Position numbers and translations under genes: made by a program. From NCBI RefSeq assembly GCF_016097415.1, contig NZ_JAEHGE010000001.1:4108610-4172609 (forward strand): a stretch of 64,000 bases of DNA. Reading direction: 5' to 3'. The notes under the pieces were generated by a model that saw only the letters and a program-made list of their open reading frames with translations, was not told the DNA's origin and made no database searches. This stretch comes from a sulfur-oxidizing endosymbiont of Gigantopelta aegis. Lineage in GTDB: Bacteria; Pseudomonadota; Gammaproteobacteria; GRL18. Below, piece after piece: positions 1 through 64,000 of this stretch; positions within the stretch are counted from its first letter, which is position 1, and the number at the start of each line of letters is the position of its first letter.

Positions 1-2000
1 CGCCCTGCCCGTCCAGCTTCCTGTAAATAATTTTCAACTGATCCGGGAATGTCATAATGAATCACCAAACGCACATCTTCTTTATCAATCCCCATACCAA
101 AGGCGTTGGTGGCACAAATAAGTCGAAACTCACCCGCCACAAAGCGCTCCAGAATATCCCTTTTTGCCGATGCATCCAGACCGGCATGAAAATAGCTCAC
201 GGACAAATCTTGTGCCTGACTGAGATCTTCGGCAAGTTGTTCTACTTTTTTTCGGGTCGCACAATAAATCACACAACTACCACTTTGCCCATCCGCAAAG
301 CAATTTTTGGTCAGTTCAATAATTTGTGCAAGTTTATTATGTGCCTGAGCAGGCACCACGTCATAGAGCAAATTTTGTCGCTCAACTCCACCCTCAAAAC
401 GTCTTAAATCACAGCCCAATTGCTGTTTGAAATGATGACAAATATCATCAATAACATCCATCTTTGCCGTAGCGGTATAGCACCAGATAGGCGGAGGCGT
501 TTCTTTTTGTTGTGCTGCAATCTGCGCAATCACCTTGGCACAATATAAATAATCAGGCCGAAAATCATGTCCCCATTTTGATAAGCAGTGTGCCTCATCA
601 AACACCCAGGCACCAATCTGACGGGATAAAAGTACCTGTTTGACGCGGCGATTACGTAATTGCTCAGGCGATAGATATAAGATGCTAATGTCGCCCAGAC
701 GCACCGCTTCTAGCACCGCACTTCGTTCTGTCATGGTGAGCATGCCATAAACGGCTGCAACACTTTCAATGCCGACTTTATCTTTGAGGTTATCAACCTG
801 ATCTTTCATCAAAGCCTGTAGTGGTGAAATAACAATCGTCAATGCCCCATTGCGTTTGTTCTTTATCAAGGCTGGTAATTGGAAGCAAAGTGACTTGCCT
901 CCGCCAGTCGGTAGAATAGCCAATAACGACTCAGATCGAATTGCCGCATCAATAATTTCTTTTTGTAAGGCTGTGCCATCTGCCTGCAAGCGAAAATCAT
1001 CCCATTCATAATAGTTTTGCAGATGCAATCGGGCATCAAAATTATCGCGACAATAATCACATGATACATCACCACAAGGTGTTTCACGTAGTTGATGAAT
1101 CAGTATTTTTGTCGCGGGAAACTGGTGCCATACCCAGGCAGGTAAAATAGAATTAGTATCAGCAAGCTGTAGCCAGGCAACTGCATAGGCCAAACTAAGT
1201 GCATGAATTTTTTGTTGCCGAAAATCTTTTATTAACTGCCGTAATTGATTGGCACAACACTTATCCACCAGACAATCAGCTATCAGCATCTCAATTCTTC
1301 TAATAGGCTTTTCTGCTACCACTCCGGCTTTCTTCTCAGCCTTCTTTTCAAATAGCACCTCATGGCTCACATCGGCCATCACTTCCGCCAGCCCAATAGT
1401 ATCTATAGTTGAATCAGAATGATGCCGAAAAAGACTGGCATAAAGGTCAATTAAACTAGGATTCTGCCGATATTGCTGCTTTAATGCGTCATACTGTTCA
1501 CTAAAAACGCTCAAAGCCAACTGCGCATCAGCAACCGGATTGTTATAACTATCCTTAATGATTTTATAGTCTTTTATCAGACGGTGATATGGATTTTTTG
1601 GAAAGGCTAGTGGGGATAGGAATAAAGTGTCGATAACCGGTAAAGTGTCGATAACCGGTAAAGTGTCGATAACCGGTAAAGTGTCTACAACCGGCAAAGT
1701 GTCTACAACCAGCAAAGTGTCTACAACCAGCAAAGAGTCTACAACCAGCAAAGAGTCGATAACGGGTTCTGCCAAATTAGCTAGTCTCTGCTGTTTCAGC
1801 CAGGGTAAATCATGATGTAGAATATTATGCCCTAGGAGGAATTTAGCTTTTTCAGCTAAGCGATTAAGCTGTTCAATAGCACCGGCATAATCATTGCGAA
1901 TATCCAGCCTTTGCTCACCAAGCACAGCCCCCAGATGCAATAATTTTTTTGCATCTTTACTGATTTCTAAATCTAAGGATAAAATCTGTTCAAGAGGCAT
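1..2000 (-). CDS. DEDD exonuclease-RecQ helicase fusion (3' end outside window)
   Basis: Reading leftward from ATG at 1998-2000 the frame stays open to the window edge. The N-terminal part resembles a DnaQ/RNase T-type 3'-5' exonuclease: LSLDLEIS near the start, GHNILHHDLPWL further on, then VIDTL followed by FLSPLAFP. After a linker comes a RecQ-type SF2 helicase: Walker A LLAILPTGGGKSLCFQLPA, DEAHCLSKWGHDFRPDY, and CATNAFGMGIDKEDVRLVIH, ending in the EAGRAG motif at the edge. The expected activity is ATP-dependent 3'-5' unwinding in DNA repair coupled to a nuclease domain. Eight tandem hexapeptide repeats (1627-1770) interrupt the exonuclease part. It is transcribed divergently from the SNF2 gene. 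C-terminal domains are unseen. The helicase call is firm; nuclease activity is inferred. Confidence 0.88.
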   Translation of the reverse strand, partial: MPLEQILSLDLEISKDAKKLLHLGAVLGEQRLDIRNDYAGAIEQLNRLAEKAKFLLGHNILHHDLPWLKQQRLANLAEPVIDSLLVVDSLLVVDTLLVVDTLPVVDTLPVIDTLPVIDTLPVIDTLFLSPLAFPKNPYHRLIKDYKIIKDSYNNPVADAQLALSVFSEQYDALKQQYRQNPSLIDLYASLFRHHSDSTIDTIGLAEVMADVSHEVLFEKKAEKKAGVVAEKPIRRIEMLIADCLVDKCCANQLRQLIKDFRQQKIHALSLAYAVAWLQLADTNSILPAWVWHQFPATKILIHQLRETPCGDVSCDYCRDNFDARLHLQNYYEWDDFRLQADGTALQKEIIDAAIRSESLLAILPTGGGKSLCFQLPALIKNKRNGALTIVISPLQALMKDQVDNLKDKVGIESVAAVYGMLTMTERSAVLEAVRLGDISILYLSPEQLRNRRVKQVLLSRQIGAWVFDEAHCLSKWGHDFRPDYLYCAKVIAQIAAQQKETPPPIWCYTATAKMDVIDDICHHFKQQLGCDLRRFEGGVERQNLLYDVVPAQAHNKLAQIIELTKNCFADGQSGSCVIYCATRKKVEQLAEDLSQAQDLSVSYFHAGLDASAKRDILERFVAGEFRLICATNAFGMGIDKEDVRLVIHYDIPGSVENYLQEAGRAG
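1627..1770. repeat. Eight 18-bp tandem repeats inside exonuclease-RecQ gene
   Basis: The unit GTGTCGATAACCGGTAAA occurs three times exactly (1627-1680). Four copies of the variant GTGTCTACAACCRGCAAA type follow (to 1752), then a partial diverged copy (1753-1766). The unit length is a multiple of three, so on the minus strand it encodes repeated VIDTLP / VVDTLL hexapeptides without breaking the frame. VIDTL is itself an ordinary part of this exonuclease fold, so the array looks like expansion of a native motif. Confidence 0.95.
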
Positions 2001-2190
2001 TATTATCCTGTCTATTAAAACCTAAAGTAAAAGTTGAAAGCTCAGTGAAAAATCGTCTAACGCATTCATACTATAACACTTTATTTGATAATAGGTCATT
2101 TCAAGAGAAGAATAAATATCATTAATATGGTAGTATTTATTGTTCAATATTGAGCCATCTTATGTCCAGTTGGAGTGAAATCTTATAGCA

Positions 2191-4929
2191 ATGTCACAAG
2201 TAGCAATGTCACAAGTAGAAATGTCACAACATATTACTGTTTTACCTTCTGGTCATCTCCAGTATCATCATGATTTAGCACATAAGCAGGCAGAACAAAC
2301 CCAAGCCCAGCACATTGACCAAGCTTTCAAACAATCGGTTGCCGCCGGTTTATTTGCCTTAGTTTGCCTTAAAGATGATAAGGACTTATCAATATCACTC
2401 AAATATTGGCGATATTTTACTCATCAATATATGGCCGCCCGGTGCCATGAAAGTGCCACAGAACAAGATATTCAAGCCATTTCTCCACAGTTGGACAGTC
2501 ATTCTTTACTCAAAAACAGACCACCCATGCAGGGCAGTGAATATTTATCTGCTGAAACTTATAATAAACTCTGGTTTGATTTTGACCAATGGTTTTGCCA
2601 GCAGGTCAATACCTCAAGCGATACCTTAGAAAACTTTTTAAAGAAAACAGCCCCGCAATGGCATCAGGTTGGCCGAGTCTGTTTTCATTTAGCCGAAAAC
2701 AAAAATGATATCGACTACCCTTTTGCCTTTATCGCAACCTATGTACCCAAACAATCCAAGCAGGGAAAAACTCAACATAAACCTTTGGGCAAAGCATTAG
2801 AAGAATATGCGGGATCAGATAATAAAAAAGAATTGATCCACTTATTAAAGCCTATCAATCTAGCCAGCCAAACTAGCCCATTAATTGCAGATTTAGTCTC
2901 AAGCGGTGATATTTATTCACCCCTTGCCTGGACCAGTGTCGAAGCCTATGAATTTTTAACCTCAGTACCCGATTATACTGAAAGTGGTGTTATTGTTAAG
3001 CTACCTAACTGGTGGAAAAAAAGAGCCCGTCCCACTGTTAGCATCAGCATAGGCAATGCCTCACAAAAAAACTTTTCCACTGACCATTTATTAGATTTCA
3101 ATCTCAATCTGGTGTTGGGCGATGAACAATTAAGCCCACAAGAACTGGAGCAAATCTTATCCTCTGACGAGGGACTGATCTTTTTAAAAGGTCAGTGGAT
3201 TGAAGTGAATAAAGATAAAATTAACCAGGCGCTGGCACACTGGCAGTCAGTTGAACAGGAGTATGGTGCAAATGGTATTAGTTTTATTGAAGGTATGCGA
3301 TTATTAGCAGGCACCACCTCTGACTTAAACGATAAACATTCTAATGAGCAGGAACAGCAATGGTCATTTGTCAATGCAGGTCAAGGCTTAAGTAGCATAT
3401 TGGATGGTCTGAGAAACCCTGAAAACATCAAAGCCAACCAGCCTGGCAAAGCACTAAAAGCCTCATTAAGAGACTATCAATCAATTGGCGTCAATTGGTT
3501 ACATGAACTCAGCCAACTCGGCCTAGGGGCTTGTCTTGCTGATGATATGGGCTTAGGAAAAACTATTCAGATTATTTCTTTATTGCTCATATTAAAAAAA
3601 CAGGCACTCAAGAAAAAAGACCTCATTTCTTACCCCTCTCTGCTAGTGTTACCGGCTTCATTACTGAATAACTGGAAAGATGAAATCACTAAGTTTGCCC
3701 CGTCGCTCAATTGTTTTTTTATTCACGGTTCAATGATTAGCAAATCTGAATTGATAAAAATGGCCGAAAACAGTACCACAATGAATGTTTTTGAACATTA
3801 TGACCTAATCATTACCAGCTATGGCACTCTCATGAGACAGGACTGGTTATTGGAATTAAACTGGCATCTGGCCATTATTGATGAGGCTCAGGCAATCAAA
3901 AATTCCAATAGTCGGCAAACTAAACAGGTGAAAAAAATAAAAGCCCGTTCACGTATTGCTTTGACTGGCACCCCCATTGAAAACAGGATATCTGATTTAT
4001 GGTCATTGTTTGACTTTATATGCCCAGGCTTGCTTGGCAGCCCAGCTAAGTTTAAACAATTTATAAAATCACTGGAAGCCAGAAAGGTACAACAATACGC
4101 CCCCTTACGCAATTTGATCAGTCCTTATATTTTAAGGCGCTTAAAAACAGATAAAAAAATTATCAGCGATTTACCCGATAAAACCGAAGTTCAGTCTTAT
4201 TGTCAGCTGACCAAGAAACAAGCGGTTATATACCAAAAAACGGTCAAGCAACTCGCCAAAATTCTGAATGAAGTCAAAGGCATCAATCGCCGAGGCCAGA
4301 TTCTAGCATTCATGTTAAAATTAAAACAACTTTGCAATCACCCCTCGCAAATGAATGGCGATGACGAATATCTTGCCAAAGACAGCGGCAAATTTTTAAG
4401 ATTGGCAGAAATCTGTCAGGAAATTGCTGATAAGCAGGAAAAAGTATTAATTTTTACCCAATTCCGAGAAATTATTGCGCCAATGAATCTTTTTTTAAAC
4501 AACTTATTCGAACAACCTGGCTTAGTTTTACATGGTGGAACGTCAGTCAAAAAACGCAAAGAAATGGTTGATTTATTTCAGGATGAAACCGGTCCCAGCC
4601 ACTTTATTTTATCACTAAAAGCAGGCGGTACCGGACTCAATCTAACCGCTGCCTCCCATGTTATTCACTTTGACCGCTGGTGGAATCCTGCAGTAGAAAA
4701 TCAGGCAACTGATCGGGCATTTCGTATCGGACAAAAAAATAATGTGCTGGTTCACAAATTTATCTGCAAAGGTTCCATTGAAGAAAAAATCGATGCCCTT
4801 ATCAATGATAAAACAAAATTGGCCAGTGAGATATTGTCCGATAATGGCAAAGAAGTAAAACTGACAGAAATGAGCAATGAGGAACTCATCCAACTTGTTT
4901 CCTTAGATGTTAATCAAACCCAGACTTAA
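2191..4929 (+). CDS. SNF2-family DEAD/DEAH-box ATPase/helicase
   Basis: A 912-residue protein with a large N-terminal region and a C-terminal SNF2 motor. Motifs in order: LADDMGLGKTIQIISLLL (Walker A, about residue 447), IIDEAQAIKN (DEAQ box), ALTGTPIENR, ILRRLKTDK, then the helicase C domain with LHGGTSVKKRKEMVDLF and an arginine-finger region ending in DRAFRIGQ. It should be an ATP-driven double-stranded DNA translocase or remodeller. Three in-register candidate starts exist because a 15-bp unit repeats at the 5' end (MSQVA-MSQVE-MSQ). A GGAG at 2172-2175 lies 15 nt before the first ATG, so the true start is uncertain. The SWIM protein gene follows with its start 13 bp past this stop; such pairs are common and suggest a joint function. 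Confidence 0.93.
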   Translation: MSQVAMSQVEMSQHITVLPSGHLQYHHDLAHKQAEQTQAQHIDQAFKQSVAAGLFALVCLKDDKDLSISLKYWRYFTHQYMAARCHESATEQDIQAISPQLDSHSLLKNRPPMQGSEYLSAETYNKLWFDFDQWFCQQVNTSSDTLENFLKKTAPQWHQVGRVCFHLAENKNDIDYPFAFIATYVPKQSKQGKTQHKPLGKALEEYAGSDNKKELIHLLKPINLASQTSPLIADLVSSGDIYSPLAWTSVEAYEFLTSVPDYTESGVIVKLPNWWKKRARPTVSISIGNASQKNFSTDHLLDFNLNLVLGDEQLSPQELEQILSSDEGLIFLKGQWIEVNKDKINQALAHWQSVEQEYGANGISFIEGMRLLAGTTSDLNDKHSNEQEQQWSFVNAGQGLSSILDGLRNPENIKANQPGKALKASLRDYQSIGVNWLHELSQLGLGACLADDMGLGKTIQIISLLLILKKQALKKKDLISYPSLLVLPASLLNNWKDEITKFAPSLNCFFIHGSMISKSELIKMAENSTTMNVFEHYDLIITSYGTLMRQDWLLELNWHLAIIDEAQAIKNSNSRQTKQVKKIKARSRIALTGTPIENRISDLWSLFDFICPGLLGSPAKFKQFIKSLEARKVQQYAPLRNLISPYILRRLKTDKKIISDLPDKTEVQSYCQLTKKQAVIYQKTVKQLAKILNEVKGINRRGQILAFMLKLKQLCNHPSQMNGDDEYLAKDSGKFLRLAEICQEIADKQEKVLIFTQFREIIAPMNLFLNNLFEQPGLVLHGGTSVKKRKEMVDLFQDETGPSHFILSLKAGGTGLNLTAASHVIHFDRWWNPAVENQATDRAFRIGQKNNVLVHKFICKGSIEEKIDALINDKTKLASEILSDNGKEVKLTEMSNEELIQLVSLDVNQTQT

Positions 4930-4942
4930 CGAAGAGAATACG

Positions 4943-5941
4943 ATGTCTTATTATGGTTATGCCCCCTATGTTCCCGTGGCCAAACGTAAAGAAAAAGCCA
5001 AAAAAGAAATGCGTAAACTGGCCAAGAAAGGTATTGAGATCCAGCCTATTACTATTCAGGGGCGCATCATCAGCAAGTCTTTTTGGGGCAAGGCCTGGTG
5101 TGAGCACCTAGAACAATATAGCGACTTTTCCAATCGCCTCCCAAGAGGACAAACTTATGCGCGTAATGGCTCTGTCTGTCATTTGTCCATAGAACAGGGA
5201 CTTATCAATGCTTATGTTTATGGTTCAGAGCTCTATAAAATCATCATAAAAATAAGCCCTCTAGACAAGAGTAAATGGCTTGATATACAAACAGAATGTG
5301 CAGGTCAAATTGATTCATTACTCGCCTTATTACAGGGAAAAATATCCGATAGCGTCATGCAAGTTGTGACTGATCCGAAAAAAGGTCTTTTTCCCCTCTC
5401 AAATGAAATCAAGATGCATTGTGATTGTCCCGATGGTGCTTATCTCTGTAAACATATTGCTGCCGTTATTTATGGTGTAGGCCACCGTCTGGATACTGCA
5501 CCTGAAAGCCTTTTTTTATTACGCAAAGTCGATCAAAACAAACTGATTTCAAAAATCAAATTACCCATTTCTGATAAGCCTAAAAAGCGTCAGCTCAAAG
5601 GTGAACTAAGTGATATTTTTGGCATCGATCTTGGTGATGAAAATAGCATTAATATCGTAGAGCGCCCCATAAAAAAACAAACCACGCGCAAGCCCATCTC
5701 AAAAACAAAACAAAAAATTAGAAAAAGAACTATCCGCCCCACAGGAAAAAGTATTAGCCGACTGAGGAATAAATTTGCTATGAACATCTCTCAGTTTGCC
5801 CGCTTAATTGGCGTCAGCAACACCACCATTGCCAACTGGGAAAAGCGAGACGAGCGATTAATCTTAAAAGAAAAACACTATGAGGCCTTACTATTAGTTA
5901 CTGACTTAGACAAGGAACAGGCTTGGGAGAAATTAGAATAA
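4943..5941 (+). CDS. SWIM zinc-finger protein with C-terminal HTH
   Basis: The likely start is ATG 4943 (MSYYGYAPYVPVAKRK), just after the SNF2 stop and preceded by GAAGAGAA. An in-frame ATG at 4907 would overlap the upstream gene. The SWIM motif is CDCPDGAYLCKHIAAV (CxC...CxH zinc ligands) near residue 160. A Lys/Arg-rich linker follows, then a C-terminal Cro/XRE-like helix-turn-helix: MNISQFARLIGVSNTTIANW. SWIM domains bind DNA or protein partners, and these proteins typically neighbour SNF2 ATPases as here. I infer that it targets the SNF2 motor to DNA. The HTH tail could allow sequence-specific binding or autoregulation. Confidence 0.88.
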   Translation: MSYYGYAPYVPVAKRKEKAKKEMRKLAKKGIEIQPITIQGRIISKSFWGKAWCEHLEQYSDFSNRLPRGQTYARNGSVCHLSIEQGLINAYVYGSELYKIIIKISPLDKSKWLDIQTECAGQIDSLLALLQGKISDSVMQVVTDPKKGLFPLSNEIKMHCDCPDGAYLCKHIAAVIYGVGHRLDTAPESLFLLRKVDQNKLISKIKLPISDKPKKRQLKGELSDIFGIDLGDENSINIVERPIKKQTTRKPISKTKQKIRKRTIRPTGKSISRLRNKFAMNISQFARLIGVSNTTIANWEKRDERLILKEKHYEALLLVTDLDKEQAWEKLE

Positions 5942-6043
5942 TCAGCGACTCTAGTCCAAACCCAAATAAAACAAAGAGACCTAGCACCTTACCAGGACAG
6001 CCTGAGATTCGCAGCAATTTCATTGCTCAGAATTTTAGGTACA

Positions 6044-6300
6044 TCATACTGCTCCGCCAGCGCCGGGCATTTTATAGTCCACATGAGCAATCGCACTCAG
6101 GGTCTGCACGTGCATTTTTTTATTAGAAGAGCGATCAAAACGCTGGGTAATAAAGTGTCGCTGATTGCCTTCATGCAGTAGTTTACAAGGCATCATATTA
6201 ATACCACAGGCTGTGGCCAGCAAGTGATAAACATATTCCATTGCACCATAACCCTGAGGATCAGCAAAGCTTTCTTTATTTTTATTATGTTCACTTACAG
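6044..6300 (-). pseudogene. hipA-like toxin kinase fragment
   Basis: The minus-strand reading gives YGAMEYVYHLLATACG, INMMPCKLLHEG, HFITQRFDR, and HVQTLSAIAHVDYKMPGA. This matches the central part of HipA-family Ser/Thr kinases (the AEYAYYLMAKAAGI...MTRRFDR...LHFDF..PG region). The 5' part is cut by the IS3-type end at 6301. The 3' part stops after MPGAGGAV. A short open stretch in another frame down to about 5989 (AEQYDVPKILSNEIAANL) could be more debris. No kinase active-site motif and no hipB-like partner remain, so this is a dead remnant. Confidence 0.75.
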
Positions 6301-6371
6301 TGGACCCCATTGTCAAGACAGCTTTCTCAAATATTAAGATATAATTCTGTTGGTTATTTATAGTATTAGTC

Positions 6372-6461
6372 TTATCCACATATCCACAGGTCTGCCAGTA
6401 GTCCAGAGACGCTTGCGATATATCTCAGGGCTACTGGCTTGGCCTGTGGATATGTGGACAA
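6372..6461. repeat. Inverted repeat with four DnaA-box-like 9-mers
   Basis: The left arm 6376-6401 (CCACATATCCACAGG...GCCAGTAG) pairs with the right arm 6431-6457 around a 29-base loop. The arms hold overlapping 9-mers: TTATCCACA (6372-6380, identical to the E. coli DnaA box consensus), ATATCCACA (6380-6388), and on the other strand ATATCCACA (6445-6453) and TTGTCCACA (6453-6461). It lies between orfB and the left end of the IS3 element. Confidence 0.85.
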
Positions 6462-6479
6462 GGCGGTTGCCAGTAAAGT

Positions 6480-7455
6480 TGATTATCCTCTCATCATGCT
6501 GCCCGTTTTAAGTCTGGAACAACTTCTTTCATCACGCCATAGATCTCTGCAGGCGTTTTTCCACCGTGTGTACTGTGTGGTCGTTCATGGTTGTAAAACT
6601 CAAAATATTCCTTTAATGAGCTCTTTAGCTCATCAATACTTTGGTAATCCTTGAGGTAAATTTCCTCATTTTTTTACACTTCGCCAGAGTCGTTCAATCA
6701 TAATGTTATCCATTGCTCTGCCTTTGCCGTCCATGCTGATTTTTATATCATTGGCCTTTAGAACACCTGTAAATGCTCTGCTAGTATATTGAGCACCTTG
6801 ATCCGTTTGAAGATTTCTGGCTTTCCATAATGTTATCCATTGCTCTGCCTTTGCCGTCCATGCTGCTGATTTTTATATCATTGGCCTTTAGAACACCTGT
6901 AAATCAAATGCTGATCCGTATTGAAGATTTCTGGCTTTCCATATCGTCGCAGTGCTGTTTCCAGACTACTGATACAAAAGCTTTCTTCCATGCTGGTTGA
7001 CACTTCCCAGGACAGCACAAAACGGCTACTCCAGTCCATAACAGCACTTAGGTAGACAAATCCATGTGGCATCCGTAAATACGTGATATCTGTGCACCAA
7101 ACCTGGTTATTCCTATTAATATCAATTCCTTTGAGCAAATATGGATAGAGGTTATTTACTTTGCAAGGCTTGCTGGTATTGGGTTTTGGTGCCACTGAAA
7201 CCAATCCCATGATCCGCATAAGCCGTTGAACTTTTTACGATTAATTTTATAACATTTCAATCTTAATGCATTACGAATTTGACGACTGCCATAGAATGGA
7301 TGTTTTATGTACAACTCATCAATCAAATTCATTAATGTTAAATCTTTATTTTGCAGAGGCTTTTTAGGTTGATAGTAATAGCTTGAACGGTTCAGGCCGA
7401 TAAGCTCACATTGTTTTTGATGCTCAACTGAGGGTGCTCTTTTTCTATGCAACAC
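6480..7455 (-). pseudogene. IS3-family transposase OrfB (broken)
   Basis: DDE integrase-type transposase. Visible parts: HPFYGSRQIRNALR (HTH_21 region), then NQVWCTDITYLRMPHGFVYLSAVMDWSSR with the first catalytic Asp, and FNTDQ with the second. The segment at about 6702-6777 (containing TTATCCATTGCTCTGCC and TTTGCCGTCCATGCTG) is repeated at about 6829-6904, destroying the frame before the catalytic Glu region. A frame change also occurs near 7200. Non-functional. Confidence 0.85.
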
Positions 7456-7471
7456 CGCTTTTCTGCTCTAC

Positions 7472-7761
7472 TCAGTTGAACATCTTCAACTTTTTTGACA
7501 GCCAGTCAGCCTCTACTTTTAGTTGACCTATTTGGCTGTACAGGTGTTCTTTTTCCTTTTCATGTTCAGCATCTTTATTCTCTAATTTTTTTGAAAAAGT
7601 ATCGGCTGCACCATCAAGCATCTGCTTTTTCCAGCTATTGACCTGGGTGGTGTGCACTTCAAATTCTGACGCAATTTCTGCGACTGTTTTTGACCTTTCA
7701 AAGCCTCAATGGCTACTTTTGCTTTAAATTTGTTGTTGAATGTTTTTCTTTTTGTGCTCAT
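7472..7761 (-). pseudogene. IS3-family OrfA (frameshifted)
   Basis: From ATG 7761 the protein begins MSTKRKTFNNKFKAKVAIEAL, typical of IS3 OrfA. After GQK the frame is lost because the T run at 7687-7691 is one base short. The continuing frame gives VHTTQVNSWKKQMLDG and a coiled-coil/leucine-zipper-like region rich in Lys and Glu. Together they form an HTH plus dimerisation helix. Confidence 0.8.
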
Positions 7762-8019
7762 TTTTTTGTTCCCCGTTAGGTTAGCTCTTATATCTTAACC
7801 TATTGTCCAGTTTTCGGGGTCCACTATAGTAAAGACCCATTAGTATTAGTTAAACTTAAAGTCTTCAGTAATGAAGATCATAGTTAATTGGATATTATCA
7901 CTGATACAATTCTTTGATATTGCCACTTATAGCCTGTAGCCTCATAGTCATCATATCAATAAAATTTTGGCATGACTATCTAAGAAGCATCTTCAGCAAG
8001 AACCATTTTTGCCAAGAAC

Positions 8020-8196
8020 ATGAAGAACATCAGGCTAGAACAGGGAATTTCTCAGGAAAAACTTGCTGAATCATCTGGTTTACACCGAACTTATATTGGG
8101 TCTGTTGAAAGATGTGAACGAAACATTGCTATTGATAACATGGAGAAGATTGCTATAGCACTATCAGTTTCTTTAACAGAACTTCTTTCTAAGTAG
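8020..8196 (+). CDS. Small XRE-family HTH regulator
   Basis: A 58-residue protein, MKNIRLEQGISQEKLAESSG..., almost entirely one Cro/C1-type helix-turn-helix (SQEKLAESSGLHRTYIGSVER, then INIDNMEKIA-like helices). This class of stand-alone XRE regulator often controls restriction-modification or accessory genes. The upstream residues FAKN align with usual family N-termini but have no in-frame ATG, only ATT at 8005, so the 5' end may have been clipped. Its 3' end overlaps the convergent SLOG gene by 24 bp. Confidence 0.8.
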   Translation: MKNIRLEQGISQEKLAESSGLHRTYIGSVERCERNIAIDNMEKIAIALSVSLTELLSK

Positions 8197-8535
8197 GTTT
8201 GCCTTCTGTTGTCTGAAATCAAACACCCTAATACCCTGTTGCACAGCTAGGTTATGCATAGACTCAGTACCTTTACCACCAGGAAATAACACTACAGCAT
8301 CCGCATATATTGCCATTTTTTTATTGCGTATCGGCCCAGCAGCACGTCCATATTGCTTCCAGTCAGCTTTGAAGGCTTTAACTGATATGTTGTGTATGTC
8401 AGCCCAATGTTCACCACTAGCGTCCACACCCTTTGCACCGCCTGAAACCACCTCAGTAATATCCAACATATTTAGTTTTATATAATCTGATTCTGTTAAA
8501 TGGTAGTCACGTCCACCTGCAATGATAACTTTCAT
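8173..8535 (-). CDS. SLOG-domain protein (DUF2493 / YpsA-related)
   Basis: A 120-residue protein beginning MKVIIAGGRDYHLTESDY, with EVVSGGAKGVDASGEHWA and DAVVLFPGGKGTESM. These glycine-rich loops define the SLOG Rossmann-like nucleotide-binding fold (DUF2493). GGAG sits 6 nt before the ATG on the minus strand. SLOG proteins bind nucleotides or nucleotide-derived ligands, and many sit in phage or defence contexts; the ligand here is unknown. It converges on, and overlaps, the XRE gene and diverges from the tandem-RHH gene at 8712. Family call firm, function unknown. Confidence 0.85.
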   Translation of the reverse strand: MKVIIAGGRDYHLTESDYIKLNMLDITEVVSGGAKGVDASGEHWADIHNISVKAFKADWKQYGRAAGPIRNKKMAIYADAVVLFPGGKGTESMHNLAVQQGIRVFDFRQQKANLLRKKFC

Positions 8536-8711
8536 AACTTACTCCAATTGGTAAATTAATACGGGCAGGAATAGTTTGCTCTAATACCCCTCTTGCCTTA
8601 GCATCCTATTTAAAAATATACTGTATAAAATAAAATATAAATTAACAAGAAAAAACTAATGATGCTCAACAGGAATTTTTTACTTCTGGTACACTGAGAA
8701 ATTATTATGAT

Positions 8712-9140
8712 GTGAAAAAATATGAAGTTGCTCTTAAAATATGGCTACCAGAGACTGTTAAGCTTGCTCTGATTGAAATGTGCTCATTTGCTGATGCCAG
8801 TCTATCTGATATTATAAGGCAAACGCTTTTTACTTATCTGTATGGCCGTTATGACCTTATGCACTCAATTGAAAAAGGTGAGCATGATTTTTCATTTAAT
8901 GCCTCAGTAAAATACTCTAAAGTAAGCACTAAGAGCGATAAAGTAGAACTAGGTAAAAATGCTTTTGATGTGAAAGTATGGATTGCAATAAAGATGAAAA
9001 ATGATCTTCAGCAACTCGCAGATAAAACTGGGTTAAAGTTATCTGAATTTATACGCGAAATTTTAATTTCTAATCTTTTTGGTCTCACTTACCTTCCTGA
9101 ACACGATGAGATGATTTTACTTAGAATAGAGTTTGATTAG
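8712..9140 (+). CDS. Tandem ribbon-helix-helix-like protein
   Basis: A 142-residue protein from GTG 8712; the frame is open upstream to 8646 but without an ATG. It contains two similar halves: VALKIWLPETVKLALIEMC then LSDIIRQTLFTYLYGRYDL (about 7-50), and VKVWIAIKMKNDLQQLADK then LSEFIREILISNLFGLTYL (about 86-128). Each has the short basic strand plus two-helix layout of Arc/MetJ-type DNA-binding domains. The linker is about 35 residues. A single chain with two RHH units could act as a pre-formed dimer. The domain call is inferred from pattern. It lies between the SLOG and DUF1810 genes. Confidence 0.6.
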   Translation: MKKYEVALKIWLPETVKLALIEMCSFADASLSDIIRQTLFTYLYGRYDLMHSIEKGEHDFSFNASVKYSKVSTKSDKVELGKNAFDVKVWIAIKMKNDLQQLADKTGLKLSEFIREILISNLFGLTYLPEHDEMILLRIEFD

Positions 9141-9158
9141 CGATAAGTCTCAATATTC

Positions 9159-9566
9159 TCAGAAATTAAGTATTTGAAGTGTCTTAAGATCATGTTGACC
9201 ATTAAAATACTTGTTCAGAACCTTTTGAAATACCAAGTTATCTCTGGCAACCTCTGTAAACAAGGTCATTGATGACTTTAATTTCATATCATCTGGATGA
9301 CCAAATATCTCTAAAGTCCGTTTTCCTTCAATTGCCAGTACTGCCTCAGTACATTCTATTAAACGCTTACCAAGAACAGGATGGCTGATATATTTATAAG
9401 CTTCTGAGATGCTTTCAATTGCATAATATCTTGCTGTTGAGCTATGTCCAAGCCCTTTAATTTGCGGAAAGATAAACCACATCCAGTGAGTTTTTTTCTG
9501 ACCTGAATTAAGCTCTTGAAGAACCATTTCATAAATGGGATCTTGTGCCTCTATAAATCGATTCAT
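9159..9566 (-). CDS. DUF1810 family protein
   Basis: About 135 residues from ATG 9566: MNRFIEAQDPIYEMVLQELN, GQKKTHWMWFIFPQIKGLG, ARYYAIESISEAYKYISHPVLG, FGHPDDMKLKSSMTLF. These conserved blocks are characteristic of DUF1810 (calpastatin-like small bacterial proteins), whose biochemical role is not established. It converges on the tandem-RHH gene (19-bp gap) and is the last gene of the accessory island before tRNA-Val. Confidence 0.88.
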   Translation of the reverse strand: MNRFIEAQDPIYEMVLQELNSGQKKTHWMWFIFPQIKGLGHSSTARYYAIESISEAYKYISHPVLGKRLIECTEAVLAIEGKRTLEIFGHPDDMKLKSSMTLFTEVARDNLVFQKVLNKYFNGQHDLKTLQILNF

Positions 9567-9690
9567 CAAAAATTACCGGAGGGAAGTATTATTATGACAA
9601 TAAAAAATGCTGCTTCTGGCAACTCAGAATTTCAAGGTGATGTTTAACAAAGAATAGCGACCAAAAACAAGTTTACAATCAACAAGTTAT

Positions 9691-9767
9691 TGGTAGGCGC
9701 GAGTGGATTCGAACCACCGACCCCCACCATGTCAAGGTGGTGCTCTAACCAACTGAGCTACGTGCCT
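9691..9767 (-). tRNA. tRNA-Val (GAC)
   Basis: The minus strand reads TAGCTCAGTTGGTTAGAGC (D arm), CCACC-TTGACAT-GGTGG (anticodon arm, anticodon GAC = valine), and GGTTCGAATCC (T arm), with the 3' CCA encoded. The acceptor stem AGGCACG/CGCGCCT has one A-C mismatch at pair 5. The gene is 77 nt. Confidence 0.95.
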
Positions 9768-9814
9768 ATAGGGTCAAATTTCCTGAGATACGAGATGTAT
9801 CGGAAACGATGCGT

Positions 9815-9843
9815 ATAATACCGAGGCTGGGGTGTTTTGGCAA
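9815..9843 (-). promoter_or_regulatory. Promoter of tRNA-Val
   Basis: On the minus strand TTGCCA (9838-9843) and TATTAT (9815-9820) are separated by exactly 17 bp. The -10 box lies 47 bp upstream of the mature tRNA 5' end and just after the uvrB stop. Confidence 0.75.
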
Positions 9844-9903
9844 GTCTTTTTTAACTAAAGATAAGCTAAAATTAAAAAATTGGCTAAAGTTGGATAAAAT
9901 AGG

Positions 9904-11910
9904 CTAGAGCCGGATAAATTTGTCTTGTAGGACTTTGATTTGGTCTCGTAAATGCGCGGCTTCTTCAAATTCCATATTTTGTGCGTGTGAATACATCTTG
10001 TCTTCCATTTCTTGCATTTGTTTTTCCAGTTCAGAGCGTGTCATTATATCATAACGACCTGATTCTTCGGCAATTTTTCTATTTTTTGCCACTGCCAGGC
10101 CTGCACCGGGGATGGTGGCTTCGAGAATATCTTTAACCGACTTTTTAATACCCTGAGGGGTGATTCCATGTTGTTTATTATAGGCGATTTGTTTTTCCCG
10201 CCGTCTGGCCGTCTCACTCATCGCTCGTTCCATTGAGCCGGTGATACGTTCTGCGTATAAAATGACCGAGCCATTCACATGCCGGGCTGCCCTTCCCATG
10301 GTTTGAATCAGCGAACGCTCAGAACGTAGGAAACCTTCTTTATCGGCATCCAAAATGGCCACCAAGGAGACTTCCGGAATATCCAGTCCTTCTCTGAGTA
10401 GATTAATACCTACCAGAACATCAAACTCACCCAGGCGTAAGTCACGGATGATTTCTACTCGCTCTACCGTATCAATATCTGAATGTAGGTAACGCACTTT
10501 AAGGTCATGTTCCAGATAATAGTCCGTGAGGTCTTCAGCCATGCGCTTGGTTAACGTCGTCACCAGTACGCGCTCATTTAATGCAATGCGTTTATGGATC
10601 TCAGAAATCAAATCATCAACCTGTGTTGTAGCACTGCGTACTTCAACAGGCGGATCAATTAAGCCCGTGGGGCGCACGATTTGTTCTGCAACCACGTTTG
10701 ACTTTTCAGCTTCATAATTGCCTGGTGTGGCTGAGACAAAAATGGTCTGGGGGGCAAGTCGTTCAAATTCAGCGAATTTTAAGGGGCGATTATCTAAAGC
10801 CGATGGTAATCGAAAACCATACTCAACGAGATTTTCTTTGCGTGATCGATCACCTTTATACATCGCCCCCACTTGTGAGACCGTTACATGACTTTCATCA
10901 ATAAAGATAATGGCATCATCAGGCAAGTAGTCTAAAAATGTTGGCGGTGGTTCACCGATTGCTCGCCCTGATAAATAACGTGAGTAATTTTCAATTCCAG
11001 AGCAATAGCCTAATTCCAGAATCATTTCTAGATCCAGCTGGGTACGTTGTTCTAAGCGCTGCGCTTCGACTAATTTATTGGCATCATAAAGTACCGCTAA
11101 ACGCTCCTTAAGTTCGACCTTAATTTTTTCAACAGCCTCTAATAGGGTTGCTCTTGGTGTTACATAATGAGTTTTTGGGTAGACAGTGATCCTTGGAACA
11201 CGACGTAATACTTCACCCGTTAGTGGATCAAAATAACTCAGGGCCTCTACTTCATCATCAAATAATTCAATGCGCACTGCTTCACTATCAGAGTCAGCGG
11301 GATAAATATCAATCACATCGCCACGCACTCGATAGGTTGCCCGATGCAATTCCACATCATTGCGCTTGTATTGCAACTCTGCCAGTCGTCTTAAAATAGT
11401 ACGTTGATCAACAACATCACCTTTAACAACATGCAAAAGCATTTTCAAGTAGGATTTAGGATCGCCCAAACCATAAATACAGGAAACAGAGGCAACAATG
11501 ATGACATCTTTACGTTCTAGCAGTGCTTTGGTGGCAGATAAGCGCATCTGTTCTATGTGTTCATTAATGGAGGCATCTTTTTCAATAAACGTGTCCGATG
11601 CAGGGACATAGGCTTCAGGTTGATAGTAGTCATAGTAGGAAACAAAATATTCCACCGAATTGTGGGGAAAAAACTCTTTCATCTCACCATAGAGTTGTGC
11701 TGCCAGGGTTTTATTGTGAGCTAAGATCAACGTTGGCCGTTGCAGATTTTGCATCACATTGGCCATGGTAAAGGTTTTGCCAGAACCAGTGACACCCAAT
11801 AGCGTCATTGCGGCTTCACCATCCTGCAGGGCTTCAGTCAAACGTTTTATTGCCGCAGGCTGATCGCCATCGGGGGTATATGATGAGACTAGCTCAAAGG
11901 GTTTGCCCAT
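9904..11910 (-). CDS. uvrB: UvrABC excinuclease subunit B
   Basis: A 668-residue protein of normal UvrB length. It has Walker [15 protein letters not shown] near residue 40, the beta-hairpin [12 protein letters not shown] that clamps damaged [28 protein letters not shown] and MGRAARH helicase motifs, and a C-terminal UVR domain ([17 protein letters not shown]) that binds UvrC. UvrB verifies the lesion after UvrA and recruits UvrC in nucleotide excision repair. No obvious LexA box was seen in the 130 bp upstream. It diverges from the aminotransferase gene. Confidence 0.97.
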
Positions 11911-12050
11911 GATTTGTTTCTCTTTGCTCTATATCATGACTAAATGGTTAAAAGTATTTCCTTCCAACACAAATGTGCTAAAATTACTACTAATATTTAT
12001 AACTTTGTTATCTTGTATTTTACGCTCATTTTACGCTAGAGGTGCTTCAC

Positions 12051-13256
12051 TTGGCTACACACCCGACTAAAATTAATCTGTCTAATCGAGTTCAATTAGT
12101 TAAACCATCTGCGACTTTAGCCATTACTGCAAAAGCAAAAGCATTGCGTGCAGAAGGTAAGGATATTATTGGTCTGGGTGCTGGCGAACCGGATTTTGAT
12201 ACCCCCGACCATATAAAAAATGCAGCAATTCAGGCAATTAATGATGGCTTTACAAAATATACCGCAGTCGGTGGCACTCCGGAGTTAAAGCAGGTTGTAT
12301 GTGACAAATTCAAACATGATAATTCGCTTGATTATAGCCCTGAGCAAGTATTGGTTTCCAGTGGTGGTAAACAAAGTTTTTATAACCTCTGTCAAGCTTT
12401 ATTGAATGATGGTGACGAAGTCATTATCCCTGCTCCGTATTGGGTCTCCTATCCCGACATGGTCATTCTAGGTGGTGCAACGCCGGTCATTATCAGCACA
12501 GGGATCGATGAAGGTTTTAAGATCTCCCCTGAACAATTAAAGGCCGCCATTACAGATAAAACCCGTCTGATGGTGTTAAACACCCCTTCTAATCCAACGG
12601 GTGTCACATATACTCGCGCTGATTTAGCCGCCATTGGTGAGGTGCTTAAAGAGCATCCTGATATCATTATCGCCAGTGATGATATGTATGAACATATTGT
12701 CTGGTCTGATGAGCCTTTCTGTACCATTGCCGAAGTTTGCCCTTATTTATATGATCAAACAGTGACCATGAATGGTGTCAGTAAAGCCTATTCAATGACG
12801 GGTTGGCGGATTGGTTATGCTGCCGGACCAAAGGATTTGATTGCAGCAATGACCAAAATTCAATCACAAAGCACTTCTAACCCCTGCTCTATTTCTCAAG
12901 TGGCGGCACAAGAAGCACTCAGTGGTGATCAAAGCTGTATTGATACCATGTTAAAAGCGTTTAAAGAACGCCATGACTTTGTGGTTGATGCCGTCAATGC
13001 CATTGCAGGTATGCAAGCCTTACCTTCACAGGGTGCTTTTTATACCTTTGCCAATATGCAAACATTAATTGATCAGACCGAGGGTGTGAGTGATGATGTT
13101 GAATTGGCAGATTATATTTTAAGTCATGCAGAAGTGGCTCTAGTGCCTGGCTCAGCATTCGGTGCACCGGGTTATATGCGCTTCTCTTTTGCAACCAGCA
13201 TGGATAACTTGCAAGAGGCGATTAGTCGTCTGCAAAAGCTTTTTAGCACAACTTAA
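12051..13256 (+). CDS. PLP-dependent aspartate aminotransferase (class I)
   Basis: About 401 residues. TTG at 12051 is preferred because AGAGGTG lies 7 nt upstream and MATHPTKINLSNRVQLVKPS matches the usual N-terminus; GTG 12042 is part of that ribosome site. Class I/II aminotransferase motifs: GLGAGEPDFDTPDHIK, NTPSNPTG, and SKAYSMTGWRIGYAAGP, whose Lys binds PLP. It should interconvert aspartate/2-oxoglutarate and oxaloacetate/glutamate, as in the AspC/AatA group. The stop lies within 9-bp repeats and is followed by a terminator at 13342. Confidence 0.92.
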   Translation: MATHPTKINLSNRVQLVKPSATLAITAKAKALRAEGKDIIGLGAGEPDFDTPDHIKNAAIQAINDGFTKYTAVGGTPELKQVVCDKFKHDNSLDYSPEQVLVSSGGKQSFYNLCQALLNDGDEVIIPAPYWVSYPDMVILGGATPVIISTGIDEGFKISPEQLKAAITDKTRLMVLNTPSNPTGVTYTRADLAAIGEVLKEHPDIIIASDDMYEHIVWSDEPFCTIAEVCPYLYDQTVTMNGVSKAYSMTGWRIGYAAGPKDLIAAMTKIQSQSTSNPCSISQVAAQEALSGDQSCIDTMLKAFKERHDFVVDAVNAIAGMQALPSQGAFYTFANMQTLIDQTEGVSDDVELADYILSHAEVALVPGSAFGAPGYMRFSFATSMDNLQEAISRLQKLFSTT

Positions 13257-13288
13257 ATGGCTTAAATGGCTTAAATGGCTTAAATGGC
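13253..13288. repeat. Four 9-bp tandem repeats TTAAATGGC at gene end
   Basis: TTAAATGGC repeats four times head to tail, with a fifth diverged partial copy (TTAAAG). The first copy contains the TAA stop of the aminotransferase gene. Confidence 0.95.
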
Positions 13289-13339
13289 TTAAAGTTAAAT
13301 TGCTTGAAACTTAAGGAAAGATAAAAGCGACAAGCATAA

Positions 13340-13520
13340 AAAAAGGCGGCCGAGATAAACTCTGCGCCGCCTTTATTACCTCCTTACCAAGCTGTTTTAG
13401 AACTAACTAAAACCCTGCTTGCGGTCAATCCTTCGACCCTTTCCTCCTGACTCGTTCCGTCTTACGTCTTCCTTGAATTAAACTTTTCAAATCTTTTAAA
13501 AAGTAGATTTCCTAAACGTT
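13340..13520 (-). ncRNA. Candidate CsrA/RsmA-sequestering small RNA
   Basis: The span runs from a good sigma70-type promoter (13527-13554) to a strong intrinsic terminator and has no credible reading frame. The predicted RNA of about 180 nt has seven GGA triplets: TAGGAAA, AAGGAAG, ACGGAAC, CAGGAGGA (two), AAGGAT and AAGGAGG. Several are in likely hairpin loops, such as GGTC-GAAGGATT-GACC and GAC-GGAACGA-GTC. A perfect GTTTTAG-TTAGTT-CTAAAAC stem also lies in it. This is the architecture of CsrB/RsmZ-type RNAs that titrate the translational regulator CsrA. Assignment is by pattern only. Confidence 0.5.
13342..13374. terminator. Bidirectional intrinsic terminator
   Basis: AAAGGCGGC (13342-13350) pairs with GCCGCCTTT (13366-13374) across a 15-base loop. 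On the minus strand a run of seven T follows, so it ends the small-RNA candidate. On the plus strand TTTATT follows, so it can also stop aminotransferase transcription. Confidence 0.85.
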
Positions 13521-13526
13521 GCAAGG

Positions 13527-13554
13527 ATTCTATCAGACTCCACTCAAGGCTCAA
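13527..13554 (-). promoter_or_regulatory. Promoter of the small-RNA candidate
   Basis: On the minus strand the -35 TTGAGC (13549-13554) and -10 TAGAAT (13527-13532) have 16-bp spacing. A palindrome CTAGGG-GTTAT-CCCTAG lies directly upstream and could bind a regulator. The predicted start is near 13520. Confidence 0.55.
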
Positions 13555-13693
13555 CTAGGGATAACCCCTAGCCGTTATAAAATGTGAACTAGGTTGCAGC
13601 TTGAAAAAGGACTTCATCAACCTCATTTTATAGACTATAGAAAATATGCTATACCCCTAAGCCTTCTAATGCCAAAAATCAGGATCCCTATCT

Positions 13694-14560
13694 ATGAGTA
13701 ATTTTCCATTTGTCGTCGATATCAGCGATGCCGGACATTTTGAACAACAAGTTATTGAAGCTTCTAAACAACAACCTATATTAGTCGATTTCTGGGCTGA
13801 ATGGTGTCAGCCCTGTAAAGCACTGATACCATTGCTGACCAAACTGGCAGAGGATTACAAAGGAGCATTTATCCTCGCCAAAGTGAATGCTGACGAACAA
13901 CAAGAACTAGTGGCTGCGGCAGGTGTACGAAATTTACCTACCGTCAAACTCTACAAAAATGGTGTGATGGTCGATGAATTTATGGGAGCCAAAGCTGAAA
14001 GTGAAATACGCAAGATGCTTGATACCCATGTTGAAAATGAAACCAGCAATAAAATTGCTGAGGCATTAGCATTATCAGAAGCCGGAGAGCATCAGCAGGC
14101 CACAGAGCAGCTTAAAGCGCTCAATCAACAAGAGCCAAGCAACTCTAATGTCCATATTGCCATTGCAAAGGTCTATTTACAATCAGGTGATTTTGAAAAC
14201 TGTGAAGCGATTATTAAATCATTGCCAGCCAATATACAGCTTAGCGATGATGTAAAGAAGCTTCAGGATGAACTGAATTTAGCCCGTTCTACCAGCGATA
14301 GTCCTGAAGTGGAGGAGTTGTTAGCCCAACTTGAAACTGATCCAGAGCAACACGACATCCGACTCCAATTAGCGAATCAATACATAGTGAGCCATCAATA
14401 TGAACTCGCTTTGGAAGCCTTAATGTATATTTTACAACAGGATATGAATTTTCAGGAAGGTGCCGCCAAAGCGGCTATGCTAAGCATTTTTGAAACATTG
14501 GGTGCTCAGGAGGCACTGACGCGGCAGTATCGGAGTAAATTAGCTAGCTTAATGTACTAG
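13694..14560 (+). CDS. cnoX: CnoX/YbbN-type thioredoxin with TPR domain
   Basis: 288 residues: an N-terminal thioredoxin fold with VDFWAEWCQPCKALIPLL (about 28-45) and NLPTVKLYKNG, then a C-terminal TPR-like region (EAGEHQQATEQLKALNQQEP and onward) ending EALTRQYRSKLASLMY. This is the YbbN/CnoX layout, a cytosolic chaperedoxin that protects substrates from oxidation and hands them to GroEL or DnaK. E. coli CnoX lacks the first active-site Cys, whereas this copy keeps CQPC and may be redox-active. Convergent with dsbC. Confidence 0.9.
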   Translation: MSNFPFVVDISDAGHFEQQVIEASKQQPILVDFWAEWCQPCKALIPLLTKLAEDYKGAFILAKVNADEQQELVAAAGVRNLPTVKLYKNGVMVDEFMGAKAESEIRKMLDTHVENETSNKIAEALALSEAGEHQQATEQLKALNQQEPSNSNVHIAIAKVYLQSGDFENCEAIIKSLPANIQLSDDVKKLQDELNLARSTSDSPEVEELLAQLETDPEQHDIRLQLANQYIVSHQYELALEALMYILQQDMNFQEGAAKAAMLSIFETLGAQEALTRQYRSKLASLMY

Positions 14561-14585
14561 TAATTTTCCCTGCCACTTTGTGTTC

Positions 14586-14604
14586 CCCTCCCATTTAAGG
14601 AGGG
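14586..14604. terminator. Weak terminator-like hairpin between cnoX and dsbC
   Basis: CCCTCC (14586-14591) and GGAGGG (14599-14604) form a 6-bp GC-rich stem. TTGTTAT follows on the plus strand. It sits between two convergent genes. Confidence 0.5.
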
Positions 14605-14620
14605 TTGTTATAAGTTAAGT

Positions 14621-15370
14621 TTATTTTGCCTTAATTGTTGCAGACAGACGCTTGGCAGGCACATAACCCGGCATACTGGTACCATCTTCCAAAAACATGG
14701 CTGGTGTGCCCTGTACGCCCAATGCCTGACCTAGCTCAAACTGCTGAGCAACGGGATTATCACAGCTTTTATCAGGAATAACCTTACCTTCTTTGGCATC
14801 ACCCATCGCTTTAGCGGGATCATCCGAACACCAGACATTGACCGCTTTTTGATAAGAACGACTACCAATTCCAGCTCTGGGATAGGCCATATAGCGAATA
14901 GTAATGCCTTCGGCATTATAGTCAGCCATTTCACGGTGTAATTTGACGCAATAGGGACAGTCAATATCGGTAAAAACAGTCACTTTCGCAATTTCATTTT
15001 TTGCTGGGAAAACAATCATCTTGCTTTCATCCATGACACCCAATAATTTACCTCTGGCTTCACCACGCTTTTTCTCAGTTAAATTAACGCGCTTTTTGAC
15101 ATCAATAATATCACCACGGAACATTAAAGAAGCATCTTTATTAAAGTAAAAAATGGTTGAGCCAAAGCTCACTTCATAAAGACCCGGCATCGCAGTTTCT
15201 TCAATACTACTGGGCGTATTTTGTGGCATCAGTGTATTTAAGGCCGCATCCAGCTCAGGGGTGGATTTAGCAATACTGACTGAGCTTGCCAACACAACAA
15301 GCAAGGAAATCATTCCCATCATAAGGCTTTGAGCAAGGTGTTGTTTTGTCTTTATGTCTTTAAAAATCAT
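14621..15370 (-). CDS. dsbC: Thiol:disulfide interchange protein DsbC
   Basis: 249 residues with a signal anchor or peptide at the N-terminus (LMMGMISLLVVLASSVSIA), an N-terminal dimerisation domain (GLYEVSFGSTIFYFNKDASL), and a thioredoxin-like catalytic domain with FTDIDCPYCVKLHREM and a cis-Pro loop GVQGTPAMFLEDG. DsbC isomerises wrong disulfides in periplasmic proteins and is kept reduced by DsbD. The predicted cleavage is after SIA or nearby. It lies 15 bp downstream of yajQ on the same strand. Confidence 0.92.
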   Translation of the reverse strand: MIFKDIKTKQHLAQSLMMGMISLLVVLASSVSIAKSTPELDAALNTLMPQNTPSSIEETAMPGLYEVSFGSTIFYFNKDASLMFRGDIIDVKKRVNLTEKKRGEARGKLLGVMDESKMIVFPAKNEIAKVTVFTDIDCPYCVKLHREMADYNAEGITIRYMAYPRAGIGSRSYQKAVNVWCSDDPAKAMGDAKEGKVIPDKSCDNPVAQQFELGQALGVQGTPAMFLEDGTSMPGYVPAKRLSATIKAK

Positions 15371-15385
15371 TCATTATTTTCCGTA

Positions 15386-15868
15386 TTAATCTCTAAAATT
15401 TGTAAATTGCAATGCCACAGAGAACTCCTCTTTTTTCAGCATTGCCATTACGGCTTGTAAATCATCGCGCTTTTTGCCGGTTACCCGAACTTGTTCACCC
15501 TGAATAGAAGACTGCACTTTTAGTTTTTTATCTTTAATCAGTTTCACAATTTTTCTGGCATTGTCTTTATCAATACCCTGACAAATCAGTAACTTCTGTT
15601 CCATCGCCTTGCCATTAGGCTTTATATCACCCTGCTCTAAGCTTTTTACATCCACTTTCCTGCGCACTAACTCCGTCAACATAATATCCAGGAGTTGTTG
15701 CACTTGAAATTCGCTTTCACTTATCAGGGTAACTTCTTCCTTTGACTGCTTAACTGTCGTTTCAGTTCCCTTAAAGTCATATCTTTGTGTAATTGCTCGA
15801 TTCGCATTACTGACGGCATTGGTTAATTCATGCATATCAATTTCTGAAACAATATCAAATGAAGGCAT
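15386..15868 (-). CDS. yajQ: YajQ family nucleotide-binding protein (UPF0234)
   Basis: 160 residues, the standard YajQ length. Conserved blocks: MPSFDIVSEIDMHELTNAV, TQRYDFKGTE, KVQSSIQGEQVRVTGKKRDD, and the C-terminal VALQFTNFRD. YajQ proteins bind nucleotides, and in Xanthomonas a homologue is a cyclic di-GMP effector. Whether this copy does so cannot be seen. Upstream of dsbC, probably co-transcribed. Confidence 0.95.
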   Translation of the reverse strand: MPSFDIVSEIDMHELTNAVSNANRAITQRYDFKGTETTVKQSKEEVTLISESEFQVQQLLDIMLTELVRRKVDVKSLEQGDIKPNGKAMEQKLLICQGIDKDNARKIVKLIKDKKLKVQSSIQGEQVRVTGKKRDDLQAVMAMLKKEEFSVALQFTNFRD

Positions 15869-15970
15869 TTCTAGTTCCTGTAAAACAATTAGAGTAATTA
15901 ATCTTGAAGAAGAAAATCTTATCCATTGTAATTAGCAATACACAATTGTCAAATTTAAACTCTGAATAAT

Positions 15971-16037
15971 CCTAGAAACCTCAGTTGAACCTACTGCGAG
16001 CGTCCAATGTACTGGAGATTCAACTGAGGTTTCTAGG
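15971..16037. mobile_element. Short 67-bp member of the CCTA...TAGG MITE family
   Basis: CCTAGAAACCTCAGTTGAA at the left is matched by its near-perfect reverse complement at the right. The left part continues CCTACTGCGA, as in the longer copies at 38471, 56773 and 59529. Flanking 5-bp duplications ATAAT occur at 15966-15970 and 16038-16042. It is most simply an internally deleted copy. Confidence 0.85.
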
Positions 16038-16047
16038 ATAATCGCAA

Positions 16048-16608
16048 CTACTCAGCTTTGTTTTTAAAACAAGCTTCATGAGCAAGTAAACTTTGCTTTA
16101 TTTTCATAAAGTTTATCTTACCCTTTTGCAAGGCCAGGGTATCACCGGCGTAACCGCCCACTCCTGATGCAGAGACAATACGATGACAGGGAATAACAAA
16201 AGGGAAATGGTTATTTCGACAGGCATTGCCTATCGCTCTGGCACTAGTATTGAGTTCTTTGGCTAGCTCACCATAGGTTTTTACCACACCAGAAGGAATT
16301 TTCCTTAAGGCCTGCCACACCCGTTGCTGAAAGACTGTACCCTGATAGATATTGCAGGCAATGGTGAATTGAAAATTTGCCTGATGAAAATAACTGTCCA
16401 CTTGCGCTATAATTTTTTTAGCAAATTGCTGTTCAATCACATCCCTGAGCAATGCAATCTGCTTACTCAGAAAGTCTATCCCCTCAGCTTTTTCATAGCT
16501 GATACCTGTGATCATAGTTTGTTTAAAACGCACACAGAGATGAACATCGACAAGATCGAATTGTTCATATTCATGCAGCGGGATCATAATCCTTGCTGTA
16601 TTCATCAT
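16048..16608 (-). CDS. ogt: Methylated-DNA-protein cysteine methyltransferase
   Basis: 186 residues. The C-terminal active site region reads GNACRNNHFPFVIPCHRIVS, with acceptor Cys in PCHR, followed by GVGGYAG. The winged-helix part includes GTVFQQRVWQALRKIPSG and TYGELAKELN. It removes O6-alkyl groups from guanine in a single-turnover suicide reaction. The length and N-terminal domain fit the Ogt/AdaB group. Starts at ATG 16608 (a second ATG follows at once). Downstream of it lies the short MITE. Confidence 0.92.
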   Translation of the reverse strand: MMNTARIMIPLHEYEQFDLVDVHLCVRFKQTMITGISYEKAEGIDFLSKQIALLRDVIEQQFAKKIIAQVDSYFHQANFQFTIACNIYQGTVFQQRVWQALRKIPSGVVKTYGELAKELNTSARAIGNACRNNHFPFVIPCHRIVSASGVGGYAGDTLALQKGKINFMKIKQSLLAHEACFKNKAE

Positions 16609-16637
16609 GCTAAAAGCATAATTTTAGCGAAAAAAAA

Positions 16638-16665
16638 GGGCTGTTTGAATTATCAAACACCCCTT
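16638..16665 (-). terminator. Terminator of the rpsP-rimM-trmD-rplS operon
   Basis: On the minus strand AAAAAGGGGTGTTTGA-TAA-TTCAAACAGCCC is followed by eight T. The stem is about 10 bp with one bulge. It lies about 35 bp after the rplS stop. Confidence 0.85.
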
Positions 16666-16699
16666 TTTCTTTTGCTTCGTCATATCGCAATGATAAGAC

Positions 16700-17047
16700 T
16701 TAAGCCAACTTCTCTTTGATACGTGCAGACTTGCCGCGAAGATCACGTAGATAGTATAGTTTTGAACGACGTACATCACCACGACGCTTGACTTCAATAC
16801 TGTCAACCATAGTGCTGTAAGTTTGAAAAACACGCTCAACACCTTCACCATAAGAAATTTTACGGACAGTGAAAGCAGAATCCAGACCACGATTACGCAC
16901 AGCGATAACAACGCCTTCGAAAGCCTGAATACGCTCACGCTCGCCTTCTTTTACTTTTACGTTTACAACCACTGTGTCACCAGGGCCAAACTTAGGCACT
17001 TCACGTCCCATTTGTTCTGCGTTTATAGCATCAATTATATTGCTCAT
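16700..17047 (-). CDS. rplS: 50S ribosomal protein L19
   Basis: 115 residues with [55 protein letters not shown] and [21 protein letters not shown], the full L19 signature. L19 sits at the 30S-50S interface. It is the last gene of the rpsP-rimM-trmD-rplS operon, in the order common in gammaproteobacteria, and is followed by a terminator. Confidence 0.98.
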
Positions 17048-17165
17048 TCATTTGCTCCAATTAGCTCAGGCCCTGAACCCAGGCTGGTCTTTTTTAAAAA
17101 AGGGTTAAAAAAAGGGTTAAAAAAACAGTTTAAAACGGCTTATAAACATTACATTAATAAGCTTA

Positions 17166-17951
17166 TTATTTCTCTTCTTGAATGAACGCTTGCAACAATT
17201 GCTGCTCTTGTTCACTCAATTGGCGATCTTTCAATAAATCTGGCCTTCTCTGCCAGGTGCGCCCTAAAGACTGCTTGAGACGCCATTGTTCTATATTTTC
17301 ATGATGACCGCTGAGCAACACATCGGGGACTGCGTCTCCCTTTTGTTCAGAATTGCCATCATCAAAATGTAACATTTCTGGACGAGTGTAATGCGGATGA
17401 TCCAGTAAACCGGAGTAAAATGAATCATTCGGTGCCGATTCGTGATGCCCTAAAGCACCTGGTAATAAACGAATCAAGCTATCAATCAATACCATTGCCG
17501 GTAATTCACCGCCACTGAGTACATAGTCACCAATTGAACATTCATAATCAACAAAGTGTTCAATCAGGCGTTCATCAACACCTTCGTAGCGACCCGCTAA
17601 TAAAATTAGCTGCTCATTTTCTTCGTGCAACGTTTTGACAATATTCTGTGTCAAAGGCTGACCTTGTGGCGATAAATAAACCACTTTAATTTTTTTGCTA
17701 TCCGAAGTAGCGGCCGCTTTTTCTTTCAGCGCCTGTATTGCCTTGCTAAGAGGCTCTACCTTCATCAGCATACCGGGACCACCACCATAAGGTCGGTCAT
17801 CCACTGTTTTATGTTTGTCTGTGGTGAAATCTCTGGGATTGGTTATCGCCAGACTGATTAAACCTTTTTTTATTGCCCTGCCGGTTATTCCCGACTGTAT
17901 CGCTACAAACATTTCTGGAAACAAACTGATGACATCAATATGTTTTAGCAT
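17166..17951 (-). CDS. trmD: tRNA (guanine37-N1)-methyltransferase
   Basis: 261 residues. It has the SPOUT-fold trefoil-knot signature: [47 protein letters not shown], and [10 protein letters not shown]. It methylates G37 next to the anticodon using S-adenosylmethionine, preventing +1 frameshifts. It lies 18 bp downstream of rimM in the ribosomal operon; about 118 bp separate it from rplS. Confidence 0.98.
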
Positions 17952-17969
17952 GTTTGCTTAGCTATCACT

Positions 17970-18587
17970 CTAGGCATCGATCTTGTCATTGTCATCATTG
18001 TCGTCATTGTTATTACTATGACTATCGCTGTCCTTGTTTTGCTCTTCATTCCAAGCAATTGGCCAATCAACAATTATTTTTCCTTCATCCAGCGTCACTT
18101 TTTTCACATAGTGTTCTAAAACAAAGGGGACTAGTATTTCTGTTTTGTCTTGAGCCGACTCAATGACTAATACATCATTAACAGCAGTCTCAATTAAACG
18201 ACTAACTTTACCCAACTCAACATCTTCTAAGTTGCTGACCTTCAGGCCAATTAAATCAGTCCAGTAATACTCATCTTTTCCAGCGGCTTTAAACTCAGAC
18301 CGCTGAACCGCTAATTCTGCACCGATTAAGGTTGCGGAGATTTCGCGGCTATCATAACCGGAAAAATGTGCGACCACCCCTTTACCATGGGCTTTGCCAT
18401 TATCCAGCTGAATGTCTTGCCAGGATGTATTGCGATTATTACCCAGCTTTATTTTTAAAGCTTTGTAACGAACAATGTTCTCTCTGGGCTGGGTATAGGA
18501 ATAGATTTTCACCCACCCTTTAACACCATAATAACCAGAGATTTTACCCAGGATATGTAAATCCTGGTCATCAGACAATTCAGACAT
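17970..18587 (-). CDS. rimM: 16S rRNA processing protein RimM
   Basis: 205 residues: LHILGKISGYYGVKGWVKIYSYT (N-terminal beta-barrel) and DEYYWTDLIGLKVSN through EILVPFVLEHYVKKV (PRC-barrel). It assists maturation of the 30S head around S19. The C-terminal tail beyond EEQNKD is an unusual low-complexity stretch of Asp, Asn and Ser (about 20 residues) not needed for the fold. Starts 19 bp after the rpsP stop. Confidence 0.96.
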   Translation of the reverse strand: MSELSDDQDLHILGKISGYYGVKGWVKIYSYTQPRENIVRYKALKIKLGNNRNTSWQDIQLDNGKAHGKGVVAHFSGYDSREISATLIGAELAVQRSEFKAAGKDEYYWTDLIGLKVSNLEDVELGKVSRLIETAVNDVLVIESAQDKTEILVPFVLEHYVKKVTLDEGKIIVDWPIAWNEEQNKDSDSHSNNNDDNDDNDKIDA

Positions 18588-18606
18588 TCTTTAAGTCAGA
18601 ACAGGC

Positions 18607-18855
18607 TTAAGCAGCCTTGTTAGACTCTTTAAGTAATGTGTTTACACGAACTGAAGTTTGTGCGCCCTGACCAAGCCAGTGTTCAACACGTTCTTTTTTC
18701 ACTTCAAGACGTACTTCCTGGCCACGCGCCATAGGATTGAAGTAGCCAACTTTTTCGATGAAACGACCATCACGAGCAGAACGGCTATCTGTTACAACGA
18801 TCTGATAAAATGGGCGCTTCTTAGAACCACCACGAGCTAGACGTATAGTAACCAT
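18607..18855 (-). CDS. rpsP: 30S ribosomal protein S16
   Basis: 82 residues from [20 protein letters not shown]. The ATG at 18855 is chosen because this is the universal S16 N-terminus; an open extension up to 18897 adds non-homologous residues. The family also shows [19 protein letters not shown]. First gene of the operon. Confidence 0.97.
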
Positions 18856-19130
18856 TAAACTAAATTCCTCAATAAAATCAATAAGCTCCAGAAACAAACT
18901 AACTGGACTGTTTTTTCTTAGTAAGCAGAATCAAAAACCAAGTAAATAAAGGGTCTGATTTCATGGCACTTAAGCCAGCTCTGAAAAGACGGGCATTTTA
19001 CTCTAATTCCACACTTAGATAAAGCAATATTTCGTTTTTTTTAGTCTTATTTTTGCTTCAATGACTCGATGCTTGTTTGGAAGCAAAATAAGCGCTATTT
19101 ATAAGCGACGATTAGTCCCTTAGAGTTTTT

Positions 19131-20507
19131 CTAAAAAGGCATTTTCCCCATACCACCACCCATTCCCGGTGGCATGCGACCTTTTAGGCTACGCATCATA
19201 TTTTTCATGCCGCCCTTGGAAAACTTCTTCATCATTTTTTGCATTTGTTTAAATTGCTTCAACAAACGATTAAGATCCTGAATTTGTGTCCCTGAGCCTG
19301 CCGTGATACGTTTTTTTCTAGAACCTTTAATGAATTCAGGTTTTTGACGTTCATAAGGTGTCATGGAGTTAATCAACGCTTCAATTTTGATCAATTCCTT
19401 ATCATTCACCTGTTCTTTCACTTGGTTGGGAATGTCACTCACTCCGGGTAACTTGTCCATCAGACTGCTCATGCCACCCATTTTTTTCATTTGTAGAATC
19501 TGATCACGAAAGTCATCTAAATCAAAATTCTTACCTTTTTTGATTTTTCTAGCGAGCTTGGCGGCTTTTTTATGATCGACTTTATTTTGTGCATCTTCGA
19601 CCAAACTGAGAATATCACCCATGCCCAGAATACGAGAAGCCAGTCTATCCGGATGGAAAGCTTCTAAAGCATCAACTTTTTCACCCACACCCATAAATTT
19701 AATGGGCTTGCCCGTGATTTGACGAATCGATAAAGCCGCACCACCACGCGCATCACCATCGGTTTTGGTCAGAATCACACCAGTCAATGGCAGTGCTTCA
19801 TCAAATGCCTTGGCGGTATTCGCCGCATCCTGACCGGTCATGCTATCTACAACGAATAAGGTTTCGACTGGATTGATAGCAGCATGCAGGCTTTTGATTT
19901 CACCCATCATTTCATCATCAATATGCAATCGACCAGCAGTATCGACAATCACCACATCAAGATGTTTTTTACGGGCATAATCAATAGCATTGAGGCCAAT
20001 GTCTACCGGCTTTTGAGAGGTGTCACTGGGAAAGAATTCTACATCGACTTCTTTGGCCAGTGTCGCTAACTGTTCTATTGCCGCAGGACGATACACATCA
20101 GCACTGGTCACCAGCACTGATTTTTTTTCTTGTTTGAGTAAGCGGGCGAGTTTGGCCACACTGGTGGTCTTACCAGAACCTTGTAAGCCCGCCATTAAAA
20201 TAACCGCTGGCGGCTGAGCACTTAGATTCAGTGCATTATTACTTTCACCCATCATGACGACAAGTTCATCATTCACTATTTTAATGAATGCCTGACCGGG
20301 CGAAATGCTTTCAATGACTTCTTTACCAATAGCTCGCTTTTTTACCTGTTCGATAAAGTCTTTAACCACTGGCAAGGCAACATCCGCTTCTAAGAGCGCC
20401 ATGCGGACTTCACGCAGTGTATCCTTGATATTATCTTCTGATAAGCGTCCCTGACCGCGTAAATTCTTGACCGTTTTGGCAAGACGTTCCGTTAAACCAT
20501 CAAACAT
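19131..20507 (-). CDS. ffh: Signal recognition particle protein Ffh
   Basis: 458 residues. N domain; G domain with GLQGSGKTTSVAKLA, DTAGRLHIDDEMM and TKTDGDARGGAALS; then a Met-rich M domain ending in a Gly/Met tail (GRMPPGMGGGMGKMPF) that binds signal sequences and 4.5S RNA. With FtsY it targets membrane proteins co-translationally. It diverges from the ypjD-like gene, an arrangement shared by many gammaproteobacteria. Confidence 0.98.
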   Translation of the reverse strand: MFDGLTERLAKTVKNLRGQGRLSEDNIKDTLREVRMALLEADVALPVVKDFIEQVKKRAIGKEVIESISPGQAFIKIVNDELVVMMGESNNALNLSAQPPAVILMAGLQGSGKTTSVAKLARLLKQEKKSVLVTSADVYRPAAIEQLATLAKEVDVEFFPSDTSQKPVDIGLNAIDYARKKHLDVVIVDTAGRLHIDDEMMGEIKSLHAAINPVETLFVVDSMTGQDAANTAKAFDEALPLTGVILTKTDGDARGGAALSIRQITGKPIKFMGVGEKVDALEAFHPDRLASRILGMGDILSLVEDAQNKVDHKKAAKLARKIKKGKNFDLDDFRDQILQMKKMGGMSSLMDKLPGVSDIPNQVKEQVNDKELIKIEALINSMTPYERQKPEFIKGSRKKRITAGSGTQIQDLNRLLKQFKQMQKMMKKFSKGGMKNMMRSLKGRMPPGMGGGMGKMPF

Positions 20508-20681
20508 ATTCTCAATGCACCTTAAAATGTTCTGTAAAACAGAGTATTATAATCGCTATTCCACAGACTAGAAAGGCTTATTTGCCAAGATAGCCTAGAC
20601 TATTGACTTAACAAGCATGAAAATAATTGCCATTCGCAATAAAGCATTCTATTATAGCGAATCACTCACAGACGAATTGAT

Positions 20682-21485
20682 ATGTTTATAACTGGATTTA
20701 TTACTGCCACCCTTTATCTTGCTTCCGGAGCCTGGTTAGGCTTCAACCTGTTAAATGCCAAAATTATTCAGGATGAACCCAATAAAAAGATCCTGGCTAT
20801 CGGCTTTTTGGCATTGCTTATTCATGCCATCATTTTATATGCCGACACAGTGACTCGTGATGGGCTGAACCCTTCTTTTCTTAATAGTTTTTCGCTGGTT
20901 TCCTGGTTAGTCGTCTTACTTTATTTAGTGGCTGAATTCCGCAAACCGGTAGAAACCCTGGGTGTATTAATTTTCCCCACGGCAGCGATTGCGGTCTTTT
21001 TACAATTATTCTGGCCTAATGCGACGACACTCGACAATCTCAGCTTTGAACTTGAAGTACATATTTTATTATCGCTACTAGCTTATGGCCTACTAGCCAT
21101 TGCTGCGGGTCAGTCGGTATTATTGTTGATTCAAACCTATTATTTGAAAAACAAGCATCCCGGTGGGTTTATCCGTTCTTTGCCTGCCTTGCAAAGTATG
21201 GAAATGCTACTCTTTCAAATGATCATCGTCGGCTTTACCCTGCTGACGCTGGCGCTACTCAGTGGTTTTCTTTTTCTGGACAATATTTTTGCCCAGCATC
21301 TGGTGCATAAAACGGTATTGTCCATTATTGCCTGGCTCTTATTTGCCACACTTCTCTTGGGACGTTGGCATTTTGGCTGGCGTGGAAAAAAAGCCATTCA
21401 CTTTACGCTAGGCGGTTTTATCTTTCTGATGCTATCCTATTTTGGTAGCAAGCTTGTGCTAGAAATCATTTTGCAAAAAGTCTGA
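20682..21485 (+). CDS. ypjD: YpjD-type inner membrane protein (CcsA-like)
   Basis: 267 residues with about eight hydrophobic helices, for example ILAIGFLALLIHAIILYA and IIVGFTLLTLALLSGFLFL. The C-terminal half (LEVHILLSLLAYGLLAIAAGQ and HKTVLSIIAWLLFATLLLGRWHFGWRGKKA) follows the cytochrome c assembly (CcsA/CcmF-like) pattern with conserved His residues. The position between divergent ffh and a CorC/HlyC-type gene matches E. coli ypjD. The substrate is uncertain. Confidence 0.88.
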   Translation: MFITGFITATLYLASGAWLGFNLLNAKIIQDEPNKKILAIGFLALLIHAIILYADTVTRDGLNPSFLNSFSLVSWLVVLLYLVAEFRKPVETLGVLIFPTAAIAVFLQLFWPNATTLDNLSFELEVHILLSLLAYGLLAIAAGQSVLLLIQTYYLKNKHPGGFIRSLPALQSMEMLLFQMIIVGFTLLTLALLSGFLFLDNIFAQHLVHKTVLSIIAWLLFATLLLGRWHFGWRGKKAIHFTLGGFIFLMLSYFGSKLVLEIILQKV

Positions 21486-21520
21486 TACTGTTAATATCCA
21501 TAAATTAGGTTGACTGAGCA

Positions 21521-22816
21521 TTGAACGATATCCCCATTAGTATTTTACTTTCCGTTTTAGGCGTACTTATCCTCTTGTCCGGTTTCTTTTCCGGTTCAGA
21601 GACTGCTTTGGTCAGTCTTAATCGTTATCGCCTCAAACATTTAGTTAATTCCGGCCACAAGGGTGCAAAAATAGCCAGTTCATTACTTGCCCGTCCGGAT
21701 CGTCTTTTTGGCCTGATTTTAATTTTTAATAATTTTGTTAATATTTTAGCCTCCGCTATTGCAACCATTATTGGTCTCAATTTATTTGGTGAAGCCGGTA
21801 TCGCCATCGCAACGGGGATTCTAACCTTTATTATTTTAATTTTTGCTGAAGTGACGCCAAAAACCTACGCTGCACAACACCCTGAACAATTGGCATTTCC
21901 TGCCGCTTATATTCTCAAGGGACTAATGTTTATATTTTATCCCCTAGTTTACTTTATTAACACCATCACCAATGGCCTGCTGACTCTTTTTGGCATCCAT
22001 AAGCCTGAAAACAATGATTCCCTAAGCCCTGAAGAGCTACGCACCATCGTTAATGAAACCGGCTCATTGATCCCAGCTAAACACCAAAAAATGCTACTGA
22101 ACATTTTGGATTTAGAAGCCGTAAAAATTGAAGATATTATGATTTCTCGAAATGAAATCGTTGGTCTGGATATTAATGATTGCTGGGATGATATATTGGA
22201 ACAGCTGACCCATAGTCTGCATACTCGCCTGCCTGTTTATGAAGATGATATCGATCATATTTTTGGCATTATACACTTACGTAAAGCATTGAGTATTGTG
22301 TCCAACCCCAATGCCAAGAAAGAAGATTTAAAGAAAATTATTGCCTCCTGTTATTTCATTCCAGAAGCCACTCCACTGAACAAACAATTGCTTAATTTTC
22401 AGCATAACAAACGCCGTACAGCCTTCGTCGTCGATGAATATGGTGATATACAAGGCATGATCACTTTAGAAGACATTCTGGAAGAAATTGTCGGGGAATT
22501 TACCACTGATCCAGCTGATACACTGATGAAAGAAGTACATCCTCAGGAGGATGGTACAATTCTTGTAGACGGAAGTGCCAACATACGCGATCTAAATCGC
22601 ATGATGAACTGGAATTTACCAACCAATAATGCCAAAACAATTAATGGCCTGATGCTGGAATATTTAGAGTCCATTCCAGAGGCTGGCACTAGCGTCTTAA
22701 TTGATAATTATCCTATTGAAATCAAGCAAATCATGGGGAATACGGTAAAAACAGTTAAAATTGAACCACAGATCAATCAGCAAGATGCGCTTGAAGAAGA
22801 CGAAGATAATATATAA
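21521..22816 (+). CDS. CNNM/CorC-type membrane protein with CBS domains
   Basis: 431 residues from TTG 21521. Order: a DUF21/CNNM transmembrane domain (ISILLSVLGVLILLSGFFSGSETALVSLNRYRL), a CBS pair (DIMISRNEIVGLD to RRTAFVVDEYGDIQGMITLEDILEEIVGEF), and a C-terminal CorC_HlyC domain (HPQEDGTILVDGSANIRDL). This is the YfjD/CorB-like family linked to Mg2+/Co2+ homeostasis. It follows ypjD by 35 bp, likely co-transcribed. Confidence 0.92.
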   Translation: MNDIPISILLSVLGVLILLSGFFSGSETALVSLNRYRLKHLVNSGHKGAKIASSLLARPDRLFGLILIFNNFVNILASAIATIIGLNLFGEAGIAIATGILTFIILIFAEVTPKTYAAQHPEQLAFPAAYILKGLMFIFYPLVYFINTITNGLLTLFGIHKPENNDSLSPEELRTIVNETGSLIPAKHQKMLLNILDLEAVKIEDIMISRNEIVGLDINDCWDDILEQLTHSLHTRLPVYEDDIDHIFGIIHLRKALSIVSNPNAKKEDLKKIIASCYFIPEATPLNKQLLNFQHNKRRTAFVVDEYGDIQGMITLEDILEEIVGEFTTDPADTLMKEVHPQEDGTILVDGSANIRDLNRMMNWNLPTNNAKTINGLMLEYLESIPEAGTSVLIDNYPIEIKQIMGNTVKTVKIEPQINQQDALEEDEDNI

Positions 22817-22828
22817 ACATAAGATAAC

Positions 22829-23010
22829 TAAGCCGAGTTCTGGATAATAAATAACGGTATTGTTTAGTTTGCACTATTGTGATGCGCTTCGTTCCTCAGC
22901 AGCATCCTACTTTCTACATCACTTGCAGACAAGCGTAGGGTGCTGCTGAGGAACGAAGCGCACCACTATTAAGTTAACTTGCTCGTAATTATTATCCAGA
23001 ACTCGGCTTA
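22829..23010. repeat. 182-bp nested palindrome, MITE-like
   Basis: The outer 22-bp arms TAAGCCGAGTTCTGGATAAT(AA) at 22829-22850 and their perfect complement at 22989-23010 enclose a second inverted repeat (GATGCGCTTCGTTCCTCAGCAGCATCCT near 22881 against AGGGTGCTGCTGAGGAACGAAGCGCACC near 22937). The outer arms are bounded by TA, as expected of a Tc1/IS630-type footprint. No frame is encoded. Confidence 0.8.
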
Positions 23011-23229
23011 ACTATTCTGTATAAACCCGTACCCGATTGAACCGTTTATCGGTTCTTCTGTAATGTCTGTCTGTAAATTCATTTAAACACTGATAGATTG
23101 TGAACCAGGCCATGAAAAATATCAGAATTTTTACTATAGTTAGCCTGTCTGCACTTTAGTAAACGATTAGCTTAATAAAAATTAGCTTAAAAAAGAATAG
23201 CGTTAATTTATTTGTAAGGATTGGTAATA
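23011..23229. other. Intergenic leader with partial repeat copy
   Basis: About 23018-23051 (TATAAACCCGTACCCGATTG...) resembles one arm of the hairpin at 44402-44514 but lacks the partner arm. The rest is A+T-rich leader for the FHA gene. Nothing else is seen. Confidence 0.5.
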
Positions 23230-23844
23230 GTGTCACAAGTGAGCCTTTTATTTAAAGACCGCATATTGAGTGTTAACCACTTGGATCAAAACACTCATTT
23301 TATTATTGGTCATGCCCCAGAGTGCCAAATTCACATTGATAGCCTGGCCGTCAGTCCTCATCACGCTCGTATCACCTATGAAGATCGTGCTTATACCATA
23401 GAGGAACTCGGTAACGAAACCGATATTCTCATCAATAACAAGAAAATTGATACCAGTGCCGTACTATCGGACGGCGATCAAATCAGTTTGGGGAAACACA
23501 CGCTAATTTTTACCTTTGATGAACGCAATGAAAACCGTGAATTCAGAGAACCTGAGCCTCCACCCGTTACCATGAAGAAAAGTGGCAAGGGTTGGGTACA
23601 ATATCTAAATGGCCTAAGAATGGGCAAAACCATTCAGATCAAGAAAAACATGACCAATATCAGCGATGATAAAGCAAAAAGTGTTGCGCTGATTTCTAAC
23701 CGTGCTGATGGATTTTATATTTCCTATCTTAAGGGAGCTTCCCCCAAAGTTAATAATGCAGTCATTGGAGAGAAAAGCACACTATTGCCAAGCAATAGCC
23801 GAATCTCACTTGGCTCTCAGGATATTTTATTTTATATAGAATAA
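23230..23844 (+). CDS. FHA-domain protein
   Basis: 204 residues from GTG 23230, chosen because AAGGA lies 9 nt upstream; TTG 23221 overlaps that site. The first FHA domain is canonical: FIIGHAPECQIHIDSLAVSPHHARITYED, then VLSDGDQISLGKHTLIFTF. The second half (GLRMGKTIQIKKNMTNISDD through LPSNSRISLGSQDILFYIE) looks like a diverged second FHA fold. FHA domains bind phosphothreonine peptides, but no Ser/Thr kinase is adjacent. Convergent with radA. Confidence 0.85.
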   Translation: MSQVSLLFKDRILSVNHLDQNTHFIIGHAPECQIHIDSLAVSPHHARITYEDRAYTIEELGNETDILINNKKIDTSAVLSDGDQISLGKHTLIFTFDERNENREFREPEPPPVTMKKSGKGWVQYLNGLRMGKTIQIKKNMTNISDDKAKSVALISNRADGFYISYLKGASPKVNNAVIGEKSTLLPSNSRISLGSQDILFYIE

Positions 23845-23856
23845 ATACTTCCGGTA

Positions 23857-25248
23857 TTATTCACGCATAGCATCCAAGGCATCAATAGCTTCCACCAAGG
23901 TATCTACAGGATATACGGTGATGCCTGTAGGCAATTTCTTAGGTGTATTGGCCTTGGGGCAAATGCAATGCAAAAATCCCTGCTGTGCTGCCTGTTTTAT
24001 ACGCTCTAAACCACTGGGCACGGCACGTATTTCACCTGACAATCCCACTTCACCAAAGGCTAACCAGTCCTGTGGAATCACGCGATCCTGAAACGATGAA
24101 ACCATCGATAAAATCAAAGGCAAATCGGTACTGGGATCAGATATTTTTAAACCACCCACCAAATTAACATACAATTCCTGATCAAAAATGGCCAGGTTAC
24201 CATGGCGCAAAAGAATCGCCACAAGCATATTCAAGCGATTCTGATCTAGGCCAACCGCCAAACGGCGTGGATTGCCCTGACTCGACTCAACCACCAATGA
24301 TTGTAATTCGACTAACATGGAGCGAGAGCCTTCCCATAGCGCAGCCACCATTGAACCTGGATGAGGCTTGCGACTACGGTTCAAGAAAATGGCAGAGGGG
24401 TCAGTCACTGCACGCAAATAACCGTTGTCCGGCATCATCGCTAAAATACCCAGCTCGTTAATAGAACCAAAACGATTTTTTTGGGAACGCAATTCACGAA
24501 AACGTGAGCCTTCCATCACCAACAAATGCATCATCACGTCAGCAATGTGCTCGACTACTCTTGGCCCTGCAACCCCACCATCTTTAGTAGTATGGCAAAT
24601 AACAATCATCGCCACACCATTTTGTTTGGCATATTGTGTTAACGCATGAGCACATTCTTTTAATTGCGTTACGCCACCAGGCACGCCCTGCACATCGGGA
24701 TGATACATAGACTGCAAGGAATCAATCACCACTATCTTAACTTTCAATTCGTTGATCATGGTTAAAACAGCTAAGACATCCGTTTCTGCTGCAATATCCA
24801 AGTGCTCAGTCACTAATTTAAGTCGAGCAGCCCGCATAGCGATTTGTGACAATGATTCTTCACCGCTGAAATAGATGGCAGGTATGTTATGACTCAATTC
24901 GCAAAGAGTCTGCAAAGTCAGAGTTGATTTCCCCGCACCCGGTGTACCAGCCAACAAAATCACACTACCAGGAACAATTCCCCCACCCAGCACTCGATCA
25001 AACTCACTATTTTGGGTGCTAAATCGGGGTAATTCATCCAACCTAACATCACTGAGCTTTTGCACTGACTCTTTTGCGCCCGCATAACCTTTCAGGCTCA
25101 CTGGCCCTTTGGGACTTTTAATACCCTTCGGTTCTTTAAACTCATTTAAAGTATTCCATGCACCGCAGCTTTCACATTGCCCCTGCCATTTGGAAAACGT
25201 GTCACCACATTCGTTACAAAGAAATATTGCCTTATCTTTTTTTGCCAT
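23857..25248 (-). CDS. radA: DNA repair protein RadA (Sms)
   Basis: 463 residues. N-terminal zinc ribbon CNECGDTFSKWQGQCESCGAWN; RecA-like core with Walker A LLAGTPGAGKSTLTLQ; the RadA-specific SQKNRFGSINELG motif; and a C-terminal Lon-like domain (VNLVGGLKISDPSTDLPL, FGEVGLSGEIRAV). It promotes branch migration in recombinational repair. Confidence 0.97.
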   Translation of the reverse strand: MAKKDKAIFLCNECGDTFSKWQGQCESCGAWNTLNEFKEPKGIKSPKGPVSLKGYAGAKESVQKLSDVRLDELPRFSTQNSEFDRVLGGGIVPGSVILLAGTPGAGKSTLTLQTLCELSHNIPAIYFSGEESLSQIAMRAARLKLVTEHLDIAAETDVLAVLTMINELKVKIVVIDSLQSMYHPDVQGVPGGVTQLKECAHALTQYAKQNGVAMIVICHTTKDGGVAGPRVVEHIADVMMHLLVMEGSRFRELRSQKNRFGSINELGILAMMPDNGYLRAVTDPSAIFLNRSRKPHPGSMVAALWEGSRSMLVELQSLVVESSQGNPRRLAVGLDQNRLNMLVAILLRHGNLAIFDQELYVNLVGGLKISDPSTDLPLILSMVSSFQDRVIPQDWLAFGEVGLSGEIRAVPSGLERIKQAAQQGFLHCICPKANTPKKLPTGITVYPVDTLVEAIDALDAMRE

Positions 25249-25488
25249 TTGCCCATTTCACTATAAATGCCTAGGGCTTCCCCCAAGCTTAATAAGAATA
25301 TTAGTAAGTACCATTCTATTTGTATCTAAAATAAATTACTATACCTGAATCAAGTTATAAATATAAAAATTCAATAGCAACTTATTACTAATCAAGCAAC
25401 TTAACAAGGAGAGCATCATGGAACTTTTTTCAGAAGACTGGATGAAAAGATTTACTTGATTACCCACAAAGCTCCGCCATATTTCGAT

Positions 25489-25525
25489 AATTATACTATA
25501 ATTATACTATAATTATACTATAATT
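25489..25525 (+). repeat. 11-bp repeats upstream of IS1595 transposase
   Basis: The unit TTATACTATAA is repeated about three times and then decays into TTAAAGTATAG. Each unit offers TATACT or TATAAT-like -10 hexamers, so it may form overlapping promoters for the transposase. Confidence 0.8.
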
Positions 25526-25551
25526 AAAGTATAGATTATGTGTGGAGTAGA

Positions 25552-26502
25552 ATGATGTCAAAAAATAAAATTCAGTTTCAAGAAGGTTATAGTTTATTTG
25601 AGCTTTTTAATGATTATGGCACTGACAAACAGTGCCGACAAGCCTTATTTAAATGGAAATTTCCTGATGGATTTGTTTGCCCAGAGTGTGGCAATAAGAC
25701 TTATTGCACTCTAGAACATCGCCATCTTTATCAGTGCCACCATTGTCATCATCAGACATCAGCAACCTGTGGGACAATATTTGATAGTACCAAACTGCCT
25801 TTATCTAAGTGGTTTTTAGCGATTCATCTTATGACTCAATTGAAGACAGCGGTTTCAGCATTAGAATTAAAGAGACAGCTTAAGGTAAGCTACAATACAG
25901 CCTGGAGTATGAAACAAAAGATCATGCAGGTTATGAAAGAACGTGATGACAGTAAACCTTTATCAGGCATCATTCAAATTGATGATGCCTACTGGGGTGG
26001 TGAGCACAGAGGCGGCTCCAGAGGTCGTGGTTCAGAAAATAAAACACCGTTCGTTGCAGCCGTTTCTACTAATGAAGATGGACACCCGATTGCAATGAAT
26101 TTAAATGTGCTTAAAGGGTTTAAATCCAGTGAAATAAAACGATGGGCACAAACTCATTTAACACCTGGAAGTACTGTTTACTCAGATGGGTTAAATTGTT
26201 TTCCTGCGGTTAAAGAAGCTGACTGTAAGCATGTTCCAATCGTCACGGGTGGTGGTGCGGCAAGTGTTGATAAAATTGAGTTTATCTGGGTTAACACTAT
26301 GATAGGTAATATTAAAAACTCTATGAAGGGAAGCTATCATTCCATTAACTCAAAACATTTACCTCGGTATCTTGCTGAATTTTGTTATCGGTTTAATAGA
26401 CGCTTTAACTTAAAAGACATGATGCCAAGGTTTTTATGCGTGGCGATGAAAACGCCACCTATGAATGGAAAGCTCCTAAAAATGGCGGAGCTTTATGGGT
26501 AA
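25552..26502 (+). CDS. IS1595-family transposase
   Basis: About 316 residues from ATG 25552 (GGAG 7 nt upstream); GTG 25540 is an alternative. N-terminal zinc ribbon CPECGNKTYC...CHHCHHQTSATCGTIF, then the DDE-type domain with IIQIDDAYWGGEHRGG, YSDGLNCFPAVKE, and a C-terminal His/Asn-rich YHSINSKHLPRYLAEFCYRF. The stop lies inside the right terminal repeat. It appears intact and possibly active. Confidence 0.93.
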   Translation: MMSKNKIQFQEGYSLFELFNDYGTDKQCRQALFKWKFPDGFVCPECGNKTYCTLEHRHLYQCHHCHHQTSATCGTIFDSTKLPLSKWFLAIHLMTQLKTAVSALELKRQLKVSYNTAWSMKQKIMQVMKERDDSKPLSGIIQIDDAYWGGEHRGGSRGRGSENKTPFVAAVSTNEDGHPIAMNLNVLKGFKSSEIKRWAQTHLTPGSTVYSDGLNCFPAVKEADCKHVPIVTGGGAASVDKIEFIWVNTMIGNIKNSMKGSYHSINSKHLPRYLAEFCYRFNRRFNLKDMMPRFLCVAMKTPPMNGKLLKMAELYG

Positions 26503-27063
26503 TCAAGAAGATTTATGACGGAATGGAATAACGAAGCATCACTAGCCGGTGAACTTGCAAAAATCGGTTTTAATTCAACCATCGCTTATGGTATAGACGG
26601 AGAGGAACAGCCTAGAGGCATTATTCATATTGAAAATGGCAAAGCAACTGCTGCCGGTGCATATAATGGCGAAGATAATAATTGGGACTTACGAGCAAAA
26701 GAAGATACTTGGAAAAGCTGGATGAAAAAAGAAATGGGCATGATGGGATTAGGTGCAGCCTATACCACTCGCAAATTAAAGTGATGTGTCAACACTTTTC
26801 CGGACAGTTTTCTAAATATTTTTCAAGTGATTTTTGTCATTTTGTATTTCCTATCATTTTAGTTTCTCATGTTAACTTTAAACAGATGAAGAGAAAGGGC
26901 TTTTGCCCTCTGGAACGATAGAGCCGTTCCATTCACCCAAGGTATTTTCACAACGGTAATGATCCTGTTACAATATCTTCACGGCACAGGCTGAGGAGCC
27001 GATGGCCGTCAACGGTAATGGGCGGCATTTATGTCGCCTTTTACCCCTCTTCAATCAATCGAT

Positions 27064-27926
27064 TTAAGCTATTTCCTGCTGTATTTCATAATCGACTGGT
27101 GACAAATAATCATTAGCCGAATGAAGTCGCTCCCGATTATAAAATACCTCAATATATTCAAATATTGCCTGCTTTGCTTCTACTCTGGTTTTGAATCGAC
27201 AATGGTGCGTCAATTCAGTTTTCAAACTATGAAAGAAGCTCTCTGATACAGCATTGTCCCAGCAATTTCCTTTGCGGCTCATAGACTGAATTATGTTATG
27301 ATCCGACAATATTTTTCTATGACTATCAGAGGCATATTGGCTACCTCGGTCAGTATGCCAAAGCAATCCATCCATTGGTTTACGCTTCCATATGGCCATC
27401 AGTAAAGCATCATTGACTAGCTTGGCTTTCATTCGCTCATCCATCGACCAGCCAACAATTTGCCTAGAGAATAAGTCAATGACAACCGCTAAATATAACC
27501 AGCCTTCCTTGGTGGCAATATAGGTAATATCACCCACATAGTAGCGATCAGGTTGAGAGACAGTAAACTCTCTTTCCAGTAAATTTGGAGATATACGCTT
27601 ATTATGCTTGGAATTAGTCGTCGCTTTAAAGCGTCTCTTCGTTTTACAAAACAAACCGGCTTTTTTCATTAATCGACCAATTCTCCGGCGGCTTATATGA
27701 ACGCCTTTTTCAGCCAGTTTTCTTTTAAGACGACGGGTTCCATAAGTCTTGCGACTGTCTTCAAACAGTTTTTTAGCTGCTCAGTAAGCGCTTCATTTTC
27801 TTTCTCTCTATCCGTTTTAGGAGAGCTAACCCAATCATAATAGCAACTACGGGAAACATCCATAAAACGGCACAGAATCGTTACCGGGTAATCTTTAGCC
27901 TGATCAGTTATCCATGCGTACTTCAC
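27064..27926 (-). pseudogene. IS3 copy A OrfB (one-base deletion)
   Basis: Compared with the open OrfB of copy B (29923-30786), the T run at 27723-27726 is one base short, splitting the integrase after EPVVLK. All DDE landmarks remain downstream ([47 protein letters not shown]). A compensating event was not seen. Confidence 0.9.
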
Positions 27927-27939
27927 AAAGTTTCCCTTG

Positions 27940-28230
27940 CAAAGTACGCTGTGGCCTTTTTAATAAATCACGCTCCTGAATCACTTTTGCCAATTCTTTT
28001 TTCAGACGTTTTACTTCATCATAAATGTGTTCATCACTTCTATTGGCTACCGTCTTCACCGGTTTGGAATATTTACTGATCCAGGTATGTAGAGTATTTA
28101 CATTAACACCTAGCTCCCTGGCAGTCTGAGAAACGGGTTGATCCGTCTCATTAGCTAATTTGACAGCTGATTCTTTAAATTCTGATGTATAGCTTTTATT
28201 CGGTTTTTTGTTTGATCATTCATTTTAGGT
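27940..28230 (-). pseudogene. IS3 copy A OrfA (frameshifted)
   Basis: It reads MNDQTK and then loses frame because a homopolymer (28204-28209) has six bases where copies B and C have seven. The downstream frame retains the HTH QTARELGVNVNTLHTWISKY and the Lys-rich segment before the OrfB overlap. Confidence 0.85.
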
Positions 28231-29623
28231 CACACTTTTTATCTTTTAGTTATTTTAAGTTGTGTGTCCGGTTAAGTATAGCCACATTAAAGTTTGCCAA
28301 TGGCGATTACAAAGCCATGATAAAAGAACCTCGTATGGCGGGTCCTTTTATTAAAAGTTTTACTGTGATGGGTCGGGTGTAAAATAATCGCCTTGAATAG
28401 AATACCTATTTTCTACTCTGAAACTGTTACCATGTAAATTCCGAGGAAAAAATATGACATAATATACATAGTCCTCTATACTCAGTATAATTATCTGGCA
28501 ACACTATGAATTATGTATAAATTACAATTACGTCTACCAAAAATTAAATTTGCTGCTGAGCAAGCCAATAAAGTGACACCAAAGGGTGTTAATGAATGGT
28601 TGCAAAAAATTGATTTTTCAAACAATTCAAAAGCTCACAGCTATTTTTTAGAAACCCTGAAAAAGATTAATCGTATCGACCTCGATGTTACTATCCGCAT
28701 GGAGGTCATGGATATCCTTGAACCCACCATCAAAATAATATTGGATGAAACCATCCAAAAATCCACTAGCACTAGCGGCTCACTTAATGAAAAAAATCTG
28801 GAAATCAGTAAACAAATACAATTTCTATTGGTAGAAATATCAGCAGCCTATAAAATCATCATCAAACAAATAACTGACAATGATGATTTAATGGCAAAAA
28901 CACCTAGGTGATTTTTTACCCCAAGCCTGTTACAAAGTTATTCATAGTCTCTCTTGCTTGCTGATAGAACGCTATCAAAAATACCTATCAGAGCCCTCTT
29001 ACGTCTGGTTTGAATTAAACCAAATTTATCATACCGCTGAACGCCTCGGAATTTTTGATCTTGAATTAGACAACCAACAAACTATCTTAAATGAATACAT
29101 TCGTATTTCTGTGATTCGAATTTCAGATCCCTATCGACTGATGCCGGTTGAAATCCGTAAGTAATGTGGCTATACTTAACCGGACACACAACTTAAAATA
29201 ACTAAAAGATAAAAAGTGTGACCTAAAATGAATGATCAAACAAAAAAACCAAATAAAAGCTATACATCAGAATTTAAAGAATTCAGACTGCCAGGGAGCT
29301 AGGTGTTAATGTAAATACTCTACATACCTGGATCAGTAAATATTCCAAACCGGTGAAGACGGTAGCCAATAGAAGTGATGAACACATTTATGATGAAGTA
29401 AAACGTCTGAAAAAAGAATTGGCAAAAGTGATTCAGGAGCGTGATTTATTAAAAAGGCCACAGCGTACTTTGCAAGGGAAACTTTGTGAAGTACGCATGG
29501 ATAACTGATCAGGCTAAAGATTACCCGGTAACGATTCTGTGCCGTTTTATGGATGTTTAATGTGGCTATACTTAACCGGACACACAACTTAAAATAACTA
29601 AAAGATAAAAAGTGTGACCTAAA

Positions 29624-29881
29624 ATGAATGATCAAACAAAAAAACCGAATAAAAGCTATACATCAGAATTTAAAGAATCAGCTGTCAAATTAGCTAATGA
29701 GACGGATCAACCCGTTTCTCAGACTGCCAGGGAGCTAGGTGTTAATGTAAATACTCTACATACCTGGATCAGTAAATATTCCAAACCGGTGAAGACGGTA
29801 GCCAATAGAAGTGATGAACACATTTATGATGAAGTAAAACGTCTGAAAAAAAGAATTGGCAAAAGTGATTCAGGAGCGTGA
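29624..29881 (+). pseudogene. IS3 copy B OrfA (extra base in A run)
   Basis: It opens MNDQTKKPNKSYTSEFKESA with an intact HTH (VSQTARELGVNVNTLHTWIS). An A run at 29846-29852 has seven A where the neighbouring partial copy has six. This ends the frame early (KKRIGKSDSGA) instead of continuing to overlap orfB. The A7G run resembles the slippery site IS3 elements use, so some OrfAB fusion may still form. Confidence 0.75.
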
Positions 29882-29922
29882 TTTATTAAAAAGGCCACAG
29901 CGTACTTTGCAAGGGAAACTTT

Positions 29923-30786
29923 GTGAAGTACGCATGGATAACTGATCAGGCTAAAGATTACCCGGTAACGATTCTGTGCCGTTTTATGGATGTTTCCCGT
30001 AGTTGCTATTATGATTGGGTTAGCTCTCCTAAAACGGATAGAGAGAAAGAAAATGAAGCGCTTACTGAGCAGCTAAAAAACTGTTTGAAGACAGTCGCAA
30101 GACTTATGGAACCCGTCGTCTTAAAAAGAAAACTGGCTGAAAAAGGCGTTCATATAAGCCGCCGGAGAATTGGTCGATTAATGAAAAAAGCCGGTTTGTT
30201 TTGTAAAACGAAGAGACGCTTTAAAGCGACGACTAATTCCAAGCATAATAAGCGTATATCTCCAAATTTACTGGAAAGAGAGTTTACTGTCTCTCAACCT
30301 GATCGCTACTATGTGGGTGATATTACCTATATTGCCACCAAGGAAGGCTGGTTATATTTAGCGGTTGTCATTGACTTATTCTCTAGGCAAATTGTTGGCT
30401 GGTCGATGGATGAGCGAATGAAAGCCAAGCTAGTCAATGATGCTTTACTGATGGCCATATGGAAGCGTAAACCAATGGATGGATTGCTTTGGCATACTGA
30501 CCGAGGTAGCCAATATGCCTCTGATAGTCATAGAAAAATATTGTCGGATCATAACATAATTCAGTCTATGAGCCGCAAAGGAAATTGCTGGGACAATGCT
30601 GTATCAGAGAGCTTCTTTCATAGTTTGAAAACTGAATTGACGCACCATTGTCGATTCAAAACCAGAGTAGAAGCAAAGCAGGCAATATTTGAATATATTG
30701 AGGTATTTTATAATCGGGAGCGACTTCATTCGGCTAATGATTATTTGTCACCAGTCGATTATGAAATACAGCAGGAAATAGCTTGA
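29923..30786 (+). CDS. IS3 copy B OrfB transposase (open)
   Basis: 287 residues from GTG 29923 ([19 protein letters not shown]). HTH_21-like region, then an rve integrase core with [13 protein letters not shown] (first Asp), [10 protein letters not shown] (second Asp) and [16 protein letters not shown] (Glu). It is the only unbroken OrfB of the three copies. Its stop TGA is formed by the terminal TGACACATCA of the element. Confidence 0.9.
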
Positions 30787-31944
30787 CACATCAAAGCTCC
30801 ATAAACTCATGATCAATTGGTCTCAGTATTGTCAGATTGCCAACATTGCTGATAACGATATCAAACAATTTCATATTGTTGATTTAAACAAAGAATATGC
30901 CCCAAATAATTACTGGGCACTGAAAAGTCCAACTCAGGGCGAGCTACGAATATTTCAACTGGAAGAACTCAAAGTACATATTGATGAAAAGTTAAGAGAT
31001 AATCAGGAAAAAACGGGCACTCACGCAATTAATGCCCGCTTAGATAAAGAAATGTTACTGCGTTTTAGACAACAACTGTCCTTTTTAGGCTCACAAAAAG
31101 AACAACGTTCCGAATCCCAGGAAAAAGTCAGCTTAGTAATAGGTATGACAGCTTGTCATTATTTTATTCGTGGTGAAATCGATTTTGATCCTCAAAAAGA
31201 AATCCAGGCTATACAGGAAAAATCAGAAAGAAAAGGCATTAAAGACAAAACAGAATTCAGTCTTTCTAACCTATCTCTCGTTTCTTTGGGCGAAGAAAAT
31301 ATCACCCACGAGAAAAAAAGCCGTATTGATAAACTTAGAAAAATTAATCCTTTTTTAAGTGAAGACATGTTAATGGAAGACAGTTGGGATCAGATAAATT
31401 CATCGAATGTTGTTAACGCCAAAGTCAGTTCAGGTAGCTATACACACACACTGGATGATCTCTATCGTGAAGAATTTTGGCAGGAAAAAAACAAAAGTGA
31501 CGGCGGTATGATGTTATTTCGGGATACTCAATCCAGTAACATCCTTCAAGTTGGTATGCTCATCGCCTATCGCCGCAACATTGAAAGCACTATTGAAGAT
31601 GAAAAAAAGTACAGTTTAGGCATTATTCGCTGGCTTCGAATTGATTTACAAAAAGGCGTTGTTATTGGCATTTATAACTTGTCTGATGAATGTGATGCCG
31701 TTGCAGTCAAAGCACTAGAAGGTGTTGGCAAGGGAAGTGACTATAATCCGGCATTATTAATATCATCAACTAACAACTCAATGAAGCAAAGCTATTTATT
31801 AGTGCCTTCAGGTGTTTATGACACTAATACAATATTAGAACTTTGGTTTGAAGAAAAGTTGATTAAAATAAAAATCACTCATAAAATAATGACCACAAAT
31901 ACCGTTACTCAGGTTAAATTTGAAATATTTAAAGACTGATTTTC

Positions 31945-33060
31945 TCACTTTTGACGGAGGTACCCGTTCAGAATTTGACCAACTTTGGCATTATCAATAA
32001 TGCCAGTAAAATCTTTAGCTCCTTTACCATAAGAAAAAATAGGCACCATTTCTGCGGTATGCTCTATTCGTGAAAAAGATGACTCTGATACGATTTTGTT
32101 TGCAAGCGAACCATTATGAATAGCAAAACCACCCGTTTCATGATCCGACAAAACAATGATCAATGTTTGAGAGTTTGTTTTGGCAAAATTTAAGCCAACG
32201 CCTACTGCTTCATCAAAATCCAACATTTCTGAAATAAGATAATCCTGCTCATTAGCATGACTACCCCAATCAATTTGCGAGCCTTCAACCATAAGAACAA
32301 AACCCTGTTTATTTTTTGCTAAAATGCTAATAGCCTTTTGAGTCATTTGTACCAGGCCTGGCCTTCTTAGATTTACTTTTGGCAACTCGTTTATAGCAAA
32401 TAATCCAACCACTGAATTAATATCACCCAATTGATTAAATTCGTCTTCACTACTTATAACCAAAGGAAAATTGAGTAGCAAGTCCTGTTCATCATTTCTT
32501 AGGCTAGTAGGCTTTGAACCTGGTATAAAATAACCTCTACCGCCACCAAAAAGAACATCCATGTGACTCTCAGAAATTTGCTTAGCAATCAATGCCTCTT
32601 TTTTTCTATTATCAACATGCGCCATAAATGCCGCTGGCGTTGCATGGGTAATTGAGCTAGTAACAACGATTCCTGTTGCCTTATTAGCCTCTTGAGCATA
32701 TTCCATAATCGTTTTTAGAGGCTTGCCCTCCTTCGTTACTGAAATGAAATGATTAATTGTTTTATAGCCCGTGGCAATTGCCGTGCCCGCTGCAGCTGAG
32801 TCAGTTACTAAGGCATCTTGAGAATGGGTTGTCAGTAAGCCTATGTGTTTAAATTGCTCAAGATTGAGTTGACCTTTAACAATTTTTCCTGCGCTAATGT
32901 GGGCAATACCCATACCATCACCGATAAAAATAATAATATTTTTAGGGGGTATTTCGGAGTCAGCATCAGATAAAAAATTGTCACTCGTAGAAGCAAAAGA
33001 AAGTAATGGAATAGCCCAAATAAACAGCAAAGTTAATACTCTACATTTAAATAACTTCAT
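31945..33060 (-). CDS. Alkaline phosphatase (PhoA family)
   Basis: About 371 residues from ATG 33060, chosen because MKLFKCRVLTLLFIWAIPLLSFAS is a clean signal peptide; the frame is open to 33087. Active-site blocks: IIFIGDGMGIAHISA (metal ligand Asp), VTDSAAAGTAIATGYKT (phosphorylated Ser), HATPAAFMAHVDNR, VEGSQIDWGSHAN and LSDHETGG. It is a periplasmic or secreted phosphomonoesterase using Zn/Mg. It follows pepN tail to head on the same strand. Confidence 0.92.
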   Translation of the reverse strand: MKLFKCRVLTLLFIWAIPLLSFASTSDNFLSDADSEIPPKNIIIFIGDGMGIAHISAGKIVKGQLNLEQFKHIGLLTTHSQDALVTDSAAAGTAIATGYKTINHFISVTKEGKPLKTIMEYAQEANKATGIVVTSSITHATPAAFMAHVDNRKKEALIAKQISESHMDVLFGGGRGYFIPGSKPTSLRNDEQDLLLNFPLVISSEDEFNQLGDINSVVGLFAINELPKVNLRRPGLVQMTQKAISILAKNKQGFVLMVEGSQIDWGSHANEQDYLISEMLDFDEAVGVGLNFAKTNSQTLIIVLSDHETGGFAIHNGSLANKIVSESSFSRIEHTAEMVPIFSYGKGAKDFTGIIDNAKVGQILNGYLRQK

Positions 33061-33087
33061 CGCTAATGCCTTACCTTCCGCTAACAA

Positions 33088-35748
33088 TTATTTTAAACTT
33101 TTACTGACAATCTCAAACATATCGGGTGACAATTTTTCTTTGGCTGCACGTTGTAATTCAGCTTTCATTAAATCTTGTCGGGTTTTGTCATAACGCTGCC
33201 AACGACTGAATTGTTTTACCATACGTGATGCAATTTGTGGGTTAAATTTATCTAAAGCCAAAATTTGCTCCATCACATACCGATAGCCTGAGCCATCGGT
33301 ATTATGAAATGCTTGTAAATTCATACCAGCAAAAGCACCAATTAAGGAACGCACTTTATTTGGATTTTTGAGGTCAAAACAGGGATGCGACATCAATTCT
33401 TTTACTTTAGCCAATACCCCATCATGCTGAGCAGCCGCCTGAACAATAAACCATTTATCCATTACTAGGGCATCATTGTTCCAGCGTTGCTCAAAAATCC
33501 TCAACGCTTGCTGGCTAATCTCTGATTGAATGTGTGATAACAATGACAAGGCCGCAATGGAGTCGGTCATATTATTAGCCGCTTCGAAGTGTTTGAAGCC
33601 TAATGTTGCAGCAGCCTCATCACCTGACGCCATCAAATAGCTCAGAGCGAGATTACACAAGCTACGCTTGCCCGCTTCTTCGGCATTAAACTGATATTCA
33701 CTCGTAATACTAAAATCATCATAAATAGCCTTAAACTGTGTTTCTAAGCGTTCAGATATAATTAACTTAAGTTGCTTACGAGCATCATAAACAGCATCAA
33801 CATTGGCCACTTCTAATTGCTCTAATAAATAAGCTTCAGCAGGCAAAACTAATGCCTGAGACTTTAGCGCATTATCCAATGACGTGTCAGCGAGAATTTC
33901 GCCACAACCATGAATAAATTTTTCTAATTCATTGCTATTGAACTGCATCGGACTCGCACCCGACACCGCATCAATAATTAACTTTCCTGCTAACTGTTGA
34001 CCCGCTTCCCAACGATTGAAAGGGTCTGAGTCATAGGCCATTAAGAATGCCCGATCTTCGGTAATTTTTTCTTCTGCTACATCATCAGCGTATGCCAGGA
34101 TAATAGGTGCAGAGAAGTCTCTCAATATTGACAAAACCGGTGCTTGTTCAATATTGTTATATTCAAAGCATTGCTCAGGCTGAGTTAAAATCATCATATC
34201 TTCAAGAATTTGCTCACCGGATTGATCAAGCAAGCCCATTTTAATGGGGATGTAAAAGGGATCTTTTACCTTTTTTTCAGGACTATTGAGTGTTTCATAA
34301 GGGGTAATGGCACAAGACTGTTTCAGCTCAATAATAAATTTATTCTCAGCAGCCCGATATTCGGTTTTTACCGTGACTCTAGGTGTACCGGCCTGATTAT
34401 ACCAACTATCAAATTGGCTTAAATCAATCCCACTGGCATCTGCCATAGCACTGATAAAATCTTCTGTCGTTACCGCCTGACCATCATGACGCTCAAAATA
34501 AAGCTGCATACCTTGTTGAAAATTCTCTTCTCCCAAGACGGTGTGAATCATACGGATCACTTCAGCACCCTTGTTATACACAGTGACTGTATAGAAGTTA
34601 TTAATTTCCATATACTGCGCCGGACGAATAGGATGCGCCATAGGACTGGCATCTTCGGCAAATTGATGGGCGCGTAAAATTTTCACATCAGCAATACGTT
34701 TTACTGCACGCGATTGCATATCAGAAGTAAATTCCTGATCACGAAAAACCGTTAAGCCTTCTTTTAAACTGAGCTGAAACCAGTCACGACAGGTAACACG
34801 ATTGCCCGTCCAATTATGAAAATACTCATGTCCAATAACCGCTTCAATGCCTTCAAAATCAGCATCGGTAGCACTTTGTGTATCCGCCAGCACATACTTA
34901 GCGTTAAAGACATTCAAGCCCTTATTTTCCATGGCGCCCATATTGAAGTCTTCGACGGCAACAATCATATAAATATCCAGATCATATTCCAGGCCAAAGA
35001 CTTCTTCATCCCACATCATGGCATTTTTCAGTGAATTCATAGCATGTTCACATTTTTCACCATTTTGTTTTTCAACAAAAAGCTGCAAGACGACATTTTT
35101 ACCACTGATTGTAGTATATGAATCTTCTATTTTTAATAAATCACCGGCCACCAAGGCAAACAAATAACAGGGCTTTTTAAAGGGGTCATGCCAAATAGCA
35201 TAGTGACGCCCTTCGGGTAATTCACCCTGCTCCACAAGATTGCCATTCGATAGTAACACCGGGTATTTTTCTTTGTCTGCAAGAATAGCCGTGGTGAAAG
35301 TGGACATCACATCAGGCTGATCCAGATAATAAGTAATACGTCTAAAACCTTCCGCCTCGCATTGTGTGCAAAAATTGCCACTAGACTGATAGAGACCTTC
35401 TAGGGCTTTATTTTCTTCGGGTTTGAGCCAGGTTTCAATTTCCAACACAAAAGAAGAAGGTATATCATTGATAATTAAAAATTCATCTGTACGCTGGTAA
35501 TCTTGTTCAGCCAGCGATTCACCATTGAGTATGACGTTTTTTAAGTCTAGCCCCTGGCCATGTAACTTTAAGCATTTATCCGTAGCCTGAGACTGCTCAT
35601 TACGTGAAATTTCCAAACGACTTTTTACAATCGTAACCGTATCTGTTTCGTCAATTGCAACTTCCAACTCAAAACTCAGCTCAGTACGATTGATAACATA
35701 GGCTGGTTGTTGGTAATCTTTTAGGTAAATGGTTGTATTGTTAGTCAT
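33088..35748 (-). CDS. pepN: Aminopeptidase N (M1)
   Basis: 886 residues. Exopeptidase motif AVEDFNMGAMENKGLN (GAMEN), zinc site VIGHEYFHNWTG (HEXXH), and downstream LKEGLTVFRDQEF (third ligand Glu). The C-terminal helical domain runs to PDMFEIVSKSL. It removes N-terminal residues from peptides in the cytosol. Upstream are alr and dnaB on the same strand (29-bp and 3-bp gaps), suggesting one transcription unit. Confidence 0.97.
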   Translation of the reverse strand: MTNNTTIYLKDYQQPAYVINRTELSFELEVAIDETDTVTIVKSRLEISRNEQSQATDKCLKLHGQGLDLKNVILNGESLAEQDYQRTDEFLIINDIPSSFVLEIETWLKPEENKALEGLYQSSGNFCTQCEAEGFRRITYYLDQPDVMSTFTTAILADKEKYPVLLSNGNLVEQGELPEGRHYAIWHDPFKKPCYLFALVAGDLLKIEDSYTTISGKNVVLQLFVEKQNGEKCEHAMNSLKNAMMWDEEVFGLEYDLDIYMIVAVEDFNMGAMENKGLNVFNAKYVLADTQSATDADFEGIEAVIGHEYFHNWTGNRVTCRDWFQLSLKEGLTVFRDQEFTSDMQSRAVKRIADVKILRAHQFAEDASPMAHPIRPAQYMEINNFYTVTVYNKGAEVIRMIHTVLGEENFQQGMQLYFERHDGQAVTTEDFISAMADASGIDLSQFDSWYNQAGTPRVTVKTEYRAAENKFIIELKQSCAITPYETLNSPEKKVKDPFYIPIKMGLLDQSGEQILEDMMILTQPEQCFEYNNIEQAPVLSILRDFSAPIILAYADDVAEEKITEDRAFLMAYDSDPFNRWEAGQQLAGKLIIDAVSGASPMQFNSNELEKFIHGCGEILADTSLDNALKSQALVLPAEAYLLEQLEVANVDAVYDARKQLKLIISERLETQFKAIYDDFSITSEYQFNAEEAGKRSLCNLALSYLMASGDEAAATLGFKHFEAANNMTDSIAALSLLSHIQSEISQQALRIFEQRWNNDALVMDKWFIVQAAAQHDGVLAKVKELMSHPCFDLKNPNKVRSLIGAFAGMNLQAFHNTDGSGYRYVMEQILALDKFNPQIASRMVKQFSRWQRYDKTRQDLMKAELQRAAKEKLSPDMFEIVSKSLK

Positions 35749-35777
35749 CTTGTACTCATATCATTATTTGTATTGTG

Positions 35778-36905
35778 TTATTTATATTCAAAAGAAACTC
35801 TGGGGGTTATCTGGCATAATAATTCATAGGCAATGGTATCTGCTTGATGTGAAACATACTCAATAGGCAGGCCATCGCCCCATAAAATAGCATTATCACC
35901 CACTTGCGCTGTTTTTTCCTGCGCCTGCAAGGGGCTTAAATCAACTGTGATCATATCCATAGACACACGGCCAACGAGTGGCACTTCAGCGCCCTGAATT
36001 AATACCGGCGTACCCGCTTTGGCATGACGCGGATAACCATCACCATAACCAATAGCAATAACGCCAATGGTCATCGCTTTCGGACAACACCAGCTAGCAC
36101 CATAGCCAATGCAATCGCCCTGCTTTAATTGTTTGATGGCGATTAATTGAGAAGACAAGGTCATCACCGGCAGTAAATTTTCGTCCTTACCCGTACGACC
36201 AGCAAATGGTGATACACCATAAAGCATAATGCCTGGTCTTAACCAATCATAATGGGCATCTGGCAGAGACAAAATAGCAGCAGAATTAGCCATACTTAAA
36301 CTCAATTTGTCTGAGTTATTGACTTTAGAAAAGCTCTCATACTGTTGCAAAAACTTTAAATTTTGTACCTGATTGAGCTTATTATCTATTTCATCCGCGC
36401 AGGCAAAGTGCGACATAAAACCACTGGGGGAAAAGCGTGCTGTGAGTGTTTGATATTGATGACTCAGGCCATTCAATTCATCTGCCGATAAGCCCAGTCG
36501 ATGCATACCCGTATCAACTTTTAACCAATAGTCAAAGGACTTCTGTTCACCTTTTGAACCCAGCCATTGCAAAGTATCAAACAAGCATTGGATTTGTTCC
36601 AGGGTATGCAAAACCGGCTCAAAGTGCTGGTCAATGCAAACCAGAAAATCTTCTCTGCTATAAACACCGCCGAGAATAACAATCTTCTTCTGTACTTCCT
36701 GCTGACGTAAAAAAAGGGCTTCATCAAATCTAGCCACGGCATAAGCATCGCTTTCTGATAATGCCTTTGCCACGGGTAAAACACCATGCCCATAGGCATT
36801 GGCTTTAATGACACTCATCACTTTACATTGAGGTGCCCGTTTTTTTACTTGCGACAAATTATGCTTTAATGCCTGCAAATTAATTGTTGCTTTAACCACA
36901 GCCAT
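35778..36905 (-). CDS. alr: Alanine racemase
   Basis: 375 residues. The PLP-lysine motif VMSVIKANAYGHGVLPVAKA lies near the N-terminus; RLGLSADEL and the C-terminal VPLVGRVSMDMITVDLS carry the second catalytic region. It converts L- to D-alanine for peptidoglycan. It lies 3 bp after dnaB, a common gammaproteobacterial pairing. Confidence 0.97.
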   Translation of the reverse strand: MAVVKATINLQALKHNLSQVKKRAPQCKVMSVIKANAYGHGVLPVAKALSESDAYAVARFDEALFLRQQEVQKKIVILGGVYSREDFLVCIDQHFEPVLHTLEQIQCLFDTLQWLGSKGEQKSFDYWLKVDTGMHRLGLSADELNGLSHQYQTLTARFSPSGFMSHFACADEIDNKLNQVQNLKFLQQYESFSKVNNSDKLSLSMANSAAILSLPDAHYDWLRPGIMLYGVSPFAGRTGKDENLLPVMTLSSQLIAIKQLKQGDCIGYGASWCCPKAMTIGVIAIGYGDGYPRHAKAGTPVLIQGAEVPLVGRVSMDMITVDLSPLQAQEKTAQVGDNAILWGDGLPIEYVSHQADTIAYELLCQITPRVSFEYK

Positions 36906-36908
36906 TAT

Positions 36909-38264
36909 TTAATCTTCGTAATCAATCGAGGCATGATTTTCAAAGCGGGTAAACTGACCAATAAATGTCAGTCTGGCAGTGCCTAAAGGGCCATTACGGT
37001 GCTTACCAATAATAATTTCAGCCGTTCCCTTATCAGGACTATCTTCGTCATAAACTTCATCACGGTAGATAAAAACGATTAAATCCGCATCCTGCTCAAT
37101 CGCACCTGATTCCCGTAAGTCTGACATCACCGGACGTTTATTAGGTCTTTGCTCCAGGCCACGATTAAGCTGTGATAAAGCAATGACTGGCACATTCATT
37201 TCTTTTGCCAGTGCTTTCAAACCACGGGAAATTTCAGAAATTTCATTCACCCGGTTTTCTGAACCACCTTTGACCTGCATTAACTGCAAATAATCCACGA
37301 CAATTAAGCCGATGTTATGCTTGCGCTTCAAGCGCCTGACCCGGGCACGCATTTCTGTGGGAGACAATGCAGGGGTATCATCGATAAATAATTTGGCCTC
37401 ATTCAAGATGGATACAGCAGATGTCAGGCGTGGCCAGTCATCCTCGTCCAATTGTCCCGAACGCACTTTAGTTTGATTGATTCGTCCCAGAGAAGACAAC
37501 ATACGCAAGGTCAGGGATTCAGCGGGCATTTCCATACTGAAAACGGCGACGCCCACACCGGCATCAATGGCTGCATTTTCTGCCAAATTCATCGCAAAGG
37601 TGGTTTTACCCATCGATGGTCGTCCTGCAACAATCACCAAATCGGCGGGTTGCAAGCCGGAAGTCATTTTGTCAAAGTCCGTGAATCCAGAAGGAATTCC
37701 CGTGAACGTTCCCCCGTTTTGAAACAATTCATCAATCCTATCCACGGATTTTTTCAATAATTCCGTCATACTCTTAAAATCATTGCCTGAATTTGCCCCT
37801 TTATCGGCAATTTCAAACACGGTTTTCTCGGCGGCTTCTAAAATATCATCACTCTTACGCCCATCCGGATTAAAGGCACTATCAGCAATTTCATTACCCA
37901 CTTGAATCAATTTTCTCAGTACCGAACGTTCCCGCACGATATCAGAATAAGCCCGGATATTGGAGGCACTGGGGGTGTTATTGACCAAACTCCCCAAATA
38001 GGCCAAGCCACCGGCATCATCAATTTCATTATGTGTTTCAAGACGTTCCGATAGTGTCACCACATCGCAGGGCTTGCCCTCTTCGATTTGCTCACGAATA
38101 GCCTTAAAGATAATGCGGTGATCACGGCGATAAAAATCATCTTCATTAACGATACTGGCAATGTGATCCCAGGATTCATTATTGATCAGCAAACCGCCTA
38201 AAATAGATTGTTCTGCATCAATGGAGTGAGGGGGTAACTTAAGGGCGTCTGTTAATTGATCCAT
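36909..38264 (-). CDS. dnaB: Replicative DNA helicase DnaB
   Basis: 451 residues. N-terminal domain (PPHSIDAEQSILGGLLINN), linker, and RecA-like core with VIVAGRPSMGKTTFAMNLAE (Walker A), GLIVVDYLQLMQVKGG (Walker B), SQLNRGLEQRPNKRPVMSDL, and the terminal KHRNGPLGTARLTF. It unwinds DNA at the fork as a hexamer. No intein is present. Confidence 0.98.
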   Translation of the reverse strand: MDQLTDALKLPPHSIDAEQSILGGLLINNESWDHIASIVNEDDFYRRDHRIIFKAIREQIEEGKPCDVVTLSERLETHNEIDDAGGLAYLGSLVNNTPSASNIRAYSDIVRERSVLRKLIQVGNEIADSAFNPDGRKSDDILEAAEKTVFEIADKGANSGNDFKSMTELLKKSVDRIDELFQNGGTFTGIPSGFTDFDKMTSGLQPADLVIVAGRPSMGKTTFAMNLAENAAIDAGVGVAVFSMEMPAESLTLRMLSSLGRINQTKVRSGQLDEDDWPRLTSAVSILNEAKLFIDDTPALSPTEMRARVRRLKRKHNIGLIVVDYLQLMQVKGGSENRVNEISEISRGLKALAKEMNVPVIALSQLNRGLEQRPNKRPVMSDLRESGAIEQDADLIVFIYRDEVYDEDSPDKGTAEIIIGKHRNGPLGTARLTFIGQFTRFENHASIDYED

Positions 38265-38470
38265 GTTTTACTCTAAAATCTTCAAATCCAGTCATAGCCT
38301 GCCAAGCACTTACAAAAACCATTCACGCAAACTATTCACGTACACTATTTACGCATAAAAAGAGGCAGCTAAATCCAAACGATGAAAAATTGAAAAGTTC
38401 TATTATCGGTTACTCAGACATTTTTACAAGAAATTTTACGGACGAGTTGATATAATCAGACAAAAATAAT

Positions 38471-38646
38471 CCTAAAATAATCAGTTGAATCGTAGCGAGA
38501 GCGACTTAGGTGCTAAAGATTAAGGGTTTTACAGGTTATTTTGGCTTTATTCGTAGTCACCCTACGGGTGAAGTCAAAATGTTCTGGAAAATCCTTAAGA
38601 TTCAGTGCATAAGGCGGTCGCAGTAGGTTCAACTGATTTTTTTAGG
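38471..38646. mobile_element. MITE, 176 bp, CCTAAAA...TTTTAGG family
   Basis: The ends CCTAAAATAATCAGTTGAAT and (reverse) CCTAAAAAAATCAGTTGAAC are imperfect terminal inverted repeats. The inside folds further (TTAAGGGTTTTACAGG against CTGGAAAATCCTTAA). The target duplication ATAAT flanks it (38466-38470 and 38647-38651). No coding capacity. Copies also lie at 15971, 56773 (split) and 59529. Confidence 0.92.
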
Positions 38647-38704
38647 ATAATACAACATAGAGTAAAGCTCTTCTATTTGATTTAGATTACTGGCTATTAA
38701 CCCA

Positions 38705-39442
38705 TTGAAAATAAAATATTTATTCAAAAACAACAAAGGACGTGATTTCGTCTTTGGCGATCTACATGGTTGTTTTGGGCTATTGGAAAAAAAGCTCGCA
38801 GAGGTTAATCTTGATAGCGCTCAGGATCGGCTATTCAGCGTCGGCGATATCATTGATCGCGGTCCAGAATCAACCAGAGCACTGGACTATCTGAATAGTA
38901 GCTGGTTCTATTGTATTCGTGGCAATCATGAGCAAATGTTTCTTGACTGGTGCTCTGAAAACACCCCCATTTATCGCAATGATGCTTTCCGCTTTCACAT
39001 GCACAATGGCGGGCTCTGGGTGGCCAATTATCTGGGTATACACATCCAAAAACTAGCCGATGACATTCAACACGAAGACCCCATTACTGAAATTTATCCC
39101 GCCTTAAAACGCTGGGTAAATGCCATTGAAAAACTGCCCTATGCCATTGAGATTAAATCACCGACAAAAACCATTGGCATCGTACACGCTGAAATCCCTG
39201 AGCAAGTAAAATGGCCCTCATTGGAAGCCGAATTAAACAAAACCAATGTGTTATATAGTATTCTATTCTCACGCAAGTATATTTTTTCATCCAAGCGCAA
39301 AAAATACCGCATCGATGGTGTCGATGAAATCTATTGTGGTCATACCATTGTCGATATGCCGCAAAAAAAAGGCAATATCAATTACATTGACACCGGTGCT
39401 TATTCGCATCAAAATTTGACCTTGATAGAATTACCTTCTTAA
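38705..39442 (+). CDS. Metallophosphoesterase (PphA/ApaH-like)
   Basis: 245 residues from TTG 38705; no in-frame ATG is near. Calcineurin-like signature: FGDLHGCFGLLE (GDxHG), VGDIIDRGPES (GDxxDRG), IRGNHEQMFLDW (GNHE), and GHTIVDMPQKKG near the end. This matches PrpA/PphA-type Ser/Thr phosphatases, though a nucleotide hydrolase role is possible. First gene of a four-gene run. Confidence 0.88.
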   Translation: MKIKYLFKNNKGRDFVFGDLHGCFGLLEKKLAEVNLDSAQDRLFSVGDIIDRGPESTRALDYLNSSWFYCIRGNHEQMFLDWCSENTPIYRNDAFRFHMHNGGLWVANYLGIHIQKLADDIQHEDPITEIYPALKRWVNAIEKLPYAIEIKSPTKTIGIVHAEIPEQVKWPSLEAELNKTNVLYSILFSRKYIFSSKRKKYRIDGVDEIYCGHTIVDMPQKKGNINYIDTGAYSHQNLTLIELPS

Positions 39443-39461
39443 AATAAACGGGCACGGAAGC

Positions 39462-39950
39462 ATGAAGATAAATAGTCAGTATTTAAAAAAATTCATCATT
39501 AGCACGCTCAGCCTCTTTTTTCTCCTACCGAGTATCAATATGGCCGAAATACATCACCAAAAAACAGCCTCACCACCCTCATTAGACCAACAACTCCCCC
39601 CCTGTCCAGACAAACCTAATTGCATTAATAGTGAATACCCTGATGATAAAGCGCATTATCTTGCTCCTCTAAATTATCCTGAAGCAAACAAGGCGCAAGT
39701 CATGACCTTGGCAGAAACCATCATCAAAAAAATGGGTGGCGAAATTGTTTTTGCAGATCAGCATTATCTTAAAGCCCTGTTTAGCTCACGCATATTCGGC
39801 TTTATTGATGACTTTGAACTCCGCTTAGAGAGTGCTAGCAAACAAGTGCATATACGCTCTGCATCACGCACAGGCTATAGTGATTTTGGTGTCAACAAAC
39901 GTCGCGTCAAAGAATTTTCTCAACAGTTTAAGCAACAAATAACCCCATAA
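39462..39950 (+). CDS. DUF1499 family protein
   Basis: 162 residues with an N-terminal hydrophobic segment (FIISTLSLFFLLPSINMA) that may be a signal peptide. It has the DUF1499 features CPDKPNCINSEYPD and FSSRIFGFIDDFELRLE, HIRSASRTGYSDFGVNKRRV. Function unknown; it acts outside the cytoplasm or at the membrane. It follows the phosphatase by 19 bp. Confidence 0.87.
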   Translation: MKINSQYLKKFIISTLSLFFLLPSINMAEIHHQKTASPPSLDQQLPPCPDKPNCINSEYPDDKAHYLAPLNYPEANKAQVMTLAETIIKKMGGEIVFADQHYLKALFSSRIFGFIDDFELRLESASKQVHIRSASRTGYSDFGVNKRRVKEFSQQFKQQITP

Positions 39951-39962
39951 GAGCCCTATCTC

Positions 39963-40559
39963 ATGAATAAAAAAAGCATCCAGGAAACCATTGAAACAGT
40001 CATTAATCTCATGGCGGCCTCAGCCATGACTGCGCCCAAAACTGGCGGCAAAGACTGTCTGGAAATTGTTGCTCTCACTGATCCCGATGACTTAAAACGT
40101 GTCGCTGATGAAATGCGCAACTATGCTCACAATAGTTCCAAAGAGAATTATTGGCATCGTGATGCAGCCAATACTGAAAATGCTCAAGGGGTTTTATTAA
40201 TTGGCCTTGCTGGCCCTGTGACGGCCGGATATGACTGTGGTGGTTGCGGCTTTCGCACTTGCAAAGAGTTTGAAAATGAACGCGAGTTAAAAGAATTTGA
40301 AATGGGTTATACCGGCCCGCACTGCATTATGCGCATGATGGATATTGGTGTTGCTCTGGCCTCTGCCGCCAAACAAGCCAGCCTGTTCAATGTTGACAAT
40401 CGCGTACAACAACGCGTGGGTGCAGCAGCCCGTGCTTTGGGCTATATTGATTGCGAAGTTGCCATGGGTATTCCTGTCAGCATCAGTGGCAAAAGTATTT
40501 TCTATGATCGTAAAACCCTCAGCAAGAAAAACCTAGCTGATATGAAAGCAAATGCTTAA
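39963..40559 (+). CDS. DUF2148 ferredoxin-domain protein
   Basis: 198 residues with a Cys cluster: YDCGGCGFRTCKEF and YTGPHCIMRMMD give the spacing of the DUF2148 'ferredoxin domain' family. The rest (SLFNVDNRVQQRVGAAARAL, VAMGIPVSISGKSIFYDR) is typical. Probably an iron-sulfur protein of unknown partner. It lies 12 bp after the DUF1499 gene. Confidence 0.88.
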   Translation: MNKKSIQETIETVINLMAASAMTAPKTGGKDCLEIVALTDPDDLKRVADEMRNYAHNSSKENYWHRDAANTENAQGVLLIGLAGPVTAGYDCGGCGFRTCKEFENERELKEFEMGYTGPHCIMRMMDIGVALASAAKQASLFNVDNRVQQRVGAAARALGYIDCEVAMGIPVSISGKSIFYDRKTLSKKNLADMKANA

Positions 40560-40598
40560 TTATTCTTAACCCTAAACTCCATAACCCCATAACAGCCC

Positions 40599-41198
40599 AT
40601 GCACAATCCACTGAAACGGCCTATTCTTGACTTGCTCAAAGCATCATCGGCACCGGTCAAGGAATATGAATTACATAGTCTGCTCAAGGCCGGTGAACAA
40701 GGCTCAGCCTTTGCCCAGTTTATCACCAATTGCAGTAATGAATTACGCCTGTTTCGACAACACTTTCTGGTCATGAATGCTCTTTATCAATTGCATGATG
40801 AACTCTTAAGTGAGGGCTTTTATTTACAAATATCCGCCTTGGAAATCCAACTACAAGCCCTGCCTGAAAACACCACACAGGCAAATGAGATCAGTAAGGA
40901 GAGTGGATTTCAAAAACTCAGTGCTTATTATCAAGACTGGCAACACTTTAATCGCACTGATGATCAGGAAGTTGCCAATTTATTACAGCAATTCTGGACA
41001 AAATATCTGGCCAATGATGAAAAATCCCAGGCACTAGCCTGTCTTGACTTAGCAGAGGATAGCAGCTGGCCTGAGATTCAAAAAAAATATCGCCAGCTCT
41101 GCCAACAACACCATCCCGATAAAGGTGGCGATAGTCTTTATTTTTTATCCATTCGTCAGGCTTATGATAATCTCAAGTGCTTATTTAATGGCTTATAA
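40599..41198 (+). CDS. DnaJ-related protein with C-terminal J domain
   Basis: 199 residues. The N-terminal DNAJ-related domain (HSLLKAGEQGSAFAQFITNC, LFRQHFLVMNALYQLHDEL) precedes a C-terminal J domain (SSWPEIQKKYRQLCQQHHPDKGGDS), with the HPD tripeptide needed to stimulate DnaK. Likely a dedicated Hsp40 co-chaperone. Last gene of the run from 38705. Confidence 0.88.
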   Translation: MHNPLKRPILDLLKASSAPVKEYELHSLLKAGEQGSAFAQFITNCSNELRLFRQHFLVMNALYQLHDELLSEGFYLQISALEIQLQALPENTTQANEISKESGFQKLSAYYQDWQHFNRTDDQEVANLLQQFWTKYLANDEKSQALACLDLAEDSSWPEIQKKYRQLCQQHHPDKGGDSLYFLSIRQAYDNLKCLFNGL

Positions 41199-41208
41199 AG
41201 ACTCTTTA

Positions 41209-41289
41209 TTGATGCACTTCGTGCCTCAATCATACCCTGAAAATGACACTCCAAGTAGGATGCTGCTGAGGCACGAAGCACATCAATTC
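41209..41289. repeat. Palindromic repeat of the GAGGCACGAAGC family
   Basis: TTGATGCACTTCGTGCCTCA and TGAGGCACGAAGCACATCAA form the arms, with a CCCT/AGGAT extension. The core resembles the hairpins at about 22881 and 46212. Confidence 0.75.
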
Positions 41290-41321
41290 CATTAATTATT
41301 AGCACCAAAATGAGCTAAGAA

Positions 41322-43307
41322 ATGACTACAATAGAACAACCCTTGCAACAATCTCTAAAACAATCCCTACAAGAGCACTTTGGCTTCACATCACTACGCC
41401 CCGGACAACAGGAAGTCATTCAGGCCATAATGAAGGGTCAATCAGCCGCCGCTATTTTTCCAACGGGTTCAGGCAAGTCATTATGCTATCAACTGCCCGC
41501 ATTAATGCTACCCAAGCTAACGCTGGTTATTTCCCCCTTACTGGCACTTATGAAAGATCAAATTGAATTTTTAAAAGCACATAATATCAATGCTGCCAGC
41601 ATCGATTCATCACAAAATCGGGAAGATGCTAATCAGATCATGCAGGGCGTGCGTAATGGACAAGTAAAAATACTCATGATTTCTGTCGAGCGGCTCAAAA
41701 ATGAGCGCTTTAGAGAGTTCATTAAACACATTCCAATTTCATTACTCGTCATTGACGAAGCACATTGTATTTCCGAATGGGGTCATAACTTTCGGCCAGA
41801 CTACATGAAGTTACCCATTTATCAAAAAGAATTTAACATCCCTCAAGTGTTACTATTGACCGCCACAGCAACCACCCATGTGATCGAAGACATGTCACGT
41901 GAATTTCAAATTTCTCCCGACAATATTATCAGCACCGGCTTTTATCGCAATAATCTCAAGCTACTGGTGCAGCCCTGTGAGCAACAAGATAAACTCAAAT
42001 TTTTGGCACAATACCTCAATCAACATCAGGGCGAAGCCAGTATTGTTTATGTCACCTTACAAAAAACAGCCGAAGATATCAGTCAATGGCTCAAGCAACA
42101 GAACATCAATGCCGAAGCTTATCATGCAGGCTTGAAAAGTGATGTGCGCGAAAACATTCAAGAACGTTTTATGCAGTCTTCTGAACAACAAACAGGACAA
42201 TGCATTATTGCCACCATCGCCTTTGGCATGGGTATTGATAAAAATAATATACGCCATATTATTCATTATGACTTACCTAAATCCATCGAAAATTATGCCC
42301 AGGAAATCGGTCGTGCAGGACGTGATGGTCAGCCTGCCAATTGTCTTTTATTAGGTAATTTAAGCGGCCTGAATATTCTGGAAAATTTTGTTTATGGCGA
42401 TACGCCCGAGCTAGCCGGTATCAAAGTTATTCTTCATGACATCCAGCAAGCCGACCAACAAACACCCGGGGTATGGGAAGTCCTAGCCTATCCCCTTTCA
42501 GGGCAAAGTAATATTCGCCAATTGGCTTTAAAAACACTGATTGTGTATTTAGAAATTGCCGGAATTCTTAAAGCAAAATACAGTTTTTTTGCTGAGTATA
42601 AATTTAAATTACTCCTCCCCGAAGAACAATTATTAGACCAGTTCAAAGGTGAACGGCAAACTTTTTTACAAGCGATTTTAAACAATAGTCAACATTCAAG
42701 AGTCTGGTCAACATTGGACTTAGAAAAACTACAAAGCAATTATCCAAGCGATAGGCAACGGGTGATTGTCGCCTTGGATTATTTGCATGAAAAAGGCTGG
42801 CTTGAACTAGAAAGCAAGCAAATGACCGATGTTTATCAAATTTTAAATAGTCAGTTTGATATCAATGAATTAGCCGAACAATTAAGCCAAAAGTTCAAAC
42901 AAAAAGAACAGAATCAGATACACCGCCTTAAGGAAATGCTGGCACTTTTTCAGTCATCTCAATGTATCAGTCAACAATTGGCCGTCTATTTTTCTGATCA
43001 ACAACTCAGCCAGCCCTGTGGACATTGCTCAGTTTGTCTTGGCCAACATCAGCCCTGGCCTGAAGCCGCAGCATTACCTGAACTAGCCATTGAACAATTA
43101 CAAAGCATCGCTAAGGATCTGAATCATCTCGTACAGGAACACTTCAAACAGGATGCTTCAATTGATTTGCTCAGCCGCTATCTCTGTGGCATCACCGTCC
43201 CTTGGCTGACGAAAATAAAAGCACGTAAGCTGGGGTATTTTGGTCGTTATGAACAGTATTCGTATGAAGCTATTCGTGCCAGCCTGAACCAACTTGAGCG
43301 TTTATGA
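41322..43307 (+). CDS. RecQ-family ATP-dependent DNA helicase
   Basis: 661 residues. GFTSLRPGQQEVIQ, IFPTGSGKSLCYQLPA (Walker A), VIDEAHCISEWGHNFRPDY, TIAFGMGIDKNNIRH and EIGRAGRDGQPANC define a RecQ helicase. The C-terminal part holds a CGHCSVC zinc cluster but no recognisable HRDC. It is distinct from the exonuclease fusion at the left edge, so the genome has at least two RecQ-type enzymes. Confidence 0.93.
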   Translation: MTTIEQPLQQSLKQSLQEHFGFTSLRPGQQEVIQAIMKGQSAAAIFPTGSGKSLCYQLPALMLPKLTLVISPLLALMKDQIEFLKAHNINAASIDSSQNREDANQIMQGVRNGQVKILMISVERLKNERFREFIKHIPISLLVIDEAHCISEWGHNFRPDYMKLPIYQKEFNIPQVLLLTATATTHVIEDMSREFQISPDNIISTGFYRNNLKLLVQPCEQQDKLKFLAQYLNQHQGEASIVYVTLQKTAEDISQWLKQQNINAEAYHAGLKSDVRENIQERFMQSSEQQTGQCIIATIAFGMGIDKNNIRHIIHYDLPKSIENYAQEIGRAGRDGQPANCLLLGNLSGLNILENFVYGDTPELAGIKVILHDIQQADQQTPGVWEVLAYPLSGQSNIRQLALKTLIVYLEIAGILKAKYSFFAEYKFKLLLPEEQLLDQFKGERQTFLQAILNNSQHSRVWSTLDLEKLQSNYPSDRQRVIVALDYLHEKGWLELESKQMTDVYQILNSQFDINELAEQLSQKFKQKEQNQIHRLKEMLALFQSSQCISQQLAVYFSDQQLSQPCGHCSVCLGQHQPWPEAAALPELAIEQLQSIAKDLNHLVQEHFKQDASIDLLSRYLCGITVPWLTKIKARKLGYFGRYEQYSYEAIRASLNQLERL

Positions 43308-44261
43308 TGCTTTGAGCCATCCATTATACTTGGAAATAGCCATACGCCCCATAACCCCTGCCACCTCTTTTAATTGGTAACGTTGTTTCATATTGCAGTC
43401 ATTGCATAGCTCTGGACGCAAGACCATTTTTTCACGTTGAGCTAACACCTCATCAATGGATAAATCATTAATGTGACCAATCGCATGTTGATGAGTAATA
43501 TTATTATAGCAATAAAGATACTCACCACTGGAGCTGATAAACAAATCACTATTTCGCGGAATACATTTGAATTTATTTTTCACATATTGCTTGGCAATGT
43601 CTTTGATCGAAGGTACAAAGTCCAACTCCTGTGAGTGCAATGAATATTGCTTGATGAGTTGACGTAAACGCTGGCTATCTTGCTGATGTTCGACATGATC
43701 ATCTTCAGCACGATTGTAGAGTGTAGGCGACATGGTTAATAATTTAACCCCCTGCGCTTTTAACCATGCGATGGTTTCCGGCAAGGTGTCCAAACATTCA
43801 CTCATTGGGGTCAGGCTAATGCCTAGTTGAGTTTTTTTAAAGGTTTTTTGAGCAAGCGTAATATTCGCTTTCACCCGTTCATGATCGAGCTTGGCATGCA
43901 CACGGTTATAAACCTCTTTATTGATACTTGAAAAAGAAATGACCAACAACTCAATGCGACCATCAAGGTGTTTTAAACGGGCTTCATCTAATTGCTGACC
44001 ATTAGAGACCATATCAAAGCGGCCGGGATGTTCACCTATCTGAGTAACAAAATGCATAAACTCTGGATGTGTCGTTGGCTCACCATAACCGGCAATCACC
44101 GTACGAAACACTCTGTCTGGTGATATTCGCCTCAACGCCTGAGCGAAGTTCTCACGCGTCATGAGCTGAGGGTGTGCAATTAAATGTTGTGGACACATTA
44201 AACAACGCGCATTACACTTGCTGGTCCACTCCATATTCACAGCCAATTGATAAGGCTTCAC
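43302..44261 (-). CDS. Radical SAM / SPASM-type protein
   Basis: 319 residues. CNARCLMCPQHLI supplies the CX3CX2C cluster for a [4Fe-4S] centre and S-adenosylmethionine cleavage. FRTVIAGYGEPTTHPEF is the usual GGE-like motif. The C-terminal Cys residues (CIPRNSDLF, LYCYNNITHQ, LCNDCNMKQ) suggest an auxiliary SPASM-like cluster. Substrate unknown. It overlaps the recQ end by 6 bp in convergent orientation. Confidence 0.88.
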   Translation of the reverse strand: MKPYQLAVNMEWTSKCNARCLMCPQHLIAHPQLMTRENFAQALRRISPDRVFRTVIAGYGEPTTHPEFMHFVTQIGEHPGRFDMVSNGQQLDEARLKHLDGRIELLVISFSSINKEVYNRVHAKLDHERVKANITLAQKTFKKTQLGISLTPMSECLDTLPETIAWLKAQGVKLLTMSPTLYNRAEDDHVEHQQDSQRLRQLIKQYSLHSQELDFVPSIKDIAKQYVKNKFKCIPRNSDLFISSSGEYLYCYNNITHQHAIGHINDLSIDEVLAQREKMVLRPELCNDCNMKQRYQLKEVAGVMGRMAISKYNGWLKAS

Positions 44262-44401
44262 AATTAATCTCCTATTCCATCAGATACTATGCCGATATAG
44301 CTTTAATATTTAGCATTGTAAATAGTGTACTGGGCAAAGATTAAAATAACCTTAAATAAACTGGGAATTTAACAAAAAAAGTAACTATTTGGTATAAACC
44401 C

Positions 44402-44514
44402 GTATCCGGTCGAGCTGTTTGTCTTTACTGGGTCGCTCAAGCACATCCATGTGACGCTTTAAGAAAACATCCTGTTTTCAAAACCCTGTAAAGACAAACA
44501 GCTCAACCGGATAC
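44402..44514. repeat. 27-bp-arm inverted repeat
   Basis: GTATCCGGTCGAGCTGTTTG(TCTTTAC) at 44402-44428 pairs with 44488-44514, with one mismatch. The sequence just before, TATAAACCC, and the arm resemble 23018-23051. It lies between two minus-strand genes. Confidence 0.85.
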
Positions 44515-44557
44515 TCTATACATGCTTTAAAATTTACTGAATAGTTACCAAAAATAT

Positions 44558-46084
44558 TTACTCAGGTAAAAATCGATGTTTTAAATGAGCAATATAATAT
44601 TGAGAATTTAACTTTTCGCCCGTTGCATGCACCATCAAGCCATCAATATCAAAAAAACTTCCCTGCGACCAGATCTTATCTTGCTGCCATTGATTCAAGG
44701 TAGTAAATTTTCCTGCCGCGATGTTTTGGCTTAAATCCGGTATTGCCTTATCAGCCGCTGCATACATTTGTGCGGCATTCATTGCCCCTAAGGTATAAGA
44801 GGGAAAATATCCCAAGCTACCATCCGTCCAATGAATATCCTGCATACAGCCATCCTTATCATTACCTGCTGTTGAGATACCGAGGTAATGTTGCATTTTT
44901 TCATCCCAGATCTCCGGTAATTCTTTCACCGTGAGCGTTTCATTGATCAAAGCCTTTTCAATCTCATAACGCAAAATAACATGTAGCGGATAAGTCACTT
45001 CATCTGCATTCACTCGAATAAAATCAGGCTTCACACGATTGTTCAGTTTAAATAAATTCTCCGCAGTCCAACATTGCTTATCGCCTTGCTCATGGGCAAG
45101 AAACTGTTGAATAATCGGCGCAGCAAACTGTAAAAACGGCTGACTTCGGGCAATTTGCATTTCTTGAAACAAACTCTGGCTTTCATGAATGCCCATGCCT
45201 CTGGCAGCACCCACAGGCTGATTAAGCCATTGCTTGGGTAAGCCCTGTTCATATTTCGCATGACCCGTCTCATGTAATACGCCCATTAAACTTTCACTGA
45301 AATCAGTTTCACAATAGCGGGTGGTAATACGCACGTCTTCTGGCACACCACCACAAAAAGGGTGATGGCTCACATCCAGTCGTCCATGGTCGAAGTTAAA
45401 CCCCACTTCTGACATTAATCTCAAGCCCAGTTTGCGCTGTGACTCAATGGAAAATGAACCATCGATTTGAATCAGTGGCTCATCCGCCTGCCTAGCCACG
45501 ACCTGTTGAATAAAATCCGGTAGAAAGTCCACCAGTTCAGAAAAAATCAGATCAATTGCTGCGCTACGTTGTCCCGGCTCATATAAATCCAGCAGCGCAT
45601 CATAGGGTGATAATGAAGTGGCTGCCGCCCGTTGCTGTGACTCCTCTATTGTGAGGCGAATAACGGCTTGCAAGAGTGGTTGAAAATCCTGCCAGTTATT
45701 TTCGCCACGCAAACTACGCCATGCCTGTTCACATTCTGACCCCGCCAATGCTTTTGCCTTAACCAAATCACTGCTGATGCTGGTGGCATTGAGCCATAAA
45801 CGGTGCATCTCGCGTAAATTGGCCTGTTGCCAGTCAGACAAAGCCGTTTGTTGTTCCTGTGCCAGATGAATAAGATCACCGGTACGAGATTCACTGAGCA
45901 ACTCATTCATCATGACACTGACTTCTGCTAGGGCTTCGCCACGTGCCTGACTACCACCCGCAGGCATCATTGCCGCCATATCCCAATGAGCTATAGAGGC
46001 CAGATGTTGTAATTGATAAATGCGGTTAAATAAATGTTCTAATTGTGTATAAGGTAATTGACTCATATTCTGTGCTCTGGTCAT
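44558..46084 (-). CDS. M32 carboxypeptidase (Taq-type)
   Basis: 508 residues. The zinc motif is MGVLHETGHAKYEQGL (HEXXH variant HETGH). The family features GMGIHESQSLFQEMQIARS and NNRVKPDFIRVNADEVTYPL are present, and YYIAHLKHRFLP is near the end. It removes C-terminal residues from peptides in the cytosol. An inner start at MSQLPYTQLEHLF (46066) is possible. It is divergent from the WYL gene. Confidence 0.94.
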   Translation of the reverse strand: MTRAQNMSQLPYTQLEHLFNRIYQLQHLASIAHWDMAAMMPAGGSQARGEALAEVSVMMNELLSESRTGDLIHLAQEQQTALSDWQQANLREMHRLWLNATSISSDLVKAKALAGSECEQAWRSLRGENNWQDFQPLLQAVIRLTIEESQQRAAATSLSPYDALLDLYEPGQRSAAIDLIFSELVDFLPDFIQQVVARQADEPLIQIDGSFSIESQRKLGLRLMSEVGFNFDHGRLDVSHHPFCGGVPEDVRITTRYCETDFSESLMGVLHETGHAKYEQGLPKQWLNQPVGAARGMGIHESQSLFQEMQIARSQPFLQFAAPIIQQFLAHEQGDKQCWTAENLFKLNNRVKPDFIRVNADEVTYPLHVILRYEIEKALINETLTVKELPEIWDEKMQHYLGISTAGNDKDGCMQDIHWTDGSLGYFPSYTLGAMNAAQMYAAADKAIPDLSQNIAAGKFTTLNQWQQDKIWSQGSFFDIDGLMVHATGEKLNSQYYIAHLKHRFLPE

Positions 46085-46211
46085 TTTGTGAACGGATATT
46101 TCTTAATGAAAACATCATAACATACACTACTCATTTTGATGATATTTTTAAATCATATTGAAAACCATCCAACATTTCGCTATGATTGAACTTAAACCGA
46201 TATTGCTTTTT

Positions 46212-46294
46212 TGTAGGATGTGGTGAGGCACGAACCGCATCGGAGAAGTCTGTTTAAAGCCATTGATGCGGTTCGTGCCTCACCACATCCTACA
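46212..46294. repeat. Perfect 30-bp inverted repeat
   Basis: Arms 46212-46241 (TGTAGGATGTGGTGAGGCAC...GCATC) and 46265-46294 are perfect complements around a 23-base loop. The motif belongs to the same family as the repeats at about 22881 and 41209. It is located between divergent genes. Confidence 0.92.
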
Positions 46295-46349
46295 TTTTAA
46301 GTATAAAACCAATTTTATCTGTCCCAAATTTTAAAGCAAACAAAATTAG

Positions 46350-47255
46350 ATGAACAAAAAACAACAAGAACAAGCACTCTCTGAACTGAGCCAGATCCAA
46401 AAAGAACGCTTATCCCATATTGATTTTCGCTTGATGTTTCTGGGGGTGATGCAACGCAGTGATCTCATCCAGCGTTTTGGTATGAAAGAAGCGGCAGCTA
46501 CTCGCGACATAGCCCTGTATCGTAAACTGGCTGAAGACAATATCACCTATGTCACCAAACAACGTTCCTATTTTTATAATCCCGACTTCAGACCTTTGTT
46601 TGCCTATACACCTGAGCGAGCATTGGCAGCATTATCCAGTGGCTTTGGTGATGATTATGTGGGTGAACAGGGCAAGTCAATGCTCACCTGTGATACTCCC
46701 ACACAATTAAACCAGACTCAACTGACCACCTTAGCGGTGTTAACCCGTGCCATTCACCAGCAACAAGTCGTAAAAATAACGTATTATTCGCTCTCCAGTG
46801 GCGCTTCAAAACGAGAAATAATCCCTTTTGCCCTAGTGGACAATGGGCTGCGCTGGCATATTCGAGCTTATGATCGCAAGCATAATCGCTTTGCCGATTT
46901 TGTGGTGAATAGAATCAAGAATCCCACCATCATAGCATCAGTGATTGAAGAGTCGGAAAAACAAGCAGCCGACAATCAGTGGAATCGTATTGTCGAATTA
47001 GCCATTGTGCCTCATCCTTCACTGGCACATCCGGAAACCATTGCAATGGATTATTGCATGTCATCAGATGATACATTGAGCATCAATGTCCGCGCCGCAG
47101 TGGCCGGTTATTTATTACGCCGCTGGAACATTGACTGTTCTGAAAAACATTCTCTCAAAGGCAATGAATACCATTTATGGCTAAAAAATTACCCGACCCT
47201 CTATGGCGTTGAGAATATTGTTATTGCTCCGGGCTATTCTTCGCCTCAGCACTAA
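46350..47255 (+). CDS. HTH-WYL domain transcriptional regulator
   Basis: 301 residues. N-terminal winged HTH region (FLGVMQRSDLIQRFGMKEAA, TRDIALYRKLAED), then a WYL domain (QQVVKITYYSLSSGASKREI, FALVDNGLRWHIRAYDRKHN, FADFVVNRI) and a C-terminal extension. The layout matches BrxR/CapW-like regulators, which often repress phage-defence operons and respond to DNA damage or nucleic-acid ligands. No defence operon adjoins it here. The DUF502 gene overlaps it by 35 bp in convergent orientation. Confidence 0.88.
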   Translation: MNKKQQEQALSELSQIQKERLSHIDFRLMFLGVMQRSDLIQRFGMKEAAATRDIALYRKLAEDNITYVTKQRSYFYNPDFRPLFAYTPERALAALSSGFGDDYVGEQGKSMLTCDTPTQLNQTQLTTLAVLTRAIHQQQVVKITYYSLSSGASKREIIPFALVDNGLRWHIRAYDRKHNRFADFVVNRIKNPTIIASVIEESEKQAADNQWNRIVELAIVPHPSLAHPETIAMDYCMSSDDTLSINVRAAVAGYLLRRWNIDCSEKHSLKGNEYHLWLKNYPTLYGVENIVIAPGYSSPQH

Positions 47256-47862
47256 ACAATTCACCTGAGCCTGCACCACAGGCAATGACCGTGCGCATGG
47301 CTGAATCCAAAGGCACATCAGGACAGAGTGTCACCTGAGAAGGTAGCACATGATAAATATTACCCGATGTCGGATTAGGCCCCGTAGGCATAAAAACCGT
47401 ATAGCGACCATCGGGATGTTGATCAGTGACTAAGGCCGTCACCTCAGTAGGACAGTCTTCGCCAAAAATCCGCACCTTGGCAACTTGCCCATTGGCAAAG
47501 GGTGAATTTTCAGACTGCCCGAAAATCTGCACCACCACTTCTTTGACCATACGATAACCCGGTGCGAGTTTTGATAACATATCATCAAACAAATTATGCA
47601 AAAAATTGCCGATGGAAGTCTGCACCATAAAACCGACCACAAAGCAGGTCAGGATAATAAGCGTCACCACCAATAAGTCTGCTACAATTTCTGGAAGCTG
47701 ATATGTCGTCAGAGCATAGTGGCTCAATGGCTGTATTAAATTGGTAATCATTTTAAATAGCCACTTTAGAAAGAAAGCAAAAATAGCCACTGGCAAAATC
47801 ACCACAATGCCACCAAACAAAGCGGCTTTAAAAAATTTCTTTAGACTGAAAGCTTCAATCAT
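47221..47862 (-). CDS. DUF502 membrane protein
   Basis: 213 residues. Two transmembrane helices near the N-terminus (FKAALFGGIVVILPVAIFAF and ADLLVVTLIILTCFVVGF), then a soluble part with YRMVKEVVVQIFG, YTVFMPTGPNPTSGNIYHV, VIACGAG. Typical DUF502 length and blocks. Function unknown. It precedes the WYL gene end to end and follows adenine deaminase on the same strand by about 38 bp. Confidence 0.9.
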   Translation of the reverse strand: MIEAFSLKKFFKAALFGGIVVILPVAIFAFFLKWLFKMITNLIQPLSHYALTTYQLPEIVADLLVVTLIILTCFVVGFMVQTSIGNFLHNLFDDMLSKLAPGYRMVKEVVVQIFGQSENSPFANGQVAKVRIFGEDCPTEVTALVTDQHPDGRYTVFMPTGPNPTSGNIYHVLPSQVTLCPDVPLDSAMRTVIACGAGSGELFSAEAKNSPEQ

Positions 47863-47900
47863 TTATGGTTTTCCTTAGATTTTGAGCGACAATAATCAAC

Positions 47901-49571
47901 TCACACATTCAATGTTTTAAAACTAAAATCCCGGCCATCAAATAAGCCCTTATCACTTAATTTTAATTCCGGTATCACCAACAAGGCCAAAAAAGACAGT
48001 GTCATAAAAGGTGCTGTCAGTGTAAAGCCCAGCGATTTGGCTAAATGATCAATCTGCTCATACTCCCTAGCCACATTTTCACCCGTATCCAATGACATCA
48101 AACCGGCAACTGGCAAAGCTAAGGTATGCACCCGTTCTTTATCAACCACACAAATCCCGCCTTTTATATCAATCAGCGTATTAATGGCTTTTTGAATCGC
48201 AACAATATCACAACCAATGGCAATGATATTGTGTGAATCATGCGCAACCGTTGATGCTATAGCCCCCGATTGAATCCCCGTGCCCGTGACAAAAGCATTT
48301 GCCGGCAGTGCATTTTCTTGATAACGGTTTAACACGGTTAATTGCGCAATATCGTTATCAGGCTTGGCACTTAAAATAAGCTTATCCGGGGTCACTATCT
48401 GTTGCTTAAAATCATCACTATGGCATAATTTTTCCTGAGTAAAAAGTTTGCCTTCACAGACATCAATGACGCGAATTTGACCTATAGATGCGGTGATTTC
48501 CAGTGTCTCCAAAGCAACCTTTTTTGCCTTAAAGCAATTGGGGGCGCTTTCACTGACAGATGCTAATAGCGTCTGCCCCTGCTGTGCCACTTTTTCACCA
48601 CCAAGCCAGGTGCTTTTGACAGTAAAATCCTTTAAATTATCCACTAGCACCGCATCCATAGCCTGCCCTGTCTGCAAGCAAGCTAAGGGCAATTGATAAT
48701 GCTCAACGGGGGTAATACAAGCACAAGTGAGCACATCAAACACATTATGTCCCAATGCAACTGCCGCAATGACTAATTCATTAATATGCCCATGATAAAG
48801 TTGATCAGGATGTTTATCATCACTGCAAAACATGACCTTGTCTGGATATTCACTGATCAGGGGATGCAAAGTAGTAAAATCTCTGGCCGCCGATCCCTCA
48901 CGAATCAGGATTTTCATCCCTGCAGCAATTTTGTCTCGCGCTTCAGCTAAGCTGGTACATTCATGATCAGTGGAAATACCCGCCTGTGCATATTGAGCAG
49001 CCTTATCTGACACTAAGCCCGGCGCATGACCATCAATGGGAAAACCATATTTTTTCGCCAGTGCCAGCTTCGCCATGACCTCTGGCGAAGACGACAGGAC
49101 ACCGGGGAAATTCATCATTTCGGATAAATATTTCACCTTTGAAGATGCGAAGAGTGTTTCAATATCAGCCAATGAAATTTCTGCACCCGCCGTTTCAAAC
49201 GGTGTGGCTGGCACACAAGAAGGCGCACCAAAAAACACGTTAAAGGGTGTTTTATCTGCGTTGGACAACATAAATTCCACCCCTTGAATGCCCAGCACAT
49301 TGGCAATTTCATGAGGGTCAGACACCGTGGCAATCGTGCCATGACGTACAGCCAGCCTAGCAAACTCTGACGGCAATAACATCGAACTTTCGATATGCAC
49401 ATGAGCATCGATAAAGCCGGGCAAGAGATAATCCAAACCTGGGTCTTCAGCGCCTAAAGTCTCAATATGGCTAATAATTCCCTGTTGCCAGGACAACTTA
49501 TTAGATGAGATAGTTCTAGACGAAAAATCCAATAAATTAACTTTTAATTCAAATACTTGTTCATTTGGCAT
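47901..49571 (-). CDS. ade: Adenine deaminase
   Basis: 556 residues of the amidohydrolase superfamily: PGFIDAHVHIESSMLLPSEF (metal ligands HxH), ATVSDPHEIANVLG, PIDGHAPGL, STDHECTSLAEARDKI, MFCSDDKHPDQL, and the C-terminal domain with AHDSHNIIAIGCD and LPVAGLMSL. It converts adenine to hypoxanthine for purine salvage, using two Mn/Fe ions. No purine-riboswitch fold was seen upstream. Confidence 0.95.
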   Translation of the reverse strand: MPNEQVFELKVNLLDFSSRTISSNKLSWQQGIISHIETLGAEDPGLDYLLPGFIDAHVHIESSMLLPSEFARLAVRHGTIATVSDPHEIANVLGIQGVEFMLSNADKTPFNVFFGAPSCVPATPFETAGAEISLADIETLFASSKVKYLSEMMNFPGVLSSSPEVMAKLALAKKYGFPIDGHAPGLVSDKAAQYAQAGISTDHECTSLAEARDKIAAGMKILIREGSAARDFTTLHPLISEYPDKVMFCSDDKHPDQLYHGHINELVIAAVALGHNVFDVLTCACITPVEHYQLPLACLQTGQAMDAVLVDNLKDFTVKSTWLGGEKVAQQGQTLLASVSESAPNCFKAKKVALETLEITASIGQIRVIDVCEGKLFTQEKLCHSDDFKQQIVTPDKLILSAKPDNDIAQLTVLNRYQENALPANAFVTGTGIQSGAIASTVAHDSHNIIAIGCDIVAIQKAINTLIDIKGGICVVDKERVHTLALPVAGLMSLDTGENVAREYEQIDHLAKSLGFTLTAPFMTLSFLALLVIPELKLSDKGLFDGRDFSFKTLNV

Positions 49572-49739
49572 TATTACAACTCATGGTATTCAGTGAGGGC
49601 AGAATTTTTGTGATCGCTCATGGTACATTTTATATAAATCTTAGAATTAAAATATCATAATTTTCCATGAATTGATTGAAAAACATCTATAAGTTTCCTA
49701 TCCTAAGTTAACGATATTAATATTTTAGGATACAGGAAT

Positions 49740-50471
49740 ATGTCCTCCCTCAAATTCACTTTTCACTATTCATTCTTTTTTATCCTGTTTATCAACCTTA
49801 TAAACAGCTCCGCATGGGCTGAACCCGTCATTGTTTTTTCATCGGGCAAGGCTGATCCTTTTGTGACTACCGCACATGATGGTTTCTATGACTTAATTTT
49901 AAAAGAAATGTTTCAGCGCATTGGCTTATCTGCAAAAGCAGAGCTACAGCCATCCGAACGTTCACTCATTAATGCCAACTCAGGCATTAATGATGGCAAT
50001 GTAGCACGAATTATTGGCCTGGAGAAAAAATATAAAAACTTAATTCGAGTCCCCGAAAAGATGGTTGACTATGAATTTGTTGCTTTCACAAAAAATAAAA
50101 ATATCACGATTAAAAACTGGGATAGTCTTGAAGCTTACAATATCGCCTATATCACTGGCTGGAAAATTTTTGAAAAAAACGTCAAACACTATAAGTCATT
50201 AGTCAGAACACAAAATATTGAGCAACTTTTTCAATTACTTGAAAAAAATAGAATTGATATCGCCTTATATGACCGCTGGAGTGGTGCTTGGAAAGTGAAA
50301 CAGCTAAAAAGTGATATTTTTCACCTTCAACCACCCATTGTTAGTAAAAAAATGTATCTTTATGTCCATAAAAAACATAAGGCTCTAATCCCGTCACTGA
50401 CTAAAAGTCTGCAATCAATGAAAGAAGACGGTACCTATCAACAAATCTTCAAAAAAACATTACATCATTAA
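49740..50471 (+). CDS. Periplasmic solute-binding protein (SBP_bac_3-like)
   Basis: 243 residues with a signal peptide (FFFILFINLINSSAWA, cleavage near AWA/EP). The mature part begins VIVFSSGKADPFVTTAHDGF and has the two-lobe type-3 solute-binding pattern (ERSLINANSGINDGNVARI, IDIALYDRWSGAWKVKQL, SLQSMKEDGTYQQIFKKTL). No permease or ATPase is adjacent, so it may be an orphan sensor or transport component. AGGA lies upstream of ATG. Confidence 0.8.
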   Translation: MSSLKFTFHYSFFFILFINLINSSAWAEPVIVFSSGKADPFVTTAHDGFYDLILKEMFQRIGLSAKAELQPSERSLINANSGINDGNVARIIGLEKKYKNLIRVPEKMVDYEFVAFTKNKNITIKNWDSLEAYNIAYITGWKIFEKNVKHYKSLVRTQNIEQLFQLLEKNRIDIALYDRWSGAWKVKQLKSDIFHLQPPIVSKKMYLYVHKKHKALIPSLTKSLQSMKEDGTYQQIFKKTLHH

Positions 50472-50504
50472 CCTGAAACCATTAATCTAGAACAGGTAAT
50501 ATCA

Positions 50505-51062
50505 ATGGCAATTAAAGCCGCCATCTACAAAGTTAAGCTGGCAATCAGTGACTGTGATAGGAATTATTTCCAGAGCCATGAATTAACCCTTTCCTGCCAC
50601 CCTTCTGAAACTGAATCACGCATGATGGTACGTCTATTGGCTTTTGCTTTATATGCCAGTGATGAACTAACTTTCACCAAGGGCCTATGTGCTGACGATG
50701 AACCTGACTTGTGGAATAAAAACCTCAGTGGTGAAATTGAACAATGGATCAGTTTAGGACAAATTGACGAAAAACAGTTGAGAAAATCACTGGGGCGTTC
50801 AAAGCAAGTCATTATTGTGACTTATAACGGCCATAAGTCATCTCTTTGGTGGGAAAAAAATCAGTCCAAATACCAACAATTAAATCACTTACAAATCATT
50901 AATATCAACGCAGATGAAGTCGCTGCAATGCTAGATTTAGTCTCTAGAAATATGGATTTACAGGTGACCATTCAGGATAGTATCCTTTGGTTGAGTGACT
51001 CTAAAAATATTGATAGCCAAACACTTATCATCGAACCGGAAGTTTGGTTAAGAAGCAAATAA
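50505..51062 (+). CDS. yaeQ: YaeQ family protein
   Basis: 185 residues: MAIKAAIYKVKLAISDCDRN, LSCHPSETESRMMVRLLAFA, CADDEPDLWNKNLSGEIEQW, KSLGRSKQVIIVTYN. These conserved blocks identify the YaeQ family, which has a PD-(D/E)XK nuclease-like fold of unknown role. It lies 33 bp after the solute-binding protein. Confidence 0.93.
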   Translation: MAIKAAIYKVKLAISDCDRNYFQSHELTLSCHPSETESRMMVRLLAFALYASDELTFTKGLCADDEPDLWNKNLSGEIEQWISLGQIDEKQLRKSLGRSKQVIIVTYNGHKSSLWWEKNQSKYQQLNHLQIININADEVAAMLDLVSRNMDLQVTIQDSILWLSDSKNIDSQTLIIEPEVWLRSK

Positions 51063-51168
51063 AAAAAGATTAAAACTACAATTTGGCAACCAAATATTTT
51101 TATTTTATCGATATGCGGGCACAATCGGGCATCAAATACCTTTCAGATATCTGTTGTTAAGCACACAA

Positions 51169-51366
51169 TCAACTACCCAGAATATCCTTTTTTACACTTG
51201 CTAGAGCACTCTCAATCGCAGCAAAGATAATCTTATCTGACTTTTTATTATCATTTTCAGGGATATCCCAATCCATTGCCCGGCGATATTTTTCAATCAA
51301 TTGTTTGACGTCGTCTACTATTTCACTATGGTAACGATTAATTTCTATGTGCTGCATATCGCTCAT
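51169..51366 (-). CDS. Small hypothetical protein
   Basis: 65 residues, MSDMQHIEINRYHSEIVDDV... ending SVKKDILGS, predicted mainly helical and mixed charge. A strong ribosome site (AGGAG, 6 nt before ATG) supports it as a real gene. No family recognised. Confidence 0.6.
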   Translation of the reverse strand: MSDMQHIEINRYHSEIVDDVKQLIEKYRRAMDWDIPENDNKKSDKIIFAAIESALASVKKDILGS

Positions 51367-51615
51367 ATATTTCTCCTGAAATAAAGAAACCTAACAGATG
51401 ATAATAAACCATCTATTATCATAAAAAAGTGGTTATATACTACTAGGACTGAATATAACATAAGAAGTTCTGTATAAACTAAATTAATTATTAATCAGTG
51501 ATTTATTGTGGGTTAATAGTGGACAACAATATTACTATTTTTTATTCTTGATCTATATTTTAAAAACTATACTTTGAGTAATACCAGAGCATCCATAGAT
51601 TGATATTCCGCTGAA
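51367..51615. other. A+T-rich intergenic region
   Basis: About 250 bp between the small hypothetical gene and the DUF202 gene. It is very A+T-rich, with a short TAGATGGTTTATTATC-like mirror near 51400. No gene, terminator or repeat was recognised. Confidence 0.5.
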
Positions 51616-52074
51616 GTGTCAGTATATTCTATGGTAGCATTAGATAATATTTTACTGGCGGCAAAGGAACTAATATTGGCATTACAACAGAATAACTCAG
51701 GAAACAAATATTCCGAACCGAAAAAACCTGATAGCAATAACCTTGCTCTGGATAGAACGGTCCTAGCCAATGAAAGAACCTATCAGGCCTGGATTCGAAC
51801 TGGTCTGGCAGCTCTAATTTCCGCTTTGGGTATTGAAAAATTTATGAATGATGTAGAGCCTGTCTGGCCACTTATGATGGTAACTATTATACTGCTTATC
51901 TTCAGTGCGGCCGCATTTTTGTTATCAGCCTGGCGTTATGAACATCTGCATGTAAAAATATCGCATCTTGAAGTCGATTTACTACCCGTCAAAATTGTCA
52001 AAGTGTTAAGTATATTACTGGCCAGTTGTTCTGTGCTTGCCATTATTGATTTATTAATAACAACATCCAAATAA
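51616..52074 (+). CDS. DUF202 membrane protein
   Basis: 152 residues from GTG 51616, or ATG 51631. The DUF202 signature is LANERTYQAWIRTGLAALIS. Three transmembrane helices follow: that segment, PLMMVTIILLIFSAAAFLLSAW, and VKVLSILLASCSVLAIIDLL. DUF202 proteins are small inner-membrane proteins of unknown function. The adjacent gene also encodes a membrane protein. Confidence 0.82.
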   Translation: MSVYSMVALDNILLAAKELILALQQNNSGNKYSEPKKPDSNNLALDRTVLANERTYQAWIRTGLAALISALGIEKFMNDVEPVWPLMMVTIILLIFSAAAFLLSAWRYEHLHVKISHLEVDLLPVKIVKVLSILLASCSVLAIIDLLITTSK

Positions 52075-52128
52075 AACATTAGCAGGATAGATACCCTATG
52101 GAGCAGACAAAAATAGAGATTAGAATTA

Positions 52129-52458
52129 TTGCGAGCAGTCTGGTTTATGGAGTTTAAAAAAAAACCACTTAAAGGCATTCAGTCAATATGGGTACCCGTT
52201 TCTTTATTAAGCGGCTTATTACTGCTGTCACTTATTATTCAACTGACATTATCCTGGTTGTCCTATAACCGCATCACTCCGGTAAATCAGCATGCTGAAC
52301 AGCTGGGGGAAATTCAGGCTTTTTTGTATCAAGTAGAAACCACCTTAGCCAGTCAACTACCGGCAAATGAACGCTTAAAAGATACAGAGCGAATTGCTCT
52401 GAAAAATTATTTACAAAGCCTGCTGGATCAAAAAAATAATGGCTCTTCTCCGCTTTGA
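52129..52458 (+). pseudogene. Single-pass membrane protein interrupted by a MITE
   Basis: It starts at TTG 52129 or ATG 52147 and encodes one transmembrane helix (VSLLSGLLLLSLIIQLTLSW), then a helical periplasmic-looking segment (EIQAFLYQVETTLASQ). The last codons before the stop come from the MITE at 52441. With the MITE removed the frame would end NIKKSKKTAIFKHLS soon after, so the loss is only of the C-terminal end and some function may remain. Family not recognised. Confidence 0.6.
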
Positions 52459-52637
52459 TGAGTGAACAACTTATCCATTTCAGCCTATAGAGCTCATCTT
52501 TATTTGGCTGAGCAACATAAGCAAGGTTATGTGTATAGGTAAAACTATAAAAAGCCTTCTTGATAAGAAAAGTTTTTATGTATCAATGCTTAACAGGGTT
52601 TTGAATGTGAATTTACACTCATCAAAGCGGAGAAGAA
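52441..52637. mobile_element. MITE with ISL3-like ends, 197 bp
   Basis: GGCTCTTCTCCGCTTTGATG(AGTG) at the left and its complement (ending GGAGAAGAACC) at the right form inverted repeats of about 24 bp. GG(C/T)TCTT ends are typical of ISL3 elements. Flanks AAAATAAT and AAAATATA resemble an 8-bp duplication with changes. No coding capacity. Confidence 0.7.
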
Positions 52638-52748
52638 CCAAAATATAAAAAAGAGTAAAAAAACAGCTATATTTAAGCATTTAAGTTGAACTATTAGGCG
52701 TTCAAATGATCAGATCAAGTAGACCAATACTTATAGCGAACTGATCAA

Positions 52749-54046
52749 ATGAACAAAATCTATATTAAACAACTTGGAAATAAATGCAAAAAGTTTTTTT
52801 CAGAAAAGACATTAAATGATTTGGGGAAATCCTTAAAACTGGCATCACGCTGTAGGCAAATAACACCTTACCGATTGGGCATGGCTTTTATAACGGTTCT
52901 TTCACAACATGAGATAAAAACAATAGCAGATCTTCATCGAGGATTTAATAATCTGTTTGGGATCAATATTGCTTATAAGCCATTTCATAACCAACTACGA
53001 AAGAAGCAATTCCCTGTTTTTATGCGTCATATGTTAGAACATTTACTCAATGAGTTTGCCTATCAATCACTGGCATTTAACAAAGGTAGTCCATTTGAAA
53101 TATTTAAGAAAATCCTATTACAGGATGGTTCTTCTTTTGCTGTTAATCCCAAATTAAAAGACAAGCTTCCTGGTCGTTTCAGCCACTATAACCCAGCGGC
53201 AGTTGAGTTGCATGTTGCATTGGATTTATATTCAGAAACACCTGAGACGATTATATTAACTCCCGACACAAATGCTGAAGCCCAATATTTACCAAAGCCT
53301 GAGCAATTAGAAGACACTTTAATTATGGGAGACAGAGGCTATTTTAAAAAGGATTACATGTATCGTGTATTACAACAAAGCAGTGTTTATTGCATCATTA
53401 AAGCGACTTCAGCAATAAACCCTAATGTTAAAAAAGTACTGATCGATGATAAACAGCTTAAGAAATTTTCAAATAAAAAGCTCAAAGACATAAAAGAAAA
53501 ATTATCTAAAACTGATGTAATTGATATGGATATTCAATGGGAAGAAAAAGATAAAATAATTAATTGCCGAATGATTGTTAGTTGGAACCCCGTGGCCAAT
53601 TACTTTCAATATTTAACGACAAATTTGCCACGAGATACATTTTCACCAGAACATATTATTGAAGCGTACCGACTTCGCTGGCAAATTGAGTTGATGTTTA
53701 AAGAATGGAAATCATTTGCCAATCTGAGGACATTTGTCACTGAAAAAGAAGCCATTGTTGAGGGGCTGATTTGGGCTTCCTTATGTGCGGCCATTTTAAA
53801 AGGTTTATTGCCCATGTTGCTCAAAAGGCGACAGGCGTTGCCATTTCAACACACAAAGTGGCTAAATCTGCTTGTTACTTTATGGGTGATATTATGAATT
53901 CAATAATACATGACCCCGATAAAATCAGAATGGCTCTTGAAAAAGCGATTCTATTTTTAAAAAACAATACTCGGCGTGATAGTATAAAGCGAGATAAAAA
54001 ATCTGGGCGATCAAAACTGGGGCTAAACCCTCTATATGGAGCGTAA
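52749..54046 (+). pseudogene. IS4-family transposase (frameshifted)
   Basis: The first frame runs 52749-53897: LQDGSSFAVNPKLKDKLPGR (DDE Asp), ETIILTPDTNAEAQYLPKPE, LIMGDRGYFKKDYMY, and YRLRWQIELMFKEWKSF (Glu, YREK-like). A one-base loss in the A run at 53798-53801 then shifts frame, and the true C-terminus continues as RFIAHVAQKATGVAISTHKV to GLNPLYGA at 54046. This is an IS4-type transposase; the element's ends could not be resolved. Confidence 0.85.
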
Positions 54047-54148
54047 ATTTATGATGTTAAAAATTCATAATTCCTTAAGGTCCAGCCTATGAGAAAATAT
54101 TAAATTTTAAAATATAGCAGAAAGAAGTCAGTCATTATCAGAATACAC

Positions 54149-55532
54149 CTAATTTCTTAACCAATAATTAAATCTATAGAGTTTAATCAATAATTCTTTA
54201 ATTGATTCAAATTCTTCTGCTCTAATCGACTCATCATTGGAAAGGTTAAAGCTAAGTTTATTTAATCGTTTAGATATCTGCCAAGATAACGAATCCCCTT
54301 TTGATTCAACCCATGCATCAAGTGATTGTTTGTGATCCATGTCCAATAATAGATGTCGTAACACATGAGGTTGCTTGCTTAACTTTATTTTTTGACAAAA
54401 CCGTATCCATTCATTGATTTTTTTTATTCCAATAAATAATATCAATATCATCAGTAAGCACAGAATTAATAAAATAACATAGAATAAATATTGCCAATTT
54501 TGTGGAATGTAAGTTGCAGTAGGTAAACGTTTACTCAATAATTTCATTTTTCCTTCCTGCACATCAAAATATTGCAATTCAATTACTGGAGACTGCTTTA
54601 AACTCCACGCTGGTACTGGAAATCGGAAAACTTGCTTATTATCATACTTACTTACTTAGTTGAATGTCAGCTAATAATACACCCATTTTTTTGGCTATTT
54701 GTGTACGTATGCCATAGACTTCTTCCATTAGTAAGCTAGAGTTTTTAATTTCAACTAACCAAAATGGCCGATTGTTTTTGTCATCAAGGTAAGCACTAAG
54801 ACTAAGATGACCAACAGGTACCGTGGGTGGTATATAGCTTGGTAATGGTTTAACATTGATAGTAATATAAGGTAAATGAAAACGCCATCGCCCCCTACCA
54901 CGTTGTATGATTTTTGGGGGTTCGAGTGATATAAATCCTGATTTCTGTGCAGTTAATAACCACCGAATTTTTACTTCATCCGGAGTTTTTTCTTGTGCTA
55001 AACTTTTCACAACAAAACTAGGGAAGTTTACTTTTTCAACAGTCACTTGATTAGAGGTCTGAAGTAGTTTCTGAACAATACTAATTTGTATTGTTTCACC
55101 CTGCCATATAGGTTTATCCGGTACGCCCTGCCAGATAGGCGTACCATTAATTCCTTTTCTAATGGCATCTGTGACTTTAATGCTAATAGGACGTGCAATT
55201 GCACCACCTAAGGCTAACGCATGCAGTACAAGATTGCCACTGCGCCTTGGATATAGATGTACAATTTCGGTTTGTTTTAGTAAGCCATTAGTCAAGTTTT
55301 CATCATCAATACTTTGATGATTAACAAAAAATTCGCGATACCAGCCTTGAAGATTTGCTTTTCCAGGAAGTTCATCACCGGTATAAACAAGTTTAACTGA
55401 TAGGAATTTGCCCATTTCAATCGTTGTTTTAGAGGGTATGATTTTAAAATTGGAATTGCTTGCACTATAACAGGGAGATATCATTGATAACAATAACAAT
55501 AATAGAGAGAGATTAAAAAAAAATTTCACCAT
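54149..55532 (-). pseudogene. batD-like gene with tetranucleotide-repeat frameshift
   Basis: The first part, 54648-55532, has a signal peptide (LLLLLLSMISPCYS) and BatD-like strands (IPSKTTIEMGKFLSVKLVYT, LYPRRSGNLVL, VEIKNSSLLMEEVYGIRTQI). At 54646-54658 the minus strand reads (AAGT)3-type repeats. One unit fewer would fuse it to the second part, which continues VFRFPVPAWSLKQSPVIELQ, a transmembrane helix (YLFYVILLILCLLMILILFI) and a cytoplasmic tail to 54149. BatD proteins work with VWA-domain Bat proteins in envelope stress. The break may be reversible. Confidence 0.8.
54646..54658. repeat. AAGT/ACTT tetranucleotide repeat in batD
   Basis: ACTTACTTACTTA is three tetranucleotide units and puts the downstream batD sequence out of frame. 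Removing one unit restores QLSKYDNKQVFRFPVPAWSL. Confidence 0.9.
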
Positions 55533-56023
55533 GGTCGAACACCTTCAATGATGATAGGCTCATCCGGTAGATAATGAATTCCTGCTTCAATAGGCATTAA
55601 TTGATTTAATAATTGCGCGGTTTGATAAGGTGAATTAAGCTGTTTGGAAGAAACCCAAAAATCTTTACTTTTAGACTCATAATCTCCAATGTTTCCATTT
55701 AAAGAATTGTTATACCGTTTCAAACCACGTTCTAATAATTGGCTAAACATTTTTTGTTGTTCAGCACCTTTAAAACTAGCAATGAAATTTTGTTTAAGCT
55801 TTGTTTGTTTTAAATAGAGACCATCCGCTATTAATTCATTAAATTCCTCAGGTATTTTTCGTGCCGCAGCAAACCATTCAGCCCGTTGCTGCGTTTTAGT
55901 AATGTCTGCAATACGACGATGTACTGCAATGCTCATACTATCAGAAAAGCTTTTGTTTAAGCGTGTTTTATTCTTATCGACACCTAATAATTGTGCATCA
56001 TTAAAAAGTATAGTAATCTTCAT
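55526..56023 (-). CDS. Bat-operon-associated protein, 5'-truncated by IS remnant
   Basis: 165 residues, mainly helical (SMSIAVHRRIADITKTQQRA, FSQLLERGLKRYNN), ending IHYLPDEPIIIEGVRPW. Its end overlaps the batD start by 7 bp, indicating translational coupling. The start ATG (56021-56023) lies inside the IS3 tail fragment that begins about 56016, so the original 5' part has been replaced and the present start comes from the IS. Family not recognised; probably the C-terminal half of a bat-cluster protein. Confidence 0.55.
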   Translation of the reverse strand: MKITILFNDAQLLGVDKNKTRLNKSFSDSMSIAVHRRIADITKTQQRAEWFAAARKIPEEFNELIADGLYLKQTKLKQNFIASFKGAEQQKMFSQLLERGLKRYNNSLNGNIGDYESKSKDFWVSSKQLNSPYQTAQLLNQLMPIEAGIHYLPDEPIIIEGVRPW

Positions 56024-56138
56024 CTATTTAAAGTTAACATGAGAAACTAAAATGATAGGAAATACAAAATGACAAAAATCACTTGAAACAGCCAAAAAAA
56101 TATTTAGAAAACTGTCCGGAAAAGTGTTGACACATCAT
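56016..56138 (+). mobile_element. Solo fragment of IS3 tail
   Basis: It matches the reverse complement of 26782-26895 in copy A, starting CTTCATCT, passing GTTAACATGAGAAACT and ending in the terminus CCGGAAAAGTGTTGACACAT(CA). The rest of the element is missing. Confidence 0.88.
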
Positions 56139-56274
56139 TTTTTGAGCGAGCAATTGGTAAAGAGGTACGTACACATGCGGCATAAGTTGTGGAAAAGAGT
56201 AAGACAATTAGCATGTTTATTAAAAAAAGTTTGTTTATCATGTTGTCTTTTCTTGTTTAGGTCTGCGAATGGTG

Positions 56275-56591
56275 CTAATTAAAAAGATTTGATATTTTTA
56301 CACCTGTTTTTTGAAAATCATTAACATTTCTTGTCACCAATGTTAATTCATTTATAATTGCAGTCGCTGAAATCTGCTTATCAAGTACATGTTCATGGTG
56401 TGGTACTCTAAGTTTACACCAAAGTTGAGCGATTTCTTCATCTATATTTAATTGGTTACCCTGGTATTCATCTAAAATTAAATTTAGCCATTCTTCTAAC
56501 TGATACGCTTTTTAATATCACTACGATGAAAAAGACGCTTAATACCTCTGTGGATCTCACTAATCACATTGATATCAATTAAATACATCAT
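56275..56591 (-). pseudogene. vapC-like PIN toxin remnant
   Basis: It starts MYLIDINVISEIHRG (PIN-domain Asp motif) and then breaks. A second frame gives EEIAQLWCKLRVPHHEHVLD, SATAIINELTLVTRNVNDFQ, and VKISNLFN with the stop at 56275. Central sequence is lost or shifted. No antitoxin gene was recognised next to it; the region 56592-56772 upstream holds nothing identifiable. Confidence 0.75.
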
Positions 56592-56802
56592 TTCCTTCAG
56601 AGTCAAAATATTTTATCGACAATTAATCGGTCACGTACTTATGACTTAAGCTCAGGCTTCAGTCATATTTTAATTTCATCGTGAGTCAGATGAGTTACCT
56701 CAGCAATAAAGTTGATGGCAGCGCCTGCCTGGTACATATTTAGGGCGTTTTTTTACCTCCAACGCCCTTTATCCTAAAAAAATCAGTTGAACCTACTGCG
56801 AC

Positions 56803-58700
56803 GTAACTTCTCAATAAGTCTGTGCATTTAAACAGCACAAACTTTACCTTTCAGCAACTCAGGCAGATATGGGATCAAATTTCTCTTGCTGATCCGGTCA
56901 TTAATAAAATCCCAGAATGAAATTCCTTGTTTCAAACAAGTTTTCTTTAAACTGACAAAGGTATCTCTGCAAAGTTGCCCATCCTTTGAGCGTGTACTAC
57001 CACTAATTTTACGCTTAATAACATATTCTCGAATATCATTTTCACTCAAATTATTATGAAGAGGAATATCAGGCCGTTCCAATACCAGCAGTAATTCTGT
57101 TTTATTTCTTGCCAATCGTTTCAGTGCCTGATTCAACGTTTCAAAGCTTGTTTTAGTCCGGCACAATTCATCAAAATGTTCAGCAATCGCTGACTTCAAC
57201 GGATCATCTGGCTCAAGTTTATATTGTTTGAGATCATAAAATAGTTCCCAAATCTGAGTATGTACCCAGTTCAGTTCTTTATCATGTCGCTCATTGAGTG
57301 GTAGTATCCGCTGAAACACTCTGTCTGCATGTATCCAACATAATGCGTGCAACAAAATATCAAATTGTCCTGCATCATCACTCACAATCACCAAATCACT
57401 TGGAAAGCCACTGTTAATTAATGCCCCCAGTAAAGCGCCTTCTGTGGCAATGCGAACATGCCGTTGTGTTATGATACTATTGTTCTGCAGATAGTATTTC
57501 CAGGCTTCTTCATTATCAAAGCAAGTCTGATGACTTTGTTCAATAACGCTCAATGGCTTGTGAGGTAATTTTTCTGCTCTCATATAATCAAGTGCTGCAT
57601 CGTTGAGCGTATAATCAACAGCAGCACCTCGTAACAATTAAATTAATCCGGCTCTTATATCGAGTACTTGAAAACCAGGCAAAGGTTTCATTGCCAACGT
57701 GAGTACAATAACCATTCTTTCCATCATGACGACTACCCGTATCATCAACATGGATATAAGTACTATTGTTGATACCGGCAGTTAGCAATGTATTTTTTTC
57801 AGTATGAAAATGGTCTTTGTCATGGATTAAAATCTCATTGATCTGACCCGTTGAAATATCAAAACCTAATTCTGTTAATTGTTGTATTATCAATGGCTGA
57901 GTCACTCTCTGGTGATAATATTGATAAACGATATAACTCTGTAATGTATGGCCAAAAATGTCCTATATGTGTATCAAAGCTCAATTTTCCTATACAGGTA
58001 TCACCATCGGGTGTTTTATAGCGAGCCAATCGATAACGAGTATTGAAAGGCTTAATCAGCAGCTCCTGAACAAAATAATCCTGATACCCTAAAAAACGTG
58101 AATGTTCTGGCAGGTTATCTGGTTTGATAACGGTGGTTTTATGAATAGCCAATTTCTTCTTTCGTTTACGACTTTTACTAGTCCCATTTCCTGAGTTGTT
58201 TTTCTTGCTTCCTGAATGACCTGTCGGATTATCATTGTCATCATCCTTTGGCAATTTACTGGCTCTTATTTTAGGCTTTGGAGGTAGCTTTTTAAGCTTA
58301 GCAACTTCTGTTTTAAGGGCATCGATTTCAACCTGTTGGTTTTGAATGATTTCCTGTTGTTGCTCCATGAAAGCAAGGAGTAATCGGACTACCGGTGTCT
58401 TTTCTTCTTCAGGTATCTCTGGAATTGGAGGTAATTTTTTCACTATAATCAATACAGGTTGTTTTCAATAAAACAATTGTATCATGGCTTTTAAGGCTCT
58501 TTAGTTTGCCCTGTGTTGATCAAACTCCTCTCAGTTAAGATAATATTCAAAAATATTCTATTTCGATCTGAGACAGATCGACAGGATCATTTATAGGGAT
58601 AAATTACATGGGGCAGTGAAAATGCAATTTTTGTCCTAAATGCTGTCAAGACTTTTTTTGTTTTTATTTCAAGTTTTGCACAGACTTATTGAGAAGTTAC
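56803..58700 (-). mobile_element. IS66-family element (ISBst12-like) with 8-bp duplication
   Basis: 1,898 bp. Terminal repeats GTAACTTCTCAATAAGTCTG(TGCA) are perfect at both ends. ACTGCGAC is duplicated (56795-56802 and 58701-58708), as expected for IS66. It carries only the large transposase gene, so it is of the type without tnpA/tnpB. A terminal fragment of the same element lies at 61796-61834. Confidence 0.95.
56828..58452 (-). pseudogene. IS66 transposase (two frameshifts)
   Basis: N-terminal leucine-zipper-like and zinc-binding-type region (EQQQEIIQNQQVEIDALKTE, then LPEHSRFLGYQDYFVQEL), 58452 to about 57880. A second segment to about 57630 has YIHVDDTGSRHDGKNGYCTH (first catalytic Asp). 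The third segment contains the remaining DDE region and RNKTELLLVLERPDIPLHNN, NDIREYVIKRKISGSTRS. Frame breaks near 57880 and 57630 inactivate it. Confidence 0.88.
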
Positions 58701-58887
58701 ACTGCGACCGCCTTATGCATTGAATCTTAAGGATTTTCCAGAACATTTTGACTTCACCCGTAGGGTGACTACGAATAAAGCCCAAATAACCTGTAAAACC
58801 CTTAATTTTCAGCACCTAAGTCGCTCTCGCTACGATTCAACTGATTATTTTAGGTTTATTGTTATATATTTTTCATCATGATATTAT

Positions 58888-58912
58888 GTGTATATATTAC
58901 ATAAATATACAC
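58888..58912. promoter_or_regulatory. Operator-like palindrome upstream of vapB
   Basis: GTGTATAT (58888-58895) and ATATACAC (58905-58912) are perfect arms with a 9-bp spacer, ending 12 bp before the vapB ATG. This is the expected position for autoregulation by a VapB or VapBC complex. Confidence 0.7.
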
Positions 58913-58924
58913 CTGAGGTATCAA

Positions 58925-59119
58925 ATGAGAACTAATATTGTTATTGATGACCAGCTAATGGAAGATGCTTTGAAGGCTACAGGCTTAGGCACAAAGAAAG
59001 AAGCTGTTGAACTTGGGCTTAAAATGCTAGTAAGACTCAATAAACAACAAGAAATCCGGAAACTTCGAGGGGAACTTAAATGGGAAGGTGACTTGAACGA
59101 AATGAGAGGCGGAAAGTGA
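58925..59119 (+). CDS. vapB: VapB-type antitoxin
   Basis: 64 residues, MRTNIVIDDQLMEDALKATG... A start at ATG 58925 is preferred because GAGG lies 6 nt upstream and the family begins here; the frame is open to 58859. The short beta strand (TNIVIDD) plus two helices is an RHH DNA-binding fold, and KKEAVELGLKMLVRLNKQQE is typical of DUF2191/VapB. The C-terminal tail (KLRGELKWEGDLNEMRGGK) binds toxin. It overlaps vapC by 4 bp. Confidence 0.88.
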   Translation: MRTNIVIDDQLMEDALKATGLGTKKEAVELGLKMLVRLNKQQEIRKLRGELKWEGDLNEMRGGK

Positions 59120-59520
59120 TACTGGTTGACACCAGTATTTGGATTGATTATTTCAATGGTATTGAGAGTAAAGAAACCAACATCCTAGATCTTGCGCTCA
59201 TCGATGGCATGGTAGTTATCGGCGATATAATAGCAATGGAAATACTTCAAGGATTTAGAAGTGATACAGATTATAATAAAGCAAAAAGTCACTAGCAACT
59301 TTGGAACAGTATGAAATGTTTGGTCAAAGTATGAGTATTAAATGTGCGGATAATTATCGTGCATTGAGAAAGAAAGGAGTCACCATTAGAAAAACTGCAG
59401 ATGTGATTATTGCTAGTTTTTGCATTGAAAATAAAATCCCTTGCTCTTTTCAGATAGAGATTTTATGCCATTCGTTACACACCTCAACTTACTTTCAGTG
59501 TCAGACTAGTTGCGCCTCTA
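59116..59520 (+). pseudogene. vapC PIN-domain toxin (two frameshifts)
   Basis: From GTG 59116: MILVDTSIWIDYFNGIESKE (first Asp), VIGDIIAMEILQGFRSD (Glu), then a premature stop at 59293 because one base is lost after AAAAGTC. The next frame continues LATLEQYEMFGQSMSIKCAD and IRKTADVIIASFCIENKIP. A second shift near 59440 would give LLFSDRDFMPFV, the usual end. The toxin RNase is inactive while the antitoxin frame is intact. Confidence 0.85.
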
Positions 59521-59528
59521 AATTTTAA

Positions 59529-59702
59529 CCTAAAATAATCAGTTGAATCGTAGCGAGAGCGACTTAGGTGCTGAAGATTAAGGGTTTTACAGGTTATTTT
59601 GGCTTTATTCGTAGTCACCCTACGGGTGAAGTCAAATGTTCTGGAAAATCCTTAAGATTCAGTGCATAAGGCGGTCGCAGTAGGTTCAACTGATTTTTTA
59701 GG
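59529..59702. mobile_element. MITE, 174 bp, CCTAAAA...TTTTAGG family
   Basis: Near-identical to 38471-38646 in the same orientation. The target duplication TTTAA flanks it (59524-59528 and 59703-59707). It follows the vapC pseudogene. Confidence 0.92.
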
Positions 59703-59774
59703 TTTAATCATTAGAAGCAAAAAATGAAGACTGTGCTCGCCAGTTTGTATGCTGTCTGCCCCACTTATACACTA

Positions 59775-60369
59775 TTAGCCCGAATATAAGGCTTCAAATT
59801 GCGCCAGCATTTGTTGCACTTCAAAGTGCTCTAAAAACGCTGTTGTCCTGCTCGGCCATAGCGTTTTCGGCATGGTTCGTCGGCGATTAATGTTTCACAG
59901 GCTTGGCTTAATGCGACTTGATCTTCATTCGGAATAACGATGCCTGTTTCACCATCAATGACGATTTCGGGATTGCCGCCCACTGCCGTGACGATACAGG
60001 GTTTTGAGAAGGACATTGCTTCAAGCAAGGTCATGGAGGTACCTTCGCTCAATGAGGGCAGTAAAAAATATCCATGATACTTAAATATTGCTGTGGTTCA
60101 ATGATAAAACCGGTAAAAATAACTTGTTCTGTGATCTGTAGTGTCTGGCACTGCGTTCTTAATGTTTCATTGAGGGGGCCATCACCAACAATGAGTAGGC
60201 GGGCATTGGGAAAACGAGCAACAATGTCTTTAAATGCCGCCAATATCATTGAGTGATTTTTGATGGGATCAAAGCGTGAAATAGTGCCTAACACAATCGC
60301 GTCATCGGCTAATTGTAATGCTGCACGCAGTTTTTTTCATCCTTTTTGAGTCATAGTCCCGTGTGCTTA
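59775..60369 (-). pseudogene. Glycosyltransferase family 4 fragment
   Basis: The C-terminal GT-B half: LGTISRFDPIKNHSMILAAF, ARLLIVGDGPLNETLR, VIFTGFIIEPQQYLSIMDIF, then LSEGTSMTLLEAMSFSKPCI, VTAVGGNPEIVIDGETGIVI. One-base deletions occur in the A runs at 60063-60068 (in DIFLLPSLSEG) and 59833-59837 (in QQRFLEHFEV). The N-terminal half is missing, cut by the IS3 end at 60370. It presumably built a surface polysaccharide. Confidence 0.88.
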
Positions 60370-61793
60370 TGATGTGTCAACACTTTTCCGGACAGTTTTC
60401 TAAATATTTTTTGGCTGTTTCAAGTGATTTTTGTCATTTTGTATTTCCTATCATTTTAGTTTCTCATGTTAACTTTAAACAGATGAAGAGAAAGGGCTTT
60501 GCCCTCTGGAACGATAGAGCCGTTCCATTCACCCAAGGTATTTTCACAACGGTAATGATCCTGTTACAATATCTTCACGGCACAGGCTGAGGAGCCGATG
60601 GCCGTCAACGGTAATGGGCGGCATTTATGTCGCCTTTTACCCCTCTTCAATCAATCGATTTAAGCTATTTCCTGCTGTATTTCATAATCGACTGGTGACA
60701 AATAATCATTAGCCGAATGAAGTCGCTCCCGATTATAAAATACCTCAATATATTCAAATGTTGCCTGCTTTGCTTCTACTCTGGTTTTGAATCGACAATG
60801 GTGCGTCAATTCAGTTTTCAAACTATGAAAGAAGCTCTGATACAGCATTGTCCCAGCAATTTCCTTTGCGGCTCATAGACTGAATTATGTTATGATCCGA
60901 CAATATTTTTCTATGACTATCAGAGGCATATTGGCTACCTCGGTCAGTATGCCAAAGCAATCCATCCATTGGTTTACGCTTCCATATGGCCATCAGTAAA
61001 GCATCATTGACTAGCTTGGCTTTCATTCGCTCATCCATCGACCAGCCAACAATTTGCCTAGAGAATAAGTCAATGACAACCGCTAAATATAACCAGCCTT
61101 CCTTGGTGGCAATATAGGTAATATCACCCACATATAGTAGCGATCAGGTTGAGAGACAGTAAACTCTCTTTCCAGTAAATTTGGAGATATACGCTTATTA
61201 TGCTTGGAATTAGTCGTCGCTTTAAAGCGTCTCTTCGTTTTACAAAACAAACCGGCTTTTTTCATTAATCGACCAATTCTCCGGCGGCTTATATGAACGC
61301 CTTTTTCAGCCAGTTTTCTTTTTAAGACGACGGGTTCCATAAGTCTTGCGACTGTCTTCAAACAGTTTTTTAGCTGCTCAGTAAGCGCTTCATTTTCTTT
61401 CTCTCTATCCGTTTTAGGAGAGCTAACCCAATCATAATAGCAACTACGGGAAACATCCATAAAACGGCACAGAATCGTTACCGGGTAATCTTTAGCCTGA
61501 TCAGTTATCCATGCGTACTTCACAAAGTTTCCCTTGCAAAGTACGCTGTGGCCTTTTTAATAAATCACGCTCCTGAATCACTTTTGCCAATTCTTTTTTC
61601 AGACGTTTTACTTCATCATAAATGTGTTCATCACAACAGGTTGATCCGTCTCATTAGCTAATTTGACAGCTGATTCTTTAAATTCTGATGTATAGCTTTT
61701 ATTCGGTTTTTTTGTTTGATCATTCATTTTAGGTCACACTTTTTATCTTTTAGTTATTTTAAGTTGTGTGTCCGGTTAAGTATAGCCACATTA
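60370..61793 (-). mobile_element. IS3-family element, copy C
   Basis: Same ends as copy A (TGATGTGTCAACACTTTTCC and ...TATAGCCACATTA). The flanking bases TTA and AGT do not match, so the ends no longer represent one insertion event. Lesions relative to copy A: a 2-bp loss near 60838 (CT), a 2-bp gain near 61133 (TA), and a deletion of about 100 bp in orfA near 61635. It separates a glycosyltransferase fragment from an IS66 end. Confidence 0.9.
60660..61523 (-). pseudogene. IS3 copy C OrfB (two indels)
   Basis: Three segments of the same integrase as copy B. They break at the added TA near 61133 (after DRYYM) and at the lost CT near 60838 (after NAVSE). Unlike copy A, its T run near 61318 is full length. 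Confidence 0.88.
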
Positions 61794-61795
61794 AG

Positions 61796-61834
61796 TTTGT
61801 GCTGTTTAAATGCACAGACTTATTGAGAAGTTAC
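61796..61834. mobile_element. IS66 terminal fragment
   Basis: GTGCTGTTTAAATGCACAGA followed by CTTATTGAGAAGTTAC is the left terminus of the IS66 element at 56803 in inverse orientation. The IS3 copy C abuts it. Confidence 0.85.
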
Positions 61835-62045
61835 CAACTCTTAGCCCTTTTTTACTCTCGTTTGCCAGACTCCACCCCGTAATAAAAACAAAAAAAGCAA
61901 CCCCTATTTGTTTAGTATAAACTGGCTGTGATATTAAATTGAATATATTGAGTGGGTTACCGACCACATGGCCATAGACAATTAAAAACATGCCTAATGC
62001 TTTCATCCAATCGACAAAATGTTGATGTTTTACAGGGGGCGTCAT
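61835..62045 (-). pseudogene. Acyltransferase-3 gene, N-terminal fragment
   Basis: The reading starts MTPPVKHQHFVDWMKALGMF and includes LIVYGHVVGNPLNI and GVAFFVFITGWSLANESKKG. This is the start of an Acyl_transf_3 (OatA/NolL-like) polytopic membrane protein that O-acetylates surface sugars. The frame passes into the IS66 terminus at 61834, so about 80% of the protein is missing. It lies 13 bp after the hexapeptide transferase stop. Confidence 0.8.
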
Positions 62046-62058
62046 AGTAGCATCTTAA

Positions 62059-62661
62059 TCAAGTATTATTATCATCGAGTTTTTTCACAAACCGCGCGGG
62101 ATTTCCCGCCATAATCACATGTGAGCAAATATTCGTGGTTACGACAGAACCTGCCCCTACCATACTCCCCTCTCCAACATCTGCCGCAATAATAGCACCC
62201 TCTCCAATCCAAACATTGTCTGCTAATTTTACCTGACTCAAGCGATCAGCGGAATAGGGCGTCCACGTACCATCATCTCCCCGTACATGTAATGCTTTAC
62301 CGCTTAATATGCTTACACGGCTTCCAATTAAACAATGATCACCTAATTCAGACGAGCCAATGATTGAATAGCTACCAATATAGACATGCTTGCCCACTTT
62401 GCTATAACGATGGGAAAAAATAGTACCAAAACCAATATGACAATGCGCTGAGCATTCGTCCAAAATAAGAGAATAAAATCCTCGACGCAAAAAAGCCCCC
62501 GGAACGCCTGGTTGTAAGGCTAGAATATGCGTACAAATATTAAAAATGAATTCCACGTCTTTAGAGAATAATATTTCTTCCAGTTTACAAAGAGCAACCA
62601 GAGGAAACACAAGCAACTGGGATAACAGATTTAATAAATATTTTAAGCTTTGTTTTATCAT
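62059..62661 (-). CDS. Left-handed beta-helix acyltransferase
   Basis: 200 residues with hexapeptide repeats (HCHIGFGTIFSHRYSKVGKH, HVYIGSYSIIGSSELGDHCL, IGSRVSILSGKAL, NVWIGEGAIIAADVGEGSMV, GAGSVVTTN), ending GNPARFVKKLD. These are xenobiotic/CysE/NodL-type acyltransferases that acetylate sugars or amino sugars. It is coupled to the AMP ligase (5-bp gap) and the acyltransferase-3 fragment. Confidence 0.9.
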   Translation of the reverse strand: MIKQSLKYLLNLLSQLLVFPLVALCKLEEILFSKDVEFIFNICTHILALQPGVPGAFLRRGFYSLILDECSAHCHIGFGTIFSHRYSKVGKHVYIGSYSIIGSSELGDHCLIGSRVSILSGKALHVRGDDGTWTPYSADRLSQVKLADNVWIGEGAIIAADVGEGSMVGAGSVVTTNICSHVIMAGNPARFVKKLDDNNT

Positions 62662-62666
62662 ATTAT

Positions 62667-63995
62667 TTAGTCCAGTTCTTTTTTTATACGTCTCATACGC
62701 TTAAAACGCTCATTGTAGATAGTTTCATCCGTTATAATGATTTTACCCGGCACTTTATACGATTGGAGTTTACTTCTACAAAAAACCAACATACGTGCCT
62801 TCAGTTCCCTTAAGGTTTCAGGAGTCAGTAATTTAATCTTGGCAACAACTATTTTTCCTGTCAGCATATGATCCTGGCCAAACACAACCACATCTTCAAC
62901 ATTTTCCATTTCTAACAACACACTTTCAACTTCGGCTGGAAAAACTTTATAGCCACCGACATTGATAATCTCGCTGGCACGACCCAGGATGCGAATCCAG
63001 TCACCGTCTTGTTCGACCAAGTCTCCAGTATCTAAAAAGCCCTCTTCATCAAATGGGTTGGGGGCATTGAGGTAACCTAACATAGCAGAATCTGATTTGA
63101 TCCATAATGTATCATTGACAATTTTCGTGGTAAATTCTTCACCGCCTACTTTTAACCAAAGTGAGTCAGATGAGCGTGATTTTGAACGAAGTATGCCTAC
63201 TTCTGAAAGTCCATAGGTTTGCTGTAATATCGTACCCGGTAAAATACTTGTTAACCTTTTCAGAGTACTTTCCTGCATAGGCTCGGTACCATAAGTGATC
63301 AATTTCAATGATGACAAATCATAGTCTTGGTAAACTTTAGAGAGCATCAGCAAATTTAAGAAGGTAGGCGACGTAGGCAAAAGCTCGGCTTTAAAAGCTT
63401 CAACCGCTCGACAAACACCTGCTGAACTTCTGTCATCCGACACAATAATCATGCCATTGTTCGCTAACGAATAAAGCAATGAATTAATGCCGCCAATATG
63501 ATCTAATTGTAGAAAAATAAGCATTCTAAGTGATTTTCTGGGCGTAGTAAATTTACCCATCAGTTTATTAAGATCTTGAACGATGGCTTTACTCTTGCCG
63601 GTTGAACCTGATGAAAATAACACTAAGCCAGGATGTTGCTGCTCTCTCAATTTTTGGTATATTGAATGGTCTGCTATTCTTTGTGTTTTGCTCAATACGG
63701 GTTGTCCATTTTCCAATGAGATGTCATATTCTGTACTGGCAATATCCCTAAACTCACTAAAATGATTTTTTGAATCTAATGACAAAGGAACGATAATATT
63801 GTTATTTTTTATCAATGATAAAAACAGTGCAATGGACAAGGGCGAATAATCACCATCAAAGGAGACAACGGCACCAGGAAGAATGTTTTTTTCTTTAATC
63901 CAAAGAGAAAACTTTTCAAAAGACTCCAGTAAACCTTGATATGTTGCTGAAAATTGAAACGAAACTAAAGCCTGATGCGCTGGAGTATCTCGCAT
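62667..63995 (-). CDS. AMP-forming acyl-CoA synthetase/ligase (ANL family), 5' end uncertain
   Basis: 442 residues read from ATG 63995, but the gene may begin outside the window. Motifs: GLVLFSSGSTGKSKAIVQDL (P-loop), LITYGTEPMQESTLKRL, LQQTYGLSEVGILRS, EEGFLDTGDLVEQDGDW, and RASEIINVGGYKVFPAEVES. It adenylates a carboxylic acid. With a beta-helix acyltransferase and an acyltransferase-3 it may activate an acyl group for surface glycan modification; this is inference. Confidence 0.88.
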   Translation of the reverse strand: MRDTPAHQALVSFQFSATYQGLLESFEKFSLWIKEKNILPGAVVSFDGDYSPLSIALFLSLIKNNNIIVPLSLDSKNHFSEFRDIASTEYDISLENGQPVLSKTQRIADHSIYQKLREQQHPGLVLFSSGSTGKSKAIVQDLNKLMGKFTTPRKSLRMLIFLQLDHIGGINSLLYSLANNGMIIVSDDRSSAGVCRAVEAFKAELLPTSPTFLNLLMLSKVYQDYDLSSLKLITYGTEPMQESTLKRLTSILPGTILQQTYGLSEVGILRSKSRSSDSLWLKVGGEEFTTKIVNDTLWIKSDSAMLGYLNAPNPFDEEGFLDTGDLVEQDGDWIRILGRASEIINVGGYKVFPAEVESVLLEMENVEDVVVFGQDHMLTGKIVVAKIKLLTPETLRELKARMLVFCRSKLQSYKVPGKIIITDETIYNERFKRMRRIKKELD

Positions 63996-64000
63996 TTTTT

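Follow-up and report, generated by a model that had tools for sequence, protein, structure and literature searches.

The window analysed here, a 64,000-nucleotide stretch of the genome of a sulfur-oxidizing endosymbiont of Gigantopelta aegis, contains three copies of a non-coding MITE with 19-bp terminal inverted repeats and copy lengths of 174-176 bp (Table 1). All three had been proposed in the initial annotation and were recovered both in the sequence and by end matching, each flanked, as described there, by a different A+T-only 5-bp duplication that is perfect on both sides. A search with the terminal 19-mer, allowing up to 3 mismatches, returned 5 matches in the window against 0.04 expected by chance. 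The middle copy, which had been called split, is one copy in two pieces, interrupted by a decayed IS66-family element that carries an 8-bp duplication of its own. According to the initial annotation, the window also lacks any element with matching ends that could supply a transposase; this held for the window, but a related 67-bp element, an internally deleted member of a sister subfamily (B), had been overlooked. Two further features of the window were observed. Between the second and third MITE copies (58926-59460), a small ORF followed by a broken PIN-like ORF resembles, by eye, a decayed VapBC-type toxin-antitoxin pair, and at 9580-9729 on the + strand there is an Rfam match to the HPnc0260 antisense RNA (60.9 against a gathering score of 59), which is probably spurious and overlaps an opposite-strand tRNA gene at 9694-9767.

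Table 1. Features of the MITE copies and related elements in the window.
Feature	Coordinates	Strand	Basis
Target-site duplication ATAAT (left)	38466..38470	.	Sequence
Intact 176-bp MITE, terminal repeats CCTAAAATAATCAGTTGAA / CCTAAAAAAATCAGTTGAA, full-length hairpin	38471..38646	+	
Target-site duplication ATAAT (right)	38647..38651	.	
Target-site duplication TTTAT (left)	56768..56772	.	
MITE copy, first piece (MITE nt 147-176)	56773..56802	-	
Decayed IS66-family element nested in the MITE	56803..58700	-	PF03050, NF033517, sequence
8-bp duplication ACTGCGAC of the nested IS66 element	56795-56802 and 58701-58708		Read in sequence
MITE copy, second piece (MITE nt 1-154)	58701..58854	-	
Target-site duplication TTTAT (right)	58855..58859	.	
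Target-site duplication TTTAA (left)	59524..59528	.	Sequence
Intact 174-bp MITE copy	59529..59702	+	
Target-site duplication TTTAA (right)	59703..59707	.	Sequence
Sister subfamily B member, internally deleted, 67 bp (15971-16037), ends CCTAGAAACCTCAGTTGAA, ATAAT duplications	15966..16042	+	

Copy number across the 4.91-Mb genome was determined from pattern searches together with the sequence stretches retrieved, following the proposal in the initial annotation that the ends be searched genome-wide. The ends matched 169 times in the whole genome and the reversed control 0 times. On the largest contig, 45 paired ends were found (38 of 176 bp, 6 of 175 bp and 1 of 104 bp), and when the other contigs are included the intact 175-176-bp copies number about 58, in agreement with the 116 two-strand candidates obtained at first look. 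Beyond these, over 20 copies are truncated or carry internal deletions, and sister subfamily B has about 10 members. Perfect 5-bp duplications flank 32 of the 41 copies examined, with TTTAA, TTAAA, ATTAT, ATAAT and TTCAA the commonest, and the target resembles WTNAW. The copies are overwhelmingly intergenic, and only 2 joined flanks give an open frame of at least 120 aa across the site. Identity to the window copy is 98-100% in the 40 copies with the best scores, which suggests that the amplification was fairly recent. Among the copies examined in this genome, no clear bias of orientation relative to neighbouring genes was seen, a result that does not favour a fixed role in any one particular untranslated region.

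The truncated and deleted copies include minimal elements of about 37-45 bp, in which the two ends are joined and the 5-bp duplications are intact (L274:190-226, L046, L057 and L038). The same CAGT-CAGT deletion recurs among them at different sites, reflecting either recurrent hairpin deletion or mobile mini-elements.

Outside this genome, at least 109 stretches of named genomes contain the end pattern, the hosts among the matches listed including Nitrosomonas, Methylococcales, Thiodiazotropha, Parashewanella and other gammaproteobacteria; a few, such as those in Streptococcus or Lachnospiraceae, are single matches that probably arose by chance. The pattern occurs in 24 of 96 relatives' genomes, most of them of the same family, and paired ends spaced 52-330 bp apart in other genomes are flanked by 5-bp duplications of the WTNAW form. 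Searches of plasmid and phage collections for the MITE gave no match. Further matches to the end pattern were noted in a contig of a member of the same genus (G007:C34) and in a gammaproteobacterial symbiont of Taylorina (JAHXIV010000044.1).

Empty sites were identified in sister species. When the flanks of the copy at C1:511460 are joined, several of these align across them without a break. In G010, the gap between dnaB and the phosphoesterase gene, which is the site of the first window copy (38471), is about 242 bp long, the joined flanks of that copy measuring 244 bp. The original interpretation of the repeat as a MITE finds support in its numerous scattered copies, in the perfect duplications of 5 bp, in the occurrence of homologues in many other bacteria and in the empty sites of sister species. 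The strong fold and covariation described below might instead be taken as signs of a dispersed but immobile structured regulatory RNA or gene part, a reading that we consider very improbable, as it is largely refuted by the perfect 5-bp duplications and the empty sites and as no Rfam family matches.

The search for an autonomous parent of the MITE, also proposed at the outset, yielded IS1380-like elements whose ends and target duplications are of the same kind. In one of these, from a Methylococcaceae MAG (L179), an intact transposase of 516 aa lies exactly within the ends CCTAAAAAAATCAGTTGAA and CCTAAAAAAATCAGTTGAG, which are identical to the MITE ends at 19 of 19 and 18 of 19 positions, and the flanks of the element agree at 4 of 5 bases. 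The protein matches PF13701 above cut-off. Among NCBIfam models IS1380 fits it best, but the score of 125.6 bits stays below the trusted cut-off of 180, which marks the protein as a divergent relative. Searching this genome with the same protein revealed two decayed full-length IS1380-like copies of about 1.68 kb each, bearing related ends of the CCTA...TCAGTT type (CCTATAAAAATCAGTTAAA / CCTAAAAACCGCAGTAGCC) and perfect 5-bp duplications (TTTAT and TTTAA). Frameshifts or stops disrupt both, and an intact IS1380-like copy was not recovered from this genome by the protein search. Since the end CCTAAAAACCGCAGTAGCC fits the MITE less well, the exact parent of this subfamily was not found among them.

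Protein searches of the relatives G004, G009, G018 and G020 gave further IS1380-like elements with CCTA-type ends, and clean 5-bp duplications are visible in those of G004 (TTAAT) and G018 (TTTAA). The four IS1380-like copies with CCTA ends and readable duplications (TTTAT, TTTAA, TTAAT and TTTAA) fit the rule for the IS1380 family, in which ends begin CC(T) and duplications are 4-5 bp long; the ends of ISEcp1 likewise begin CCT. ISEcp1 duplicates TATGA, which is 5 bp and A+T-rich, and the duplication length expected for the family is also supported by the same source (PMC2887853). Because the resident copies and those of the four relatives were found without use of the MITE ends, L179 alone having come from an end scan, the match of ends is not circular. 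The probable parent resembles the IS1380 family (ISEcp1 type) in its PF13701-group DDE transposase, its length of about 1.7 kb, its CCT ends and its 5-bp A+T-rich duplications, whereas the MITE itself lacks a transposase and the tied transposases, being below the NCBIfam IS1380 trusted cut-off, form a divergent branch.

In G003, a species of the same genus, CCTATAAAAATCAGTTGAA and the leader of the same kind of IS stand at many contig breaks (for example L263 and L264), which suggests a high-copy, possibly active IS in this sister species; a protein search for the transposase in this fragmented assembly gave no match. On inspection, the MITE interior has no clear similarity to the sampled IS1380-like elements and is not an obvious remnant of their transposase genes. 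Several other candidates were rejected. The end pairs in L184 and L195, spaced 1.6-1.9 kb apart, enclose no recognisable transposase; C2:34020-36740 is an IS66-type element next to a truncated MITE end; and the lone ends L034, L035, L042, L048, L049, L052, L068 and L069, considered as autonomous elements, are deletion derivatives or truncated copies.

That the MITE is driven by another transposase family that duplicates 5 bp (Tn3-like, IS3 or IS1634) appears improbable, given that Tn3 ends begin GGGG, that the ISL3 and IS66 elements observed here differ in their ends and duplicate 8 bp, and that CCTA...TCAGTT ends were found in IS1380-like elements only. Such a driver would be compatible with the richness of this genome in other IS families and with the 5-bp A+T-rich duplications that Tn3-family elements also make (PMC2887853). 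The ends, the duplications and the co-occurrence give good support to the reading that the MITE is mobilised by an IS1380-like transposase, which is therefore its probable driver. An IS1380-like DDE transposase acting in trans would recognise the 19-bp terminal inverted repeats (CCTAAAAnAATCAGTTGAA) and move the MITE into A+T-rich, WTNAW-like targets, duplicating 5 bp in the process. As the resident IS1380-like copies are now pseudogenes, such mobilisation in this genome probably lies in the past, unless a functional element has been lost or is unassembled.

The whole MITE is an imperfect palindrome, and the copy at 38471-38646 folds as one full-length hairpin at -83.9 kcal/mol on the + strand, against -53.9 kcal/mol on the opposite strand and a shuffled mean of -37.1 for the + strand. 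The same homologous strand is favoured, mostly by 20-40 kcal/mol, in the full-length copies of this genome that were scored and in homologues of similar length elsewhere. An alignment of 15 members from several bacteria showed compensatory change on both sides in 28 of 68 pairs, and 97.9% of its cells pair, against 87.7% after shuffling and at most 49% with slid partners; the homologues are related, so the shuffle counts are not probabilities, and the slid control and the count of G-T against A-C were used as well. With partners set by geometry alone, G-T mismatches on one fixed strand occur in 27 columns and A-C mismatches in 8, the exclusive columns being 25 and 6 (column sign-test p 0.0009) and the cells 137 and 21. 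The members had been turned to their more stable strand before alignment and all then aligned in one homologous orientation, so that the turning amounts to one two-fold choice overall, which the two-sided test covers.

These observations might also be explained without selection on RNA, if the MITE is an ordinary one driven by IS1380 and its hairpin is only a palindrome in the DNA, maintained as one arm is corrected from the other (by template switching or gene conversion). We regard this as quite possible, if somewhat short of an even chance. Near-palindromic arms are common in MITEs, and arm correction alone yields paired changes, for example that from AA/TT to CC/GG in the neighbouring alignment columns 9-10. 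In the longer relatives, of about 230-245 bp, the numbers of G-T and A-C differ little. Arm correction is strand-blind, however, a G-T on one strand being an A-C on the other, yet G-T dominates one fixed strand; moreover, UA/UG or AU/GU alternate in many variable wobble columns, a pattern for which the simple loss of C from one strand does not account. The favoured strand is G-rich and C-poor and its A-G mismatches exceed C-T, which leaves some room for a strand-specific mutational bias.

The covariation and the G-T excess on a fixed strand suggest that a single-stranded form, whether a transcript or another, has been selected, and lend moderate support to the hairpin having been selected as RNA. 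Read-through transcripts of the MITE would fold into the long hairpin, and since compensatory and G-U changes preserve the fold on one fixed strand, we infer that this fold is, or was, under selection. Possible roles of such an RNA include insulating or stabilising mRNAs, or RNase III processing. No promoter or intrinsic terminator stands out in the MITE, and no Rfam family reached its gathering score at the MITE copies. The possibility raised in the initial annotation, that the sequence might be part of a conserved RNA and hence not a MITE, therefore fared unevenly: no known family was matched, while the interior does behave as a conserved, strand-specific hairpin, and this behaviour adds to the MITE reading and does not replace it. 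Taken jointly, a MITE, its mobilisation in trans by an IS1380-like transposase and a one-strand fold under selection make up the explanation that we consider very likely. A more far-reaching proposal is that of a mobile structured RNA: an IS1380-mobilised MITE with a conserved strand-specific hairpin interior, spread over several proteobacterial groups, that would act once transcribed, for instance as an insulator or stabiliser of mRNAs into which it has inserted. This is put forward tentatively and is on balance doubtful.

Compared with known systems, the ends and duplications of the present family differ from those of ERIC, RUP, Correia/NEMIS and other bacterial palindromic MITEs, a comparison that draws in part on general background. 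Like the present family, those MITEs are palindromic intergenic repeats of 100-250 bp for which mobilisation in trans is assumed (PMC10969869). QMITE1 and QMITE2 of Coxiella burnetii are likewise gammaproteobacterial MITEs with truncated derivatives, whose transcripts fold as one long hairpin with G-U pairs, but their duplications are 2-4 or 7-9 bp and not 5 bp; QMITE1, unlike the present MITE, has no orthologue in other genomes by BLASTn (PMC5896051). IS1380 is absent from a review of prokaryotic MITEs (PMC10969869), no described IS1380-linked MITE was found in the open-access literature searched, which is no proof of priority, and a literature search with the MITE end sequences returned unrelated papers only. 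This is apparently a new MITE family of a known kind and the first to be tied to IS1380. An orphan repeat family of Nitrosomonas, Methylococcales, Thiodiazotropha, Parashewanella and other proteobacteria is thereby tied to a transposase family best known for the mobilisation of resistance genes, for which the literature searched held no link to MITEs. The interesting part is the strand-specific conservation of the hairpin, whose covariation offers a concrete, testable case for the question of whether bacterial MITE hairpins are selected as RNA.

As a minor observation, ISL3-type ends (GGCTCTTCTCCGCTTTGATGAGTG) lie inside two separate MITE copies (L039:5131-9314 and L276:157-541), the first insert containing an ISL3 transposase fragment. 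Both insertions are at the same site, CAAAATRT, at about nt 103-110 of the MITE, and L042:4992 may be a third; the MITE hairpin may be a preferred ISL3 target.
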